Positions 1 through 64,000 of a stretch of DNA of 64,000 bases are shown here, one piece after another. Every line of letters begins with the position of its first letter. Positions within the stretch are counted from its first letter, which is position 1. The notes beneath the pieces were generated by a model, which was given only the letters and a program-made list of their open reading frames with translations, was not told the origin of the DNA and made no database searches. The position numbers and the translations under genes are program-made. The DNA comes from Chitinophaga pinensis (GTDB lineage Bacteria; Bacteroidota; Bacteroidia; UKL13-3), in NCBI GenBank assembly GCA_945898275.1, contig CAMDHZ010000010.1:1-64000 (forward strand), given 5' to 3'.

Positions 1-318
<318 letters not shown>

Positions 319-439
319 TATTTTCTGAAAATTATTAGTATTCTGTAAGACAATGAGTTGCATTTTGAATTAAATTTGTGTTGGCATATTAGATGAACTT
401 AATGTTTTTTGCAGTATTGTTAATTTGTTTTTCGAAATA

Positions 440-449
440 GGTTCAAACC
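440..449. repeat. GGTTYRAACC motif copy 1 (GGTTCAAACC)
   Basis: Exact copy in the gap between lysS and the LytTR regulator gene, 26 bases upstream of the regulator start. It is one of three intergenic copies. Confidence 0.8.
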
Positions 450-474
450 AACAATTTGACATTTTAAAAGAATT

Positions 475-1224
475 ATGGCAAAGGATACTATAAAATCAGT
501 GGTTGTAGACGATGTGGACGTGATGCGTGCCACACTTAAGAAAGTTTTAGACGGTTTCCCTAATATTGAAATTATTGGAGAAGCTTCTGATTATGAATCT
601 GCCAAAAACCTTATCAATGAAACAAAGCCTGATTTAGTTTTTCTAGACATTGATTTAAATGGTCTAACAAGCATCGATTTGCTCAATGAAATTAATTGCA
701 ATCCAAAGATTATTTTTATCACCTCTCACCCAGATTTTGCAATCAAAGCCTTTGAATTAAACGCAGTAGATTATATCTTAAAACCTATTAGCGCGGATAG
801 ATTGCGAAGGGCTATAGACCGTGTTACTGAATTGAACACAGACTTTATTGAAGGTTCAGCAATGGACGAGTCGCAAGAGCGTTTCAAGGCAGACCAAATT
901 ATTCTTTTAAACTTTGATAGTAAATTAACTTTTATAAAAGTGCAAGACATCAATTACATTGAAGCTTTTGGTAACTATACCAAAATCTACATGAATGATG
1001 GCAAGTTAAGCATCACTTACAATTCAATCAAAAACTGGGATAACCGTTTGCCTAACGATGTTTTCATTCAAATACATCGTTCTTCAATCGTTAACTTATT
1101 GAATGTAATTAAGATTGAAAAATGGACAAATGATACTGGTAGATTATTTCTTAAAGGTGTTGAAAAACCTTTTGAGATTAGTCGCAGTTATTTCTTTCAA
1201 ATTAAGAAGAAATATAAAGTTTAA
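475..1224 (+). CDS. LytTR-family response regulator
   Basis: A 249-residue two-domain response regulator. The N-terminal receiver domain (about residues 7-125) has the acidic pair Asp12/Asp13, the predicted phosphoacceptor Asp58 in FLDID, Thr83 in FITSHPD and Lys103 in YILKP, so it looks phosphorylatable. The C-terminal LytTR DNA-binding domain (about 145-245) contains the family pattern of an F-x-Q-I-H-R-S segment near its middle. In Bacteroidota these regulators usually pair with a membrane histidine kinase of the LytS/YehU type. No kinase gene is adjacent here, so the partner must be elsewhere. A 156-bp gap upstream, holding one GGTTCAAACC motif, separates it from lysS. The regulated genes cannot be deduced. 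Confidence 0.9.
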   Translation: MAKDTIKSVVVDDVDVMRATLKKVLDGFPNIEIIGEASDYESAKNLINETKPDLVFLDIDLNGLTSIDLLNEINCNPKIIFITSHPDFAIKAFELNAVDYILKPISADRLRRAIDRVTELNTDFIEGSAMDESQERFKADQIILLNFDSKLTFIKVQDINYIEAFGNYTKIYMNDGKLSITYNSIKNWDNRLPNDVFIQIHRSSIVNLLNVIKIEKWTNDTGRLFLKGVEKPFEISRSYFFQIKKKYKV

Positions 1225-1231
1225 GACTTCT

Positions 1232-2113
1232 TTAAATTTGATGCTTATATCTGCTTAATATACCTAAGGGCAATTGAATCCCAGATTTTGCCTGCAAATA
1301 AAGTTCACCATTTTCTAAACTCTTTGCCTCTTTAAAATTTCTTTGAACTAAGTTTTGAACCAACAATGAACTCAATCCTAATGAATAAACATTGAGGATT
1401 AAAAAGTGTTGTTTAGGTTCCAAAAGTTGGGCAACATCTTGCAGCATTTCATTGATGCTATCTTCTAATTGCCATCTTTCGCCGCTTGCTCCAATACCGT
1501 ATGCTGGTGGATCTAGGATGATGCCATGATAAGTTTTACCTCGTTTAACTTCTCTTTTAACAAATTTCAATGCGTCCTCTACTACCCAACGAATATTCTC
1601 CAATTTAGAAGATTCCATGTTCTCTCTGCTCCAAGAAATAACTTGTTTCACAGAATCCACATGAGTTACGTCTGCACCTGCTGCCTTCGCTGCAATGCTA
1701 GCCCCACCTGTGTAAGCAAATAGGTTCAAAAACCTAGGGGTTTCTTCTGTTATTTTGCTCAAGTTATTATAAATGTAATCCCAATTATTAGCCTGTTCTG
1801 GGAATATACCAACATGCTTAAATGAGGTTAAAGATAAATTGAACATCAATTTATAGTCTTCTCCATCATAGGGCAATTGCCATTTTGTAGGTAGTTTATT
1901 TGGGTTGATCCAATCTCCATTATGGCTTCCTTTTTGTTTAAAGGTAATCGGACTTAACTTTTTCCATTCAATTTCAGGCCAAACTCTATCCCATAAAGCT
2001 TGTGGTTCTGGCCTTCTTAAAATTAGCTTTCCAAAACGCTCTAATTTCTCAAAATTGCCACAATCTAGCAATTCATATTCTTTCCAATTACTTGGTGTAA
2101 AAGTTTGTATCAT
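1232..2113 (-). CDS. Class I SAM-dependent methyltransferase, RlmI-like
   Basis: A 293-residue Rossmann-fold methyltransferase of the COG1092 type. The SAM-binding motif I is LFAYTGGASI (residues 131-140), followed by an acidic residue in HVDSV, and the catalytic-region motif is DPPAYG (201-206), of the kind seen in rRNA cytosine and N6-adenine methyltransferases. E. coli RlmI is about 100 residues longer because of an N-terminal PUA domain, and no PUA-like segment is evident here. The target is probably rRNA, but this is inferred from family only. The start codon overlaps the stop of rnz by 4 bp, so the two are translationally coupled. Confidence 0.82.
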   Translation of the reverse strand: MIQTFTPSNWKEYELLDCGNFEKLERFGKLILRRPEPQALWDRVWPEIEWKKLSPITFKQKGSHNGDWINPNKLPTKWQLPYDGEDYKLMFNLSLTSFKHVGIFPEQANNWDYIYNNLSKITEETPRFLNLFAYTGGASIAAKAAGADVTHVDSVKQVISWSRENMESSKLENIRWVVEDALKFVKREVKRGKTYHGIILDPPAYGIGASGERWQLEDSINEMLQDVAQLLEPKQHFLILNVYSLGLSSLLVQNLVQRNFKEAKSLENGELYLQAKSGIQLPLGILSRYKHQI

Positions 2114-3024
2114 TCTAGCACAAAGGTAGCACCTTCTTGGGCAATTCTAGTATTTGCAAATTCTTCTTTTGCTTCGTTCAATAATGGCGAAAGATCTTCA
2201 TACCGTGAAGAAAAATGTCCAATGATTAATTGATTGACATTTGCTTGCTTTGCTACAATTCCAGCTTGTTTGGCAGTAGTATGCATGGTAACAATTGCAC
2301 GATCTAATTTATCATGCATAAAGGTTGCTTCATGGTACAAATAATCTGCATCCTCAATTGATTTTATGACTCTTTCATCAAAAATGGTATCTGAACAATA
2401 AGCATAAGAAATAGGCCTAGAGCTTGCAAGTGTTAATAACTCATTTTTAATTCTAAGTCCATCTGGAGATAAATAATCTTTACCCATTTTTAAGTCATTG
2501 TAATGTGTAAAGGGAATTTTGTTCCTTTGGCACGCATCTACATTCAGCTTTTTTAAAATGCTCCTTTCTGCAAATAAATACCCAATGGTTGGCACCCTAT
2601 GAAACAATGGAAATGCCTTTACATTAAAGTATAAATTTTCATAAATTATTCCTTCTTTATTTGGATCAAGCCGATGGTAAATTAATGGAAACGAAAAGGT
2701 AGTTTCTGAGTACTTGAAAAACACATCTAAAATTTCAAACAATTCGGCAGGACCATAAACATGAACTGGTTGCAAATGTTTCATCAAATTCATAGACAAC
2801 AAAAGGCCTGGAAGTCCCAGAATATGGTCGCCATGCACATGACTTATAAATATGTGAGATAGTTTTGAACGTTTGATTTTGAATCGCTGCAATTGCATTT
2901 GTGTACCTTCTCCACAATCAATCAAAATATGATGATCACATATATTTAAATATTGACCGCTTGGATGCCTATTTAAGGTAGGGGATGCCGAGCTATTTCC
3001 TAATATGGTTACCTCAAATGACAT
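2110..3024 (-). CDS. rnz: Ribonuclease Z
   Basis: A 304-residue metallo-beta-lactamase-fold endonuclease that matures the 3' end of tRNA precursors. The zinc-binding signature HVHGDH is at residues 62-67, the N-terminal segment LGNSSASPT is the usual family opening, and a downstream AYCSDT segment and a C-terminal GHFSSRY histidine complete the expected metal ligands. Length matches the bacterial short form (about 305 residues). It lies between a STAS-domain gene (1-bp gap upstream) and the RlmI-like methyltransferase (4-bp overlap downstream), so the three minus-strand genes probably form one operon. tRNA processing next to a probable rRNA methyltransferase is a sensible RNA-maturation pairing. 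Confidence 0.95.
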   Translation of the reverse strand: MSFEVTILGNSSASPTLNRHPSGQYLNICDHHILIDCGEGTQMQLQRFKIKRSKLSHIFISHVHGDHILGLPGLLLSMNLMKHLQPVHVYGPAELFEILDVFFKYSETTFSFPLIYHRLDPNKEGIIYENLYFNVKAFPLFHRVPTIGYLFAERSILKKLNVDACQRNKIPFTHYNDLKMGKDYLSPDGLRIKNELLTLASSRPISYAYCSDTIFDERVIKSIEDADYLYHEATFMHDKLDRAIVTMHTTAKQAGIVAKQANVNQLIIGHFSSRYEDLSPLLNEAKEEFANTRIAQEGATFVLE

Positions 3025-3025
3025 A

Positions 3026-3394
3026 CTACTCTTCGTCGGATAAAAACTGCTTTTCTAATTGGTCCATAAACACATATTCAATGGCTTCATGTTTGGTAGG
3101 CACCAAAACAATCCCATTCTCGGCAAAGGTATCCATCCAATTTTCTTTGCCATTAAAACATAAAAGTAAACCAAGATTTTGGTTACAAATTTCAGTGATT
3201 TCAGAAATTACTTCAAATGCAGCGCTATCAAAATCTGTAACTCTATCCAAATCTAAAAGCACATAGCTTATTGCCTCTTTTTTTTGTTCGGTTTGAACCA
3301 AATGGAGTTGATGCCTAGCTTCACTTATATCTAGTCTTTGACTGCTTGCTTTGATCACTATATAGTGTTCGGTTTTTTCCACTGAATCGTTCAT
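3026..3394 (-). CDS. STAS-domain protein (anti-sigma-factor-antagonist-like)
   Basis: A 122-residue cytoplasmic protein with a STAS-like fold pattern: an N-terminal beta strand, then the segment YVLLDLDRVTDFDSAAFEVI, which corresponds to the beta strand, loop and helix that carry the phosphorylatable Ser/Thr in SpoIIAA-type proteins. Here the loop reads TDFDSAAF, with a serine at the expected place. No RsbW-type kinase or sigma factor gene is next to it, so the partner is unknown. It immediately precedes rnz and is probably cotranscribed. A GGTTTGAACC motif lies in its coding region, where it encodes Val-Gln-Thr. Confidence 0.7.
   Translation of the reverse strand: MNDSVEKTEHYIVIKASSQRLDISEARHQLHLVQTEQKKEAISYVLLDLDRVTDFDSAAFEVISEITEICNQNLGLLLCFNGKENWMDTFAENGIVLVPTKHEAIEYVFMDQLEKQFLSDEE
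3290..3299. repeat. GGTTYRAACC motif copy 2 (GGTTTGAACC)
   Basis: Exact copy inside the STAS-domain gene. On the coding (minus) strand it reads GTT CAA ACC, giving Val-Gln-Thr before Glu. The surrounding context is TTCGGTTTGAACCAA. Confidence 0.8.
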
Positions 3395-3428
3395 CTTTGC
3401 CTCACCTTAAAGGTCGAAAATAAAAAAA

Positions 3429-4196
3429 ATGATGAACAAAACAGCTTTTATTACTGGAGCATCTGCTGGAATTGGCGAAGCAACCGCTAAAATATTGGCA
3501 GAGAACGGATATAATATTATTCTGGCAGCCCGAAGAAAAGAGCGAATTGATGCCCTTTGCATAGAACTTTCTGCTAAATATAACGTAAAAGCCGCTGCAT
3601 GCATCTTTGATGTAAGATTAAAAGAGCATGTGTTTGAAGCCATTGATGCTTTGCCTGAATGGTGCAAGGAGGTAGATGTGCTTGTGAATAATGCAGGTTT
3701 GGCAAGCGGCCTTTCCACATTAGACAAAGGAAACCTAGATGATTGGGAGCAAATGATTGATACCAATGTGAAAGGCTTGTTGTATGTAACTAGAAAAATT
3801 GCACCAGGAATGTTGAGTCGTGGGCGCGGCCATATCGTTAACATTGCAAGTATTGCAGGCAAGGAAGTTTATGCCAATGGAAATGTTTATTGCTCTACCA
3901 AATTTGCTGTAGATGCCTTAAATAAAGGAATGAGGATTGAGTTTTCAGCAGCGCCTGTTAGGGTTACAGGTATTTACCCTGGAGCGGTGGAAACAGAATT
4001 CTCATTGGTAAGGTTTAATGGAGATGAAGAAAGAGCAAAAAAGGTGTACGAGGGTTTTGACAGCTTGATGGCAATCGATATAGCAGATGCAATTTTATAT
4101 GCAATCACTCGTCCTGCGCATGTAAACATTAATGAGTTAATAATTATGCCAACTGCACAACCTATTCCAGGTATTATACACCGAAAAATAGATTAG
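3429..4196 (+). CDS. SDR-family NAD(P)-dependent oxidoreductase, YdfG-like
   Basis: A 255-residue classical short-chain dehydrogenase. The dinucleotide-binding glycine motif TGASAGIG is at residues 9-16 and is followed by basic residues in AARRKER, which favours NADP(H). NNAG is at 87-90 and the catalytic triad is Ser141, Tyr154 and Lys158 (YCSTK). The closest known type is the YdfG 3-hydroxy acid / serine dehydrogenase group, although substrate cannot be read from sequence. It stands alone on the plus strand between two minus-strand units, and its stop overlaps the end of the convergent prfB by 4 bp. The start may be the second of two adjacent ATG codons (3432). Confidence 0.88.
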
Positions 4197-5279
4197 TGAC
4201 TTGAGTTTTCCATAAGGTAGGCTTTGATAAATTCATCTAAGCCTCCATCCATTACATGCTGCACGTCTGAGGTTTCAACATCGGTGCGTAAATCTTTTAC
4301 CAATTTATAAGGGTGAAAAACGTAGTTTCTAATTTGACTGCCCCATTCGATTCTTTTTTTGCCAGCTTCCACCATAGCTTTAGCTTCGTTTCGCTTGCGC
4401 AATTCAAGCTCGTAAAGCTGAGATTTAATCATCTGCAAAGCTCTTTCTTTATTGCCATTTTGCGAACGCTCCACCTGGCAAACTACCACAATTCCACTGG
4501 GTTTATGGGTTAATTGAACTTTGGTTTCTACCTTATTAACATTTTGACCACCTGCACCTCCAGACCTAGAAGTTTGCATTTCGATATCTGCATCTTTAAT
4601 TTCAATTTCTATGGTATCATCAATCAAAGGGTAAACATAAACAGAAGCAAAAGAGGTATGTCGCCTTGCATTTGAATCAAAAGGAGAGATGCGAACCAAA
4701 CGATGGACACCATTTTCTCCTTTCAAAAAGCCATAAGCAAAATCACCACTTACTTCAATGGTGCAAGATTTTATGCCAGCCCCATCACCAGCTTGTTCCT
4801 CTACTACTTGCGCTTTTAATCCACGCTTGTCTGCATACATTATGTACATGCGCATAAGCATTTCTGCCCAATCCTGGCTTTCAGTTCCGCCAGCACCAGA
4901 ATTTATTTGCAACATGCAGTTCATCTGGTCCTCTTCACCACTCAACATGTTTTTAAACTCAAGCTCTTCTAATTGCTGCTTGCTTAAAACATATTGTTCC
5001 TCCACATCTTCTTCAGTACCTTCTCCTGCTTGGAAAAACTCGTAAAGCACAGACAAATCTTCAATAGACTTTACAACACCTTCATAGGCATCGGTCCAGA
5101 TTTTTTTCTGTTTAGTTAATTTCAATAGCTTTTCTGCTTCTTTTGGGTAATCCCAAAAGTCGGGCATTAAGCTTCTTGCTTCCTCTTCTTTTATATCGAG
5201 TAGTTTGGTATCAACGTCAAAGATACCTCCTCAGGGCTTCAGCCCTTAATCTCAAATCCTTAAGTTGCTCGCTAGTCAT
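4193..5279 (-). CDS. prfB: Peptide chain release factor 2, with programmed +1 frameshift
   Basis: RF2 recognises UGA and UAA stop codons and triggers peptide release. The main frame has the SPF recognition tripeptide (in RISPFDSN) and the catalytic GGQ ([10 protein letters not shown]). The main open frame has an internal ATG at 5167, which would give only 324 residues and lose the N-terminus. Reading upstream on the minus strand, a 20-codon frame starts at ATG 5277-5279 and ends at an in-frame TGA (5217-5219). Just before that stop is AGGAGG TAT CTT TGA C, the classic RF2 frameshift site with an internal Shine-Dalgarno. Slipping +1 at CTT joins the frames as ...RRYL-DVDTK..., giving about 361 residues, close to the family length. 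RF2 therefore autoregulates at its own UGA codon. Confidence 0.95.
5214..5234 (-). promoter_or_regulatory. prfB: prfB programmed +1 ribosomal frameshift signal
   Basis: Read on the minus strand: a Shine-Dalgarno-like AGGAGG, a three-base spacer TAT, the slippery codon CTT, and the stop TGA followed by C. This arrangement is the same as in E. coli prfB. The +1 slip changes CTT TGA C to CTT (T) GAC, after which 17 codons run in frame to the internal Met codon at 5167. Low RF2 levels leave the UGA unread and allow the slip, so RF2 level is self-correcting. Confidence 0.93.
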
Positions 5280-5308
5280 TAGGTAAGAACGATTAAATGC
5301 TTTAACAA

Positions 5309-7126
5309 TTAAGACATTCCCATAGATGATTTCGCGCGTTTACGTTCGTTTTCATCTAAATGTATCTTACGCAAACGTAATGAGGTTGGTGTAATTTCTA
5401 CTAACTCATCACCTTGTATATATTCCATACATTCTTCTAAAGAGAAGTTGATTTTTGGAGCCATTCTCATCTTATCATCCGTACCAGAAGCACGCATGTT
5501 AGTTAATTTCTTCTCTTTGGTAATGTTTACAACTAAGTCATCCTGACGATTGGTTTCGCCAATAACTTGACCCATGTAAATATTTTCTCCAGCTTCAACA
5601 AAAAAACGGCCACGGTCTTGCAACTTATCAATAGAATAAGCAATGGCTTTACCCTGCTCTCCAGAAATCATTACTCCACTACCTCTATTTGGAATAACTC
5701 CCTTCCAAGGTTCAAAGCCTTTAAATCTGTGCGCCATAATTGCTTCACCTGCAGTTGCGGTTAGTACATTGTTTCTTAAACCAATGATACCTCTTGATGG
5801 AATTTCAAATTCAAGGTGAATTAAATCTCCCTTAGGTTCCATTACCAACATATCGCCTTTTCTTTGGCTCACCAATTCAATTACTTTACCAGAATATTCT
5901 TCAGGAACATTAACTGTTAAGATTTCTATTGGCTCACATTTTGCGCCATCAATTTCTTTGATGATAACTTGTGGTTGTCCAACTTGTAGCTCATATCCTT
6001 CTCTGCGCATAGTTTCGATAAGCACAGATAAATGTAGAATGCCTCTACCAAAAACTAAATAAGAATCGGCTGCATTGGTTTCTTCAACGCGTAAGGCCAA
6101 ATTCTTTTCTAATTCTTTAAACAAACGATCACGTAAATGTCTTGAAGTTACAAACTTTCCTTCTTTACCAAAAAACGGTGAATTGTTAATGGTGAAAAGC
6201 ATGTTCATAGTTGGCTCATCAATCTTAATTGGAATCAAGCCTTCAGGGTTTTCAAAATCTGCAATGGTATCGCCAATTTCAAATCCTTCAATACCCATTA
6301 CAGCACAAATATCACCTGCTAAAGCTTCCTCAACTTTCAATTTACCTAAACCTTCAAACGTGTAAAGTTCTTTAATTCTAGATTTTTGAATGCTTCCATC
6401 ACGCTTAACAATAGATACAGGTTGGTTAACCTTTATGTTTCCTCTTAAAATTCTACCAATGGCAATCCTTCCAGTAAATGAAGAATAATCCAAAGAAGTT
6501 ATTTGCATTTGAAGTGAACCTTCATGTACAATTGGCGCTGGTATTTCTGAAATAATATCATCCAATAAAGGCGTAAAATCGCTTGAAGGATTTTTCCAAT
6601 CTCTGCCCATCCAGCCCATTTTTGAACTACCATAAACAGTATGGAAATTCAATTGCTCTTCATTGGCTTCAAGGTTAAAAAATAATTCAAAAACGGCGTC
6701 ATGAACCTCATCTGGGCGACAGTTTGGTTTATCTACCTTGTTAATTACAACAATTGGTTTTTTACCTAAAGCCAAAGCTTTTTGCAATACAAATCTTGTT
6801 TGTGGCATTGGGCCTTCAAAGGCATCAACCAATAAAAGTACGCCATCCGCCATATTTAATACACGCTCAACTTCTCCGCCAAAGTCACTGTGACCAGGAG
6901 TATCGATGATATTAATTTTGATGCCTTTGTAATTAACTGAAATGTTCTTCGCTAAAATGGTAATCCCACGTTCACGTTCCAAATCATTGTTGTCTAAAAT
7001 CAGTTCGCCTTTTTCCTGGTTTTCACGGAAAAGTTGTGTCTGATGAATAATTTTGTCTACCAAGGTTGTTTTTCCATGGTCAACGTGGGCAATAATTGCT
7101 ATATTTCTGATATTCTGCATATTCAC
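5309..7126 (-). CDS. typA: Translational GTPase TypA/BipA
   Basis: A 605-residue ribosome-binding GTPase related to EF-G. It acts in ribosome assembly and stress adaptation. G1 is AHVDHGKT (residues 13-20), the switch/G3 region is [14 protein letters not shown] and G4 is NKVDKP. The rest has the EF-G-like domains II, III and V and the BipA-specific C-terminal domain, including the GIIGLRN segment. Length is as expected (about 600). prfB starts 29 bp downstream on the same strand, so cotranscription is likely. On the minus strand TAAATTTG (plus coordinates 7140-7147) lies just upstream of the start and fits the Bacteroidota -7 element TAnnTTTG, which would imply a very short leader. Confidence 0.96.
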
Positions 7127-7316
7127 TTTTTACGGGCTGCAAATTTAGTGATTTTCAGACGATTTGCCCGATATGTACACAAGATAAGTTGAACTTTATT
7201 AAAAATGAACGCTTATTCAAATCAAATATTCTTGGCTTTATCTGCACTTACAAAGGTTTTCACAATCTTTTCTTGATAAGGTTATTTTTATGTAAATTAT
7301 CTTATTTTTGTAATGC

Positions 7317-7718
7317 TTGAAGAAGTATATAGCCATATCACTCGCATTTTTATTGTTGCTCTCTCAATTTGGAGTGCATGCAAAAACGCATTATTGTATG
7401 GATAGGCTCACCCATTTAGAATTTTTTGACGGAGCAAATCATACCGATGAAGGTTCTTGTGTTTGTGGCATGGAATTTAGCAAAACATCTGGATGTTGCC
7501 AAGATGTAGTAGTGCATGCAAGTGTAGACGTAGATGGAATCTTATTTCAAAATTTATCCTTACAAAAGCAATTTGCTATTATTTTACCAATTAGTAATCT
7601 TTTTGTTTTTCGGTTTGAACCAAATCTAGTTGAAGTAGCTTTTACCCAAACTTTTTTAAAACCCAAATTTCCTCCGCAATGGCTAGATTGCTGGAAAGTG
7701 ACCAAGTTGTTAATTTGA
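7317..7718 (+). CDS. Secreted HYC_CC_PP-type small protein, metal-operon leader gene
   Basis: A 133-residue exported protein starting with TTG (the ATG at 7313 is out of frame). It has a signal peptide (about residues 1-22), then HYC at 25-27, a C-x-C-G-M segment near 48-52, a CC pair at 60-61 and FPPQW near residue 121. This combination fits the Bacteroidota family known from these letters (HYC_CC_PP). Members commonly sit next to heavy-metal-associated genes. Here it is followed by an HMA-domain protein and a TonB-dependent receptor, so a role in metal (probably copper) handling in the periplasm is a reasonable inference. The Cys and His residues could bind metal. No enzyme motif is visible. 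Confidence 0.75.
   Translation: MKKYIAISLAFLLLLSQFGVHAKTHYCMDRLTHLEFFDGANHTDEGSCVCGMEFSKTSGCCQDVVVHASVDVDGILFQNLSLQKQFAIILPISNLFVFRFEPNLVEVAFTQTFLKPKFPPQWLDCWKVTKLLI
7612..7621. repeat. GGTTYRAACC motif copy 3 (GGTTTGAACC)
   Basis: Exact copy inside the HYC_CC_PP gene, where it is read as Arg-Phe-Glu-Pro (context TTCGGTTTGAACCAAA). Confidence 0.8.
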
Positions 7719-7792
7719 GATAAAATGATTTTTCTAACTAATTTAACTTAGTTATTTATTTCCTTTTTTTATTTCAATCAAATTTTCAATTT

Positions 7793-8158
7793 ATGAATAA
7801 CATTAAAAATCATATCATATTAGTTTTTTTAAGTTTTTGTTTTGTTTCGGTTCAAGCCCAAACCCAAACCAATAAAGTAGTTACAGATACACTCACCGTT
7901 TTGGGCAATTGTGGGATGTGCAAATCGCGCATAGAGGCCGCCTTAGACGCTAAAGGCATTAAAGCTGCAGAATGGGACATTCAAACAAAATTATTGGTTG
8001 TTTCCTATGTGCCTTCAAAAATTTCTCTTGAGCAAATTAACCAATTGATAATTTCAGTTGGACATGATACCAATTCGAAAAAAGCCGAGGATGGCGTTTA
8101 CTCAACCTTACCTGGCTGTTGTAGGTTCAGAGAAAATCCAAATACGCACACCGACTAA
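7793..8158 (+). CDS. Periplasmic heavy-metal-associated (HMA) domain protein
   Basis: A 121-residue protein with a signal peptide (about 1-22, ending QAQ) and one HMA-like ferredoxin fold. The metal-binding C-x-x-C is Cys40/Cys43 in GNCGMCKSRIE. After the domain comes a short tail with an extra Cys pair (LPGCCRF). HMA domains bind Cu(I) or other soft metals. The stop codon overlaps the ATG of the downstream TonB-dependent receptor by one base (TAATG), which indicates translational coupling. Together with the preceding HYC_CC_PP protein and the receptor this makes a compact three-gene metal operon. Confidence 0.88.
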   Translation: MNNIKNHIILVFLSFCFVSVQAQTQTNKVVTDTLTVLGNCGMCKSRIEAALDAKGIKAAEWDIQTKLLVVSYVPSKISLEQINQLIISVGHDTNSKKAEDGVYSTLPGCCRFRENPNTHTD

Positions 8159-10419
8159 TGCGATTTTTATTTTTAGGGTTGTTGAGTATATTTTGTTTTA
8201 CAACATCATATGCTCAACAAACTGCTATGCTTAAAGGTGTAGTGGTGGAAACAACAAGTAAGGGTACCATTTCACCCATAGGCGGTGCCATTATCTATTG
8301 GAAGGGAACCTTTTCAGCCGTTAGCTCAGACAGTAATGGTACCTTTCAAATAGCTTTAAGTAAACTAAGTAGGCAGCTAGTTGTAATTGCTACAGGCTAC
8401 CAAACTGATACAATTTTTGTTAACGATACAAATAGTGTAAAGGTGCTATTGGTAAGCAAAACTCAATTGAGCGAAGCCCTTGTAACTTATGAGCGCAAGA
8501 GTTCTGAGGTTTCATTTATAGATCCTTGGAAAACTACGATTATGAATGAAAAGGAACTTTTTAAGGCAGCTTGTTGCAATTTAAGTGAAAGTTTCGAAAC
8601 TAATCCAAGTGTTGATGTTGCCTACGCCGACGCTCTAAGTGGAACAAAACAGCTTCAAATGTTAGGTTTGTCTGGACAGTACTTACAAGTTTCTATGGAG
8701 CAAATTCCAGGTTTAAGAAGCATTGCTAGTACAGCTGGATTGAACACCATTCCCGGTGCTTGGATAAATTCAATTCAGGTTTCAAAAGGAGTAGGTTCTG
8801 TTGTAAATGGTAGCGAAAGTATAAGCGGAATGCTTAATATAGAATTACATAAACCAGATGTGAAAGACAAATTACTTTTTAATGCCTATGCTGGGGAAGG
8901 TGGCCGATATGAATTAAATGCAGTTGTACCTAACAAAATTGGAGAAGGTTTTTCTCAATCTGTTTTGGCGCATGTTAATTTAACCTCATTACGCATGGAC
9001 AGAAACCAAGATGGTTACCTTGATAATCCATTGGGAAATCAAGTAAACTTAATGTATCGGTTCAAGATTGATACTAAAAAAAATTGGGTAATTAATGGCG
9101 CTATTCAAGGGGTTTCAGACAAGCGGTTTGGAGGAGAAAATAATTTTGATCCATCTGCTAATGTTGACGGTGATACACTTTCTCCTTATGGGATTCAAAC
9201 TTTAAATGAAAGAGTATATGCCTTTGGAAAAGTTGGATATGTATTTCCAAGAAAGAAATACAAAAGTGTTGGATTGCAACTTAATTATACCAATCAAAAA
9301 CTTTCCAATACTTATGGAATAACAAATTATGATGCAAAGCAAAATTGGTATTATGGAAATTTGATTTATCAGTCAATCATTAACAATACAAATCACCGCT
9401 TTAGAACAGGCATTACGTTTAGCAATGAAAATACAAATGAGGCTGTTTCCATTTTTAGATTGTTTTCTAATACAAGTCAATTCAAGAGAACAGAACAATT
9501 GCTAGGTGCCTATTTTGAATACACTTATACTTGGTATACTAAACTCACGGTAGTTGCAGGCTTAAGAGCAGACCATCATAATTTGTTTGGCAATTATTTC
9601 ACACCTCGACTGCATCTTAGATATGCACTAAATGAAGATTTTGTTTTAAGAGCTTCCGCAGGAAAAGGTTGGCGAACTGCAAACATTTTTGCTGAAAATA
9701 GTAGTTTGTTAATCAGTAGCAGAAAATTTAATTGGTTCAATACAAACTTAAACCAAGCAGCTTATGGTTTTAAGCCAGAAGAAGCATGGAATTATGGTTT
9801 GAACCTAACATATGACTTCAAACTAAATTATAGAAAAGGAACTTTTAGTGCTGATTATTATTTCACGCAATTTGCAAATAGAGTAATTGTAGACCGTGAT
9901 ATAAGTTTTGACGCAGTTTTGTTATACCAACAATTAGCATTTTCTTCAGGATTGCAATTGCAGTTAGATTATTCACCTCTTAGAAGATTGGATGTACGAA
10001 TAGCATATAGATTTTATGATGTTCAAAGTAAGTTTATACAAGGGTGGACCACAGATCCAATGCTTGCTAAGCATAGAGGATTTGTTAATCTAGCCTATCA
10101 AACAAAAAGCAAATGGGCTTTTGATTTTACATCAAACCTCATTGGTGCAAAAAGACTACCAAAAGCCTATGCTGTAACTTCAGAAAAACAAAGCTGGTCT
10201 GATTTTTCATTGCCCTTTTGGTTGTTTAATGCCCAAGTAACGAAAAGTTTTAAAAAGCGAGTAGATGTATATTTAGGATGTGAAAACTTATTTGATTTTA
10301 AACAGTTAAATCCAATAATTAATTCTGATAAACCTTATTCTGCTAATTTCGATGCAACCCTCATTTGGGGCCCTGTTTTTGGTAGGATGATTTATGGTGG
10401 AATACGTTGGCGGTTATAG
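8158..10419 (+). CDS. TonB-dependent receptor, metal-operon type
   Basis: A 753-residue outer-membrane receptor: signal peptide (about 1-19), a carboxypeptidase-regulatory-like beta-sandwich (about 20-105), a plug domain and a 22-strand barrel ending in an aromatic residue-rich strand (GGIRWRL). The plug begins with a paired-cysteine segment KAACCNLSESFE near residue 138, which is typical of receptors found with HMA-domain genes. The usual role is TonB-driven import of a metal or metal complex. Metal identity is not shown by the sequence; copper is the best guess from context. Start ATG overlaps the HMA gene stop. Confidence 0.88.
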   Translation: MRFLFLGLLSIFCFTTSYAQQTAMLKGVVVETTSKGTISPIGGAIIYWKGTFSAVSSDSNGTFQIALSKLSRQLVVIATGYQTDTIFVNDTNSVKVLLVSKTQLSEALVTYERKSSEVSFIDPWKTTIMNEKELFKAACCNLSESFETNPSVDVAYADALSGTKQLQMLGLSGQYLQVSMEQIPGLRSIASTAGLNTIPGAWINSIQVSKGVGSVVNGSESISGMLNIELHKPDVKDKLLFNAYAGEGGRYELNAVVPNKIGEGFSQSVLAHVNLTSLRMDRNQDGYLDNPLGNQVNLMYRFKIDTKKNWVINGAIQGVSDKRFGGENNFDPSANVDGDTLSPYGIQTLNERVYAFGKVGYVFPRKKYKSVGLQLNYTNQKLSNTYGITNYDAKQNWYYGNLIYQSIINNTNHRFRTGITFSNENTNEAVSIFRLFSNTSQFKRTEQLLGAYFEYTYTWYTKLTVVAGLRADHHNLFGNYFTPRLHLRYALNEDFVLRASAGKGWRTANIFAENSSLLISSRKFNWFNTNLNQAAYGFKPEEAWNYGLNLTYDFKLNYRKGTFSADYYFTQFANRVIVDRDISFDAVLLYQQLAFSSGLQLQLDYSPLRRLDVRIAYRFYDVQSKFIQGWTTDPMLAKHRGFVNLAYQTKSKWAFDFTSNLIGAKRLPKAYAVTSEKQSWSDFSLPFWLFNAQVTKSFKKRVDVYLGCENLFDFKQLNPIINSDKPYSANFDATLIWGPVFGRMIYGGIRWRL
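9796..9805. repeat. GGTTYRAACC motif copy 4 (GGTTTGAACC)
   Basis: Exact copy inside the metal-operon TonB-dependent receptor gene, read as Gly-Leu-Asn. Confidence 0.8.
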
Positions 10420-10425
10420 ACTTAA

Positions 10426-10554
10426 ATGGCAAATCAAAAAAAACTTGTATTGATAAAAATTATGCTTATCCTTGCATATCAAACCTATTCAGTTCGTGCC
10501 TTTTTGGCGCCTTCAAAGGATCCTGCCGAACAGAATAACAAAATCTCATATTAA
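10426..10554 (+). CDS. Possible 42-residue peptide upstream of rho
   Basis: A short frame from ATG 10426 to TAA 10552-10554 lies in the 150-bp gap between the TonB receptor and rho and is in the same frame as rho. It starts with a basic-hydrophobic stretch (KKLVLIKIMLILAYQ) that resembles either a signal sequence or, more loosely, the last helix of a Rho N-terminal domain (which commonly ends like LIDKILAYQ). I do not recognise a family. It could be a chance frame, a leader peptide, or a degraded remnant of the missing Rho N-terminus. An A8 run at its beginning makes a sequencing or replication slip possible. Confidence 0.25.
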   Translation: MANQKKLVLIKIMLILAYQTYSVRAFLAPSKDPAEQNNKISY

Positions 10555-10569
10555 TATTCATATCCATAC

Positions 10570-12237
10570 ATGATGATTGAAGAAACGGGTGAAACACCTG
10601 AATTGAAAGCAAATGAAGAGGCAGCAGCCCCTAAAAAACGTGGTAGAAAACCTAAAGTTGCGCAAGAAGAGTCGGCAGAATTAGTAGTACCTGTTAAAGC
10701 TGTAAAGGAAAAACCTACCGAAAAGGTAAAAACTGAACCTGAGCAAATTAAATTAGAAATTCCAATTCAGGAGCCCCAACAAATCCCTGTAAATACTGAG
10801 AAAGCATCGGAGTCGGTTCAAACCGAAACCACCGAAACAGGCGAAAACAAACCCCCGTTTGAAAGAAGAGAAAACAAATGGAGAGATAGGAACAATAGAA
10901 ACCGTAACGATAATCGTGGTGGAGACAATAGGGGAGGTGATTACAGAAATGATAATCGCAACAATGAACCTAGAAATGAAGTTCGACCTGATGCACCAAA
11001 ACAAGATTTTGTTAGACCTGAAGTTACAAGAACAGAAAATGCAAGACCTGAAGGTCCTTCGCAAGAAAGACCAGAACGCAATGATCGCCCAGAACGCCAA
11101 GAAAGAATGACTTACCCAGAATTGGAAGGCATTGTTGAAGCAGAAGGAGTATTGGAAATGATGCAAGACGGTTATGGTTTTTTAAGGTCTTCAGATTATA
11201 ACTATATGCCATCTCCTGATGATGTTTATGTGGCACCCTCTCAAGTTAAAGTATTCGGACTAAAAACCGGCGATACTGTATCTGGAACAGTTAGGCCACC
11301 TAAAGAAGGGGAAAAATATTTTGCTTTAGTTAAGGTAAACTCAATCAATGGAAGAATCCCTTCTGAAGTACGTGATAGAGTTGCTTTTGAACATTTAACA
11401 CCGCTTTTTCCTGATGAAAAATTAAGGCTAGCTGATAAATCTGATTCTTATTCAACTCGTATTATCGATTTACTTGCACCAATTGGAAAAGGACAAAGAG
11501 GATTAATTGTTGCACAACCAAAAACTGGTAAAACTATCTTGTTAAAGGATATTGCCAACGCAATTTCTAAAAATCATCCAGAAGTTTATCTATTGATTTT
11601 ATTAATAGATGAGCGCCCAGAAGAGGTAACAGATATGCAAAGAAGCGTGCGTGCAGAAGTGGTGGCATCTACTTTTGATGAACCAGCAGAGAAGCATGTA
11701 AAGCTAGCAAATATTGTTTTAGAAAAGGCCAAAAGATTGGTTGAATGTGGGCACGATGTTGTAATCTTAATGGATTCTATCACCCGCATGGCTAGGGCTT
11801 TTAACACGGCTCAACCTGCATCTGGTAAGATATTATCTGGTGGGGTAGATGCCAATGCATTACACAAGCCAAAACGCTTTTTTGGTGCCGCAAGAAAGAT
11901 TGAAGGTGGTGGTTCTTTAACAATTATTGCAACTGCACTTACAGATACAGGTTCAAAAATGGATGATGTAATCTTTGAAGAGTTCAAAGGAACAGGAAAT
12001 ATGGAATTGCAATTGGATAGAAAACTAGCCAACAAGCGTATTTTCCCTGCCATTGATATTATCTCTTCAAGCACTAGACGTGATGATTTGCTTTTAGACA
12101 AAACCACCTTACAAAGGGTGTGGGTGCTAAGAAATCATTTGGCAGATATGACTACAGAAGAAGCAATGAACCTAATGTTGAAGAACATGAAAGGAACTCG
12201 TTCAAACGAAGAATTCCTTGCTTCTATGAATGGTTAA
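10570..12237 (+). CDS. rho: Transcription termination factor Rho with long disordered N-terminus
   Basis: A 555-residue RNA-dependent ATPase that terminates transcription. Residues 1 to about 180 are low-complexity: a charged Lys/Glu/Pro part with an AT-hook-like KKRGRKPK, then an Arg/Asn/Asp/Gly-rich part. The cold-shock-like RNA-binding domain is about 184-260 ([15 protein letters not shown]), and the RecA-like motor has Walker A near 318-322 (KTGKT) and the DERPEE segment near 347. Bacteroidota Rho proteins often carry such a disordered insertion, and that of Bacteroides thetaiotaomicron is reported to phase-separate. Unlike most, this protein lacks the short helical Rho_N domain before it. 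The stop is only 3 bp from the convergent usp stop. Confidence 0.95.
10815..10824. repeat. GGTTYRAACC motif copy 5 (GGTTCAAACC)
   Basis: Exact copy in the disordered part of rho, read as Val-Gln-Thr before Glu. The extended context CGGTTCAAACCG is symmetric apart from the centre. Confidence 0.8.
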
Positions 12238-12240
12238 GGA

Positions 12241-13068
12241 TTACTCCTTAACCAATACTAACAAAGGAATTTTTGTATGGAATGCCATCTTTTTCGACAG
12301 ACTTCTATGAAAGAGTCTGTCGAAAAAGTTTCTATTGTGTTTAGCCATTACCAGTAAATCTGCAGCTACTTCATCCACATATTTATTAATACTTTGTACT
12401 ACGTCTCCTTTTTCTAATTCTATATAATAAATATTTGGATAGGAAATATTGTCCTTATTCTTTTTAAAGAAATTATTTGCAGCATTAAAGTATTTGTCTG
12501 CATCAGATTTCACATGAATTACATCAAGTCTGCAATCGAAAAGTTCTGCAAAATAAATTAGTCGCATCAATGCTGGAAACTCTGGCTCATTATAGTCTGT
12601 AGCGTAAACAATTCTTGTATAATCACTATAAGTTAGTTCTTTAGGCACAACCAAAACTGGCACCTTAGATTTAGCAACTGTTGAGGCTGCATTACTGCCA
12701 ATTAAAATTTCTGCTGCCCCACTAGCACCAGTTGTTCCCATTATGATTAAGTCAGCTTCTTGTTCGAAAGCATAATCGCAAACCTCTTCTGCCACAAAGC
12801 CCAATAAAGTTTTAAATGTATATTCTACTTTGGTTTGAACCAAAAGTGTTTCTGAAAGTTCCTGAAATGACTTTTCGGTTGCTTCTTCAATTTCGCTTAC
12901 GAATACTTGATAAGTTTCTGCGGGCATGGTAGCATCTACCATTGCCACTTGATTTACATGAACGATATGAATTGAAGCATCTGCTTTAGTTGCTAATTCA
13001 ATGGCATAAGCCAAAGCCTTATTGGCTGGCTCAGAAAAATCCGTAGGAACCACAATCTTGCTTATCAT
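12241..13068 (-). CDS. Tandem-domain universal stress protein
   Basis: A 275-residue cytoplasmic protein with two UspA folds (about 1-145 and 150-275). The first domain has the ATP-binding loop pattern G-x2-G-x9-G-S (GTTGASGAAEILIGSNA), so it probably binds ATP. The second lacks that loop (MAKHNRNFFDRLFHRS). This layout is common in Bacteroidota stress proteins, whose exact function is usually unknown. It is convergent with rho at a 3-bp distance, and its 3' coding end contains a perfect 15-bp inverted repeat. It has no obvious operon partner; a 211-bp gap lies upstream. Confidence 0.9.
   Translation of the reverse strand: MISKIVVPTDFSEPANKALAYAIELATKADASIHIVHVNQVAMVDATMPAETYQVFVSEIEEATEKSFQELSETLLVQTKVEYTFKTLLGFVAEEVCDYAFEQEADLIIMGTTGASGAAEILIGSNAASTVAKSKVPVLVVPKELTYSDYTRIVYATDYNEPEFPALMRLIYFAELFDCRLDVIHVKSDADKYFNAANNFFKKNKDNISYPNIYYIELEKGDVVQSINKYVDEVAADLLVMAKHNRNFFDRLFHRSLSKKMAFHTKIPLLVLVKE
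12289..12328. terminator. Perfect 15-bp stem-loop inside the usp 3' end, facing rho
   Basis: CTTTTTCGACAGACT (12289-12303) and AGTCTGTCGAAAAAG (12314-12328) are exact reverse complements around a 10-base loop. The element begins 52 bases after the rho stop and lies within the usp coding sequence, where it encodes FFDRLFHRSLSKK. With the flanking A and T runs it could act as a terminator or 3' stabiliser for the rho message. It lacks a long U tract on the rho strand, so intrinsic termination is not certain. Confidence 0.55.
12832..12841. repeat. GGTTYRAACC motif copy 6 (GGTTTGAACC)
   Basis: Exact copy in usp, read on the coding strand as Val-Gln-Thr. The context is TTTGGTTTGAACCAAA, a 16-base near-palindrome. 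Confidence 0.8.
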
Positions 13069-13189
13069 ATTTCAGTTTATTTAATTGCTAAATATATTTA
13101 TTAGGTTTTAAGTTATTATTAACCAAAAGCCATTGTCAAATTTAGTCTTCATCATTGGATACTTCACTAATTTTTTTCAGTCATTTGAA

Positions 13190-13201
13190 TGATAATTATC
13201 A
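13190..13201. promoter_or_regulatory. 12-bp palindrome upstream of the sugar permease gene
   Basis: TGATAATTATCA is a perfect palindrome in the 211-bp divergent gap between usp and the permease, 78 bp before the permease start. It could be an operator for a dimeric regulator. It is AT-rich, so chance is a real alternative. Otherwise I see no RNA gene or strong promoter in this gap. Confidence 0.3.
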
Positions 13202-13279
13202 ATTAAAAGACTCCGCTAAAAAAAAGGTTTTGGAAATTCTCAATGGAATAGCTTAATTATACCCAATTTAAACGAAACT

Positions 13280-14878
13280 ATGAGTAATTCAAAACAACAA
13301 CAAACATCACTTTATACCTTGGCAGTGGTGTTTTTCTTTTGGGGCTTTGTGGCAGCCTCCAATGGAATTTTTATTCCATTTTGTAAAACACATTTCAATT
13401 TATCACAATACGAATCCCAATTAATTGATGCTTCTTTTTATGCAGCTTACTTTTTTGGATCATTCTTTTTGTATTTGTTATCGCAATACAATAAGCATGA
13501 TGTTTTAAATAAGATTGGGTATAAATCGGGTATCGTTTACGGCTTGCTTGCTTCTGTAATAGGTGCTGGTTTATTAAGTGTATTTTCAGGAATGGCTACT
13601 GTAACTTTTGGAATGATATTGGGTGCATTTTTTATAATTGCCTTAGGTTTCTCCTTACAGCAAACTTCTGCACAACCTTTTGTGGTTGCGCTTGGTCCAA
13701 TAGAAACTGGCACGCACCGTTTGAATTTTACTGGTGGTGTTAATTCATTAGGGACTTTACTTGGTCCCATTGTAGTTAGTATTGTTTTGTTTGGTGCAAT
13801 TGGAAGCGGTCAAAAAGCTTCTTTGGGCAGTATCCAAACTTTGTATTTAATCTTGGCAGCACTCTTTGCAGTTGTTGCAATATTTTTCTTTATGAATAAA
13901 AGTTTACCGGTAGTTACCAGTGATGAGGCTATAGAAAACAGTGGAAAAGCTACTACAACTTTAGCTATAATTGCGATTCCAACTGCCATTTTATTGTTCT
14001 TGAATAATTTCTTACCAGCAATTATCAGTAACAATTTTATTTACATCTGCTTGGTGGTAATTGTTGGTGTGTTAATTTACACTTTGGGTGCTTCTAAGAA
14101 AAATTCTAACGGTTGGGGTGCTATGCATTACCCTCAATTAGTGCTCGGTATGTTAGGCATTTTTACCTATGTTGGCGTTGAGGTTACCATTCAAAGTAAT
14201 ATGGGTGCTTTATTAAAATTACCTGAGTTTGGAGGGTACGATGAATCTTCTATCTCTAACTTTATCAGTTTATACTGGGGAAGCTTAATGATTGGAAGAT
14301 GGACAGGTGCCTTGTCTGCTTTCCAAATGAGTACCAATACAAGAAAAATATTGACTTTTATTGTTCCTTTTATAGCATTTGCTATCATTTTAGGGATAAA
14401 TTATCTTAGTGGGAATGCAATTGCAGACCTGATACCTTATGCTGTATGTATTTTAATTGCTGTGATGGCGTTTTTCATTGGAAATGAAAGACCTGCTCAA
14501 ACCTTGTTATTGTTTGCAGGTATAGGAATTACAGGGATGTTAATTGGATTAGTTACTACTGGAAACATTGCGATGTTTGCCTTTATGAGCGGTGGTTTGG
14601 CCTGCAGTATTATGTGGCCTAGTATTTTCTCGCTTTCAATATCTGGTTTAGGAAAATATACTTCACAAGGCGCTTCTTTTTTAATTATGATGATTTTGGG
14701 TGGTGCTATCATTCCACCAATTCAAGGAAAAATTGCTGATGATATGGGCATTCATATTTCATACTTCATTCCTGTTTTATGTTTTGCTTACCTTGCATTT
14801 TTTGCACTTAAGGCAAAGGCCATTCTAAAAACGCAAGGAATTAATGTTGATGAGGTAAAAGCTGCTGCTGGTCATTAA
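13280..14878 (+). CDS. FucP-like sugar MFS transporter
   Basis: A 532-residue inner-membrane permease of the FHS group of the major facilitator superfamily, which imports sugars such as fucose, glucose or galactose by proton symport. The N-terminus has the group's typical FFFWGFVAASNGIFIPF and the Q-Q-T-x-A-Q-P-F-V segment (LQQTSAQPFVVALGP). It is about 90 residues longer than E. coli FucP because an additional hydrophobic pair (about residues 225-275) sits between the two six-helix halves. No sugar catabolic gene is adjacent, so substrate is open. A strong terminator follows at 14898-14933. Confidence 0.85.
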   Translation: MSNSKQQQTSLYTLAVVFFFWGFVAASNGIFIPFCKTHFNLSQYESQLIDASFYAAYFFGSFFLYLLSQYNKHDVLNKIGYKSGIVYGLLASVIGAGLLSVFSGMATVTFGMILGAFFIIALGFSLQQTSAQPFVVALGPIETGTHRLNFTGGVNSLGTLLGPIVVSIVLFGAIGSGQKASLGSIQTLYLILAALFAVVAIFFFMNKSLPVVTSDEAIENSGKATTTLAIIAIPTAILLFLNNFLPAIISNNFIYICLVVIVGVLIYTLGASKKNSNGWGAMHYPQLVLGMLGIFTYVGVEVTIQSNMGALLKLPEFGGYDESSISNFISLYWGSLMIGRWTGALSAFQMSTNTRKILTFIVPFIAFAIILGINYLSGNAIADLIPYAVCILIAVMAFFIGNERPAQTLLLFAGIGITGMLIGLVTTGNIAMFAFMSGGLACSIMWPSIFSLSISGLGKYTSQGASFLIMMILGGAIIPPIQGKIADDMGIHISYFIPVLCFAYLAFFALKAKAILKTQGINVDEVKAAAGH

Positions 14879-14897
14879 TTTGAAACAGCCTTTTAAT

Positions 14898-14933
14898 AAA
14901 AAAAGCGCAGGTCCTTAAACTTGCGCTTTTTTT
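14898..14933 (+). terminator. Intrinsic terminator after the sugar permease
   Basis: AAAAAAAGCGCA (14898-14909) pairs perfectly with TGCGCTTTTTTT (14922-14933) across a 12-base loop. The flanking A and T runs make it usable in both directions. It ends the permease transcript. Confidence 0.85.
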
Positions 14934-14938
14934 ATGTT

Positions 14939-14948
14939 GGTTCGAACC
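14939..14948. repeat. GGTTYRAACC motif copy 7 (GGTTCGAACC, perfect palindrome)
   Basis: Intergenic copy directly after the permease terminator, in TTGGTTCGAACCAA, a perfect 14-base palindrome (14937-14950). Confidence 0.8.
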
Positions 14949-14954
14949 AAAATC

Positions 14955-15200
14955 TTAATTAACTAGGTTTTTAACTTTGGTATTTTTACTCCATAAGACT
15001 TTGTCTGTGTTGATATAAACAGCTCTGTCCCTTTCATCTGGTTGTACAATTCTTTTTTTCATTGCAAACAAAATAAAAACAGAAATAACTGGGACAAAAA
15101 ATCCTATTAATGCCCAAGGCCAGAATTTATATCCTTTTGTGGTGGCCAAATAGCCAAGCACAGGAGGAAAGAAAAGCTGCATGACAAGTAGTTCTATCAT
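14955..15200 (-). CDS. Small two-helix membrane protein, unknown function
   Basis: An 81-residue protein I do not recognise. It has an N-terminal hydrophobic stretch (about residues 3-18), a short Thr/Lys/Gly/Tyr/Lys loop, a second membrane helix (about 28-47, WALIGFFVPVISVFILFAM) and a basic, polar C-terminal tail of about 35 residues, likely cytoplasmic. It follows accC by 36 bp on the same strand and may be read from the fatty-acid operon. Nothing in it points to an enzymatic role. Confidence 0.55.
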   Translation of the reverse strand: MIELLVMQLFFPPVLGYLATTKGYKFWPWALIGFFVPVISVFILFAMKKRIVQPDERDRAVYINTDKVLWSKNTKVKNLVN

Positions 15201-15236
15201 ATCAACTTAAGGGCTTTAGATGATACTTTTGTTTTA

Positions 15237-16583
15237 CTATTTCTTAATTTCAAAAGTATTCATGAAAGCAGTTGTGAAATTCCCTTTCTTGAAGTCCTCA
15301 TTTTGCATCAATTGCAAATGAAGTGGAATGGTTGTCTTAAGTCCAGGTCCTTCAATGATAAACTCTCCAAGGGCTCTTTCCATCTTAATTATTGCCTCTT
15401 CTCTAGTTTGCGCAGTTACAATCATCTTGGCAATCATACTATCGTAGTTACTAGGAATAGTGTATCCTGCATATATATGTGTATCAACTCTAACACCGTG
15501 ACCACCTGGCTTGTGTAAATACTCTATTTTGCCTGGCGTTGGTCTAAAATTATTGTATGGATCTTCTGCATTGATACGAACTTCAATTGAGTGGCGTGTA
15601 GGGAAGTAATTTCTTCCACTAATTGGTACTCCGGCAGCAATTAAAATTTGTTCTTTAACTAAGTCAAAATTGATTACTTCTTCTGTTACTGGATGTTCTA
15701 CCTGAATACGAGTATTCATTTCCATGAAGTAAAAGTTTCTGTGTTTGTCAACCAAGAACTCAATGGTTCCAAGACCTTCATAACTAATCGCAGAAGCCCC
15801 TGCAATAGCAGCCGCACCCATTTTTTCACGAAGTTCATCTGTCATAAATGGAGACGGACTTTCTTCAATCAACTTTTGGTGACGACGTTGAATTGAGCAA
15901 TCTCTTTCCGAGAGATGGCAAACTTTTCCATATTGGTCGCCTGCAAGTTGAATCTCGATATGACGAGGCTCTTCAACATATTTTTCAATGTAAATACCAT
16001 CGTTTCCAAAGGCAGCGGCAGCTTCTTGTCTAGCACTATCCCAATGTTTTTCAAATTCTTCTTCAGCCCAAATGATGCGCATGCCTCTACCACCGCCACC
16101 AGCAGTTGCTTTGATGATAACAGGATAGCCTATTTCTTTGGCAATGGTTTTACCTTCCTCAGCATCTTTCAATAATCCTTCCGATCCAGGAATAACGGGT
16201 ACTCCAGCCAACTTCATAGTAGCTTTGGCACTTGCTTTATCACCCATAGAATTAATCATCTCAGGGCTAGCACCAATAAATTTAATTCCATGGTCTCTGC
16301 AAACCTGAGAAAATTTCGCGTTTTCAGATAAAAAGCCATACCCAGGATGAATTGCATCGGCATTTGTTATTTCTGCAGCGGCAATAATATTTGCTATATT
16401 CAAATAAGATTGTGCAGAAGGAGGAGGACCAATGCAAACTGCTTCATCAGCAAACCTAACATGTAAGCTATCTCTGTCTGCTGTAGAATACACAGCAACA
16501 GTTTTGATGCCCATTTCTTTTGCGGTTCTTATTACCCTTAAGGCAATCTCGCCCCGATTGGCAATCAAGATTTTTTTAAACAT
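15237..16583 (-). CDS. accC: Acetyl-CoA carboxylase, biotin carboxylase subunit
   Basis: A 448-residue ATP-grasp enzyme that carboxylates biotin on AccB using ATP and bicarbonate, the first half-reaction of malonyl-CoA synthesis. It begins with [18 protein letters not shown], has the glycine-rich ATP loop [13 protein letters not shown] and the active-site segment [14 protein letters not shown], and has the expected length. It follows accB by 51 bp in the same direction. The carboxyltransferase genes accA and accD are not in this window. With plsX, fabH and accB it forms the early fatty-acid synthesis block. Confidence 0.97.
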
Positions 16584-16634
16584 AAAATTTTTGTTGTTAA
16601 AGGATTAACAATCTCAAAGCAAGGTTTGCTTTGA

Positions 16635-17126
16635 TTACATTGGCTCTACCAAAAACAAAGGTTGATCATACTCAACAGGTGATGAGTTTTCTACCAATAT
16701 TTTTACAATTCTACCAGAAACCTCTGATTCAATTTCGTTGAACAATTTCATTGCCTCAACAATACAAAGTACTTGACCTGGTTTTATTTCATCTCCAATT
16801 TGAACAAAAGCTGGTTTGTCTGGAGATTGCGACTTGTAATAAGTTCCAATCATTGGAGATTTGATTGTAATGAAATTTCCAGCAGGAGTTTCAGTTTTGC
16901 TCGCATGAGATTCAATGCGCTCCATTGGAAATGCTGATTGAGCTGCTGTTGTAACAGGAGCTGCTGCAGGTGCAACTTGAGAAACAACAGGTGCATGCTG
17001 CACTGACATTGTTTTTTCTTCTGTTTTTCTGATAGAGATTTTGAAATCTCCACGTGCCACATCTACCTCAGATACTCCAGATTCAGATACTAGCTTTATG
17101 AGCTCTTTTATTTCTTTTAATTCCAT
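16635..17126 (-). CDS. accB: Biotin carboxyl carrier protein of acetyl-CoA carboxylase
   Basis: A 163-residue carrier. The C-terminal biotinyl domain (about 86-163) has the biotinylation motif EAMKLFNE with Lys127 as the modified residue. Residues 41-83 form an Ala/Pro/Val/Thr-rich flexible linker, normal for the family, and the N-terminal 40 residues are the usual helical region. It lies between fabH and accC. On the minus strand a TATATTTG sequence (plus coordinates 17147-17154) upstream of its start fits the Bacteroidota -7 element, so accBC may have its own internal promoter. Confidence 0.96.
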   Translation of the reverse strand: MELKEIKELIKLVSESGVSEVDVARGDFKISIRKTEEKTMSVQHAPVVSQVAPAAAPVTTAAQSAFPMERIESHASKTETPAGNFITIKSPMIGTYYKSQSPDKPAFVQIGDEIKPGQVLCIVEAMKLFNEIESEVSGRIVKILVENSSPVEYDQPLFLVEPM

Positions 17127-17195
17127 AATTTTACGATTAGAGAAATCAAATATATTTAAAAAATGAATTGAAAAAGTTAAACCGAAATGAAATCA

Positions 17196-18194
17196 TTATT
17201 TAGAATCATAAGCCCATTTTAAATAAATGGCGCCCCAAGTAAAACCGCCACCAAATGCGGCTAAAACTATATTGTCACCTTTTTTGAGACGTGGTTCCCA
17301 TTCCCATAAACAAAGTGGAAGGGTTCCATTTGTTGTATTGCCAAAACGGTCAATGTTTATCATAACTTTGTCTCTGGTCAACCCCATTCTTTCGGCTGTT
17401 GCATCAATAATTCTTAAATTAGCTTGATGGGGAACTAGCCATGAGATATCTTCTGCGCTAAGGTGATTTCTTTCCATTATTTGCGCTGAAACATCTGCCA
17501 TATTTGTTACCGCAAACTTAAACACTGTTTTACCATCTTGATAAACAAAATGTTCTCTTGCATCTATGGTTTCATGTGTTGGCGGTTTCAATGAACCACC
17601 AGCTTTTTGGTGCAAGAAATGCCTCCCTGAACCATCAATTTTTAACACGGAATCAATAACGCCTAATCCTTCTTCATTAGGTTCAAGAAGCACTGCGCCG
17701 CAGCCATCTCCAAAAATGATACAGGTATTTCTGTCTGTATAATCAATAATGGAAGACATTTTATCTCCCCCAACTACAACAACTTTTTTGTATTGTCCGC
17801 TAATGATAAACTTGGCGGCAGTTTCCAACGAAAACAAAAATCCTGAACATGCCGCTGAAAGATCGTAACCGAAGGCGTTTTTTGCTCCAATTTTGTCTGC
17901 TAAAATGCAAGCTGTTGACGGGAACACCATATCTGGTGTAATAGTAGCAAAAATAATTAAGTCTATTTCCTCTGCGCTTATTCCGCGCTTTTTAAGCAAT
18001 CCATTCACTGCCTCAACTCCCATGTCTGAAGTTGCAAGTCCAGCACCTTTTTGTATATGTCTTTCTTTAATGCCCGTTCTAGTTGTAATCCATTCGTCTG
18101 TGGTATCAACCAAAAGTTCCAAATCCTTGTTTGTCAACAAATCTGGTGGAACATATCCATTGATTGCTGTTATGGCAGCAGTAATTTTTGTCAT
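17196..18194 (-). CDS. fabH: Beta-ketoacyl-ACP synthase III
   Basis: A 332-residue thiolase-fold condensing enzyme that starts fatty acid synthesis by joining acetyl-CoA or a branched acyl-CoA to malonyl-ACP. The catalytic triad is visible: Cys in [15 protein letters not shown], His in [11 protein letters not shown] and Asn in [16 protein letters not shown]. The N-terminal [11 protein letters not shown] is also typical. Length is normal. The start overlaps the plsX stop by a single base, so the two are translationally coupled. The accB gene follows after 69 bp. Confidence 0.97.
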
Positions 18195-19153
18195 TATTGT
18201 GAAGGGGGAACTATATTTTGAAAGGCATCATGAATAATTGAAACTAAATTTGATTCAACAACATCATGTGCGCTAATAATCATGTTTTTGAATGCTTTCT
18301 TGTTTGAAATGCCGTGTCCAATAATTACTGGTGCATTTACTCCAAGGATTGGCGTACCACCAAAGTTTTCATAATTGAATCTTTCTAAGTAATCGTCTTG
18401 AATACCACGCTTATGTAGTACAAAATACATTGACTCTAAAGCCTTTAATACAACATTTCCAGTAAATCCTTCACAAACGATTACATCAACCTTATCAGAA
18501 ATGATATCTCTACCTTCAACATTTCCAATAAAATGAAATTGCGAAGAATCTTCCATTAAATTATGGGCAGAAACAGTAACTAGGTTTCCTTTTTCTTTTT
18601 CTTCCCCAATGCTTAACAATCCTACTTTTGGATCAGGATTTTTATATACATGTTTTAATAGGAGTGAACCTAACACTCCAAATTGATACAACACATCAGG
18701 TCTACAATCCGCATTTGCACCAACGTCTACAATTAGTCCAACTCCACCATTTGCTTTAGGTACCATTGCTGTAATACAAGGTCTTATTACGCCTTCAATT
18801 GGCTTAACAGAAAACATTGAACCTACTAGCATAGCACCAGTATTACCAGCGCTAACGAAGGCATCTATTTTTTTATGGGCTAAAAGACCGAAACCAACTG
18901 AAATGCTTGAATCCTTTTTTTGTGAAATAGCTTTGGTAGGATGTTCACTCATACCAATAATCTCAGTGGTATGCACAAAATCGAAATCAGATTCTGCTGC
19001 ACCTGAATTTGCAATTTGGTGTAAAGCTTCTTCTTTGCTGCCAATTAAAACAATACGCACATTTTCGCCAAGCTCTTGCTTAGCCAAGATGGCGCCTTCA
19101 ATAGCTTCCTTGGGGGCGTAATCGCCTCCCATGATATCAAATCCTATTTTCAT
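18194..19153 (-). CDS. plsX: Phosphate acyltransferase
   Basis: A 319-residue peripheral enzyme that makes acyl-phosphate from acyl-ACP for phosphatidic acid synthesis. Typical features are the opening [20 protein letters not shown], the KKDSSI segment, [25 protein letters not shown] and the C-terminal [14 protein letters not shown]. Length matches the family. It lies between rpmF (33 bp upstream) and fabH (one-base overlap), the most conserved bacterial arrangement linking ribosome and membrane synthesis. Confidence 0.97.
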
Positions 19154-19186
19154 GAGCAGGGTAAAAGGGACTATGACAAAAAAGGA

Positions 19187-19372
19187 TTAAATATCCTTTT
19201 GCATGTGTGGAAATGCCAAAATTCCCTTGTAGTATCCATTAGGAGTTACACGGTGACGCAAGTGAACTTCTCCAGAGGTTGGATCTGTTGTAATAGTTGG
19301 ATTTGCACCCTTGTAGTGCGTTCTACGCTTATCTCTTCTCGAATTAGAGATTTTTCGTTTTGGATTAGGCAT
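19187..19372 (-). CDS. rpmF: 50S ribosomal protein L32
   Basis: A 61-residue, very basic ribosomal protein with the standard start [19 protein letters not shown]. It lacks the two C-x-x-C zinc-knuckle pairs seen in some L32 proteins, so it is the zinc-independent form. It lies between the DUF177 gene and plsX, in the classic yceD-rpmF-plsX order. Confidence 0.96.
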
Positions 19373-19390
19373 TTTATTATTTCTCCTTTT

Positions 19391-19936
19391 TTAGTTTAAC
19401 AAATCTTTTAATTTATTCCATCTTGGGTCAGAATTATCTCCTGATTCTCCCTCAACGTTTTCATCTTCTTCCTTTTCTTTTTGTTCTAAAAGCTTCAAAA
19501 CCTCAGGATTGCAACTTTTAGAGATGGCTAGTTCATTGCAATTTTTGCGCTGTGGTACTGCCAATAGCAAACTTTCATACAGATATTGTGTAAGGTCAAA
19601 CTCAATTTCTGTTCTTGCTAAATAAACAATTTCAAAATCTTCAAAGTTGCTTACCTCGCTCAACTTCATTAACATTTCGAAATCTTTTTGAATTGGAATG
19701 TCAATTTCATCTGCACAAGTATCACACGTAGAAGACACAATTCCCTCAAAATGAAACTTTAAATCATAAAGATTCTCTGTTTTATTCATTTGTAACCTAA
19801 CCCCAACATTGGCCTTCTTTACAGGCGAATATTCGAAATCAGCCAAGAAATTGTCATCCAATACATACTCAAATTCATTAGGCCCCATCCGGACTTTATT
19901 GAACTCAATTGTGTATTCCTTCTTCCTTGCTCCCAT
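19391..19936 (-). CDS. DUF177 (YceD-family) protein
   Basis: A 181-residue cytoplasmic protein. It has the family's C-x-x-C in STCDTCADEIDIPI, a later Asn-Cys-Asn-Glu-Leu segment and an acidic C-terminal tail ending SDPRWNKLKDLL, a highly conserved family ending. YceD/DUF177 proteins affect 23S rRNA metabolism in plants and E. coli and are nearly always encoded just before rpmF, as here (18-bp gap). The precise biochemical role is not settled. Confidence 0.88.
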   Translation of the reverse strand: MGARKKEYTIEFNKVRMGPNEFEYVLDDNFLADFEYSPVKKANVGVRLQMNKTENLYDLKFHFEGIVSSTCDTCADEIDIPIQKDFEMLMKLSEVSNFEDFEIVYLARTEIEFDLTQYLYESLLLAVPQRKNCNELAISKSCNPEVLKLLEQKEKEEDENVEGESGDNSDPRWNKLKDLLN

Positions 19937-20044
19937 GTGTAATAGCCTGCAAAGATAAGCGGTTAAAAGTAACTTCTGAAAACTTTTTACTTTTTCTAGC
20001 GGTGAAATTAATTTAAATGCTAGATAATCAGTGAATTAATAAGA

Positions 20045-21112
20045 TTAAAAGTCGATTCTGAATTTCTCCCTTCTAAATTGAGTCATCGGTAAAGGATTTT
20101 CATTGATGGTCTCAAAATGGTTCCTTCTTGCCCAAATATCAATTGCCATATAAATAGCATTGCGCATGCTTTGTGCATCCGCCTCATTTTTTCCTGCAAT
20201 GGCATATGCCGTTCCATGGTCGGGTGAAGTTCTTACAAATGGAAGTCCAGCTGTGTAATTTACACCATCCTTAAATGCCATAAATTTAAACGGAATCAAC
20301 CCTTGGTCATGGTACATCGCTAAAATTCCATCAAACTGTTTGTATTGGTTCGAACCAAAAAAACCATCTGCTGGATATGGCCCATAAACCGAAATTTGTT
20401 TGTCATTCCTTGTTTTATCTACTGCTGGAATGATAATTTCATTTTCTTCAGTACCTAATAACCCATTTTCTCCAGCATGTGGGTTTAACCCCAAAACTGC
20501 AATTCTCGGTTTAATAATTCCGAAATCTTGCTTTAAGCTTTGGTTCAACAACACAATCTTTTCTGCTATAAGACTCTGACTTAGTTTTGCTGATACCTCC
20601 TTTAAGGGTAAATGTCCTGTAACCAGTGCAACTCTTAAACTATCGGCTGTTAGTAACATTAAATGGTTGCTATTCGCTTGCTGAGCCAAGTATTCTGTAT
20701 GTCCGTTGAAAGGGAATGTTTCTGTGTTTACGTTATGCTTATTGAGTGGACCCGTTACAATTGCCTGAAGCTTACCTGAAACAGCATCTTTGGTAGCCAT
20801 TTCTAGTGATTTAAAAGCATATTTACCTGCAATTTCGCTAACCTCCCCAGGCTTTATTTCTAACTCCTCCTCCCAACATGCCAATAAATTTGCTTTTTTG
20901 GGGTTAACTTGGTCTAAAGACTTAATAATATTAAGTTGAAAATCATTGAGGTTTAAAATTTTTCTCCAATAGGAAATTATTTTAGGAGAAGCATACACAA
21001 CTGGAATGCAGTAATCTAAGATTCTATTGTCATGTAAAGCCTTTATGATAACTTCAACGGATATACTATTAATGTCACCTATGGTTATTCCAATCAAGGG
21101 TATTTTACTCAT
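20045..21112 (-). CDS. pdxA: 4-hydroxythreonine-4-phosphate dehydrogenase
   Basis: A 355-residue NAD-dependent enzyme of the DXP-dependent pyridoxal 5'-phosphate pathway. Evidence is the N-terminal IGITIGDINSISVEVI, GPLNKHNVNT, the metal-ligand segments GHTEYLAQQ, LNPHAGENGL and MYHDQGLIPFK, and the C-terminal FVRTSPDHGTAYAIAGK. Length is slightly above the 330-residue norm. It lies upstream of the DUF177 gene (108 bp) and downstream of the aminopeptidase (29 bp), all on the minus strand. A perfect palindromic GGTTCGAACC lies in the coding sequence at 20347. Confidence 0.95.
   Translation of the reverse strand: MSKIPLIGITIGDINSISVEVIIKALHDNRILDYCIPVVYASPKIISYWRKILNLNDFQLNIIKSLDQVNPKKANLLACWEEELEIKPGEVSEIAGKYAFKSLEMATKDAVSGKLQAIVTGPLNKHNVNTETFPFNGHTEYLAQQANSNHLMLLTADSLRVALVTGHLPLKEVSAKLSQSLIAEKIVLLNQSLKQDFGIIKPRIAVLGLNPHAGENGLLGTEENEIIIPAVDKTRNDKQISVYGPYPADGFFGSNQYKQFDGILAMYHDQGLIPFKFMAFKDGVNYTAGLPFVRTSPDHGTAYAIAGKNEADAQSMRNAIYMAIDIWARRNHFETINENPLPMTQFRREKFRIDF
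20347..20356. repeat. GGTTYRAACC motif copy 8 (GGTTCGAACC, perfect palindrome)
   Basis: Exact palindromic copy inside pdxA, in TTGGTTCGAACCAAAA, read on the coding strand as Gly-Ser-Asn-Gln. Confidence 0.8.
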
Positions 21113-21141
21113 TTTTCAACTTTTTAAACTTAGGAATCAAA

Positions 21142-22578
21142 TTATTTACTGCACAATTGCTTTGCATATTCCAAAATCAAACGAACACCAACACCTGTGC
21201 CACCCTTGGTTTTGTAAGTTTCTGCCGCGCTTATAAATGCAGGTCCTGCAATATCAAAATGCATCCATGGATAATCAATAAATTTCTCAAGAAATTTACC
21301 AGCTGTAATTGCACCAGCCACTGGTCCACCAATATTTTTCATGTCTGCAATATCACTTTTTATAAGGGTAGAATAGTCGTCCCAAAACGGAAATTCAACC
21401 AAACGCTCATGCACAAGTTCTCCAGCATTTTTCAAGGCAGTTTTACTTTCTTCACTGGCTGTTCCCATGCAAACAATTCCATAAGCACCAATTGCAGCCG
21501 CAGCAGCGCCTGTTAATGTTGCAAAATCCAAAACAATTTCTGGTTCATACTTTTTAGCGTATGAAAGTGCATCTGCTAAAATCATCCTTCCTTCGGCATC
21601 AGTGTTTAAAACTTCAACGGTTTGACCATCAAACATATGAATTACATCGCCAGGAGTATATGCAATTTCTCCTGGACGGTTATCTGTTGCTGGTATCAAT
21701 GCTACAACATGCAGTGGTAATTTGCTTTTTGCAATAGCAAATATTCCTGCTGCAACTGCTGCAGCACCTGCCATATCGCATTTCATCGTGTCCATGCCTG
21801 CTGTTGGTTTTAGGCTCAAACCGCCAGTGTCATAAACAACCCCTTTCCCAACTAAAACTAAAGGTTTCTTGTTCTTTGCTTTAGCGGGTTTGTATTCAAG
21901 TATCGTAAAAGTAGGAGGTGTTTTACTGCCTTTATTTACAGCTAATAATCCTCCCATTTTCAAGGATTCAATTTGCTTTTTATTTAGAACCTCACAAGAT
22001 ACACCAGCATCTTTTGCTGCAGATTGTATTTGTTTGGCAAATACAATTGCATCTAAATGCGAAACCGGTTCATTTACCCAGTTGCGTGCACGAATTACTT
22101 CCTCTAATTGTATTTGCAGTGCTTCAATTTCATTTTTCTTGGTTTTTTCGGTTTGAACCAAGATAGATTTTAAAGCATTATTCTTTTTATCAGATTTGTA
22201 CTTGTTAAATTGGTAGGATGCTAAAACCACCCCTTCAGAGATATACAAACTTGCTGCAAGATTGCTTGGGTGGTTACCAATCCAAATCTCTTCGTAATGA
22301 TGCGCAGTGAGTGTGTGTGAAATTTTTGCACCAACGGCTCTATATTTTTCTCTTTTTAATCCTTCTGGTTTAGATTCAAAATCCTCAATTTGTTGAAGGA
22401 AAATGTGATGAGAAAGTCTATTGATGAGAATAAACTTTTCGTCCTCCTTTAATTTTTTTTCAACATAAGCGATTTCTTCTGCTGAAAGCAAAAAGTTCGA
22501 AAGCTCTCCGCTGTTTGAGAATAAGAATACAGCATTCTTGTTTGGTTTGAATTTCTCTGAATAGGTGAGTTTTACCAT
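21142..22578 (-). CDS. pepA: Leucyl aminopeptidase (M17 family)
   Basis: A 478-residue dimetal cytosolic aminopeptidase. The catalytic domain shows the family signature NTDAEGRMILADAL, the metal and substrate segments LVGKGVVYDTGGLSLKP and MKCDMAGAAAV, and the C-terminal PWMHFDIAGPAF. The N-terminal 170 residues form the non-catalytic domain, which is the more divergent half. It probably shares a transcript with pdxA 29 bp downstream. One GGTTTGAACC motif lies in the N-terminal domain, read as Leu-Val-Gln-Thr-Glu. Confidence 0.94.
   Translation of the reverse strand: MVKLTYSEKFKPNKNAVFLFSNSGELSNFLLSAEEIAYVEKKLKEDEKFILINRLSHHIFLQQIEDFESKPEGLKREKYRAVGAKISHTLTAHHYEEIWIGNHPSNLAASLYISEGVVLASYQFNKYKSDKKNNALKSILVQTEKTKKNEIEALQIQLEEVIRARNWVNEPVSHLDAIVFAKQIQSAAKDAGVSCEVLNKKQIESLKMGGLLAVNKGSKTPPTFTILEYKPAKAKNKKPLVLVGKGVVYDTGGLSLKPTAGMDTMKCDMAGAAAVAAGIFAIAKSKLPLHVVALIPATDNRPGEIAYTPGDVIHMFDGQTVEVLNTDAEGRMILADALSYAKKYEPEIVLDFATLTGAAAAAIGAYGIVCMGTASEESKTALKNAGELVHERLVEFPFWDDYSTLIKSDIADMKNIGGPVAGAITAGKFLEKFIDYPWMHFDIAGPAFISAAETYKTKGGTGVGVRLILEYAKQLCSK
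22150..22159. repeat. GGTTYRAACC motif copy 9 (GGTTTGAACC)
   Basis: Exact copy in the aminopeptidase gene, read as Val-Gln-Thr-Glu on the coding strand (context TTTCGGTTTGAACCAAG). Confidence 0.8.
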
Positions 22579-22592
22579 GTCTAATAATTTAA

Positions 22593-22865
22593 TTAAGATT
22601 TTGCCTTTGCTTTTGGTTTTGGAGCAGCAGCTTTCTTTTCTTCAGGTTTAATTGCATCTGCTTTGCAAGCTTTACAAGGTTCGAAACCTCCTTTTTTTGC
22701 CTCAGCTAGGGTCATTCCCTTTTTACCTGTTTTTACAAGGCTGCAATTTTTTGCATGGTACTTTTTGCCATTCTCTGTGGCATAAACAGTTTGAGCAGCT
22801 AAATTTCCATAGCCCATAAACAATAGGAAACATAAAAACGCGATTTGTTTTACAAAAGTTTTCAT
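22593..22865 (-). CDS. Small secreted Cys-containing protein, Ada-zinc-like
   Basis: A 90-residue exported protein: signal peptide (about 1-24, ending LAAQ), then VYATENGKKYHAKNCSLV and FEPCKACK. The Y-H-x3-C ... C-x-x-C spacing resembles a small metal-binding module related to the Ada zinc domain that occurs in Bacteroidota secreted proteins and nuclease tails. The C-terminal 20 residues are a Lys/Ala/Pro-rich tail. It precedes the aminopeptidase by 14 bp on the same strand. Function is unknown; binding of a metal by the His and Cys residues is inference. Confidence 0.6.
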   Translation of the reverse strand: MKTFVKQIAFLCFLLFMGYGNLAAQTVYATENGKKYHAKNCSLVKTGKKGMTLAEAKKGGFEPCKACKADAIKPEEKKAAAPKPKAKAKS

Positions 22866-22936
22866 ATATATTTTATTGAATTTGCGGTAAAGGTAAATGC
22901 TATTTGATTATTTAGTTTTATTTGCTGCTACAAATT

Positions 22937-23734
22937 ATGCACACACAAGTAAAAGCAAAAAAGTTTTTGGGTCAACATTTCCTTACCGACCTGCAAATTG
23001 CTTCTGATATTGTTGAATCTCTTTTTAAAATTTATCCTCAAGGACAGGTTTTGGAAGTTGGACCAGGAATGGGGGTTCTAACTAAAATTTTACTGAAAAA
23101 TAAGGAATTAAAAACTTGGGCTGCCGAGATTGACGGAGAATCTGTTACTTATTTGTGTGCCCATTTTCCTGAAATTTCTGAGCGATTGATTCAAGAAAGC
23201 TTCTTAGAGATTGATCTAAGTACTCGGTTTGGGGATGGAATTGCAGTTATTGGAAACTTTCCCTACAATATTTCCTCTCAAATCGTTTTTCATATCATCG
23301 ACCACAGAGACAAAGTTCCTGTAATGGTTGGAATGTTTCAAAAAGAAGTAGCAGAAAGATTAGCCGCAGGGCACGGTGGCAAAGATTATGGAATCTTAAG
23401 CGTTTTGGTTCAAGCCTACTATAAAATAGAGTATTTATTTACTGTACCAGAACATGTTTTTAATCCACCTCCAAAGGTAAAATCAGGTGTCATTAGCATG
23501 CAAAGATGCAAGGATGCGCTTGATTGTGATGAAATTCTCTTTAAGAAAATTGTAAAAGCCGCATTTAATCAAAGAAGAAAAAAGTTAAGAAATGCAATTT
23601 CCGCATTTGGCTTAGACGATGCTGACTTGGGAGAATTTGCTGGTAAAAGAGCAGAGGAATTATCTGTTGATGATTTTGTAATATTAACCAACTTAATTGC
23701 TAATTACAGAAATGGAAAAGATACAAGTGGATAA
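22937..23734 (+). CDS. rsmA: 16S rRNA adenine(1518/1519)-N6-dimethyltransferase
   Basis: The KsgA/RsmA enzyme, about 265 residues, dimethylates two adjacent adenines in helix 45 of 16S rRNA. I chose ATG 22937 (MHTQVKAKKFLGQHFL) because the family begins there; an earlier in-frame TTG at 22922 is less likely. Motif I is VLEVGPGMGVLT and the catalytic motif is GNFPYNISSQI (an NLPY variant, NFPY). The C-terminal domain has the NQRRKKLRNAI segment. Its last 23 bp overlap the start of mgtE, which suggests coupled translation. A near-match GGTTCAAGCC lies at 23407. Confidence 0.96.
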   Translation: MHTQVKAKKFLGQHFLTDLQIASDIVESLFKIYPQGQVLEVGPGMGVLTKILLKNKELKTWAAEIDGESVTYLCAHFPEISERLIQESFLEIDLSTRFGDGIAVIGNFPYNISSQIVFHIIDHRDKVPVMVGMFQKEVAERLAAGHGGKDYGILSVLVQAYYKIEYLFTVPEHVFNPPPKVKSGVISMQRCKDALDCDEILFKKIVKAAFNQRRKKLRNAISAFGLDDADLGEFAGKRAEELSVDDFVILTNLIANYRNGKDTSG

Positions 23735-25073
23735 TGCCGTTGTAAAGCAGTTTAGAAGTTTACTGCAAAAGGAAAATGTTGCTGAATTAGAAATGCAACT
23801 TTCGCAGATGTATGCCCAAGACATTGCCTTATTAATTGATAGATTACCAGTTGAGGATTCTAGGGAGATTTTAAATCTTCTTAGTAAAGACAAGGTAATA
23901 AAGGTATTGGTAGAAATGGAGGAAAGTGATCGTGCCCATTTCTTATCGGCATATACGCCATACGAAATTGCCAATAATTTTATTGAGCACATGGATAGTG
24001 ATGATGCTGCTTATTTGTTAAACCATTTGCCTAATAAAATTAAAGAAGATGTAATTGGGCAATTACAAGACATTGAGTACGCAAGCAGCCTCTTGAGTCT
24101 AACAAATTATGAAGAATACACAGCGGGTAGCTTGATGGCACTCGAATTGGTAAAGGTGAGCATCAACCAAACAGTGGCTGAATGCATTGAGGAAATTAGA
24201 AAACAAAACGAAAATGTAGATAATATTTATGTAGTTTATGTAGTAGATGATTTTGAAAGATTAATGGGTATAATAACCCTAAAGAATCTTTTACTTGCCA
24301 AGCCTGATTTTTTGGTTTCAGAAGTTTATAACTCAGAAGTTATAGCTGTTCCTACCGCTGCAGACAGTGAACTGGTAGCTAATTTAACAAAAAAGTATGA
24401 TTTGGTGGTATTACCTGTAGTAGATGTTTTAGGTAGATTGGTGGGTAGAATTACCATTGATGATGTGGTAGATGTAATTAAGGAAGAAGCCGATGAGGAT
24501 TATCAATTAATGTCGGGTATTACTTCCGATGTTGCACCCACAGATTCAATTTTTGATTTATCCAAGGCAAGACTTCCTTGGCTTATTATTGGCTTGTTTG
24601 GCGGCATTGTTAGTTCTAGGTTTTTGGGTGTTTACGAATCAGAAATTCAAATTCACCCAGAAATGGCTTTTTTTATTCCATTGATTGCTGCAATGGGCGG
24701 TAATGTTGGTGTTCAGTCTTCTGCTATTGTAGTACAAGGTTTAGCAAATGATACTTTAGGTACTAAAAATATTGGGCATAAAATATTAAAAGAGCTAAGA
24801 CTTGCTTTGTTTAATGGACTTATATGCGCCATACTTATTTTAGCATATAATCTCATATTTAATGATTCGGTTGAATTGGCCTTAACAGTTGCCATTGCCT
24901 TAATTACCGTAATTATTTTTGCCTCTGTTTTTGGAACATTTATTCCCATGTTTTTAAACAAAGTAAAAATAGATCCAGCTATAGCCACAGGGCCATTTAT
25001 TACTACCAGCAACGACCTTTTAGGGATTGTGATTTACTTTTCAATTGGAAGGTTAATGTATCAAACTTTTTAG
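23712..25073 (+). CDS. mgtE: Magnesium transporter MgtE
   Basis: About 453 residues from ATG 23712. An in-frame TTG 15 bp earlier is possible but less likely. The N-terminal helical superfamily domain (about 1-125) is followed by two CBS domains (about 135-255) that sense magnesium, then five membrane helices. The pore-region segments PLIAAMGGNVGVQSSAI and ATGPFITTSNDLLGI are typical. It sits in the inner membrane as a gated Mg2+ channel. Its start lies inside rsmA. No magnesium riboswitch is visible upstream, so gating by the CBS domains is likely the main control. Confidence 0.95.
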   Translation: MEKIQVDNAVVKQFRSLLQKENVAELEMQLSQMYAQDIALLIDRLPVEDSREILNLLSKDKVIKVLVEMEESDRAHFLSAYTPYEIANNFIEHMDSDDAAYLLNHLPNKIKEDVIGQLQDIEYASSLLSLTNYEEYTAGSLMALELVKVSINQTVAECIEEIRKQNENVDNIYVVYVVDDFERLMGIITLKNLLLAKPDFLVSEVYNSEVIAVPTAADSELVANLTKKYDLVVLPVVDVLGRLVGRITIDDVVDVIKEEADEDYQLMSGITSDVAPTDSIFDLSKARLPWLIIGLFGGIVSSRFLGVYESEIQIHPEMAFFIPLIAAMGGNVGVQSSAIVVQGLANDTLGTKNIGHKILKELRLALFNGLICAILILAYNLIFNDSVELALTVAIALITVIIFASVFGTFIPMFLNKVKIDPAIATGPFITTSNDLLGIVIYFSIGRLMYQTF

Positions 25074-25109
25074 TGATGCAACCTTTTGTAAAAATTTGTT
25101 TACTTTTAA

Positions 25110-26081
25110 ATGAAACCAAAAAATAACCTTTTATCAAAAAAGTTTTCCATTCTTATCTCAGATGAAATGCATGGCTTTTTTATGGAGGGTGCAAAAGCAC
25201 AAGGACACAAGATTCTATATAGACCAGGAGCCACAAGGGAAGAGATTGCCAGCCTGCTCCCTCAAATGGATGCTTGGATATTGCGAACGGGTGTAAGTGC
25301 AGATGCAGATTTGCTTTCGAATGGGCGATCTTTGAAATGGATAGGCAGGGCTGGAGCTGGATTGGATAACATCGATTTGGTTCAAGCCGAAAAAATGGGA
25401 ATTGTTTGTGAAAACGCTGGCGAGGCAAATGCAGATGCGGTGGGTGAGCATACCCTAGGAATGCTCCTTATGTTGATGCATAACCTCAGTCGTGCACATG
25501 CCGAAGTTAAGGCCGGACTTTGGCAAAGAGAAGCAAACAGAGGAATTGAATTAAGGGGAAAAACAGTTGGAATCATTGGATTTGGAAATACTGGAAAGGC
25601 TGTAGCAGAAAAACTCTCAGGTTTTGGTGTAAAGCTTCTAGTTTATGATAAATACAAAAAAGGTTTTGGTTTGAACCAAATTCAAGAGGCAAGCCTACAA
25701 GATATACAAGCAGAGGCAGATATCATTAGTTTTCATGTTCCTTTGACAGTGGAAACCAAAGGATTTCTTGATGCTTCATTCATTTTGGCCTGTCAAAAGC
25801 CATTTTTTGTGCTGAACCTAAGCCGAGGAAAGGTCGTAAACCATGAAGATTTAATTAATGGTTTGAACCAAGGCAAAGTTTTAGGTGCAGCTTTAGATGT
25901 CTTAGAAAATGAAAAGATTGCCGCACTTGCTGGCGCAGAATTGGAACGATTTAATAAACTTGCAAATGCTCCAAATGTGATTATAACCCCCCATATTGGA
26001 GGTTGGACACAGGAGAGTTTCTTGAAAATTTCGCAAGTCCTATTAGATAAGTTGCTGTTTTTTAGTGGGAATATGAAATAA
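25110..26081 (+). CDS. D-isomer-specific 2-hydroxyacid dehydrogenase (SerA-like)
   Basis: A 323-residue NAD-dependent dehydrogenase. The Rossmann segment is VGIIGFGNTGKAVAEKL, and the catalytic Arg, Glu and His are in LNLSRGKVVNHE, DVLENEK and TPHIGGWT. It resembles the short form of phosphoglycerate dehydrogenase without the C-terminal ACT domain, so it could make 3-phosphohydroxypyruvate for serine synthesis, but other 2-hydroxyacid substrates are possible. No serC or serB is adjacent. It is unusual in carrying two exact GGTTTGAACC motifs 192 bp apart, both read as Gly-Leu-Asn-Gln. Confidence 0.85.
   Translation: MKPKNNLLSKKFSILISDEMHGFFMEGAKAQGHKILYRPGATREEIASLLPQMDAWILRTGVSADADLLSNGRSLKWIGRAGAGLDNIDLVQAEKMGIVCENAGEANADAVGEHTLGMLLMLMHNLSRAHAEVKAGLWQREANRGIELRGKTVGIIGFGNTGKAVAEKLSGFGVKLLVYDKYKKGFGLNQIQEASLQDIQAEADIISFHVPLTVETKGFLDASFILACQKPFFVLNLSRGKVVNHEDLINGLNQGKVLGAALDVLENEKIAALAGAELERFNKLANAPNVIITPHIGGWTQESFLKISQVLLDKLLFFSGNMK
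25668..25677. repeat. GGTTYRAACC motif copy 10 (GGTTTGAACC)
   Basis: First of two copies in the 2-hydroxyacid dehydrogenase gene, read as Gly-Leu-Asn-Gln (context TTTGGTTTGAACCAAA). Confidence 0.8.
25860..25869. repeat. GGTTYRAACC motif copy 11 (GGTTTGAACC)
   Basis: Second copy in the same gene, 192 bp after the first and in the same reading frame (Gly-Leu-Asn-Gln). Confidence 0.8.
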
Positions 26082-26107
26082 TGATTAAGGTATAGTAAAG
26101 AGAATAG

Positions 26108-26140
26108 TTGTTATTTACAATTTAACTCCTTTATTTTACC
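26108..26140 (+). promoter_or_regulatory. Possible promoter of the surface cassette
   Basis: TTG at 26108-26110 and TATTTTACC at 26132-26140, spaced 21 bases, approximate the Bacteroidota sigma-70 pattern (TTG, about 19-21 bases, TAnnTTTG). The TTTG part is only partly matched. It lies 34-66 bp before the receptor start. Confidence 0.35.
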
Positions 26141-26173
26141 GCTCTTAAAAAAAAGTTTGAACAAGTAAATGCT

Positions 26174-29100
26174 ATGTCAATGAAGAAAATATATACAATT
26201 TTATTTTGCATGCTGGTTCTAAATCTGGGTGCATTTGCTCAGAGTGGTTTAGGAACAATTCGCGGAACAATTAAGGATTCTAAGACCAAGAAGCCCTTAG
26301 ATTATGTAAGTATAACCGTTAAACTTAATGGTGTAGCCAAAGGTACAGCCATGACTGATGATGATGGTTCATACACCATTAAAACCTTGCAGCCAGGGCA
26401 ATACACACTATTCGCTTCCTATGTTGGGTACAAAAGCGTAGTAATGGAAGGAATTAATCTTGCTGCTGAAGAAGATAGGTTTGTTAATTTTTTAATGGAA
26501 TCAACTACTCAATTAAATGAGGTTGTAATTTCACAATATAAAAAGCCAAAGATTGATCCAGGTGGGGTTAAAGGTGGAAACATTGGAGGTAAGGAGTTAT
26601 TAAACAGTGGAACCCGCTCCGTAGAGCGTTTAACAGGCCAAACTTTAGGGGTAGAATCTAGAACTGGAAGCACTCCTATTTTTAGAGGTGCACGTGCCGA
26701 AGGTACTGCTTACTATATAGATGGAGTGCGTGTAGTTGGTGGTGGTCGCGATATTCCTGCCAATGCCATTGATAACATTCAAGTTATTACTGGTGGTACA
26801 CCAGCACAATATGGAGATTTTGTGGGTGGTGCTATTAGTATTACCACAAAAGCGCCTTCTAAAAATTTCATCAGAGCTTTAGAATATACATCTGCTTCAC
26901 CTTTCACAGGTACATTAGACAATACCCAATATAATAATTTCCAAGGCGTATTATCAGGGCCATTAAAGCTTGTTAACAAAGGAAGAGGAGATGAAGAACG
27001 CGTATTGTTAGGGTTTTTAATTTCTGGAAGTGTGGTCTATCAAAAGCAAATTGCCGTAGTGGATTTATACGAAGTTAAGCCAGAGAAATTAAAAGCAATT
27101 GAGCAAACACCATTGATACCAGGCGCTTCAGGTACCTTATTTCCAGCTGCAGAATATTTAACTGCAAATGATTTCCAAAAAATAAATAATCGACCTAATG
27201 TATACGACCTTGGAGCCGATGTAAATGGTAATTTCAATTTCCAACCAACTAAAAACTTCAATGTGCGTTTAGGCTACTTTGGAAACTACAGGCAAGGAAG
27301 AAATTGGAATAATTTCCATCATCTGTTAAATTCTTCAAATAATGCTTTTCAAAGAGATTATACTGTTAGAACTTATTTGCAGTTTACTCAAACCTTCAGG
27401 TCAGATGACAAAAAGGATAAAGACGATAAGAAACCTGCTTCAAATATTTCAAATGCATACTATTCAGTTCGTTTATCTTACGAGAGATTCTACAGAGAAC
27501 TTGAAGATCAGGAGCATAGGGATGACATTTTCAATTATGGTTATGTAGGTAAATTTACCTCTTATCAAGCACCGGCTTACCAAAGAGTAATTAAAGGTTT
27601 AAATGAAAGACCAGATTCATTTTTAGTGAACAATAACTATGTTTACCTTTCAGACTATTACCGTCAAATTGGATATCAAGATACTGCTTTTACCTTTGAA
27701 CAAGCTAATATAAATAGGGTTAGAGGAAATTATACCCGTTCGGTTTACGATTATTTTGGAGCCCAAAACATAGATAATTTAGGGGATCTTCGTCAAGTAG
27801 GAGGTTTAATTAATGGTGATAACCCTAATGGATTATACTCTAATATGTGGGGTAATGTTGGTGCTCAGCAAGCTGGATACCAAAAGACAATGGTAGAAAC
27901 CTTTAACTTATACATCCAAAGTGAATTTACAGTTGCACCAAAAGGTAATCCTAAAGCAAAACATGAAATACAGGTTGGTTTAAACTTTGAGCAGCGATTT
28001 TCCAGAAATTATTCTTTAGGGGCAACTGGTTTATGGGGTTTAATGAGGTTATATTCTAATCGTCAATTTGCTGGCTTAGATTCTAACAAATCTACACTTA
28101 GGTTTGATGAAAACGGGGTATTTAATGATACCGTTAACCTTGGTAGAAAAATTGTTTGGGCAGACCAAACCAATTTTGATAGAAATTTGAGAAATAAATT
28201 AATCGCCATGGGTAGCACAGATGCCTTTGGAAATCCAATTGATTCTAATTCTTTCCTAGATGTGAATTCTTATGCACCTTCGGTTTATTCATTAGATATG
28301 TTTAGTGCGGATGAATTACTAAATAATGGTAATTCTGCTGTTGGTTATAATGGGTATGACCATTTAGGAAACGTTATCCGCGGTCGCCGTGTAAGTTTAG
28401 ACGACTTTTTAAATGACAAGGAACGTCGTTTACTTCCTGCCTACCAACCAGTCTACTTTGCTGCTTGGATTCAAGATAAGTTTGTTTTCAAAGATTTGAT
28501 TATGCGTGTTGGTTTCCGTTTAGAACGTTTTGATGCGAACCAACCTGTATTAAAAGATCCTTATACAACTGTTCCAATCTACACAGTAGGTGAAGTTCGT
28601 AATTCTTCAGATGCAGCTATTAGTGCACTTGCCAATCAAATCCCAGGTAATGTTGATAATGGATTTGCTGTGTATGTTAATAAAGATGAAAATCAGCAAG
28701 TTGGAGGACTATCAAATTCAAAAATAGTTGGTTACCGTGATGGCAATCGTTGGTTCGATGGAAGTGGTAACCCAATTTCAGACCCTCAACAAATTGCCCG
28801 TGATGGTGGTACCAATCGTAATGTGCCATTGTTATTAGACCCAAGCAATCCAAATATTCCAACTAGCAAATCATTTACAGATTACACGCCAGATGTATTG
28901 TTATTGCCTCGTATTTGGTTCTCATTCCCAATTTCTACTACTTCTCAGTTTTTTGGTACTTATGATATCTTAGCGCAACGTCCAATTAACAATCAAGCAC
29001 AAATAGATGACTATTACTATTTGCAAAACAGACAGAGTTTAGGACCAATTGCTAACCCAGATTTGAAAATGGTTCAAGTAACCGATTATGAAATAGGTTT

Positions 29101-29965
29101 CCGCCAGCAAATTGGGGATGATGCAGCATTAGGTATTATTGCTTCATACAGAGAATATAGAAATTATGTACAGCAATTTAGATATGTACAAGCTTGGCCA
29201 ATTGATTATACCACTTTTGGTAACATCGATTTTGCTACTGTAAAAAGTGTGGGTATTGATTACAGTATTACTGATATTGGTAACATCACATTAAGTGCAA
29301 ATTATCAATTACAATTTGCAGATGGTACAGGTTCAAACGCTAACTCAAGTAATGCATTGGTTCAAGTTGGTTTAGGAACACTTCGTACAATTTTTCCATT
29401 AGACTTTGATACACGTCATACTTTAAAAGCAGTTTTTGATTACCATTATAAAACTGGAAAAGATTACAATGGACCAATTGTTAACGGTAAAAAGATTTTT
29501 GAAAATGCTGGTTTCAATGTAAACTTCGCTGGATATTCGGGAAGTCCTTACACACAAGAATTAAATCCTACACCAGGTGGTGTTCAAAGTGGTGTGGTTG
29601 TTCGTAGTCCTATAAGAGGTACAATCAATGGTGCGAATATTCCTCCTCAATTTACAGTTGATTTGAACGTAGATAAAAACTATGTTTTTAAAAGTAAGAA
29701 AATAGATGGCTCTACAGTAAATTATAGATTAAGGGTTTTTATAATGGTTCAGAATTTACTTAATACTGCTAATATTACTTCAGTGTTTAGGTATACAGGT
29801 TCTGCTTACACAGATGGATTCTTGGCTTCACCAGCTGCACAAGAACAAATTGAGTCTGCAACCAATACCCAGTCATATATTGACTTATACAATATCAGGA
29901 TGGTTAACCCAGATCGTTTTGCTTTACCTAGAACCGCAAGACTTGGAGCTGCCCTATATTTCTAA
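26174..29965 (+). CDS. Large TonB-dependent receptor-like protein of a T9SS-linked cassette
   Basis: A 1263-residue outer-membrane protein: signal peptide (about 1-23), carboxypeptidase-regulatory-like domain (about 26-115), then a plug-like domain (about 120-230) with TPIFRGARAEGTAYYIDGVR and IQVITGGTPAQYGDFVGGAI, then a very long barrel with extended loops. The barrel is about 250-400 residues larger than classic siderophore receptors. It is not a typical SusC protein because no SusD follows. Instead it is followed, 23 bp later, by a giant secreted protein and then a PorV/PorQ-family barrel. Function is unknown; it may anchor or export the neighbouring secreted protein. The start may be ATG 26180 instead. 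Confidence 0.82.
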   Translation: MSMKKIYTILFCMLVLNLGAFAQSGLGTIRGTIKDSKTKKPLDYVSITVKLNGVAKGTAMTDDDGSYTIKTLQPGQYTLFASYVGYKSVVMEGINLAAEEDRFVNFLMESTTQLNEVVISQYKKPKIDPGGVKGGNIGGKELLNSGTRSVERLTGQTLGVESRTGSTPIFRGARAEGTAYYIDGVRVVGGGRDIPANAIDNIQVITGGTPAQYGDFVGGAISITTKAPSKNFIRALEYTSASPFTGTLDNTQYNNFQGVLSGPLKLVNKGRGDEERVLLGFLISGSVVYQKQIAVVDLYEVKPEKLKAIEQTPLIPGASGTLFPAAEYLTANDFQKINNRPNVYDLGADVNGNFNFQPTKNFNVRLGYFGNYRQGRNWNNFHHLLNSSNNAFQRDYTVRTYLQFTQTFRSDDKKDKDDKKPASNISNAYYSVRLSYERFYRELEDQEHRDDIFNYGYVGKFTSYQAPAYQRVIKGLNERPDSFLVNNNYVYLSDYYRQIGYQDTAFTFEQANINRVRGNYTRSVYDYFGAQNIDNLGDLRQVGGLINGDNPNGLYSNMWGNVGAQQAGYQKTMVETFNLYIQSEFTVAPKGNPKAKHEIQVGLNFEQRFSRNYSLGATGLWGLMRLYSNRQFAGLDSNKSTLRFDENGVFNDTVNLGRKIVWADQTNFDRNLRNKLIAMGSTDAFGNPIDSNSFLDVNSYAPSVYSLDMFSADELLNNGNSAVGYNGYDHLGNVIRGRRVSLDDFLNDKERRLLPAYQPVYFAAWIQDKFVFKDLIMRVGFRLERFDANQPVLKDPYTTVPIYTVGEVRNSSDAAISALANQIPGNVDNGFAVYVNKDENQQVGGLSNSKIVGYRDGNRWFDGSGNPISDPQQIARDGGTNRNVPLLLDPSNPNIPTSKSFTDYTPDVLLLPRIWFSFPISTTSQFFGTYDILAQRPINNQAQIDDYYYLQNRQSLGPIANPDLKMVQVTDYEIGFRQQIGDDAALGIIASYREYRNYVQQFRYVQAWPIDYTTFGNIDFATVKSVGIDYSITDIGNITLSANYQLQFADGTGSNANSSNALVQVGLGTLRTIFPLDFDTRHTLKAVFDYHYKTGKDYNGPIVNGKKIFENAGFNVNFAGYSGSPYTQELNPTPGGVQSGVVVRSPIRGTINGANIPPQFTVDLNVDKNYVFKSKKIDGSTVNYRLRVFIMVQNLLNTANITSVFRYTGSAYTDGFLASPAAQEQIESATNTQSYIDLYNIRMVNPDRFALPRTARLGAALYF

Positions 29966-29988
29966 GACAATTTAATTAAACGATTATC

Positions 29989-32900
29989 ATGAAAAAGAAT
30001 AGTGTAACATTAATCAATTGGTTGAAAGCAGCCTTGCTGCTAACACTCTTATTTGGTTTTCAATTTGTGCAAGCAAGAGAAAACATCGGGTTGCAAAAGT
30101 CAGGTAAAAAACCTGCCCTGAAGAAATATGGTGCAGGTTGTGTAGCCGCTACGCAACAAAAGGATTTAGATTTAAATAACGTTCGTACCACCATTTTAAA
30201 TGGCGGTGATGTTTGGTGGAATCTTCAAAATGCCAAATATGAAATACCTAAAGTAGAACCAGGAAATACTCCTAAACATTCACTTTTCTCTGGAGCATTG
30301 TGGATTGGTGGTGTAACTTTAGGGAACTTAAGAATTGCTGCTCAAACTTACCGCCAAAGTGGTAATGATTATTATCCTGGCGCTTTGGCAACCGATGGAT
30401 CGGCTTCCATTACTGCTGATCGTTGTAAATTTTATGACAAAATTTGGAAAATTACCTTAGCAGAGATTGAGGCTTTTGCAATTGATACCCAAAATTGGGC
30501 AAATCCAATAGATGCCATCGCAACTTGGCCAGGAACTGGCGCTGAGGGTTTTTCAGAAGCACAGTTTTTAGCGCCTTATTTTGACGCGGATTCAAATGGT
30601 GTTTACGAGCCTGCAGCAGGAGATTTTCCAACTTTTGATCAGGATGAATTATCCAATATTCCTGATATGATGTTGTATACTATTTACAACGATAAGGGAA
30701 ATATTCACTCAGAATCTGAAGGTTTACCATTAGGCTTAGAGTTGCATACACAAAGTTTTGCATTTTCTACGAGTGATGAAATTAACAACATGACCTTTTA
30801 TAGAACTACTATTTATAATAGAAGCTCAGACATTATAGACTCCTGTGTTTTTGGCCAATGGGTGGATGCCGATTTAGGAAATTATGCAGATGATTATGTA
30901 GAATGTGATGTGCAACGTAATCTAGGTATTTGTTATAATGGAGATGATAATGATGAAGGTATTTTAGGTTATGGTTTGAACCCACCAAGCATTGGGGTAA
31001 ACTTTTTTGAAGGTCCTAAGAAAATTGTAGGTGCAGATACAATAGAAATTGGTTTAACCAAATTTGTATATTACAATAATGACTTTTCTATAACAGGTAA
31101 TCCTCAAAGACCAGAGCATTATTGGAATTACCTAAATGGTAGATGGAAGGATGGTTTAAGTATCACTTATGGTGGAAATGGTAGAGGTGGAACAGATACT
31201 GCTAGTTTCATGTTTCCTGGTTTATCTGACCCAGCGGGAAGAGAAAATTGGACAGAAAGAACTGCTGGAAATACGCCACAAGACAGAAGGTTTTTACAAG
31301 TTTCTGGACCCTTCAGTTTGTTGCCTGGTTCAAAAAATGAAGTAACTGTTGCTGTAGTTTGGGCAAGAGCCACTACTGGTGGAGCAACTGGTTCATTCAA
31401 TTTGTTAAAAGAAGCAAGTGATAAGGCGTTCGTTTTATTCAAAAATAATTTTAAAATTTTGGATGGACCTCGTGTTCCAGATATGAAGATTGTAGAATTA
31501 GATAGGGAGTTAATCCTTACCATAGACAATTACGGTAGAACAGAATCTTACTCAGATTCGTCAGCTGGATTATGCACCCAGTTTACCAGATATAAATTTC
31601 AAGGGTATCAAATTTTTCAATTAAAAAGAAGTTCAATACCAAGTGATTTATACAATCAAGATGAAGCAAAATTAGTTGCACAATGTGATGTTCAGGATGG
31701 TAATAAAATGATTGTTAATATTGTAAATGACGCTGATTTGGGAAGTGTAAAAAAGATAATGGTAAATGGAGCAGATGATGGAATTGAACATTCTTTCAGA
31801 ATAACCAAAGATGCATTTTCTATTGAATCTGATCCAACCTTGGTGAATTTCCAAAGTTATTACTTCCTGTTAGTTGCATATGCTGCTACAGACAATTGTT
31901 CTCAAGATGCTTTACAATATTTACAAGGTAGAAAATTGGTTAATGGAGATCCAATAGTTGTTTATACTGCTTATCCTCACAAACCAATTTCTAGAGGTAC
32001 AGGCACCGATTTAAATGCTAGCTTTGGGGATGGTCCTGAAATCACAAAAATTAGTGGAATAGGAAATGATGCTAATGTCTTAAGATTAACTAAAGCAACC
32101 ATTGAAAAAGCTTTATTAGCACCTTATTATGCTCCTACACCAACTTATACTTCTGCTTCTGGTCCTATAAAAGTTCGTGTAATTGATCCTTTTAAGCTTC
32201 CATTATCAGATTTTGAATTGAGATTTAAAGATAGTTCAAACTCAACTGTTAAAGGAGATACTTTAACAGGAAGTTCCACCTATTGGACTTTGACCGACCT
32301 TACTAATGGGACGGTTTACAATGGAGAGCGTACAATTAACTCGCCAAACGAACAAGTATTCTCAGATTTAGGTTTTTCTATTTCTGTAAGCCAAGTAATT
32401 GGACCAGGACAGCCTACCAACCAATTGGATCAAGACAATGGTTATGTTAGTTCATCAATCAGTTTTTCAAATCCTACCAATCGTTGGTTTAGAGGTATAA
32501 ATGATGAAATAATTGCTTTACCACCTTTTAATTGGATTAGATCTGGAAATACTGGTACTCCAACTTTTGATAGACCTTGGGAACATGACTTCGCTGTTAA
32601 CCGCGTGCCAGTTGACCCTAGAAGACAATATAATAAAGTTTTAGACGGAACTTGGGCACCATATTGCCTAGCGGCTAGTGCTGTTGCTCCAACTGCTGTT
32701 ACTTATGGTCCAGCTTGGAGCCCAACAGGCGATGGTAAATTCCCTTCTCAAGACCATTCACTTGCCGATTTGCAAAGCGTGCAATTAGTAATTACTGCGG
32801 ATAAATCTAAATGGTCTCGTTGTATTGTGTTGGAAGCAGGTGAAAATGCCGCAACAAATATTGGCGGTGCTCAAAAGTTTGACAGAAGAAGATCTCCTTC

Positions 32901-33828
32901 GGTAGGTAAAAATGGTAAACCAGATGGCGATGGTAACGGTAAAAGTTGGTTCCCTGGATATGCTATTAATAAGGAAACTGGCGAACGTTTAAATATTTTG
33001 TTTGCAGAAGACTCTTCTCTACCGCTAGACAATGGTTCGGATATGATTTGGAACCCTACTTCTACATTGTTCCGTCAAAATCCAACTTCTGGTATTGAGT
33101 ATATATTCGGCGGAAAACACCATGTATATATTATGGGTACAAAGAGATTGGTTACTAATCCAAACAGAGTTGGACCTAGATACGATGAGTGTAAACTTTA
33201 TGATTCACTTTTCAACCTAATTGATAATAATGTTCAAGTGCCTTCTAATAGAAGAAATATTTTCAAACAACCAATGTGGGTGGGTATGACATTAACAGAC
33301 CCTAAAACACAATTGGGTAACTTGAATGACAATGGTGGCGGTATCCCTTGTGAGGTAACTATAGATATCAATGTTAAGCGTCCTTATGCTCAGAAATTCT
33401 CTTTTGATCCTTCAGTTGCAGATACAAGTGGAATGCCTTTGTATAGATTCTCTACTAAGAATCTTGCACCAGTGGTTGGTAATTCAGAAACTATGAAAAC
33501 AGCGCTTGACTTGGTTTCAATCACACCAAATCCATATTATGCTTATGCTGGTTACGAAGACCCAACCAACCAATTGGATACTCGTATAAAAATAATTAAC
33601 CTGCCAAAGAAATGTGTTATTTCAATTTATACACAAGGTGGTTATTTGGTGAGAAGAATCAGAAAGGATGATGATTCTAGAACCTTTGTAGAATGGGATT
33701 TAAAGAATGATGCTAATGTGCCTATTTCTAGTGGTGTTTATTTAATACATGTTTACGCAGATGGCATGGGTGAGCGAATCATCAAATGGTTTGGTATCAT
33801 GAGACCTGTGGATTTTGATACTTTCTAA
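29989..33828 (+). CDS. Giant secreted protein, probable T9SS cargo
   Basis: A 1279-residue exported protein with a long signal peptide (about 1-30). After an RTTILNGGDVWWNLQNAKYE segment it continues with the Bacteroidota pattern SLFSGALWIGGVTLGN and AAQTYRQSGNDYYPG, which I recognise as a conserved family of large uncharacterised surface proteins. The last 90 residues (from SITPNPYYAYAGYE to IIKWFGIMRPVDFDTF) form an Ig-like C-terminal fold with the pattern P-N-P...G-x-Y-x-I-x-V, similar to T9SS sorting or FlgD-like domains. No enzyme motif is evident. One GGTTTGAACC motif is at 30973. It is probably presented on the surface with the receptor before it and the PorV-like protein after it. Confidence 0.75.
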   Translation: MKKNSVTLINWLKAALLLTLLFGFQFVQARENIGLQKSGKKPALKKYGAGCVAATQQKDLDLNNVRTTILNGGDVWWNLQNAKYEIPKVEPGNTPKHSLFSGALWIGGVTLGNLRIAAQTYRQSGNDYYPGALATDGSASITADRCKFYDKIWKITLAEIEAFAIDTQNWANPIDAIATWPGTGAEGFSEAQFLAPYFDADSNGVYEPAAGDFPTFDQDELSNIPDMMLYTIYNDKGNIHSESEGLPLGLELHTQSFAFSTSDEINNMTFYRTTIYNRSSDIIDSCVFGQWVDADLGNYADDYVECDVQRNLGICYNGDDNDEGILGYGLNPPSIGVNFFEGPKKIVGADTIEIGLTKFVYYNNDFSITGNPQRPEHYWNYLNGRWKDGLSITYGGNGRGGTDTASFMFPGLSDPAGRENWTERTAGNTPQDRRFLQVSGPFSLLPGSKNEVTVAVVWARATTGGATGSFNLLKEASDKAFVLFKNNFKILDGPRVPDMKIVELDRELILTIDNYGRTESYSDSSAGLCTQFTRYKFQGYQIFQLKRSSIPSDLYNQDEAKLVAQCDVQDGNKMIVNIVNDADLGSVKKIMVNGADDGIEHSFRITKDAFSIESDPTLVNFQSYYFLLVAYAATDNCSQDALQYLQGRKLVNGDPIVVYTAYPHKPISRGTGTDLNASFGDGPEITKISGIGNDANVLRLTKATIEKALLAPYYAPTPTYTSASGPIKVRVIDPFKLPLSDFELRFKDSSNSTVKGDTLTGSSTYWTLTDLTNGTVYNGERTINSPNEQVFSDLGFSISVSQVIGPGQPTNQLDQDNGYVSSSISFSNPTNRWFRGINDEIIALPPFNWIRSGNTGTPTFDRPWEHDFAVNRVPVDPRRQYNKVLDGTWAPYCLAASAVAPTAVTYGPAWSPTGDGKFPSQDHSLADLQSVQLVITADKSKWSRCIVLEAGENAATNIGGAQKFDRRRSPSVGKNGKPDGDGNGKSWFPGYAINKETGERLNILFAEDSSLPLDNGSDMIWNPTSTLFRQNPTSGIEYIFGGKHHVYIMGTKRLVTNPNRVGPRYDECKLYDSLFNLIDNNVQVPSNRRNIFKQPMWVGMTLTDPKTQLGNLNDNGGGIPCEVTIDINVKRPYAQKFSFDPSVADTSGMPLYRFSTKNLAPVVGNSETMKTALDLVSITPNPYYAYAGYEDPTNQLDTRIKIINLPKKCVISIYTQGGYLVRRIRKDDDSRTFVEWDLKNDANVPISSGVYLIHVYADGMGERIIKWFGIMRPVDFDTF
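30973..30982. repeat. GGTTYRAACC motif copy 12 (GGTTTGAACC)
   Basis: Exact copy in the giant secreted protein gene, read as Gly-Leu-Asn-Pro. This is the only copy in the 8.8-kb surface cassette. Confidence 0.8.
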
Positions 33829-33838
33829 TAATAGTTAG

Positions 33839-33866
33839 TCTGGAGGTTTTTAACCTCCAGATTTTT
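33839..33866 (+). terminator. Intrinsic terminator between the secreted protein and the PorV-like gene
   Basis: TCTGGAGGTT (33839-33848), a 3-base loop and AACCTCCAGA (33852-33861) form a perfect 10-bp stem followed by TTTTT (33862-33866). It lies 11 bp after the secreted-protein stop and 20 bp before the PorV-like start. It would partly separate expression of the third cassette gene from the first two, or act as a processing hairpin. Confidence 0.8.
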
Positions 33867-33885
33867 AAAAAATAAAATTAACAAG

Positions 33886-35016
33886 ATGAAAAGAACGCTA
33901 TACAAAATTGGAATTGGGATGATGCTTCTGGTATCCTCTCAAGCATTTGCCGGAAATCCAGATAGATCTGGAGGAGCGGGTGCCACCCAACTTACTGTTA
34001 ATCCATATGCCCGCTCAGCTGGTTATGGGGGTATTAACACAGCTTCTGTTAGAGGACTCGAGTCCTTCAATTTAAATATTGCTGGTTTAGCTTATGCGCC
34101 AAGTACAGAGGTTGTTTTTTCTAGAATGGCATTTCTACAAGGCTCTGGAGTTAATATCAATAATTTTGGTTTGGCTCAACAGGTAGGAGAAAATGGTGAA
34201 GGTGGGGTTATTGGATTAGGTTTTGCAAGTTGGGATTTTGGCGATATTCCTATCACTACTTACAGCAATCCAGATGGTACTTTACCTAGTTTTAGCCCTC
34301 AAGTTCTAAACGTTTCTGCTGCTTATGCGCGTAAATTCTCTAACAGTATCACTGGTGGATTTTTATTAAGAATTGTTTCTGAAGGTATTCAAGATGTAAA
34401 AGCACAGGGTGTGGCATTTGATTTTGGTGTACAATATCAAACTAACTTAAATCCGAAAAGACCGAACGCAAAAATTAAGAAGGAGGATTTTAGATTAGGT
34501 ATTTCTATGCGTAATATCGGAAGCGATTTAAGGTACGAAGGTGCTGGTTTATCTTTCCGCGCTATCAACCAATCTACTGGGGCAGATAGAAAAGCCTTGT
34601 TTGCAGCTGATAAATTTAACTTGCCAACACTCGTAAATATTGGTTTAGCTTATGATATTAAGTTAGACCAAAGCAAAGATGTATATAACCATAAGGTAAC
34701 TACTTCCTTTAACTTTAACTACAATGCTTTCCAATCTAATGTTTATGGCTTAGGGGCAGAATATTCCTACAAAAACATGTTTATGCTGAGAACTGGATAC
34801 AATTATATTGGTGAAGAAAAGGCATTTAAAGATGATGCTACTAATCCAACTTATAATTCTCCAGTTTATGGAATATGGACAGGCTTTACCTTTCAATTGC
34901 CTGTTTCTAAATCAGGAACTGCATTTGCCTTGGATTATGCTTATGCGCCAACCAGATTTTTCAGTGGCATGCATGTGGTGGGTGTCAAATTAACTATTGG
35001 AAGTAAAAAGGGATAA
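33886..35016 (+). CDS. PorV/PorQ-family outer-membrane protein
   Basis: A 376-residue beta-barrel protein with a signal peptide (about 1-22) and the family opening ...GGAGATQLTVNPYARSAGYGGINTA..., followed by LESFNLNIAGLAYAP. PorV is the T9SS shuttle that receives cargo proteins at the outer membrane, and PorQ is a related T9SS accessory. This gene is a paralogue-type member that follows a probable T9SS cargo gene, so it may be a dedicated outer-membrane partner. It is not adjacent to porU, which argues against it being the housekeeping PorV. A strong terminator follows at 35041-35073. Confidence 0.8.
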   Translation: MKRTLYKIGIGMMLLVSSQAFAGNPDRSGGAGATQLTVNPYARSAGYGGINTASVRGLESFNLNIAGLAYAPSTEVVFSRMAFLQGSGVNINNFGLAQQVGENGEGGVIGLGFASWDFGDIPITTYSNPDGTLPSFSPQVLNVSAAYARKFSNSITGGFLLRIVSEGIQDVKAQGVAFDFGVQYQTNLNPKRPNAKIKKEDFRLGISMRNIGSDLRYEGAGLSFRAINQSTGADRKALFAADKFNLPTLVNIGLAYDIKLDQSKDVYNHKVTTSFNFNYNAFQSNVYGLGAEYSYKNMFMLRTGYNYIGEEKAFKDDATNPTYNSPVYGIWTGFTFQLPVSKSGTAFALDYAYAPTRFFSGMHVVGVKLTIGSKKG

Positions 35017-35040
35017 ATTTTCGTATTTTCGTACCATATC

Positions 35041-35078
35041 AGAAACGTTCCACTGCTCAAGTGGAACGTTTCTTTTTA
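35041..35078 (+). terminator. Intrinsic terminator after the PorV-like gene
   Basis: AGAAACGTTCCACT (35041-35054) and AGTGGAACGTTTCT (35060-35073) form a perfect 14-bp stem with a 5-base loop, followed by a T-rich tail. It ends the surface cassette. The greA start is only 23 bp further on, so greA either has a promoter overlapping this hairpin or depends on readthrough. Confidence 0.88.
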
Positions 35079-35096
35079 TTTTAATGCAAGCAGCTT

Positions 35097-35570
35097 ATGT
35101 CAGAAATTAATTATGTAACCAAAGAAGGATTAGAAAAATTGCAAGCAGAATTGCAAGATTTAAAGTATGTGCAAAGACCTTTTATTACCAAGCAAATTGC
35201 AGATGCTAGAGATAAAGGCGACTTAAGTGAAAATGCCGAGTACCATGCTGCAAAGGAAGACCAAGGTTTACTAGAGGCAAAGATTGCAAAGCTGGATGAT
35301 CTTCTCACTAAAACTAGAATTATTGACGAATCAAAGCTTAACACCAATCAAGTGATGATGTTAACTAAGGTGACTGTTCTTAATCATAATACTAAAAAGG
35401 AGATTATTTATACTTTAGTCAATGAGAAGGAAGCCGATTTAAAAACAGGTAAGATATCCTTCAAATCACCTATTGGCTTGGCATTAATGAATAAAAAGAT
35501 TGGAGATATTTGTGAGGTCACTATTCCTGCTGGTCAAATTAAGTTAGAAGTACTTTCAATTAGTTTATAA
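35097..35570 (+). CDS. greA: Transcription elongation factor GreA
   Basis: A 157-residue factor that rescues backtracked RNA polymerase by stimulating transcript cleavage. The N-terminal coiled coil (about 10-75) carries the acidic tip DKGDLSENAEYHAAKE, and the C-terminal FKBP-like domain ends with GDICEVTIPAGQIKLEVLSI. Length is normal. The stop overlaps the HIT gene start by one base (TAATG), so the two are coupled. The 14-bp terminator immediately upstream probably belongs to the preceding gene. Confidence 0.96.
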   Translation: MSEINYVTKEGLEKLQAELQDLKYVQRPFITKQIADARDKGDLSENAEYHAAKEDQGLLEAKIAKLDDLLTKTRIIDESKLNTNQVMMLTKVTVLNHNTKKEIIYTLVNEKEADLKTGKISFKSPIGLALMNKKIGDICEVTIPAGQIKLEVLSISL

Positions 35571-35971
35571 TGGCTAGCATCTTTACTAGAATTGTTAATG
35601 GCGAATTACCTTGCCATAAGGTTGCTGAAATCAATGATTATTTAGCCTTTTTAGATATAAGACCGCTAACCTATGGCCATACGCTAGTAATTCCAAAGAA
35701 GGAAGTTGATTATATTTTCGACCTTGATGATGAAGTTTATTTAGGATTGCAAATGTTTGCTAAAATGGTTGCTAAGGCACTTAAAATTGTTACCGGACAA
35801 CGAATAGGAGTTTGTGTAATTGGCCTTGAGGTGCCTCATGCACACATTCATTTGATTCCTTTTACACAAATGGAACAAATGAATTTTTCCAATCCTAAGT
35901 TATCTCTCTCACAAGAAGAATTAAGCAATTTAGCAAGGAAAATACAGGATGAAGTATTGAAAGCTTCCTAG
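35570..35971 (+). CDS. HIT-family nucleotide-binding protein
   Basis: A 133-residue histidine-triad protein. The active-site triad is in VPHAHIHLIPF, which fits H-phi-H-phi-H-phi-phi, and the N-terminal SIFTRIVNGELPCHKV is a typical Hint-branch start. These enzymes hydrolyse nucleoside phosphoramidates or related compounds. The start overlaps the greA stop. The stop abuts the convergent ruvC end with no gap (35971/35972). Confidence 0.92.
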   Translation: MASIFTRIVNGELPCHKVAEINDYLAFLDIRPLTYGHTLVIPKKEVDYIFDLDDEVYLGLQMFAKMVAKALKIVTGQRIGVCVIGLEVPHAHIHLIPFTQMEQMNFSNPKLSLSQEELSNLARKIQDEVLKAS

Positions 35972-36568
35972 TTATTTTTTAATTTTCTCAGGATTATTAC
36001 TTACAAAGACTTCCCAAGTGGAAGTCTTTTTCTTTTTGGTAGGAAGTAGCTTTTGTATTTTATTTTTTTCGGTTTGAACCAATTTATTTTGAACCAAATG
36101 GCAAAACGCGGCTGCAAGTCCATCTGTAGCATCAAAATATTGGTTATCAAACTCAAAGTTTAATTGTTGTTGCAACATAGCCGCCACTTGTTCTTTACTT
36201 GCGTTACCGTTGCCTGTAATGGCTTGTTTAATTTTTTTTGGAGCATATTCTACTACAACTAATTCCCTACTCATTGCCGCAGCAATTGCAACGCCTTGGG
36301 CTCTGCCAAGTTTTAACATACTCTGAACGTTTTTGCCAAAAAAAGGAGCTTCAATTGCCAACTCATCAGGCTTATACTCGTCAATTAAGCCAACCGTGCG
36401 GTCAAAAATCTTTTTAAGCTTTAAAGCATAATCGGCATACTTATCTAACTTTAATACCCCTAAAGTAAGCACTTCTGTATGTTTACCTAAAGACTTAATT
36501 ATGCCATATCCCATCACTGTTGTTCCAGGGTCGATTCCTAAAATGATGCGTTCTTGTTGGGCTTTCAT
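35972..36568 (-). CDS. ruvC: Holliday junction resolvase RuvC
   Basis: A 198-residue RNase H-fold endonuclease that cuts Holliday junctions. The first catalytic Asp is in ILGIDPGTTVMGYGII, the Glu in DELAIEAPFFGKNVQS, and the C-terminal acidic pair in FDATDGLAAAFCH. The last 40 residues are a Lys-rich extension not seen in E. coli RuvC. This tail contains two partial copies of the GGTTTGAACC word, giving LVQNKLVQTE on the coding strand. No ruvA or ruvB gene is adjacent. Confidence 0.94.
   Translation of the reverse strand: MKAQQERIILGIDPGTTVMGYGIIKSLGKHTEVLTLGVLKLDKYADYALKLKKIFDRTVGLIDEYKPDELAIEAPFFGKNVQSMLKLGRAQGVAIAAAMSRELVVVEYAPKKIKQAITGNGNASKEQVAAMLQQQLNFEFDNQYFDATDGLAAAFCHLVQNKLVQTEKNKIQKLLPTKKKKTSTWEVFVSNNPEKIKK
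36071..36080. repeat. GGTTYRAACC motif copy 13 (GGTTTGAACC)
   Basis: Exact copy in the ruvC 3' end, read as Val-Gln-Thr-Glu. A second partial copy (TTTTGAACCAAA) starts 7 bases after it, so the peptide LVQ is duplicated. Confidence 0.8.
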
Positions 36569-36631
36569 GCGAGAAGATTTGTTTTAGGAGGCAGGGAGTT
36601 GTTTCTTTGTCAAACATAGCTATTCAATCCT

Positions 36632-37573
36632 TTGTTTCAAATCAAAACACATAATAAGTACCTAAAGCTCGCTAGAATTCTGTTAATGCTAGCGGTTAGT
36701 TATTTTGTTTTTTATAAATTGTTTGTGGCTTATGACATAGATCGTTTATTTAAAGATTTTAAAACTGAAGGTGCTTTTGGTTCAACCCAATACCTGATAA
36801 TTGCCTTGCTTCTAGGTCTATTTAATTGGGCTTTTGAAGCGCTCAAATGGCAACGAATTATTCAAAAATATGAACCTATTAGTTTTTCTTTGGCTATAAA
36901 GGCAGTATTCTCAGGCGCTACTTTAAGCATTATAACCCCAAACCATATTGGTGATTTTGCTGGACGGGTTTTGCATTTGCAGGTTTTAGATAAAATAAAA
37001 GGTTCTTTGGCAACTGTTATCGGACATACTTCACAAGTATTGGTAACTTGTATTTTTGGAGCCTATGCCTTATGGATTTTTGGTGATACTGTTTTCAAAC
37101 AGCAATATTTATACGTTGTTGGAGTTGCTTTTGTCATTTTAGCTTTGCTAACCTATTTTAAAATGGGTTGGTTATATAAGCAAATTTCAGGCGTTAGGTT
37201 ATTCTCTAAATTCACGCCTTACTTAGATGTATTTGGAGATTTTACTAGTAAAGAATTGGGTCAAATTTTGTTCATTGCTTTGATGCGTTACCTAATGTTT
37301 ACGTCCCAGTATTTATTGTTACTCAAATTTTACCATGTTGACGTTTCTCTTTTAAATGCATTTGCATGCTTGGCTGGAACTTTCTTTGTGCAGTCTGTTG
37401 TTCCATCATTTCTCTTATTAGAAATTGGTTTAAGGGGGGCAAGTGCCTTGTGGTTTTTTACACTTTTTAGCTCCAATGTAACTGGTATTTTATTAGCAGC
37501 CTATTCACTATGGATGATTAATATGCTGCTGCCAGCATTCGCAGGCTTGTACTTCATTTATAAAGTTAAATAA
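36632..37573 (+). CDS. Flippase-like membrane protein (UPF0104 / LPG synthase TM family)
   Basis: A 313-residue integral membrane protein with about eight helices. It matches the family that includes the flippase half of lysylphosphatidylglycerol synthase, with segments such as FEALKWQRIIQ and TPNHIGDFAGR. It starts with TTG (an ATG at 36686 would remove the first helix boundary, so TTG is preferred). The stop overlaps the glycosyltransferase start by one base, so the pair is coupled and may flip and modify a lipid-linked sugar. It is divergent from ruvC with a 63-bp gap. Confidence 0.75.
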   Translation: MFQIKTHNKYLKLARILLMLAVSYFVFYKLFVAYDIDRLFKDFKTEGAFGSTQYLIIALLLGLFNWAFEALKWQRIIQKYEPISFSLAIKAVFSGATLSIITPNHIGDFAGRVLHLQVLDKIKGSLATVIGHTSQVLVTCIFGAYALWIFGDTVFKQQYLYVVGVAFVILALLTYFKMGWLYKQISGVRLFSKFTPYLDVFGDFTSKELGQILFIALMRYLMFTSQYLLLLKFYHVDVSLLNAFACLAGTFFVQSVVPSFLLLEIGLRGASALWFFTLFSSNVTGILLAAYSLWMINMLLPAFAGLYFIYKVK

Positions 37574-38709
37574 TGCCAGTTTTTTTAATTATATCCTTGA
37601 TTTTATTAGGAGCTTATATGCTGCTTATCCTAACCTATGCTATAGGTTGGTTACTAATTAAGTTTCGGTTTGAACCAATCAAAGATGCAGTGAATACTTT
37701 TACTATACTAATTCCTGCACGTAATGAAGCACAAACCATTGAAGCTTGTTTAAGGAGCATCACTGCCCAAAATTATCCAAAGCATAAATATGAAATAATT
37801 GTAATTGATGACCATTCAGAGGATAACACACAACAGGTGGTTGCCAATTTTATAATGTCTAATGAAAGCTATGCTATTTCTTTGTTATCCTTAGCAAAAT
37901 TGGCCCCAAAAGGAAATAAGAAGGAAGGAATAACCTTGGGCGCTGAATGGGCAAAATCACCAAATATCATCTTAACCGATGCAGATTGTATAAGAGGAAC
38001 AGAATGGCTTGGTGCCATAGATTTATTTATGCAAGAGAAGTCAGTAAAAATGATGTATGCTCCCGTTTTCTTTTCAGCTTCAAATGCCTTTGAACGTATA
38101 CAGTCTTTGGAGTTTTCTGGTTTAGTAGGCATTGGTGCTGCAGCAATACAGTTAAAGAATCCGAATATGTGCAGCGCAGCCAACCTTATCTTTAACAAAG
38201 CAGCATTCTTGGAAGTTGGTGGATATTCAGATAACATTCATATGGCCTCGGGAGATGATGAATTTTTGTTGCATAAGATTTTCAAGAGATACCCCAATGA
38301 GGTTTGGTTTTTAAAAGACAAAAGAGCCATTGTAGAAACTTCTCCAAACGGCTCTTTGCAACAGTTGGCGCAACAACGCACGCGTTGGGTTTCTAAAAGT
38401 ACCAAGTATGAAGAGCGCTATATCACCGCCATTTTGGTTGGTGCCTATTTGTTTAACTTTAGCATTTTATTCAATTTAATCTATGGCTATTGGAATCCGC
38501 TATATTTAAAAATTGGTTTGGTTCAAACCGTATTAAAAATGTTTGTAGAAGGACTATTTTTGTTTCAGATAACTTCATTTTTCGCCAAACGAAACCTCAT
38601 GTGGTTTTTGCCAATTGCAGAACCTTTGCATATTTTATATGTTATAATAATTGGTATTTGGGCAAATGTTAAACCTTATACTTGGAAGAATAGAACACAC
38701 TTTAAATGA
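37573..38709 (+). CDS. Membrane-associated family 2 glycosyltransferase
   Basis: A 378-residue protein with an N-terminal membrane helix (about 4-28), a GT-A catalytic domain and C-terminal membrane helices. Catalytic-domain landmarks are TILIPARNEAQTIEACLRSI, VIDDHSEDNT, the metal-binding LTDADC and a Q-Q-R-T-R-W-like segment (QQLAQQRTRWVSK), typical of processive or lipid-directed transferases. It is coupled to the preceding flippase-like gene and overlaps the next small gene by 4 bp (ATGA). Two GGTTYRAACC motifs occur near its ends (37667 and 38520). Confidence 0.9.
   Translation: MPVFLIISLILLGAYMLLILTYAIGWLLIKFRFEPIKDAVNTFTILIPARNEAQTIEACLRSITAQNYPKHKYEIIVIDDHSEDNTQQVVANFIMSNESYAISLLSLAKLAPKGNKKEGITLGAEWAKSPNIILTDADCIRGTEWLGAIDLFMQEKSVKMMYAPVFFSASNAFERIQSLEFSGLVGIGAAAIQLKNPNMCSAANLIFNKAAFLEVGGYSDNIHMASGDDEFLLHKIFKRYPNEVWFLKDKRAIVETSPNGSLQQLAQQRTRWVSKSTKYEERYITAILVGAYLFNFSILFNLIYGYWNPLYLKIGLVQTVLKMFVEGLFLFQITSFFAKRNLMWFLPIAEPLHILYVIIIGIWANVKPYTWKNRTHFK
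37667..37676. repeat. GGTTYRAACC motif copy 14 (GGTTTGAACC)
   Basis: Exact copy near the 5' end of the glycosyltransferase gene, read as Arg-Phe-Glu-Pro, the same peptide as copy 3. Confidence 0.8.
38520..38529. repeat. GGTTYRAACC motif copy 15 (GGTTCAAACC)
   Basis: Exact copy near the 3' end of the glycosyltransferase gene, read as Leu-Val-Gln-Thr. No exact copy follows for 17.5 kb. Confidence 0.8.
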
Positions 38710-38978
38710 TACACGAAATAGACGAAATTGCTTATGATATTTTGAATTGCATTTACTTTGTAGAGCCATTCGAAAAAATACTCGAGGAAGTTGATTATCC
38801 TGCAAACATTGTTGCGGATGTTTTAAAATCTTTGATTCAAAGAAAGCTTGTAGTGGCCATGTTTTGGAATGAAGAACTACAAGAATATAAGCGAAGCTTT
38901 ATCTATGATTCAGACAACATGAATGCCTATTCTTATCTCGCCACCAAGGAAGGTTTGTTGGCGCACAATTCCAGATAA
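38706..38978 (+). CDS. Small helical protein, possibly winged-helix-like, unknown function
   Basis: A 90-residue acidic protein. The segment EEVDYPANIVADVLKSLIQRKLVVAMFW has the look of a small winged helix (a helix-turn-helix followed by a strand pair), but the match is loose and I do not recognise a family. There is no signal peptide or membrane segment. It overlaps the glycosyltransferase by 4 bp (ATGA) and is followed 3 bp later by recO, so it is part of this operon. Confidence 0.6.
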   Translation: MIHEIDEIAYDILNCIYFVEPFEKILEEVDYPANIVADVLKSLIQRKLVVAMFWNEELQEYKRSFIYDSDNMNAYSYLATKEGLLAHNSR

Positions 38979-38981
38979 GCC

Positions 38982-39713
38982 ATGCTCTCAAAACTTAATG
39001 GAATTATTCTTGGGCATATTCCATATTCAGAAAATAGCATTATTCTAAAATGCTATACCGATGCATTAGGCATGCAAAGTTATATGGTTAATAGCATCAA
39101 AGGGAAAAAGTCGGCCATTAAGCCTTCCCAATTGATGCCGCTTACCTTGGTAGAGCTTGAGGTGTCTTTTAAGCAAGGTAAAGGACTGCAACGCATCAAA
39201 GAATTAAAGGTGGCACCTATGTTGAATGAATTGCATTTTAAAATAGAAAAATCTGCAATTGCCATGTTTATGGCTGAATTACTTGGCAAATGCTTAAGAG
39301 AAGAGCAACAAACCGATAAAGATTTATTTGATTTTTTAACGGCATCTATTCAAATATTAGACTTGACCCAAACCGCTATTGCGAATTTTCCTATGGTGTT
39401 CATGTATCAATTGAGCAAGTATTTGGGCTTTTATCCTAAGCCTAATTTCAGCATAGAAACGCCTAATTTTAGTTTAATGGAAGGACTTTATGTTGCCAAA
39501 AGCAACTTTGGTTCAGACCATATTGAAATGCCTATGAGCGAAAAACTATTTAATTTAGGACAGATAAATTATCAAGAAATGGGAAAGCTAAGTTTAACAA
39601 GCCAAGAAAGAAGGCAATTGTTAACTTATTTTACCCGGTATTACCAATTGCATGTGATGTTGTTTGGTGATTTAAAATCGCCTGCTGTGCTACATGAAGT
39701 GCTTAACACCTAA
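38982..39713 (+). CDS. recO: DNA repair protein RecO
   Basis: A 243-residue recombination mediator that loads RecA on SSB-coated DNA together with RecR. The N-terminal OB fold begins KLNGIILGHIPYSENSIILKCYTD, followed by SIKGKKSAIKPSQLMPLTLVELEV, both typical of Bacteroidota RecO. The C-terminal domain lacks the four-Cys zinc module of some RecO proteins, as is common in this phylum. The next gene starts 9 bp later. Confidence 0.9.
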   Translation: MLSKLNGIILGHIPYSENSIILKCYTDALGMQSYMVNSIKGKKSAIKPSQLMPLTLVELEVSFKQGKGLQRIKELKVAPMLNELHFKIEKSAIAMFMAELLGKCLREEQQTDKDLFDFLTASIQILDLTQTAIANFPMVFMYQLSKYLGFYPKPNFSIETPNFSLMEGLYVAKSNFGSDHIEMPMSEKLFNLGQINYQEMGKLSLTSQERRQLLTYFTRYYQLHVMLFGDLKSPAVLHEVLNT

Positions 39714-39722
39714 CTTTGTAAT

Positions 39723-40637
39723 ATGAAAAAATTACTATTTTTCTTCTTATTATTTGCTCAGTTTCTTTTTGCACAAGAAGTTATCAAACACCCTCAATTG
39801 AAAGGGAAAGTATATAGGTTTAAGGAAGTAAAAGGAACAGGTTTACTGCCTAGAAATGTAGATGTTTGGGTGCCTGCCAATTTCGATTCAAGCGGACGAA
39901 CACGTTACGCTGTTTTGTACATGCATGATGGACAGAATTTATTCCTACCTGGCTACGCCTTTGGTGGCAAGGAGTGGGGGATAGATGAGGCAATGGATAG
40001 CTTATTAAGGCTAAAGCAAATTAGACCAACTATTGTGGTGGGCATTTGGAATTCCCAAAGGCGGTTTATTGAATACAATTCAGAGGATGCTTACAAGCAA
40101 TTAGATTCTATTCAAAAGCAAAAAATAGATGCCGAAAGGCCTGGCGGCTCTCAAGCGAATGCCTATTTAGACTTTGTGTTTAATACCCTCAAACCAATGA
40201 TAGATAATGTTTTTCCAACTAACCCAGACATGAAACAAACTTTTATGATGGGCTCAAGTATGGGAGGCCAAATATCTTTATATGCACTGTGTAAATATAG
40301 TAATCAATTAAAAAGTGCAGCTTGTTTATCTACGCATTGGCCTATAAGCCTAAAAGAAAACAACCTCACTGTGGGTGCAAGCTACCAAGATTATTTCATT
40401 AGAAACCTTCCCAATCCACGCAACCACCAGCTATATTTTGATCATGGTACCACCACTTTGGATGCATGGTATGAGGTGCATCAGGTTCGCATGGATTCTT
40501 TGTGTAGAGAAAGTGGCTATAATACCATCAAAAGTTTCTTAACACTAAAATACCCGGGTGCTCCACACAATGAAGATGCGTGGCGCAGCCGGGTATCTAT
40601 TCCTTTGTTATTTATGTTGAAACCTAGTACTTGGTAA
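39723..40637 (+). CDS. Secreted alpha/beta-hydrolase esterase
   Basis: A 304-residue exported hydrolase of the putative-esterase (Esterase D / ferric-enterobactin-esterase-like, COG2819) group. It has a signal peptide (about 1-18, ending FAQ), the early YAVLYMHDGQNLF segment, the nucleophile elbow GSSMGGQ and a C-terminal histidine in PGAPHNEDAW. The substrate is unknown. It follows recO by 9 bp but is probably only incidentally in the operon. Its last 14 bp overlap the end of the convergent amino-acid permease gene. Confidence 0.85.
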   Translation: MKKLLFFFLLFAQFLFAQEVIKHPQLKGKVYRFKEVKGTGLLPRNVDVWVPANFDSSGRTRYAVLYMHDGQNLFLPGYAFGGKEWGIDEAMDSLLRLKQIRPTIVVGIWNSQRRFIEYNSEDAYKQLDSIQKQKIDAERPGGSQANAYLDFVFNTLKPMIDNVFPTNPDMKQTFMMGSSMGGQISLYALCKYSNQLKSAACLSTHWPISLKENNLTVGASYQDYFIRNLPNPRNHQLYFDHGTTTLDAWYEVHQVRMDSLCRESGYNTIKSFLTLKYPGAPHNEDAWRSRVSIPLLFMLKPSTW

Positions 40638-42216
40638 GACCTTCGCGCATTTTTCTTGCGTTTCCAGAGCTGTATCCAAAATAAATAAGTAAACCAAAAA
40701 CCAACCAAGCGAATGCACTAATGAGGGTTGGAACAGGCAAACTAATAATCATTGCTAAACAAATTACCATTCCTAAAATTGGAACTAAAGGCACCAATGG
40801 GGTTTTGAATGGGCGCACTAATCCTGGTTCTTTTTTACGCATGATAATGATGCCAAGGCACACTAAAACGAATGCAAATAAGGTTCCGAATGAAGTTAAA
40901 TCACCCGCTACACTGCCTGGAATAAACGCTGCAAAAGCACCAACAAAAATTAGTAAAATCCAATTGGCTTTATAGGGTGTTTTAAATTTAGGATGTAACT
41001 CGCTAAAAGCTTTAGGTAATAAACCATCCTTGCTCATAGAGAAGAACACACGGCTTTGGCCCATTAACATAACTAATATAACAGAAGAAAAACCTGCAAG
41101 AATAGCAACGGTTACACTTGTGCCAAGCCATTCGTATCCTTTCATATACTGTTGGATGGCATAACTTACGGAGGCTTCTTTACCAGCAGTTTTAAACTCT
41201 TGCCAATTGGCAACACCAGTTAAAACATGTCCAAATAATATATAAAGAATGGTACAAATTACCAATGAGCCTAAAATACCAATTGGCATGTCTCTACTTG
41301 GATTTTTTGCTTCTTGAGCTGCAGTACTTACAGCATCAAAGCCTATAAAAGCAAAGAATACTATGGCTGCGCCGCCTAACACACCTCCCCAACCATGTTG
41401 AAAGAAACCTGAATGGCCAATGGTATCAGCAGTTATCATGTATGGCTCGTGGTTAGCAGGGTTAATAAATTGCCAGCCAATTGCTATAAATAGAAGTACA
41501 ATTGCTACTTTAATAAATACAATAATTGAGTTTACTAATGCCGATTCTTGCGTCCCTTTGATTAAGAGTAGGGTCAACAATAACAAAATAACTAAAGCTG
41601 GCGCATTAATAAATCCTCTTGTTACTTCAACCAAACTGCTTAGGTTTTCAGGTAAGTGCTCATAAACTTCATCGCTAATTAGTAATTTTCCATTTGAAAC
41701 AAATCTTGCTTGGTCTGGCAAGGCTGCTATAATTTGGTCGATATTGGCTTTGCCAATTACTTTTTTAGAACTTTCTAACGGAGAGTGGCACCATTCATAT
41801 GGGATTGCACCTCCGAGCAGGTTGTTGAGGTATTCACTCCAAGCAATAGCCACGGTAGCTGCGCCAAGGGCATATTCCATAATCAAAGCCCAACCAATAA
41901 TCCATGCTACTAATTCTCCCATGGTTACATATGAGTATGCGTAAGCACTACCAGCAATTGGAATCATGGATGCAAATTCGGCGTAACAAATTCCAGCGAA
42001 AGCACAACCTACTGCTGCGATCATAAAACTCATTGTAACAGCTGCACCAGCTGCCTCTGCAGAAGCCGCTGCAGTTCTAACAAATAAACCTGCTCCAATA
42101 ATTGCACCTACACCTAAAGCTACAAGATTGGCAGCGGTAAGCGTTCGTTTTAATTGTGAGCCATCGTGGTGTCGAAGTAAATCCTGTAAGGATTTTGTGT
42201 AGAAAAAATTTGCCAT
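40624..42216 (-). CDS. Amino-acid permease (APC superfamily)
   Basis: A 530-residue inner-membrane transporter with about 12-14 helices. The first helix has the unwound glycine motif GVGAIIGAGLFVRTA, typical of the cationic amino-acid transporter branch, and the sixth-helix segment FFAFIGFDAVSTAAQEAKNP is characteristic. An unusual extracytoplasmic loop of about 75 residues (around 140-215) separates helices 4 and 5. The substrate is probably a cationic or neutral amino acid. The convergent esterase overlaps the 3' end by 14 bp. No other gene is in its unit. Confidence 0.88.
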   Translation of the reverse strand: MANFFYTKSLQDLLRHHDGSQLKRTLTAANLVALGVGAIIGAGLFVRTAAASAEAAGAAVTMSFMIAAVGCAFAGICYAEFASMIPIAGSAYAYSYVTMGELVAWIIGWALIMEYALGAATVAIAWSEYLNNLLGGAIPYEWCHSPLESSKKVIGKANIDQIIAALPDQARFVSNGKLLISDEVYEHLPENLSSLVEVTRGFINAPALVILLLLTLLLIKGTQESALVNSIIVFIKVAIVLLFIAIGWQFINPANHEPYMITADTIGHSGFFQHGWGGVLGGAAIVFFAFIGFDAVSTAAQEAKNPSRDMPIGILGSLVICTILYILFGHVLTGVANWQEFKTAGKEASVSYAIQQYMKGYEWLGTSVTVAILAGFSSVILVMLMGQSRVFFSMSKDGLLPKAFSELHPKFKTPYKANWILLIFVGAFAAFIPGSVAGDLTSFGTLFAFVLVCLGIIIMRKKEPGLVRPFKTPLVPLVPILGMVICLAMIISLPVPTLISAFAWLVFGLLIYFGYSSGNARKMREGLTKY

Positions 42217-42273
42217 AAGATATTGTCAATTCTGTTTGGCAATATAAAAGAAATCTGTAAATTTCAAAGAGGC

Positions 42274-44487
42274 TTATTCGCCCTCCATAAAGTCAACTTT
42301 TTCTTCAGATTCCGACTCAAATTTATCGCAGTTTATTTCTATGTTTAAGGGAGATTGAGGGCTAGGCCATTCATTCACAATGTTTATTAAGCCTGGAGTT
42401 GCCGTAACTTTTTGCATGTATTCGGCCCAAACAGGCATAGCCAAAGCAGCACCAGAACCAAGGTCCATGGTTCTAAAATGAATGGCTCTATCTTCCCAGC
42501 CCATCCAAAGTCCGCTCACAAGTGTAGGAGTAATACCCATAAACCAGGCATCACTATAGTTTTGGGTGGTACCAGTTTTTCCGCCACAAGCACCTGGTAT
42601 TTTATAATGATATTTAATTCTAGCTGCAGTTCCAGTTGTAGTTGCTTGCTCTAACATTTTACACATTACATAAGCTGTTTGTTCGCTTAAGGCCTCTTTG
42701 GTTTGCGGCATGTTTTCGAAGATAACATTGCCATTTTTGTCTACAATTTTTGTGTAATAAATTGGTTTAGTCCAAACGCCTTTGTTTGCAAATGCAGAAT
42801 AAGCACCTATCATTTCATACAAAGAAATATCGGCAGTTCCCAAAGCAGATGCTGGATAAGGTTCTATCTTGCTTTTGATGCCAAGCCTGGTTGCATAATC
42901 TATCACCGTTTTGATGCCATCATCTCCTAGCATTTTTAGCACGTTTAGGCAAATTAAATTAAAAGAAAGTTTGAGTCCCCTGTACATGGTCATAGTAGGC
43001 GTGCTAAATTTCTCGTCTGCATTGCTTGGGTTATAATCTGGGTATCCTTCAAAGCTTACAGGTTTATTAGGCACCATGGTACATGGTGAAAAGCCATTAT
43101 CTACAGCTGCAGTGTATACAAAAGGTTTAAAGGTTGAACCAACCTGACGCTTGGCAGTAATGTTAACATGGTCGTATTTAAAATATTTGTAATTATGACC
43201 ACCCACCCATGCTTTTATTCTTCCGGTTGTTGGGTCCATACTCACAAAGCCACATTGCAAAAAGAACTTATAATATTTAATGCTATCCAAAGGAGACATG
43301 ATGGTGTCTATTTCGCCTCTGTTATAACTAAAAACACGCATCTTCACTTTAACATTGAATTCAGCTTTGATAGATTCATCTGATTTGCCAAGTTTTTTTG
43401 CGATAATGTATCTATCGCTTCTTTTCATGGCTTGCACAATTCCTTCATTAAATTTACCCCAAGGTTCTCTCCCTTTCCAATGCGCATAAAACTTTCTTTG
43501 TTGGTCTTTCACATTAGATGCCACAACTTCTTCTGCAATTTTTTGTAAGGTTGGGTTTATGGTAGTATAAATTTTCAAACCATCTTTATAGATATTGTAG
43601 CCATTTTCTTCGCACCAATCAATGAGTTCAATGCGGAGGGTTTCTCTAAAATAAGTGGCTAAACCTTCATTATGGCTTTCTTCTTGAAATTGTAATTGAA
43701 TTGGCTGCTTTTTGAAATACTCCAAAGAGTCCTCAGAAATAAAGGATGCTTTACCCATTTGGTTCAAAACGGTATTTCTTCTATTGTATGCGTTTTCAGG
43801 ATTTCTAATTGGGTTAAACTTGGTTGGACCTTTCAGCATTCCAACCAAAACAGCTGCTTCGGGCGCGTTGAGCTCTTTGGGGGATTTTCCAAAATAAGTT
43901 TTTGAGGCACTTCTAATACCAAATGAGTTGTTCCCAAACTCAACGGTATTAAAATACATGGTAAGAATCTCATCTTTGGTATAACGTTGTTCAATTAATA
44001 CCGCTGTAATCCATTCTTGAATTTTTGTAACTGCTTTATCTTTGAAACTCTTGAACTTTTTCCTTGGAAACAAATTTTTTGCTAATTGCTGAGAAATAGT
44101 GCTTCCTCCTTGTCTTCTGCCAATTAGGTTGTAAATAATTATGGTAAATAGCCTTCTATTATCAATTCCGCTGTGCTCATAAAATCTTACATCTTCTGTG
44201 GCAATTAGTGCATTTATTAACTGCGGACTTAAATCTTCGTAATTGGCATTGCTGCGGTTCTGAAAATAGTACTTGCCAAGCAAGGTTCCATCTTCAGCAA
44301 ATACTTCACTTGCTAGTTGGGTTTTAGGATTTTCTAATTCTTCGATAGGTGGTAATTGGCCAAACCAACCCATTCCAATGGCGGTTATTAAGCCCGAAAA
44401 TAGCAATAAACCAACAAAAGCTCCTAGCCACAAAAACTTTATAAATTTCCAATATGGACTCTTCCAAAAATTATTTTTCCAACTCAT
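42274..44487 (-). CDS. Class A penicillin-binding protein 1A
   Basis: A 737-residue bifunctional peptidoglycan synthase: one membrane helix (about 18-40), a GT51 transglycosylase domain (about 60-235) with the motif segments RFYEHSGID and GGSTISQQLAKNLF, and a transpeptidase domain (about 400-700) with the SxxK-type GSTFKPFVYTA and KTGTTQNYSDAW. The C-terminal tail is acidic (ESEEKVDFMEGE). The start overlaps the porW/sprE-like stop by 4 bp (ATGA), which couples it to a T9SS/gliding gene, an arrangement worth noting. Length is normal. Confidence 0.93.
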   Translation of the reverse strand: MSWKNNFWKSPYWKFIKFLWLGAFVGLLLFSGLITAIGMGWFGQLPPIEELENPKTQLASEVFAEDGTLLGKYYFQNRSNANYEDLSPQLINALIATEDVRFYEHSGIDNRRLFTIIIYNLIGRRQGGSTISQQLAKNLFPRKKFKSFKDKAVTKIQEWITAVLIEQRYTKDEILTMYFNTVEFGNNSFGIRSASKTYFGKSPKELNAPEAAVLVGMLKGPTKFNPIRNPENAYNRRNTVLNQMGKASFISEDSLEYFKKQPIQLQFQEESHNEGLATYFRETLRIELIDWCEENGYNIYKDGLKIYTTINPTLQKIAEEVVASNVKDQQRKFYAHWKGREPWGKFNEGIVQAMKRSDRYIIAKKLGKSDESIKAEFNVKVKMRVFSYNRGEIDTIMSPLDSIKYYKFFLQCGFVSMDPTTGRIKAWVGGHNYKYFKYDHVNITAKRQVGSTFKPFVYTAAVDNGFSPCTMVPNKPVSFEGYPDYNPSNADEKFSTPTMTMYRGLKLSFNLICLNVLKMLGDDGIKTVIDYATRLGIKSKIEPYPASALGTADISLYEMIGAYSAFANKGVWTKPIYYTKIVDKNGNVIFENMPQTKEALSEQTAYVMCKMLEQATTTGTAARIKYHYKIPGACGGKTGTTQNYSDAWFMGITPTLVSGLWMGWEDRAIHFRTMDLGSGAALAMPVWAEYMQKVTATPGLINIVNEWPSPQSPLNIEINCDKFESESEEKVDFMEGE

Positions 44488-47144
44488 TTTATCTGTTGTG
44501 TTTGCTGCAATTGCTTTTTAAAGAAAGATTCAAATTCTGCCACTTTTTTGTCTTTCAAAACCTTTTTAAAATTAATACCTGAAATGACATATTCAATATA
44601 AGGGTCTTTTAGATTTAACTTTTTGTTTTTGAAGTCGGTAAGTTTTAACCCATTTAGGTAGTCATTTGCTTGTTTAAAATTTGCGAATTCTCTTACCACG
44701 AATAGTTGAAAACCTTCATTACTCATATATGCATTTACCCTCAAGCCGTTGTCAGCCATGTATGATTCGTTATAGGCATTAATTTGAAGATTCATTTCAT
44801 TAACATCTATTCCAGTGTTTTTAATGGCTAATACATAATAAAAACTAGTTTCTGTTTCAATGTCAAATTGTAATTCAGAGTTGGTATCCTTTCCAATGAA
44901 GGCCGCTTTTTTAGCTTCCTTTTTTAGTGCGGTGAGGTATTCTTCTGCTGTATTTCCAGCTTCTGTTCCTTTGTGCAAAGCAACAATATTTGAAAGTGCT
45001 TTTTCAAAGGCAGTGCGGTCTTGAGTTTTTCCTATGCAAAGCGCCTCAAGTAAATCGTACTTTGGTTTAAGTCCGTTTTGAGGCCAATTTTTATCTAAGA
45101 ATTGTTTTTTCTCTATAACAGTTTTACAATCCCCATTTTTAAATGATTCATAAATGGAAACATACGCTTCCTTTAGTTGCTTGTTGTTTTCGGCCTCGGC
45201 ATTTACAGGTTTTTTGTTTTGAGCCAATAAAGCATAATTACTTGTCGGAAATTGTGAGATAAGCTTTTGCTTATTGTTTTCTGCTTTTAGATTGTTTTTT
45301 AGGTCAGAATATGCTTTAAACAAATAATAAAATGTAGCATCTTCATATTCACTAAAGGGAAATTTAGTTTGAATTTTTTCGCCGTAGTTTATTGATTCTT
45401 CTGGGTTATGAAGGTTGTCATAATACATTACATTTAGGTTGTGCAATGCATCTAACATTTTGGCATTGGATTTTTCTAAGGATGCTGAGGTAAAAGGAAC
45501 GTTTTTTACCCAAGCGTCCTTTTCTTTGTTACCAGTAATGTTAATGGTTTCAGTGTTTTCTGAAGTGCCATCTTCTTTTTTAGTTTCTTTTTTATCTTCA
45601 GGAGTATTTGTGTTTTTTTGTACGGTTGAACCACTTGTATCTGCTACTTCCTGATTTTTCTCTTTTGCTGCAATTCTCCAATAGTCTTCATTTTTGCGTT
45701 GACCCCATTTTTTGTTGCTAAAAAACTCTGCTGCACCACTAGACATTAAAGAAGAATTATAAAAGTACCATTCGCCTGTTCCGCTTCCCACCGCGGGCGC
45801 TGCAGGTAAAAAGTTGCTAGCATTACCTGCAACACTTGCTTGCACCTTTGCTCTTTTTTTAGCTTCTTTTTCTTCTTGCAATTTCTTCTTAGTGAAAGCT
45901 GCAATCCAAGAATCTATTCTTCTGCCCAATTCATCCTTGCTTAATAAGGCTAATTTTTGAAGAGAGTCTTGCGTTTCATAAGCTACTAAATTATTTATTA
46001 AATCACCTAAGGTTGTTTTGGTATTCTTAATTTCCTTGTAGTCTTTAAATTTTGGGTCAAGCGTTAATACAGTGCTATCGTAATATGCCTGAGAATTTTT
46101 GTAATCTTTTTTGTTGAAATAGATTTTGGCAATTTCATGAAAAGCTAAACCTTTTTGATTTCTGTTTTTTGTGCTCAAGTTGGCTGCTTTTTTGAAATTT
46201 AAAATAGCCTCTTCTTCCTTATTAATGGCCATATTTATTTTCCCCATTTCAAACCAAATTTGGTCATAATAGTCAAGGTTCTTTTCATCCCTCGCCATCT
46301 TCCTCAAACTGCGTTTAACCTTGGCTGCAGATTTTGGGTCCTTTAAATCGTATAACTTTAATAAGGCTAAAGTGGCATTAAAGGCATAATCATAAGGTGG
46401 AACAAATTTAATTACCTTATTAAAGTGGTAGGTAGCTTGGGGATTTTTCTTTTGTTCGAAGTTGAGTTGACCCAAAATATAATGGTAGCGTATTTTTTGG
46501 TCTTTTGTGAGGTTTCCTTTTAAAGCTAGGGTAAGGTGTTCTATTGCCTTTCCTGGTTTGTTGGTTTTCAAATCAATATCAGCAGCATTTGCATAAATAA
46601 AGCCAATGTCTTTTTTATGATAGTTTTTTACCAAAAGTAATTGGCCCATGATGGCTTCTGCCTCTTGAACTTTATTTAGTCCTAAATAGCATTTTGCAAT
46701 CCAACAAGTACTTGCATTTGTAAAAGGGCCATTTTTATACTTTCCTAAAATAAATTGAAAGGTTTCTATTGCGGTGTAATAATCTTGTTTATAATACCTT
46801 GTTTTGGCAATAGCAAAGTAGGCATCATCTGTATAGCTGCCAACTTGGTGCATTTGAATGGTGGTAGAGAATTTTTTAAGTGCTTCATCTAAAATATTTG
46901 CAGCAGATTTAGCAGCCTCAGGAGTTCCAGTTTGAATGACATCTATGTTTTGGGTATAGTCATCTAAATGTGAGACCTCAATTTGTTTAATGGCGTCCAA
47001 TAATTTTTGCTCACCATTAAAATAGACGTTATAATGCCCTGTAAGGGAATGAAATTTTTTGTTAAGCCATTTCTCTTTTGTTGGACTGCATGCAAACACC
47101 AACAAAATTAAGGTAGCGAGCGGTATGTTTCTTTTTATTAGCAA
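44484..47144 (-). CDS. porW: T9SS/gliding-motility lipoprotein PorW/SprE-like
   Basis: An 886-residue lipoprotein: a short signal peptide with a lipobox (LLVFAC, Cys about residue 19), then WLNKKFHSLTGHYNVYFNGEQKL, which matches the start of SprE/PorW proteins, then a long series of tetratricopeptide-like helical repeats, a low-complexity Lys/Glu/Asn/Thr-rich linker in the middle and a C-terminal globular part that looks SPOR-like (EFANFKQANDYLNGLKL). SprE/PorW links the T9SS motor to the outer-membrane machinery. The start is TTG; no in-frame ATG precedes a stop codon upstream. It is coupled to PBP1A downstream. Confidence 0.85.
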   Translation of the reverse strand: MLIKRNIPLATLILLVFACSPTKEKWLNKKFHSLTGHYNVYFNGEQKLLDAIKQIEVSHLDDYTQNIDVIQTGTPEAAKSAANILDEALKKFSTTIQMHQVGSYTDDAYFAIAKTRYYKQDYYTAIETFQFILGKYKNGPFTNASTCWIAKCYLGLNKVQEAEAIMGQLLLVKNYHKKDIGFIYANAADIDLKTNKPGKAIEHLTLALKGNLTKDQKIRYHYILGQLNFEQKKNPQATYHFNKVIKFVPPYDYAFNATLALLKLYDLKDPKSAAKVKRSLRKMARDEKNLDYYDQIWFEMGKINMAINKEEEAILNFKKAANLSTKNRNQKGLAFHEIAKIYFNKKDYKNSQAYYDSTVLTLDPKFKDYKEIKNTKTTLGDLINNLVAYETQDSLQKLALLSKDELGRRIDSWIAAFTKKKLQEEKEAKKRAKVQASVAGNASNFLPAAPAVGSGTGEWYFYNSSLMSSGAAEFFSNKKWGQRKNEDYWRIAAKEKNQEVADTSGSTVQKNTNTPEDKKETKKEDGTSENTETINITGNKEKDAWVKNVPFTSASLEKSNAKMLDALHNLNVMYYDNLHNPEESINYGEKIQTKFPFSEYEDATFYYLFKAYSDLKNNLKAENNKQKLISQFPTSNYALLAQNKKPVNAEAENNKQLKEAYVSIYESFKNGDCKTVIEKKQFLDKNWPQNGLKPKYDLLEALCIGKTQDRTAFEKALSNIVALHKGTEAGNTAEEYLTALKKEAKKAAFIGKDTNSELQFDIETETSFYYVLAIKNTGIDVNEMNLQINAYNESYMADNGLRVNAYMSNEGFQLFVVREFANFKQANDYLNGLKLTDFKNKKLNLKDPYIEYVISGINFKKVLKDKKVAEFESFFKKQLQQTQQIK

Positions 47145-47221
47145 AGTGTGTGGTTTGATTACCTATATTTGAATTTTGGATTGTACAATTTTAGCCAAAG
47201 TTTGGCAATATTAGTAAAGGT

Positions 47222-47584
47222 ATGGAACCTGCAAAGAAAAAATTCATTCATAAACTGCGTTATAAGTACAGATTAGTGCTTATAAACGATGAATCTTTTG
47301 AAGAAAAAATCTCTTTTAAGCTTACACCCATGAATGTTTTTGTTGGGTTTAGTTCTGCTATGGTGTTATTCGCCATTTTGATTATTTCACTGGTATTTTT
47401 TACTTCGGTGAGAGAATTTGTGCCAGGCTACACCGATACTAAGACCAAACGTAATTTACAAGAACTATTGTATAAGACAGATTCTTTAGAGCGTGTACTC
47501 AAAACCAAAGAGCTTTATTTTCAGAACATTTCAAATATTATGAAAGGTGGGGAAGGATTATCGGATAGTTTAGCAAGGAATTGA
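47222..47584 (+). CDS. Short membrane protein resembling an M23 peptidase N-terminus, catalytic domain absent
   Basis: A 120-residue protein whose start (KKKFIHKLRYKYRLVLINDESFEEKISFKLTPMNV, residues 5-39) is very like the cytoplasmic and membrane-anchor part of Bacteroidota M23-family peptidoglycan peptidases. There is one membrane helix (about 41-62), then a short coiled segment. It stops at residue 120, where those peptidases would continue with a zinc peptidase domain. No HxH or HxxxD motif exists, and the next gene begins 47 bp later. It may be a truncated gene or a genuine short anchor protein. It is divergent from porW. Confidence 0.65.
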   Translation: MEPAKKKFIHKLRYKYRLVLINDESFEEKISFKLTPMNVFVGFSSAMVLFAILIISLVFFTSVREFVPGYTDTKTKRNLQELLYKTDSLERVLKTKELYFQNISNIMKGGEGLSDSLARN

Positions 47585-47599
47585 TTGAAGCTGTTTGAA

Positions 47600-47628
47600 T
47601 TGTGTGACATATTTTTGCTATCTTTACC
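47600..47628 (+). promoter_or_regulatory. Possible promoter of the NHL-repeat gene
   Basis: TTG (47600-47602) and TATCTTTACC (47619-47628), spaced 16 bases, approximate the Bacteroidota sigma-70 pattern. The spacing is a little short and the last base of TAnnTTTG differs. If correct, the leader would be almost absent because ATG is at 47632. Confidence 0.35.
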
Positions 47629-47631
47629 TTT

Positions 47632-50600
47632 ATGAAACAATTGTTTTTCACCCTTTCCTTTTTGGTATTTGTCTCACTGCCCTTAAGGGCCCAAGTTTTA
47701 CAAACCATAGCAGGAATGAATGGGGATGGTGGATTGGCAAAAGATGCGGCAATTAATGAAACAAATGGACTTGCGATTAATGAGGCTGGAGATATTTATA
47801 TTTCTGACAGAGCAGTTTCTGTTATAAGAAAAATTTCTGCAAAAACTGGAATCATTACTACCATTGTTGGTAATGGAGTAGCAGGCTATTCTGGTGATGG
47901 TGGGCAAGCGAGATTAGCCAGCTTAAATCAGCCAGGGGATATCGTGCTTGATCGTGCGGGTAATTTATACATTGCTGATGTAATGAATTATAGGGTAAGA
48001 AAAGTAGATGTAATTACTGGAATGATTACAACCATAATAGGAAATGGAATTTACGGAAATTCTGGAGATAATGGGCTTGCCACAATGGCTAATATTGGAA
48101 TAATAAATCAACTTGCCATAGATAATGAAGGAAATATTTTTTTCGGAGGTTCAGGAGTGCGAAAGTACAATGCTTCTAACGGCATCATTACCAAAATATA
48201 TTCTGAACATGTGAATGGGATAGCTGCCGATAATAAAGGAAATTTATTTTTATGTTCAAACTCAAATTATATTTTGAAACTCTCCCTTAGTACAGGATTG
48301 GCAGGCATCTTTTATAATTCATCAACTTCTGGAAATATTAATAAATTGGCAATAGACAGTTTAGGGAATCTATTTATGTTGTTTAATTTGAGTGGCAAAT
48401 TACCACAAGTAGGAAAGTTGGGAAATAATGCAGAAAATTTCATGGTTATTGCTGGTGATGGTAACTTTGACTTTAGTGGAGATGGCGGTTTAGCTAGGTT
48501 TGCTGGTATTGGGAATTGCACCGAATTAGCCTTAGATGTAAATGCTAATTTATTTATTGGTGATGTTGGTTTTTATAGATTGAGAAAAATTAGCGCAGGT
48601 TCGGAAATGATCAATACCATTGCTGGCAATGGATGTTATGGAGGAGATGGAAATGCTGCTGAATCTTCATTTTTAAGTAACCCCTCTAATGTTGAAGTTG
48701 ATTTATGGGGTAATATTTTTATTGCTGATGCCAATAATCATAGAATTCGCAGAATTGATGCCCTCACAGGTATTATTACAACAGTTGCGGGCAATGGAAA
48801 AGGTGGGTTTAATGGGGATAGTATCTTAGCAACTAACGCTATGTTATTTCTACCAACAGACATTGTTGTAGACCAATTTGGAAATATTTTTATTGCTGAT
48901 GCAGCAAATCATCGAATTAGGAAAGTTGATGCTTCCTCAGGGGTAATAACAACCATTGCTGGTAATGGCTTAGCAGGCTTTTCTGGCGATAATTTAGAGG
49001 CGAAGAATGCCAAACTAAACAATCCTTATAATATATGTTTGGATACAAATGGGAACATTTATATTTCAGACCGAGAAAATCATCGCATTAGAAAAGTTGC
49101 AATTGCATCTGGTATTATTAGTACTATTGCTGGTAATGGTATCCCGGGATTTAGTGGTGATAGCGGTTTGGCTAATCTTGCGAAAATAGCTCGACCTATG
49201 GGTTTAGATATTGATTCGAACGGAAATATTTTCTTTGCGGATGATGAAAAAAGAATTAGAAAAATTGATGCGGGTTCAAATATAATATACACTATAGCTG
49301 GCAGTGGAGGATTAAATTTTAATGGAGACACTATTAATGCATTAAATGCCAACCTTAATTTTACCTATCTTACGCTTAATAAGTATGGTGATATCCTTTT
49401 AAATTCTCATAATAGAATTAGAAAAGTAGCTTCAAATACAGGAATTATTACCACGGTGGCTGGAAATGGTGCCCGAGGTTACAGTGATGAGGTTGAAGAT
49501 ATAGCTGCTGGTTTAGGTGGAGTGCGTGGAATCGCAATCGATACTAAAGGAAACATATTTTTCGCCGAATCACCTTTCAACCGCCTACGTAAGATCAGCT
49601 ATCAAAACGAATTTATTATTTGGAGCAGCACTTTGTTGCCCAAAAGGGAGGACACAGTAACGCTTTATACCAGCTACCAAGATTCGGCAAGTTATTTTGA
49701 ATGGAATGTTAGCCCCAATACGTTTTCATACATCATGGGAACCAACGCCAACTCGGGTCAACCCAAAATAAGGTTTAACAAAATGGGATTGTATAGCATT
49801 CAATTAAAGCTTGTATATAAGGGTGATACTTTAACCAAAACAAGACTTCACTATCTTAATGTTTTGAACCCATTGTTGCAAAACTTAGACTTTACTGCCA
49901 ACAAAATCAATCCGTCTTATTTGGATACCCTATCATTGGATTTGATGTTTAATGATACCGCAGAGCACATCCAATGGACGATAAGTCCCAATACCTTTAA
50001 TTTTGTTGAAGGCACCAACCAAACGCTTAGGCAACCAAAGCTTAGGTTTAGCCAAAAAGGTTTGTACACGGTACAGGTAGCAGTAGCTTATAAAGGCGAT
50101 ACACTTATTAAAACCAAAACCAATTATATTTCAGTTGGCAGTCCGCCCTTTCCACCACTGAGTTTTACGAGCAATAATCAGCTGCCAAAAATAGGAGATA
50201 CGGTAACCTTAGTTCCGCAGTTTTCGGATAGTATTTTGTTTTACCGATGGACAATTACCCCAGAACAGTTTAGTTATTTGCCTGGCGCTAATTCTAGTTC
50301 GGCTTCCCCGCAAATATCATTTACAGGGATAGATCAATATTATGATGTTACCCTGCAGATTGGGTATTATTTAGATACAATCAGCATAAGCAAAAAGAAG
50401 TTTTTTTATGTATCAAAACCCAATGGCGTGGAGCAATTAGCGCGACATGCCTATTTGGTTTATCCAAATCCAAGCTCAGGAATAATAACTATAGAAAGCA
50501 ATGGTCAACAATACCCAATACTTTGCGAGGTATGGGATGCAACAGGGAAGTTGCAAGCAAGCCATATGTTAATTCTTCATCAAACAGAGTTAACCCTTCC

Positions 50601-50679
50601 AGAACCCCAAGGGCTTTACCTTTTACAAATTAAAGATGCCGAGGGACGTGTTGCTAAGATGAAAGTCATTAAAGAGTAA
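47632..50679 (+). CDS. NHL-repeat secreted protein with T9SS type A sorting domain
   Basis: A 1015-residue secreted protein: signal peptide (about 1-20), then about ten NHL-like beta-propeller repeats up to about residue 640, each with a pattern like IAGNGxxGFSGDxGxAxxAxLxxP and GNIFIADxxNHRIRKVD. Three Ig/PKD-like repeats follow (about 650-920), each containing a DTVTL-like strand and a W-x-I-x-P-x-x-F-x-Y/F segment. The last 75 residues are a T9SS type A sorting domain (YPNPSSGIITIES ... GLYLLQI ... KMKVIKE), so it should be exported by T9SS and attached to the surface or released. Its substrate or ligand is unknown. Confidence 0.88.
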   Translation: MKQLFFTLSFLVFVSLPLRAQVLQTIAGMNGDGGLAKDAAINETNGLAINEAGDIYISDRAVSVIRKISAKTGIITTIVGNGVAGYSGDGGQARLASLNQPGDIVLDRAGNLYIADVMNYRVRKVDVITGMITTIIGNGIYGNSGDNGLATMANIGIINQLAIDNEGNIFFGGSGVRKYNASNGIITKIYSEHVNGIAADNKGNLFLCSNSNYILKLSLSTGLAGIFYNSSTSGNINKLAIDSLGNLFMLFNLSGKLPQVGKLGNNAENFMVIAGDGNFDFSGDGGLARFAGIGNCTELALDVNANLFIGDVGFYRLRKISAGSEMINTIAGNGCYGGDGNAAESSFLSNPSNVEVDLWGNIFIADANNHRIRRIDALTGIITTVAGNGKGGFNGDSILATNAMLFLPTDIVVDQFGNIFIADAANHRIRKVDASSGVITTIAGNGLAGFSGDNLEAKNAKLNNPYNICLDTNGNIYISDRENHRIRKVAIASGIISTIAGNGIPGFSGDSGLANLAKIARPMGLDIDSNGNIFFADDEKRIRKIDAGSNIIYTIAGSGGLNFNGDTINALNANLNFTYLTLNKYGDILLNSHNRIRKVASNTGIITTVAGNGARGYSDEVEDIAAGLGGVRGIAIDTKGNIFFAESPFNRLRKISYQNEFIIWSSTLLPKREDTVTLYTSYQDSASYFEWNVSPNTFSYIMGTNANSGQPKIRFNKMGLYSIQLKLVYKGDTLTKTRLHYLNVLNPLLQNLDFTANKINPSYLDTLSLDLMFNDTAEHIQWTISPNTFNFVEGTNQTLRQPKLRFSQKGLYTVQVAVAYKGDTLIKTKTNYISVGSPPFPPLSFTSNNQLPKIGDTVTLVPQFSDSILFYRWTITPEQFSYLPGANSSSASPQISFTGIDQYYDVTLQIGYYLDTISISKKKFFYVSKPNGVEQLARHAYLVYPNPSSGIITIESNGQQYPILCEVWDATGKLQASHMLILHQTELTLPEPQGLYLLQIKDAEGRVAKMKVIKE

Positions 50680-50714
50680 AGGTAGAAAGAATAGGATGAC
50701 TTAAAAGGCTAAAG

Positions 50715-50744
50715 TTGCAAAAAAGCAAAAATTTGCTAGTTTTG
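50715..50744 (+). promoter_or_regulatory. Bacteroidota sigma-70 promoter of the bactofilin / ATP synthase unit
   Basis: TTG (50715-50717), exactly 19 bases, then TAGTTTTG (50737-50744), which matches TAnnTTTG perfectly. This is the best promoter match in the window. Transcription should start around 50751, so the message would begin with the GGTTCA...TGAACC hairpin at 50750-50769. Confidence 0.7.
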
Positions 50745-50749
50745 TAAGT

Positions 50750-50769
50750 GGTTCATTTTGTGTTGAACC
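50750..50769 (+). promoter_or_regulatory. Inverted repeat at the 5' end of the bactofilin leader
   Basis: GGTTCA (50750-50755) and TGAACC (50764-50769) are reverse complements with an 8-base loop. They are the two halves of the GGTTYRAACC word pulled apart. The repeat sits at the expected transcript start, 17 bp before the bactofilin ATG, and could be an operator or a 5' stabilising hairpin. Confidence 0.4.
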
Positions 50770-50785
50770 AATAAATATTACAACT

Positions 50786-51229
50786 ATGTCGATGTTCAAA
50801 CCAGCCAAAAACACAACCTTTAACCCACAAGAAATTAATATCCTCAATGCTGGTACGCGCATTACAGGTGATTTAGCTTCAGAAGGCGACTTACGTGTTG
50901 ATGGTTCGGTTCAAGGCAACATAGAAGTTAAAACCAAGTTGGTTTTAGGTCAAAGTGCCCATGTTAAAGGAAATATTAACGCTCAAAATTCTGATATTTC
51001 TGGCGTTGTTATTGGTAATGTTACCGTTTCAGAGTTATTAACTATAAAGGCCACTGCAAAAATTACGGGTGATATCGCTTGCAGTAAATTAATTATTGAG
51101 GCTGGAGCAGAGTTTAATGGTAATAGTGCCATGAGGCCTGCGGTTGTTGCTGCTGATTTTAGGAATATGTCTAATAAGCAACAGAAAAATGCAGATTCAA
51201 AAGAAACGCTAGTTGCTGAACAAGCCTAA
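50786..51229 (+). CDS. Bactofilin (polymer-forming cytoskeletal protein)
   Basis: A 147-residue protein with a short N-terminal polar tail and a right-handed beta-helix core (about 20-115), shown by short repeats such as GTRITGDLASEGDLRVDGSV, GQSAHVKGNI, SGVVIGNVTV and TAKITGDIACS. Bactofilins self-assemble into filaments at the membrane and act in cell shape or stalk formation. The C-terminal tail is polar. The stop lies 17 bp into the atpZ frame, so the gene leads the ATP synthase operon. No M23 peptidase gene directly adjoins it, although a truncated M23-like gene is 3.2 kb upstream. Confidence 0.9.
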   Translation: MSMFKPAKNTTFNPQEINILNAGTRITGDLASEGDLRVDGSVQGNIEVKTKLVLGQSAHVKGNINAQNSDISGVVIGNVTVSELLTIKATAKITGDIACSKLIIEAGAEFNGNSAMRPAVVAADFRNMSNKQQKNADSKETLVAEQA

Positions 51230-51434
51230 CAAATCAGACAATGGCCAAAAAACTTGGCTTCGATACTCGAACCTAGGGTTTCAAATGATAGGAACTATGG
51301 TAGTTTGCGCTTTAGGCGGCAAGTACCTCGATGAGTATCTAGAAATGAAGTTTCCTGTTTTTACTTTAGTACTCGTTCTTTTTGGTGTTTTTGCTGCCCT
51401 TTATCAGGTGTTAAAAGATTTACTTAAAAAATAA
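51213..51434 (+). CDS. AtpZ/AtpI-family ATP synthase accessory protein
   Basis: A 73-residue protein with two membrane helices (about 20-38 and 45-67) and the family segment GFQMIGTMVVCALGGKYLDEYL. AtpZ/AtpI proteins help assemble the c-ring or move ions for the ATP synthase. It overlaps the bactofilin gene by 17 bp in another frame and is followed, after 55 bp, by a second small membrane protein gene, before atpB. Confidence 0.85.
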   Translation: MLNKPNKSDNGQKTWLRYSNLGFQMIGTMVVCALGGKYLDEYLEMKFPVFTLVLVLFGVFAALYQVLKDLLKK

Positions 51435-51489
51435 TTAAAATCCAATTGGTTTCTGGCAAATCAAAAGGTACTTTTGCGGGCGTTAAAAA

Positions 51490-51888
51490 ATGTCTAAATT
51501 AAATTTCCATAAAAGTTTGGTGGCGTTAACCCTTCTATGTGGGTTTTTTATATATGCATTCCAAGCGTTTCAAACAAAATGGGTTTTAGACTCTCTGGCT
51601 TGGATTTCTTTATTTTATTTTTTCGGACTCACTTGGCTTACATTTAAAATAGCAAACTCTGGGGTCAAAAAGGATAATAAAACATTCATTACCAGAACTT
51701 ACGGAGCAATTGGAATACGTTTTATATTCTCCATTTTTCCGCTTTTTATCTACCTTGTTTTCTATCCAAAAAGAGAAATGCCGTTTATAATTGCCTATCT
51801 TTTATTGTATTTCTTTTACACAGCTTTTGAAATTTATTTCCTCGTGGTTAACTTGCGACCCGATTTAAACAAAAAGAATCCTTCATGA
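51490..51888 (+). CDS. Small four-helix membrane protein, AtpI-like position
   Basis: A 132-residue protein with four predicted membrane helices and little soluble sequence. It sits between atpZ and atpB, where many bacteria encode the subunit I assembly protein. I do not see a clear AtpI sequence signature, so the role is inferred from position only. The stop overlaps the atpB start by 4 bp (ATGA). Confidence 0.65.
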   Translation: MSKLNFHKSLVALTLLCGFFIYAFQAFQTKWVLDSLAWISLFYFFGLTWLTFKIANSGVKKDNKTFITRTYGAIGIRFIFSIFPLFIYLVFYPKREMPFIIAYLLLYFFYTAFEIYFLVVNLRPDLNKKNPS

Positions 51889-53057
51889 ACGCCATCAAAA
51901 AGAAGAGTATCAATTATTTAGTTTTAGCTTTTTCCCTTCTAACGCTATCGTCTTTTGGCGCTATAAATGCCTTTGCGCATGATTCTATTCACCCTCATGC
52001 AGAAATTCACGCTACAGATACTGTACATCATTCAAATGAAAGCGCAGCTCAAGCGCATACTGAAGCAGCCCCTCATGAAGAAAAGGAAGGAGTTGATGCA
52101 GGTAAATTAATTATGGAGCATATTGGCGACGCGCATGATTGGCATATGGCTACTATTGGACATACTCACGTTACTATTCCACTTCCTATTATAATTAAAG
52201 ACGCTGCAGGATTTCATATTTTTAGTTCTTCAAAGTTTCATCATGGACATGATGCTTATAATGGCTATAAATTGGAGCATGGTAAAATTGTAGCAGTAAA
52301 CGAAGATGGCAGCATCAATGAATCTGCTTCATTCTTCGACTTATCCATTACCAAAAACGTTGCTGCAATGCTAATTTCTGTATTTGTGTTAATTTGGATG
52401 ATGCTAAGCGTAGCTAGATCCTATAAAAAGGGCAAAGGTGCCGCTCCTAAAGGATTTGCTAACCTCATTGAAATGGGTATTTTATTTATTAGAGATGAAG
52501 TTGCCAAGCCAAGTATTGGTCCTAAATACATGAAGTTTATGCCATATTTGCTTACCATATTCTTTTTTATCTTCTTAAATAACTTATTCGGCTTGGTTCC
52601 ATTTTTCCCGGGAGGAGCAAACGTAACTGGTAATATAGCTGTTACTTTAGTATTAGCTTTGTTTACATTTGTGATTACCTCAATCAATGGGAACAAAAGC
52701 TACTGGGGTCATATTTTTATGCCTCCGGGCGTGCCAAAGGCATTATGGATTTTATTAATTCCAATTGAAATCATAGGAATGTTAAACAAGCCAATCGTTT
52801 TAATGATTCGTTTGTTTGCCAATATCACCGCTGGACATATCATCATGCTCGGATTTTTCTCGCTTATTTTCATCTTTGGCGCAATGAGTGAAGGTTTAGG
52901 ATTAGGTGTATCGGTTATGTCAGTTGCTTTTACAACTTTCATGAACTTCCTTGAGTTATTAGTAGCATTTTTACAGGCATATGTTTTTACTTTACTTTCT
53001 GCGCTTTATTTTGGTTCAGCAGTAGAAGAACATGCCCATCACGACGAACATCATTAA
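51885..53057 (+). CDS. atpB: ATP synthase subunit a
   Basis: A 390-residue Fo subunit. The C-terminal membrane part has the essential Arg in NKPIVLMIRLFANITAGHI and the usual LNNLFGLVPFFPG. The N-terminal 150 residues are an extension not found in E. coli: a signal-like segment, then His-rich stretches (HDSIHPHAEIHATDTVHH, KFHHGHDAY) that should face the periplasm. The C-terminus is also His-rich (EEHAHHDEHH). Bacteroidota AtpB proteins often have such extensions. The His content could bind metal or buffer protons, but that is speculation. atpE follows after 31 bp. Confidence 0.95.
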   Translation: MNAIKKKSINYLVLAFSLLTLSSFGAINAFAHDSIHPHAEIHATDTVHHSNESAAQAHTEAAPHEEKEGVDAGKLIMEHIGDAHDWHMATIGHTHVTIPLPIIIKDAAGFHIFSSSKFHHGHDAYNGYKLEHGKIVAVNEDGSINESASFFDLSITKNVAAMLISVFVLIWMMLSVARSYKKGKGAAPKGFANLIEMGILFIRDEVAKPSIGPKYMKFMPYLLTIFFFIFLNNLFGLVPFFPGGANVTGNIAVTLVLALFTFVITSINGNKSYWGHIFMPPGVPKALWILLIPIEIIGMLNKPIVLMIRLFANITAGHIIMLGFFSLIFIFGAMSEGLGLGVSVMSVAFTTFMNFLELLVAFLQAYVFTLLSALYFGSAVEEHAHHDEHH

Positions 53058-53076
53058 TTAAATTATAATCAACTAA

Positions 53077-53355
<279 letters not shown>

Positions 53356-53433
53356 TTATTAATTGCAGAGATACAGTTGATTACTGTGTCTCTGCTTACT
53401 TTCTCTCAATTCAAAAAAAAACAATCAAACAAA

Positions 53434-53928
53434 ATGGAATTAGTTAAACCTGGTTTAGGTCTTATCGTTTGGATGACCATTACTTTTAGTATCGTATTGT
53501 TCATTCTATCCAAATTTGCATGGAAGCCAATTCTTGCAGCAATTAAAGAAAGAGAAGACTCTATCAACAATGCATTAAACTCGGCAGAGGATGCGCGCAA
53601 ACAAATGGATGCCTTAAAAGCAGACAACGAGAAATTGTTAAACCAGGCACGTGCCGAGCGCGAGCTAATGCTAAAAGAGGCAAGTGAAATGAAAGATAAC
53701 ATCATTGCACAAGCCAAACGTTCTGCTGATGAAGAAGGCAGAAAAATTATTACCAAAGCCAATGAGGCAATTGAATCGGCTAAGTTAAATGCGATGAATG
53801 AACTTAAGACCCAAGTTGCCGTATTATCAGTTGATTTGGCAGAAAAAGTGCTTCGCAAGAAAATGGAAGACCGCAGCCAACAAGAAGCTTTTGTAAATGA
53901 AAATTTGAAATCAATTACCCTGAACTAA
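53434..53928 (+). CDS. atpF: ATP synthase subunit b
   Basis: A 164-residue stator subunit: one N-terminal membrane helix (about 8-26) and a long charged coiled coil. I chose ATG 53434 (MELVKPGLGLIVWMTITF). An in-frame TTG at 53377 would add an unlikely 19-residue tail, and 53434 follows an A-rich stretch. atpH starts 1 bp after the stop. Confidence 0.94.
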   Translation: MELVKPGLGLIVWMTITFSIVLFILSKFAWKPILAAIKEREDSINNALNSAEDARKQMDALKADNEKLLNQARAERELMLKEASEMKDNIIAQAKRSADEEGRKIITKANEAIESAKLNAMNELKTQVAVLSVDLAEKVLRKKMEDRSQQEAFVNENLKSITLN

Positions 53929-53929
53929 C

Positions 53930-54481
53930 ATGTCAGAACAAAGAGTATCCGGCAGATATGCTAAGTCATTGATAGATTTAGCCTTAGAGCGCAAAGCCTT
54001 GGATGCGGTTTACGCCGATGTGGTTTTGCTTAAGCAAACCATTGAAGCCAATGCCTCTCTAGCCAATATGCTAAAGAGCCCAATCATTAAAGCAGATAAA
54101 AAACAAGCCATTATCAAGCAAGTTTTTTCAAGTTACCTTTCTGAACTTAGCCTTCTATTTGTTAATTTAGTTACGGCTAAAAACAGAAGTTTCTTCTTGC
54201 ATGATATCGCTGTGCAGTTCATTGTTCAATACAATGAAATAAATAAAATAACTACCGCCCATGTTAAAACCGCTGTGAGCATTAGCGCCTCGGTTCAAGC
54301 AGAAGTGAAAAGCTTTTTAGAAGCCCAAACTGGTAAGCGCGTAGAATTAAAAAATTCAGTAGATCCAGAATTAATTGGTGGAATGGTCATTCAAATTGAA
54401 GACCGTTTATACGACGCCAGTATTTCAGGTAAACTGAAAAAAGCAAAACACGAATTATTAAACACTTACATTTCAAAATAA
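53930..54481 (+). CDS. atpH: ATP synthase subunit delta
   Basis: A 183-residue F1 stator subunit. It has the standard N-terminal helical domain (RVSGRYAKSLIDLALE) and the C-terminal segment DPELIGGMVIQIEDRLYDASISGKL. Length is normal. It lies between atpF (1-bp gap) and atpA (9-bp gap). Confidence 0.96.
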   Translation: MSEQRVSGRYAKSLIDLALERKALDAVYADVVLLKQTIEANASLANMLKSPIIKADKKQAIIKQVFSSYLSELSLLFVNLVTAKNRSFFLHDIAVQFIVQYNEINKITTAHVKTAVSISASVQAEVKSFLEAQTGKRVELKNSVDPELIGGMVIQIEDRLYDASISGKLKKAKHELLNTYISK

Positions 54482-54490
54482 CAGTTCATT

Positions 54491-56071
54491 ATGGTAGAAA
54501 TAAGACCCGATGAGGTATCAGCCATCATCAGAGAGCAATTAAGCAGCTTTAAGTCTGAAACCGAATTAGAAGAAGTAGGTACCGTACTCCAAGTGGGTGA
54601 TGGTATTGCTCGTATTTACGGCTTAACCAAGGTTCAGTCGGGAGAGCTTATCCAATTCTCAAATGGAGTAGAAGGCATCGTACTTAACCTTGAAGAAGAT
54701 AACGTAGGTGCTGTATTATTAGGTTCTTCAGACCAAATAGTAGAAGGCGATACCGTTAAAAGAACAGGTAGAATTGCCGCTATCAATGTTGGAGAAGGAA
54801 TGGTTGGTCGTGTATTGAATACCCTTGGTATGCCAATAGATGGTAAAGGTCCATTAACAGGTGATTTATACGAAATGCCATTGGAGCGCAAAGCACCAGG
54901 GGTAATTTACCGCGAACCCGTTAAAGAGCCACTTCAAACGGGTATCAAAGCGATTGATGCGATGATTCCAATTGGTCGTGGACAGCGTGAGTTGGTTATC
55001 GGCGACCGTCAAACTGGTAAAACAGCAGTTTGTATCGATACCATCATCAATCAAAAAGAATTTTACGAAGCAGGCCAGCCTGTATATTGTATCTATGTAG
55101 CTTGTGGTCAAAAAGCTTCTACCGTTGCGCAGGTGGTTAAAACCCTTGAAGAGCGTGGTGCAATGCCTTATACCATCATCGTTTCAGCTACTTCATCAGA
55201 TCCAGCGCCAATGCAATTCTTTGCACCTATGGCTGGTGCGGCTATTGGTGAGTTCTTCCGCGATACAGGCAGACCAGCCTTGGTAATTTATGATGATTTA
55301 TCTAAGCAAGCCGTGGCTTACCGCGAAGTTTCATTGTTATTGCGTCGTCCTCCAGGCCGCGAGGCTTATCCTGGTGACGTTTTCTATTTGCATAGTCGTT
55401 TATTAGAGCGTGCTGCAAAGATCAATGCAACCGATTCAATTGCACAACAAATGAACGATTTGCCTCCTTCTATCAAGCATATGGTAAAAGGTGGAGGTTC
55501 TTTAACTGCACTTCCAATTATCGAAACACAAGCTGGTGACGTTTCTGCTTATATTCCAACCAATGTAATTTCTATTACAGACGGACAGATATTCTTAGAA
55601 GCCAATTTGTTTAACTCAGGTATCCGTCCTGCGATTAACGTAGGTATCTCGGTATCACGTGTGGGTGGTAACGCCCAAATCAAATCAATGAAGAAAGTTG
55701 CGGGTACATTAAAATTGGATCAAGCCCAATACCGCGAATTGGAAGCTTTCTCTAAGTTTGGTTCAGACCTAGATGCCGCTACAAAATCTGTTTTGGCAAA
55801 AGGTGCTCGTAACGTAGAAATCTTGAAGCAAGGACAGTTTGCACCTTTGCGTGTAGAACAACAAGTAGCGATTATTTACTTAGGTACTAAAGGTTTATTA
55901 TCTGCTGTTCCTGTAAATAAGATACGTGAGTTTGAAGCTGACTTCCTAAACTTTTTGGAAAACAAACACATCGATGTGTTAAATACCATTAAGAAGGGTG
56001 GCATTGGCGACGATGTAACCGGCATACTAGAATCAGTTTGTAAAGAATTAACAGCTAAATACAGCGCATAA
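54491..56071 (+). CDS. atpA: ATP synthase subunit alpha
   Basis: A 526-residue non-catalytic F1 nucleotide-binding subunit. Walker A is GDRQTGKTA, preceded by GRGQRELVI, and the arginine finger region is in [20 protein letters not shown]. Length is normal. A GGTTTGAACC motif sits right after its stop. The catalytic partner atpD is not in this cluster. Confidence 0.98.
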
Positions 56072-56074
56072 TTC

Positions 56075-56084
56075 GGTTTGAACC
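56075..56084. repeat. GGTTYRAACC motif copy 16 (GGTTTGAACC)
   Basis: Intergenic copy between atpA and atpG in the context TTCGGTTTGAACCGAA (56072-56087), a 16-base palindrome apart from the central two bases. It begins 4 bases after the atpA stop. Confidence 0.8.
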
Positions 56085-56104
56085 GAAAGGCTTAACATAA
56101 ACAC

Positions 56105-56974
56105 ATGGCCAATTTAAAAGAAGTAAGGATAAGGATTGCATCGGTAAACTCAACGCAACAAATCACCAAGGCGATGAAGCTGGTGAGTGCAACTAAGTTG
56201 AGACGTGCGCAGAACGCCATTCTGCAAATGAGACCCTATGCACAAAAGCTAAACGGGATTTTGGCAAATCTTTCAGACTCAATGGATATTGATTCTTTGA
56301 AAGTGTATTTTGACCAACGCCCAATTAACAATGTGCTATTGGTGGTAATTACCTCGGATAGGGGATTGTGCGGTTCGTTTAATGCCAATGTAATTAAACT
56401 AGCCAACAAGCTTATCCGTGAGGATTATGCAGGAAAGAACATTACCATTTTGCCAGTAGGCAGAAAAGGAGCAGATTTCTTTGCAAAAGCAGAAGGCGTT
56501 AAAGTAAATGCATCTTTTAAAGAAACTTTGCAAAACCTAAATGCCAAAGCAGGTTTTGAAATTGGAGAATACGTTTTGAACCAATACAGCGCTGGTAAGT
56601 TTGACAAGGTAGAAGTGGTATACAATCAGTTTAAGAATGCGGCAACGCAAATCTTAAGCAATGATGCCTTTTTACCTATTGCAAAACAAGCAGGCACACA
56701 AGCTTCAAAAACTGACTTTATTTTTGAACCAGGTAAAGAAGAAATCTTGTTAGAATTAATTCCAAGAATTTTAAAGACCCAGATTTACCGTTCTTTACTT
56801 GATTCATTTGCCTCTGAACATGGTGCCCGTATGGTGGCCATGGATAAGGCAACAGACAATGCAGGTGAGTTAATTAAAGCCTTAAAATTAGAATACAACC
56901 GTGCCCGTCAGGCAGCTATTACTACCGAGATTTCTGAAATCGTAGGTGGAGCCGCCGCCTTAAGTGGTGCATAA
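56105..56974 (+). CDS. atpG: ATP synthase subunit gamma
   Basis: A 289-residue central-stalk subunit. The N-terminal coil begins NLKEVRIRIASVNSTQQITKAMKLVSATKLRRAQ, a near-invariant start, there is the SDRGLCGSFN segment, and the C-terminal coil ends with RARQAAITTEISEIVGGAAAL. Length is normal. It is the last gene of the cluster: a terminator follows, and atpD and atpC are not found here, a split that is common in Bacteroidota. Confidence 0.97.
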   Translation: MANLKEVRIRIASVNSTQQITKAMKLVSATKLRRAQNAILQMRPYAQKLNGILANLSDSMDIDSLKVYFDQRPINNVLLVVITSDRGLCGSFNANVIKLANKLIREDYAGKNITILPVGRKGADFFAKAEGVKVNASFKETLQNLNAKAGFEIGEYVLNQYSAGKFDKVEVVYNQFKNAATQILSNDAFLPIAKQAGTQASKTDFIFEPGKEEILLELIPRILKTQIYRSLLDSFASEHGARMVAMDKATDNAGELIKALKLEYNRARQAAITTEISEIVGGAAALSGA

Positions 56975-56993
56975 TTAGAGCTAATCATTATTG

Positions 56994-57031
56994 AAAACAG
57001 CTGAATCACGAGAAGTGTTTCGGCTGTTTTT
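56994..57031 (+). terminator. Intrinsic terminator after atpG
   Basis: AAAACAGC (56994-57001) pairs with GCTGTTTT (57023-57030), with further partial pairing inside (GAA with TTC, CAC with GTG) and a T run after it. It ends the ATP synthase transcript. Confidence 0.75.
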
Positions 57032-57067
57032 GTTATTACTAAATCTAGCAAAAGATATTTCCTTAGG

Positions 57068-57496
57068 TCACCCTTCCTTTTCTATCAACTTCAAGAAGTT
57101 TAGTGGTGTCATCACTGCAATGGATGAATTTCTATAATCTTTGGTATTTCTTGTGACAATTGCATCAATTCCTTTGATTTTGAGGGCAGAAGCGTGTTGA
57201 ACTGAATCTTCAAAATCGGAGAAATTACTTTTTAATGCTTCAACAAGCTCTGCTTTAGTTGTTCCAATAATCTCAGTCATCTCCGTAAGCGTTTCTATTA
57301 CTTCTAAGGTTTTTTTATGTCCTAAAAATTTCCGAACGATGTAATAAATATTATTGATAGATAATGCAGACAAATATAGTTTAATAGTCCCTTGTTCATT
57401 TAATTCAAATAGCTCACTTGCAGGATTAGCATGGGGCTCTCTATCTGTAAAAAAATCAATAACTACATCCGAATCTATAAAAAGCTTATACTCCAT
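57068..57496 (-). CDS. PIN-domain toxin (VapC-like RNase)
   Basis: A 142-residue PIN-domain protein. The first catalytic Asp is Asp8 in LFIDSDVVIDFF. The later acidic residues are in SNFSDFEDSVQHASAL and the C-terminal DAIVTRNTKDY, giving the usual four-acid metal site. Such proteins cut RNA and are toxins when their antitoxin is lost. The start overlaps the end of the antitoxin gene by 11 bp. The target RNA cannot be read from sequence. Confidence 0.88.
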   Translation of the reverse strand: MEYKLFIDSDVVIDFFTDREPHANPASELFELNEQGTIKLYLSALSINNIYYIVRKFLGHKKTLEVIETLTEMTEIIGTTKAELVEALKSNFSDFEDSVQHASALKIKGIDAIVTRNTKDYRNSSIAVMTPLNFLKLIEKEG

Positions 57497-57740
57497 ATTT
57501 CTTAGACAATTCCTCTGTTAAAATCGTTTTATAATCTAACTCATCTTCAGTTTTGATAATACCTCGCAGTTTCCTGACTTTTGGTGAAAGCTGTTTTTTA
57601 GTATTTATTTTACGATTTACTGTCACTAACTTGAAATAGCTTTCCACCATTTCGGAAAGACTAAGCCCTTTCTCTTTTGCATATTCTTTAGCAGTTTCAA
57701 TGATTTCCTTTTGAATGGTTAAGGTTAATTTGCTGCTCAT
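57486..57740 (-). CDS. Antitoxin of the PIN-domain pair (DUF6364-like)
   Basis: An 84-residue basic protein with an N-terminal ribbon-helix-helix-like segment ([20 protein letters not shown], then [12 protein letters not shown]), resembling DUF6364-type antitoxins found next to PIN toxins in Bacteroidota. The C-terminal half is polar and should wrap around the toxin. It precedes and overlaps the toxin gene. Upstream lies TATATTTG (minus strand; plus 57758-57765), a match to the Bacteroidota -7 element, and two palindromes that may be its own operator. Confidence 0.78.
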
Positions 57741-57757
57741 TTTGTTATTAATTTAAA

Positions 57758-57797
57758 CAAATATACGTATCCTTTTTTTAATTATTACACGTGTAAT
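57758..57797 (-). promoter_or_regulatory. Toxin-antitoxin promoter and candidate operator palindromes
   Basis: On the minus strand TATATTTG (plus 57758-57765) fits TAnnTTTG. ATACGTAT (57763-57770) overlaps it, and ATTACACGTGTAAT (57784-57797) is a perfect 14-bp palindrome where the -33 region would be. A ribbon-helix-helix antitoxin binding here would shut off its own promoter. No TTG is seen at the expected -33 spacing. Confidence 0.5.
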
Positions 57798-57890
57798 TTT
57801 CAAACGTTATGGGTATTATTCTATCTTTATTCAATAGGAAATCCTCCTTTTTTCTTATTTTTACCCCACAATTATTTTAGACAATATAAC

Positions 57891-58325
57891 ATGGCAAAAG
57901 CAGAAATACACACCGCTAAAGGTGTAATGACCGTTGAATTCTTTGAGAAAGACGCTCCCAATACTGTTGCAAACTTTTTAAAACTAGCCAAGAGTGGCTT
58001 CTATGATGGCGTTAGCTTTCACCGCGTAATTCCTGATTTTGTAATCCAAGGTGGAGACCCAACTGGCACAGGTGCTGGCGGACCGGGGTACAAAATTAAT
58101 TGTGAACTCGATGGCGAAAACCAATATCATGACAGAGGGGTTCTTTCAATGGCACATGCTGGTAGAAACACAGGTGGCTCTCAATTCTTTGTTTGCCATA
58201 GCAGAAAAAATACCTCTCACTTAGATCGAGTTCATACTTGTTTTGGTAAGGTGGTAGATGGTCTTGAGGTAATTGATGCCATCCGTCAAGGTGATGTGAT
58301 GACGAAGGTGGTTGTGGTGGAGTAG
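57891..58325 (+). CDS. Cyclophilin-type peptidyl-prolyl isomerase
   Basis: A 144-residue single-domain cytoplasmic cyclophilin that speeds Pro cis-trans isomerisation. The active-site segment [19 protein letters not shown] includes the catalytic Arg, and GGSQFFVCH carries the conserved Gln and Phe. There is no signal peptide. It is close in size to E. coli PpiB. Its stop is followed by a short repeat region, and the next gene is convergent. Confidence 0.94.
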
Positions 58326-58354
58326 TCCATGGTCGATGGACCATTGTCCATGGT
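58325..58354. repeat. Intergenic GTCCATGG repeat cluster after ppiB-like gene
   Basis: Two GTCCATGG words (58325-58332 and 58346-58353) flank ATGGACCAT, so the stretch can fold as GTCCAT...ATGGAC hairpins in two overlapping ways. A related repeat built from GTCCAT and GACCAT words follows serS at 62632. It fills the space between convergent genes. Confidence 0.6.
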
Positions 58355-58367
58355 AATCTACCAGAAA

Positions 58368-59486
58368 CTAATTGCCAGCTGCCTCTTTCTTCAACCGCAA
58401 TACCAACTTAATCATCGTTTTAAAAGACATATCTGGGTGTGCAATTTGATTTACTGTGCCCACTATAAACAAGTTTTCTTTTGGACTGTAATACGCCAAT
58501 GCGCCAGATAATCCTGAGTGCCCAATAAAAATAGGGACTGCGCCAGTAGGGTTAAACATCCAAGGCAACTTAAACAAATGCAAGCCTACACCAGATTGCA
58601 TGGGGAAGAAAATCTTGTTCCAATCTTGCATCCAATCTAAATAGGTTTTTGGGAACAGTTTTCCTGTAAAATAAGCTTCAATAAATACCAACATGTCTTG
58701 GTTGGTAGAAACCATTCCACCGTCTGCGCCAAAAGAGCACATGGCTTTTGGGATGCTTAGCGGTGCTGCTTCGTAATACAAAGCTTTGGGTTTGCTATCG
58801 CTTGGGTCTGCATATAAATAAGTGTTCTTAAGTTCAAGGGGTTTTAGGATGTGCTCCTCACAATTTTCTGAATAGGATTTTCCAGATACTACTTCAATAA
58901 TTTTCCCCAAGAGTTGAAAATTGGCATCCGAGTAATGCGCTTTCCCTTTAGAGCCCGGTGCAAACATAGGTTTCATGTTTTTGGTTCGAACCAACACCTC
59001 TTCTAAAGACCAAAATTGATCGTTTCCTTCTTTGAGTGCATCTTCTAAGCTCTTGCCATTTGGCCCCTTGTCTTGAAAATAATCGGGTAGGCCAGAGGTA
59101 TGCGCTAAAAGTTGTCTAAGCGTGATGTCGAAAGAATATTCTTTTCCCTTATAAATATGCAAGCCTTTAAGAATGGTGCTGTCTAAGTATTTGCTAATTT
59201 TATCGTCTATGTCAAGGGTTTTTTGGGAATGAAACTTTAAGATAATTGCACTGGTAAACAACTTTGTAGTACTCGCTATAAAATAGGCTTGGTTCAAACC
59301 GATATTGCCTGCTGCGCCTTCCCAAACAAAGCTGTCTTTTTTGAGGGCAAAGGTGCTTCCAAAGATTTTCTTTTGGTCGACGGTCTTATTAAGAATTTGC
59401 TGTAGGTCGTTTTTGCGAGTTTCGGTTTGAGCCAAACTAGAAGTGAGTTGCATAAATAAGATTGCTAAAGTGAGAATTGTGCGCAT
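58368..59486 (-). CDS. Secreted serine hydrolase, class C beta-lactamase-like
   Basis: A 372-residue exported protein of the beta-lactamase/DD-peptidase (serine hydrolase) fold: signal peptide (about 1-19), the nucleophile Ser in IASTTKLFTS (S-x-x-K), YSDANFQ as the Y-x-N-like motif (Tyr-Ser-Asp) and GHSGLSG as the H-x-G motif. The family contains esterases and peptidases rather than true resistance enzymes. Substrate is unknown. It contains GGTTCGAACC (58983) and GGTTCAAACC (59291), plus a near copy at 59424. Confidence 0.85.
   Translation of the reverse strand: MRTILTLAILFMQLTSSLAQTETRKNDLQQILNKTVDQKKIFGSTFALKKDSFVWEGAAGNIGLNQAYFIASTTKLFTSAIILKFHSQKTLDIDDKISKYLDSTILKGLHIYKGKEYSFDITLRQLLAHTSGLPDYFQDKGPNGKSLEDALKEGNDQFWSLEEVLVRTKNMKPMFAPGSKGKAHYSDANFQLLGKIIEVVSGKSYSENCEEHILKPLELKNTYLYADPSDSKPKALYYEAAPLSIPKAMCSFGADGGMVSTNQDMLVFIEAYFTGKLFPKTYLDWMQDWNKIFFPMQSGVGLHLFKLPWMFNPTGAVPIFIGHSGLSGALAYYSPKENLFIVGTVNQIAHPDMSFKTMIKLVLRLKKEAAGN
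58983..58992. repeat. GGTTYRAACC motif copy 17 (GGTTCGAACC, perfect palindrome)
   Basis: Exact palindromic copy in the serine hydrolase gene, read as Val-Arg-Thr on the coding strand (context TTGGTTCGAACCAA). Confidence 0.8.
59291..59300. repeat. GGTTYRAACC motif copy 18 (GGTTCAAACC)
   Basis: Exact copy in the serine hydrolase gene, read as Gly-Leu-Asn-Gln, 308 bp from copy 17. Confidence 0.8.
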
Positions 59487-59558
59487 AAATTAAGAATTTC
59501 TTGAGGGCAAAGGTCTTATATAAGACTAGCATTTATTTTACCATAGGGTAAAAAATGA

Positions 59559-60140
59559 TTAGTACATTTTTTTTATTCTACTTAAGCTTTGAGGTGTGAT
59601 GCCTAAATAAGAGGCAATATGGTTCTGCGCAATTCTATTTTGAATATTTGGGAACATTTGTAGCATAATTTGGTAACGCTCTTTAGCCGAAAGTGTGAGC
59701 AGTTCTATCTGTTGCTGCTGTTTGCCTACAAAAGACATTTCTGCTGCCACCAAGCGAATAATTTTACCAATAGGCTGTTGCGTGATGAGGTCGTAGCTTT
59801 CTGTAGTCATTCTAAGCATTTCTGTATTTTCTAGCGCAACAACTTGTAAAGGCGTGACTTGTTTGGTGAGCAAAGACATATAATCGGCACAAAATTGTTG
59901 ATCGAAGGCAAAATCGAGGCACACAAAATTATTTTCTTTCCAGAGAAAAATGCCCACACTTCCTTTGAGGATAAAATAGAAATGGCGTTCCTTAGAATTT
60001 TCTGCTTTGATAACTTCATCCTTTTTAAACTGCACCATCTCGCAATGCGAAACAAACTCATCCCAAGTTTCTATAGGTGCGTTAAAGAAGGCATCAAAGG
60101 TGTTTTTTAGAAGCATAGAGTAGGATTCGGGATTTTGCAT
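59559..60140 (-). CDS. Crp/Fnr-family transcriptional regulator
   Basis: A 193-residue regulator with an N-terminal cyclic-nucleotide-binding-like jelly roll (about 15-115) and a C-terminal winged helix whose recognition part is RIAQNHIASYLGITPQSLSRIKKM. The jelly roll lacks the Arg-Ser pair that contacts cAMP in Crp, so the ligand is unknown. It has no iron-sulfur cysteines of the Fnr type. It lies upstream of the serine hydrolase (73 bp) and may regulate its neighbours. Confidence 0.88.
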   Translation of the reverse strand: MQNPESYSMLLKNTFDAFFNAPIETWDEFVSHCEMVQFKKDEVIKAENSKERHFYFILKGSVGIFLWKENNFVCLDFAFDQQFCADYMSLLTKQVTPLQVVALENTEMLRMTTESYDLITQQPIGKIIRLVAAEMSFVGKQQQQIELLTLSAKERYQIMLQMFPNIQNRIAQNHIASYLGITPQSLSRIKKMY

Positions 60141-60197
60141 GTTTTTTATTTTGGTTGAATTTTATGAACCAAATTAAGACTTTCAAATGCAGATTCT

Positions 60198-60626
60198 TTA
60201 ATTACTTTTAACTCTTTCCCAAGATTCTGTAGCATAAAACATTCCCCAATAGCCCCTTAATCTCAAGGTGTTATTTTCAATCCAAATTTTACCTGTATAA
60301 GTTTTACCATCTCTGCTGTCATAAATGCTGCCATTGATAAATTCCTCTCCTTTTTTCTCAAAGCCCCATAATAATACAGAGCCTAGTAGGGGTGAATTTC
60401 TTTTACTTTCATTTGGATTATTGTCATCTAACCAAGCTTTGCCTGTTTTAGGATTGATGGGTTGTTTTAACCAAACAATTTTACCATAATATTTACCTGC
60501 GGTATAGAATATTTCAATATGTGCGTCTTTATCGGCGGTTATCCATTTACCTAGAATTTTCTCGGGCGTTTGAGCAGTTAAAAAGTTTGTGACAAATAAT
60601 AAAATGATTATTAGTAACTTTTTCAT
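60198..60626 (-). CDS. Secreted DUF2147 protein
   Basis: A 142-residue exported protein with a signal peptide (about 1-18, ending LTAQ) and a DUF2147 lipocalin-like fold: ILGKWITADKDAHIEIF at the start, then GKIVWLKQPINPKTGK and TYTGKIWIENNTLRLRGYWG. The family is uncharacterised and often co-occurs with stress genes. It stands 58 bp before the Crp-like gene on the same strand. Confidence 0.85.
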   Translation of the reverse strand: MKKLLIIILLFVTNFLTAQTPEKILGKWITADKDAHIEIFYTAGKYYGKIVWLKQPINPKTGKAWLDDNNPNESKRNSPLLGSVLLWGFEKKGEEFINGSIYDSRDGKTYTGKIWIENNTLRLRGYWGMFYATESWERVKSN

Positions 60627-60688
60627 TTAAGGTTTTTTATGATTTATTTTATTAGAATGAATGGGCAAATAGGAGAACGCCGACTATG

Positions 60689-61267
60689 CTATTTTGTTTT
60701 TTTTCCTAAATCTGCCATTTTCTCGAGCCAAGTTTTTCTAAATGCCTCACTAGAATTTCTAAGTGTTGCGATATAGGTAACTTTTACAGGGTTGATACCA
60801 CAAAATTGTAGGGTTCCTCTTTTAAATTGTTTAATGGCAGGGCTTCCCATAAAGAGATAATCATACCATCTTGGCGTATCGGCAGTAATAACTAATTGAG
60901 CCGTTTTGCCTGTAAATAATTTTTTAGGCAAGGGCTTTCCTTCTACGTATTCAAATGCAATTCCAGGTAAAAAGGTGCGATCTATAAAGCCTTTTAACAA
61001 AGCTGGAATGCCATACCACCACATAGGAAAGAACCAAATCAAGTGTTGGGCATTTTTAATTTTTTCTAAAGCCATTAATAAATCAGGCTCTAGCTCCGTT
61101 CTTTTTCTGTACCCATATTGCAAAATAGGATTAAAAGTTAGGTCGGTTAAGTTTATAACTTCCACTTTCCAAACAGACCTGTCTAAACCCGCTTCAAACG
61201 ATTGAGAAAGCGCATAGTTGAAGCTTTCCTTATCAGGGTGTGAGTTGATGATGAGGAGATTTTTCAT
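60689..61267 (-). CDS. NAD(P)H-dependent quinone reductase-like flavoprotein
   Basis: A 192-residue flavodoxin-fold protein of the KefF/MdaB/NQO family. It has HPDKESFNYALSQSF near the N-terminus and the flavin-contact segment LIWFFPMWWYGIPALLKGFIDRTF. These enzymes reduce quinones or other electrophiles by two electrons using FMN or FAD. It heads a minus-strand group with DUF2147, the Crp-like regulator and the serine hydrolase. A redox-stress role is likely from the family only. Confidence 0.88.
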   Translation of the reverse strand: MKNLLIINSHPDKESFNYALSQSFEAGLDRSVWKVEVINLTDLTFNPILQYGYRKRTELEPDLLMALEKIKNAQHLIWFFPMWWYGIPALLKGFIDRTFLPGIAFEYVEGKPLPKKLFTGKTAQLVITADTPRWYDYLFMGSPAIKQFKRGTLQFCGINPVKVTYIATLRNSSEAFRKTWLEKMADLGKKTK

Positions 61268-61327
61268 GATAGTGTAAAGGTAAGAAAAAGTTCCTCAGAA
61301 ATCTTAGCTTTGCCTTCAAATTAAATC

Positions 61328-61357
61328 GCCAGTGGCCAGAAGCCAGCGGCCAGAAGC
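61328..61357. repeat. Two tandem 14-bp units before serS
   Basis: GCCAGTGGCCAGAA (61328-61341) is followed directly by GCCAGCGGCCAGAA (61342-61355) and then GC, so there are two units with a single T/C difference. They lie immediately upstream of serS. The sequence is G+C-rich compared with its surroundings. It looks like a small intergenic repeat element. Confidence 0.7.
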
Positions 61358-61363
61358 TATACT

Positions 61364-62632
61364 ATGCTAACACTACAATACTTACGCGAACAAACTGCCG
61401 AAGCAAAAACTAGGATCAATAAGAAACACCCAAAACATGTTGAAACCATTGATTTGGTTTTAAGCTTAGACGAGGAAGCAAGAAAAGCCAAAGCCGCCAT
61501 GGAAGCCAATCAGGCCGAAGGAAATGCCATTGCCAAGAAAATTGGGGAACTCATGAAATCGGGTGATAAAGCAGGTGCCGAAGCTTTAAAAGCACAAACT
61601 GTCCAATTAAAGGAAGCTGGAAAGGCTTTAGAAGAAAGCTATAAGCAATTAGAAACGCAACTACAGGAAGCCTTAGTTACCATTCCAAATGTACCTCATA
61701 CTTCTGTGCCTTTGGGTCAAACCCCAGAGGAAAACGAAAACATTTATGAGCATGGCGCCATTCCAACTTTGCCAGAAGGGGCATTGCCCCATTGGGATTT
61801 GATAAAGAAATATGATTTAATAGATTTTGAATTGGGCGCAAAAATTACTGGGGCTGGATTTCCTGTTTACAAAGGCAAGGGCGCGCGCTTGCAGCGCGCC
61901 ATGATTAGCTTTTTCTTAGACGAAGCAATCAAAGCAGGCTACCAAGAGATTATGCCTCCATTGTTAATTAATGCAGACAGCGGCTTTGGTACAGGTCAGT
62001 TGCCCGACAAGGAAGGCCAGATGTATCATGCCACGGTGGATGATTTGTATTTAATTCCAACTGCAGAAGTGCCCATTACCAACCTGTACCGTGATGTAAT
62101 TTTAAAAGAAGAAGATTTGCCCATTAAGAATGTGGGTTATACACCTTGTTTTAGAAGAGAAGCTGGCGCTTGGGGCGCGCATGTAAGAGGTTTGAACCGA
62201 TTGCACCAATTTGACAAAGTAGAGATAGTGCAAATTGCCCACCCCGATAAATCTTACGAGATTTTAGAAGAAATGGTGAAGCATGTTCAAGGCTTGTTAG
62301 AGAAATTAGAATTGCCATATAGAATATTAAGATTATGCGGAGGTGATATGAGTTTTAGCTCGGCTTTAACCTACGATTTTGAGACTTACAGCGCAGCGCA
62401 AGGTCGTTGGTTGGAAGTTAGTTCAACTTCAAATTTTGAGAACTTTCAGAGCAACCGCATGAAGTGTAGGTTCAAAAATAAAGATGGTAAAAACCAATTG
62501 GTGCATACTTTAAATGGCTCTGCATTGGCCTTACCAAGGATATTGGCTACCATGTTAGAGAACAATCAAACAGCAGATGGAATAAATATTCCTAAGGCAT
62601 TGGTGCCGTATTGCGGGTTTGAGGTAATTTAG
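61364..62632 (+). CDS. serS: Seryl-tRNA synthetase
   Basis: A 422-residue class II synthetase. The N-terminal long coiled coil (about 25-105) binds the tRNA-Ser variable arm. The catalytic domain has motif 2 (PCFRREAGAWG), LHQFDKVEI, and motif 3 (LNGSALALPRILATMLEN). Length is normal. The upstream gap contains two tandem 14-bp repeats, and the downstream gap to the convergent ATPase gene is entirely a GTCCAT-type repeat. Confidence 0.97.
   Translation: MLTLQYLREQTAEAKTRINKKHPKHVETIDLVLSLDEEARKAKAAMEANQAEGNAIAKKIGELMKSGDKAGAEALKAQTVQLKEAGKALEESYKQLETQLQEALVTIPNVPHTSVPLGQTPEENENIYEHGAIPTLPEGALPHWDLIKKYDLIDFELGAKITGAGFPVYKGKGARLQRAMISFFLDEAIKAGYQEIMPPLLINADSGFGTGQLPDKEGQMYHATVDDLYLIPTAEVPITNLYRDVILKEEDLPIKNVGYTPCFRREAGAWGAHVRGLNRLHQFDKVEIVQIAHPDKSYEILEEMVKHVQGLLEKLELPYRILRLCGGDMSFSSALTYDFETYSAAQGRWLEVSSTSNFENFQSNRMKCRFKNKDGKNQLVHTLNGSALALPRILATMLENNQTADGINIPKALVPYCGFEVI
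62189..62198. repeat. GGTTYRAACC motif copy 19 (GGTTTGAACC)
   Basis: Exact copy in serS, read as Arg-Gly-Leu-Asn-Arg. It lies inside a conserved part of the protein, next to the LHQFDKVEI motif. Confidence 0.8.
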
Positions 62633-62660
62633 TCCATAGACCACAGTCCATTGACCATAG
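62632..62660. repeat. Intergenic GTCCAT/GACCAT repeat after serS
   Basis: The words GTCCATAGACCA, CAGTCCATTGACCATAG fill exactly the space between the convergent serS and ATPase stop codons. It resembles the repeat at 58325 and could be a small mobile or slippage-derived repeat family. Confidence 0.6.
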
Positions 62661-63842
62661 TTAGAAGAGGTCTTTGGGGTGAAGTTGAATGAGTTGTTGC
62701 CAGGTGAGGCTTTGAGGAGAAATGAGGTAACTGCGGTGGGGGGAGAATTTTGCCTGAAACTTGTCCAAACCTTTGGCAGCTTGGTTACTTGTTTTTATTT
62801 CTAAGGCAATAGTCTTCCCTTGATATTGTAGTATATAATCTACTTCATCATTTCCTTCTTTGTAATATTGAATGTTAAATCCTTCTTCTTGATAGGTTAG
62901 TAAATGAGCGCCAACTGAAGATTCTACAATCCTGCCCCAAAGTTCAGGATTGTCTTTGGCTTGGTTGAAGCTTAAAAAACTATAGCAATTCATCAGGGCA
63001 TTGTTATAGGTTTGAAATCTAGGACTCGAGCTTTTGGTGCGTGCCTTATCCATACTAAACTTCTGCAAGCCAGTTAACAATCCTGCACTTTTTAATAGGG
63101 TAAGATAATGTGCCAAAGTGGTGGTGTTGCCAGCATCTTGCAATTGACCCATGAGCTTGGTAAAAGACAATACTTGTCCCGAATAGCCAACACCTAGTTC
63201 AAATAAATTTCTAAGTAAAGCAGGCTTATCTATTCGGTTGAGCATGAGTAGGTCTTTTGAAATGGCTGTTTCAATGAGTGATTCTCTAATATACCTTTTC
63301 CATCTTTCTTCATCTTGGATGAGCAATGCCGCACCTGGATAAGACCCAAACCAAGCATATTCCTCTGGGCTAAATCCAAAGGCCTCTTGCATTTCTTGGT
63401 AGCGCCAATGAGGCAGGTGTATGAGTTCAAATCTGCCGGCCAAAGACTCTGTTAAGCCTTGTTGTAGTAAGAGTTTAGATGAACCTAAAAGTATTACAAC
63501 TATGTCATGGTTAGTGGCGCTGTCTTGGTCCCAAAGTTGTTTCACTTTTTCGCTCCATTGATGTACTTTTTGAATTTCGTCAATGGCTAAAATGTATTTT
63601 GAACCACTTTGTTTTTGTGCCACGCGCGCCTCGTTCCAAATTTGTTCTAGCCAAGATTGGTTTCCAGCTGCTATGGCATCGGCAGAATGATAGGCATGTG
63701 GCAAAGTGCTTGAAGCAAGTAATTGGCGTACCAAGGTAGTTTTACCTACTTGGCGAGGCCCTGCTAGCACTTGAATCAAGGGATTTTTTTGCTCAATCCT
63801 ATTTTTAATAACCTCGAAATAAGGTCTTTGTATCTGGTTCAT
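62661..63842 (-). CDS. AAA+ ATPase with DUF4143 C-terminal domain
   Basis: About 393 residues from ATG 63840-63842; an in-frame TTG at 63866 would read through the inverted repeat and is less likely. It has a P-loop (VLAGPRQVGKTTLVRQLL), Walker B (YILAIDEIQKV), an arginine-containing sensor segment near VVILLGSSKLLL and a C-terminal nuclease-like DUF4143 segment (DEVDYILQYQGKTIALEIKTS). Such proteins are common, poorly understood and often mobile. An 18-bp inverted repeat lies just upstream of the start. It may be accessory DNA. Confidence 0.82.
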   Translation of the reverse strand: MNQIQRPYFEVIKNRIEQKNPLIQVLAGPRQVGKTTLVRQLLASSTLPHAYHSADAIAAGNQSWLEQIWNEARVAQKQSGSKYILAIDEIQKVHQWSEKVKQLWDQDSATNHDIVVILLGSSKLLLQQGLTESLAGRFELIHLPHWRYQEMQEAFGFSPEEYAWFGSYPGAALLIQDEERWKRYIRESLIETAISKDLLMLNRIDKPALLRNLFELGVGYSGQVLSFTKLMGQLQDAGNTTTLAHYLTLLKSAGLLTGLQKFSMDKARTKSSSPRFQTYNNALMNCYSFLSFNQAKDNPELWGRIVESSVGAHLLTYQEEGFNIQYYKEGNDEVDYILQYQGKTIALEIKTSNQAAKGLDKFQAKFSPHRSYLISPQSLTWQQLIQLHPKDLF

Positions 63843-63845
63843 TAT

Positions 63846-63889
63846 TTTACTCAATGTATTGAGCAAAATTACTCAATACATTGAGTAAA
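63846..63889. promoter_or_regulatory. 18-bp inverted repeat at the DUF4143 ATPase start
   Basis: TTTACTCAATGTATTGAG (63846-63863) and CTCAATACATTGAGTAAA (63872-63889) are exact reverse complements with an 8-base loop. Each arm is itself nearly palindromic (CTCAAT-nn-ATTGAG). It starts 4 bp upstream of the ATPase ATG, so it could be an operator for self-repression or a strong 5' hairpin that hides the ribosome site. Confidence 0.6.
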
Positions 63890-64000
63890 GCAATAATTCA
63901 TTTAGTATTAACTTATAATTAGATTGCAGAACTGAATCATTTAATGAATTAATTAGGTTAAAAAAAATAGAATTGTATGTTCTTTGCAAAATGGGATAGT
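63890..64000. other. Non-coding end of window
   Basis: AT-rich DNA with no convincing gene. The last 25 bases (GTTCTTTGCAAAATGGGATAG) recall the short leader seen before rRNA operons in Bacteroidota, but no rRNA is in the window, so this stays a guess. Confidence 0.3.

Follow-up and report, generated by a model that had tools for sequence, protein, structure and literature searches.

A conserved gene trio of Bacteroidota encodes a TonB-dependent receptor, a T9SS cargo and a PorV/PorQ-family barrel that may form a surface complex

We analyzed a 64,000-nucleotide stretch of DNA (the window), in which three complete open reading frames are arranged in tandem on the + strand, in the order TonB-dependent receptor (TBDR), secreted T9SS cargo and PorV/PorQ-family barrel. 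The intergenic gaps are 23 bp (TBDR-cargo) and 57 bp (cargo-barrel). The initial annotation had assigned the three products to these families from the sequence alone, and it named them correctly, as Pfam, NF033709, the profiles of the C-terminal domain (CTD) and the predicted folds agree. The features of the locus are as follows.

26174..29965, + strand: TonB-dependent receptor (TBDR), 1263 aa (Pfam; AF2 model; genome profile search)
26258..26530, + strand: CarboxypepD_reg-like N-terminal domain of the TBDR, residues 29-119 (Pfam; segment conservation)
26513-26530, + strand: TonB-box-like LNEVVI, residues 114-119, at the end of the CarboxypepD_reg-like domain
26582..26830, + strand: TonB receptor plug domain, residues 137-219 (PF07715, 2.2e-7)
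29989..33828, + strand: T9SS cargo, 1279 aa, secreted (ORF; Pfam; AF2 model)
30139..31461, + strand: N-terminal domain of the cargo, about residues 51-491, predicted beta-supersandwich (VIA-align)
33478..33825, + strand: T9SS type A-like CTD of the cargo, residues 1164-1279 (PorZ CTD 8e-4; family matches)
33784..33825, + strand: conserved C-terminal tail of the cargo, KWFGIMRPVDFDTF, the last 14 residues, mostly past the point where type A CTDs usually stop
33886..35016, + strand: PorV/PorQ-family outer-membrane barrel, 376 aa, of its own clade (NF033709; tree)
35041..35073, + strand: predicted intrinsic terminator between the trio and greA (14-bp stem and T run, -22 kcal/mol, z -8.5)

The neighborhood of the TBDR gene consists of genes for a 2-hydroxyacid dehydrogenase, the cargo, the barrel, greA and HIT. 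The terminator at 35041-35073 closes the trio 80 bp before greA, and in most trios the 90 bases 3' of the barrel gene fold strongly (median -23.0 kcal/mol compared with -12.1 kcal/mol for shuffled sequences). Given this strong terminator and the folding after the third gene, the trio appears to be transcribed as a separate unit. A further hairpin, CTGGAGGTTTTTAACCTCCAG followed by ATTTTT (-16.9 kcal/mol), is located at 33837-33864 in the cargo-barrel gap, where partial termination could reduce expression of the barrel. This hairpin is not general; folding at or below -8 kcal/mol was found in 24/80 cargo-barrel gaps. It is seen in some close relatives and not in most trios.

The TBDR comprises a signal peptide, a CarboxypepD_reg domain, a plug and a barrel, most likely with very large extracellular loops, and its Pfam matches over cut-off were CarbopepD_reg_2 (3.8e-17) and Plug (2.2e-7). 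The LNEVVI segment of the window protein is placed as in SusC; the segment is degenerate in part of the relatives. An AlphaFold (AF2) model of residues 110-1263 (pLDDT 86.4, pTM 0.82) aligned with TonB-dependent transporters over both plug and barrel, best with FecA (Z 37.6, rmsd 3.5, 568 residues), and further fold matches included BtuB, FusA and XusA. That is, the predicted fold is that of a true TBDR, with plug and transmembrane barrel. Because approximately 570 of the 1154 modeled residues align, about half of the protein is extra, most likely in the outer loops. In the genome profile search, the protein was the sole full-length member of its subfamily (1609 bits; next 154 bits). The receptor had been described as lacking SusD, and indeed no SusD-like gene adjoins it; its direct neighbors are the cargo and 2-hydroxyacid dehydrogenase genes. 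A separate TonB-dependent receptor of ordinary size (753 aa), without an obvious partner, is encoded at window positions 8158-10419.

The cargo bears a signal peptide without a lipobox, indicating that it is a non-lipoprotein, and no Pfam domain exceeded the cut-off in its body. In the AF2 model of residues 45-1164 (pLDDT 87.8, pTM 0.72), VIA-align matched the N-terminal domain (Z up to 18.7, rmsd 3.2, 253 residues) to the fold that GH94, GH65 and GH116 enzymes show in their N-terminal, non-catalytic domain. After residue 491 the model is almost all beta, with short helices only, and the (alpha/alpha)6 catalytic barrel of these enzymes appears to be missing from it. Since the region in which a helical catalytic barrel would be expected is almost all beta, the cargo is probably not a GH94/GH65/GH116-type enzyme. 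Sugar binding by the N-terminal domain is only a lead from the model, and the shared fold by itself does not establish glycan binding. We also considered a SusD-like cargo and set it aside; the fold search gave no such match, its matches all falling in one domain and barely probing residues about 495-1164. The cargo profile had no match among PDB sequences, and no relatives of the cargo were found in viral contigs. A family of T9SS proteins of 528-1289 aa at other loci (L086, L088, L089, L091 and L092) has only the supersandwich N-terminal domain in common with the cargo and carries ordinary type A CTDs. The window itself encodes a second T9SS protein at 47632-50679, with NHL/teneurin-type propeller repeats and a Por_Secre_tail CTD over cut-off.

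We compared the CTD of 20 diverse cargo members with CTD profiles at E<=0.01. The PorZ profile matched 16/20 members, TIGR04183 14/20 and PorU 3/20, and some cargo relatives exceeded the 23-bit cut-off of TIGR04183, whereas the window cargo did not; its own CTD matches were weak (PorZ 8e-4, FlgD_ig 0.056). The type B profile (TIGR04131) matched none of the 20, although it does match the real type B proteins of the genome. Profile comparison thus puts the cargo CTD apparently closest to that of PorZ, a non-cleaved CTD; PorZ and PorU are T9SS substrates with uncleaved CTDs (PMC10202324, PMC11285876). In the cargo relatives, the TIGR04183 alignment stops at model position 60-62 of 72, leaving 20-22 residues, whereas two ordinary type A proteins compared with the same model end where the model ends. 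About 10 conserved residues therefore lie past the usual CTD end, i.e., the cargo, unlike type A cargo, does not stop with the CTD fold. In 125 trios the tail reads ...GEKxxKWFGVMRPxDLDSF or, in other classes, is a related tail.

The CTD variant tracks the presence of a private barrel, because proteins away from any trio that share only the N-terminal domain have ordinary type A CTDs with the usual end and no tail, while the stand-alone full-length cargo paralogues (8-9, with no receptor or barrel adjoining) retain the special CTD and tail. At least five of these paralogues occur in genomes with a trio elsewhere (paralogue and trio at L034/L033, L051/L083, L075/L074, L082/L049 and L155/L140). 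This association is the best evidence, at the level of sequence, that cargo and barrel recognize each other as a cognate pair.

The barrel scored 126.7 bits against NF033709, the PorV/PorQ family (cut-off 90), and 20/20 members matched this profile. It fell far under the equivalog cut-offs for PorV (NF033710, 63 of 250 bits) and PorQ (NF033711, 58 of 220 bits) and is not a PorVQ2 (NF052325, 20 bits; cut-off 325); a weak PorP match was found in 2/20 members. A tree of 85 sequences placed the trio barrels from all classes in one clade (support 100/98), apart from PorV and PorQ. The genome has five members of the family, i.e., a canonical PorV beside PorU, PorQ, PorVQ2, an unassigned one and the trio barrel, and the sampled trio genomes generally retain PorV and PorQ too. 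The description of the barrel as a dedicated paralogue is therefore borne out by its linkage and its separate clade, besides the PorV and PorQ of the genome. The PorVQ2 gene lies at G000:C17:47226-48197 (L240 7206-8276) and scores 427.7 bits against the cut-off of 325, so that at least four PorV/PorQ subfamilies occur in one genome. The unassigned barrel, at G000:C6:124630-125526 (L090 9619-10647), reached 182.9 bits for the family, stayed under all named subfamily cut-offs and adjoins a lipoprotein-like 419-aa gene.

The proposal that the three families belong together held across Bacteroidota. In 117/128 distinct full-length cargo loci, the TBDR gene lies upstream and the barrel gene downstream on the same strand, with median gaps of 24 and 32 bp; the loci that carry names are all from uncultured Bacteroidota MAGs. 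The cargo was found in 74/78 relatives, across most sampled families of the class. Among 392 sampled genomes of the phylum, the cargo profile was found in 101, the barrel profile in 119 and both in 100 (odds ratio 1432), so that cargo and barrel occur together in 100/101 cargo genomes. The barrel exceeded its threshold without a cargo match in 19 genomes, part of which may reflect threshold effects. A chance or hitch-hiking linkage has nothing in its favor beyond vertical inheritance of the greA-HIT neighborhood, as greA and HIT usually follow the trio within the class; outside class Bacteroidia, however, greA-HIT is gone and the trio is kept. The survival of the order in changed surroundings, its recurrence at so many loci and the all-or-none presence of the genes refute such a linkage, to which we give practically no credence. 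As the order is kept in 117 of the distinct cargo loci, it is not chance, and its spread across much of Bacteroidota points to a surface machine and not to a peculiarity of one locus.

Tree distances among TBDR, cargo and barrel correlated at 0.90-0.94. After the greA distance was removed, the correlations were 0.75 for TBDR-cargo, 0.68 for TBDR-barrel and 0.43 for cargo-barrel; the last is the lowest and, with fine-scale shared history uncontrolled, is weak evidence. The common locus contributes to these values, so the co-divergence of the three proteins is support, not proof. If the genes were merely co-regulated neighbors, with the cargo acting as a free extracellular binding protein outside any physical complex, their co-transcription, which holds in all likelihood, would be explained equally. 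However, divergence that is correlated beyond greA, together with the strict order throughout the phylum, favors contact, and we consider this explanation improbable.

SprA was present in 101/101 cargo genomes compared with 319/392 overall (hypergeometric 2e-11, kinship ignored), and the genome carries SprA, PorU, PorV and PorQ outside the trio locus. The cargo thus occurs only in SprA genomes while the general machinery is encoded elsewhere, and for this reason export most likely uses the common translocon, and the shuttle/anchor step alone is private. The initial annotation had suggested a self-contained export system, which these data do not support. The same dependence on SprA fits a role in building the envelope. 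The trio would then assist the T9SS or outer-membrane assembly, and the TBDR would serve not uptake but the export, folding or modification of surface proteins, by supplying TonB energy or a place to dock. The single-copy, deeply conserved state of the trio within the class and its nearest pairs, PorU/PorV and PorZ/PorQ, which are T9SS machinery, agree with this role. However, among 99 SprA-positive genomes of the same class, all three genes were found in 8 and none in 91, implying that the trio is not required, and it is multi-copy, even tandem, in other classes (L222, L224), as expected for receptors with different ligands. We regard an envelope-building role as rather unlikely.

Cognate pairs in which the shuttle gene lies directly downstream of the cargo gene are proven for type B CTDs; the shuttle is of the PorP/SprF type and the cargo stays bound to it (PMC12618676, PMC9143113). 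In addition, PorV retains PorU, and PorQ retains PorZ, with the CTDs uncleaved (PMC10202324). Following this logic of type B/PorP-SprF, PorU/PorV and PorZ/PorQ, we infer that the cargo leaves via SprA and is taken and kept by its own barrel. We propose that the cargo would first use Sec and next the common T9SS translocon, SprA, to which its type A-like CTD would guide it, and that the PorV-family barrel encoded downstream would collect it. The barrel, as a putative cognate shuttle and anchor, would keep the uncleaved CTD and the extra tail, so that the giant cargo stays at the surface. There it may lie on the TBDR's large outer loops, or next to them, and present a ligand for TonB-driven uptake; judging by the fold of the N-terminal domain, this ligand could be glycan-like or macromolecular. 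In its working, the trio as a whole would resemble a SusCD-type receptor, with a T9SS product taking the place of the lipoprotein at the surface. By analogy drawn from genetics and fold, TBDR and cargo most likely cooperate in the manner of SusC and SusD. A cargo with its own barrel is a known pattern, to which the trio adds a receptor.

We give the whole reading, in which the trio is a transcription unit for a surface complex of a T9SS-exported cargo held by its own barrel and working with the TBDR, a probability of about 0.5; the shuttle/anchor part taken alone deserves more confidence than this. The stand-alone cargo paralogues, the genomes with only the barrel and the weak CTD match of the window cargo count against the whole reading. 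Type A cargo have so far all been reported to use the shared PorV (PMC12618676), which counts against a private barrel. Alternatively, the barrel might take over the cargo at SprA and bring it to the attachment complex without forming a lasting complex; PorU would cleave the CTD, the cargo would be released or fixed to LPS, and the TBDR would import what the cargo yields without binding it. This would be the ordinary type A route in the cited work, and PorU, PorV and PorQ are present in the genome. However, PorV already serves type A cargo, so that the conservation of a private barrel calls for an explanation, and the cargo CTD is closest to that of the uncleaved PorZ and bears an extra tail. 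We consider transient shuttling of this kind unlikely but worth weighing.

The proposed surface complex shares features with several known systems. As in the PorU/PorV and PorZ/PorQ pairs of the T9SS attachment complex, a T9SS-exported surface protein would keep its CTD in a PorV/PorQ-family barrel; in the trio, however, the cargo has no sortase or PorZ body, the barrel belongs to a different clade and the unit includes a TBDR. SprB/SprF and further type B cargo that use a PorP/SprF shuttle likewise have the gene of their own barrel directly after the cargo gene, whereas the trio has a type A-like CTD, with no TIGR04131, and a barrel of the PorV/PorQ and not the PorP/SprF family. SusCD, BtuB-BtuG and XusA-XusB resemble the trio in the TBDR beside a large surface partner, the CarboxypepD_reg domain and the very large outer loops; they differ in that the trio partner is a T9SS cargo with a CTD and not a lipoprotein, that SusD is lacking and that a second, PorV-type barrel is present. 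The system of PorVQ2 and an inactivated M6-type T9SS protein (NCBIfam NF052325, NF052323) also has a PorV-family paralogue suspected of serving its own cargo, but the trio barrel is of a different subfamily, and a PorVQ2 is encoded separately, at C17 of the genome. The Bacteroidota BAM accessory complex (BamG-K, BamM, BamP) was weighed for its FadL-like and surface parts; the papers on it (PMC12578637, PMC12611786) describe no trio of TBDR, T9SS cargo and PorV. We found no earlier description of the trio in the open-licence papers searched.

We hypothesize that such trios make up a class of receptor complexes built through the T9SS and spread over the phylum, each with a TBDR, an extracellular partner whose type A-like CTD is permanently retained and a private PorV-clade barrel as membrane anchor; this wider claim is tentative, at somewhat less than even odds. 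If it is true, PorU/PorV and PorZ/PorQ would be followed by a third anchored pair, type A-like cargo would have its first private shuttle, SusCD would gain a counterpart free of lipoprotein, and T9SS export and TonB-dependent uptake would be joined in one complex. Why some CTDs escape cleavage is an open question (PMC11285876, PMC10202324), on which the trio family bears. A large natural family that combines a type A-like CTD variant and a conserved tail with its own PorV-clade barrel makes CTD-shuttle specificity and retention testable by swaps. In other classes the trios are also found in tandem or expanded form (the whole of L222; L224 4660-19501), with two cargo-receptor sets side by side or a trio with two more cargo genes, which suggests diversification for several ligands.
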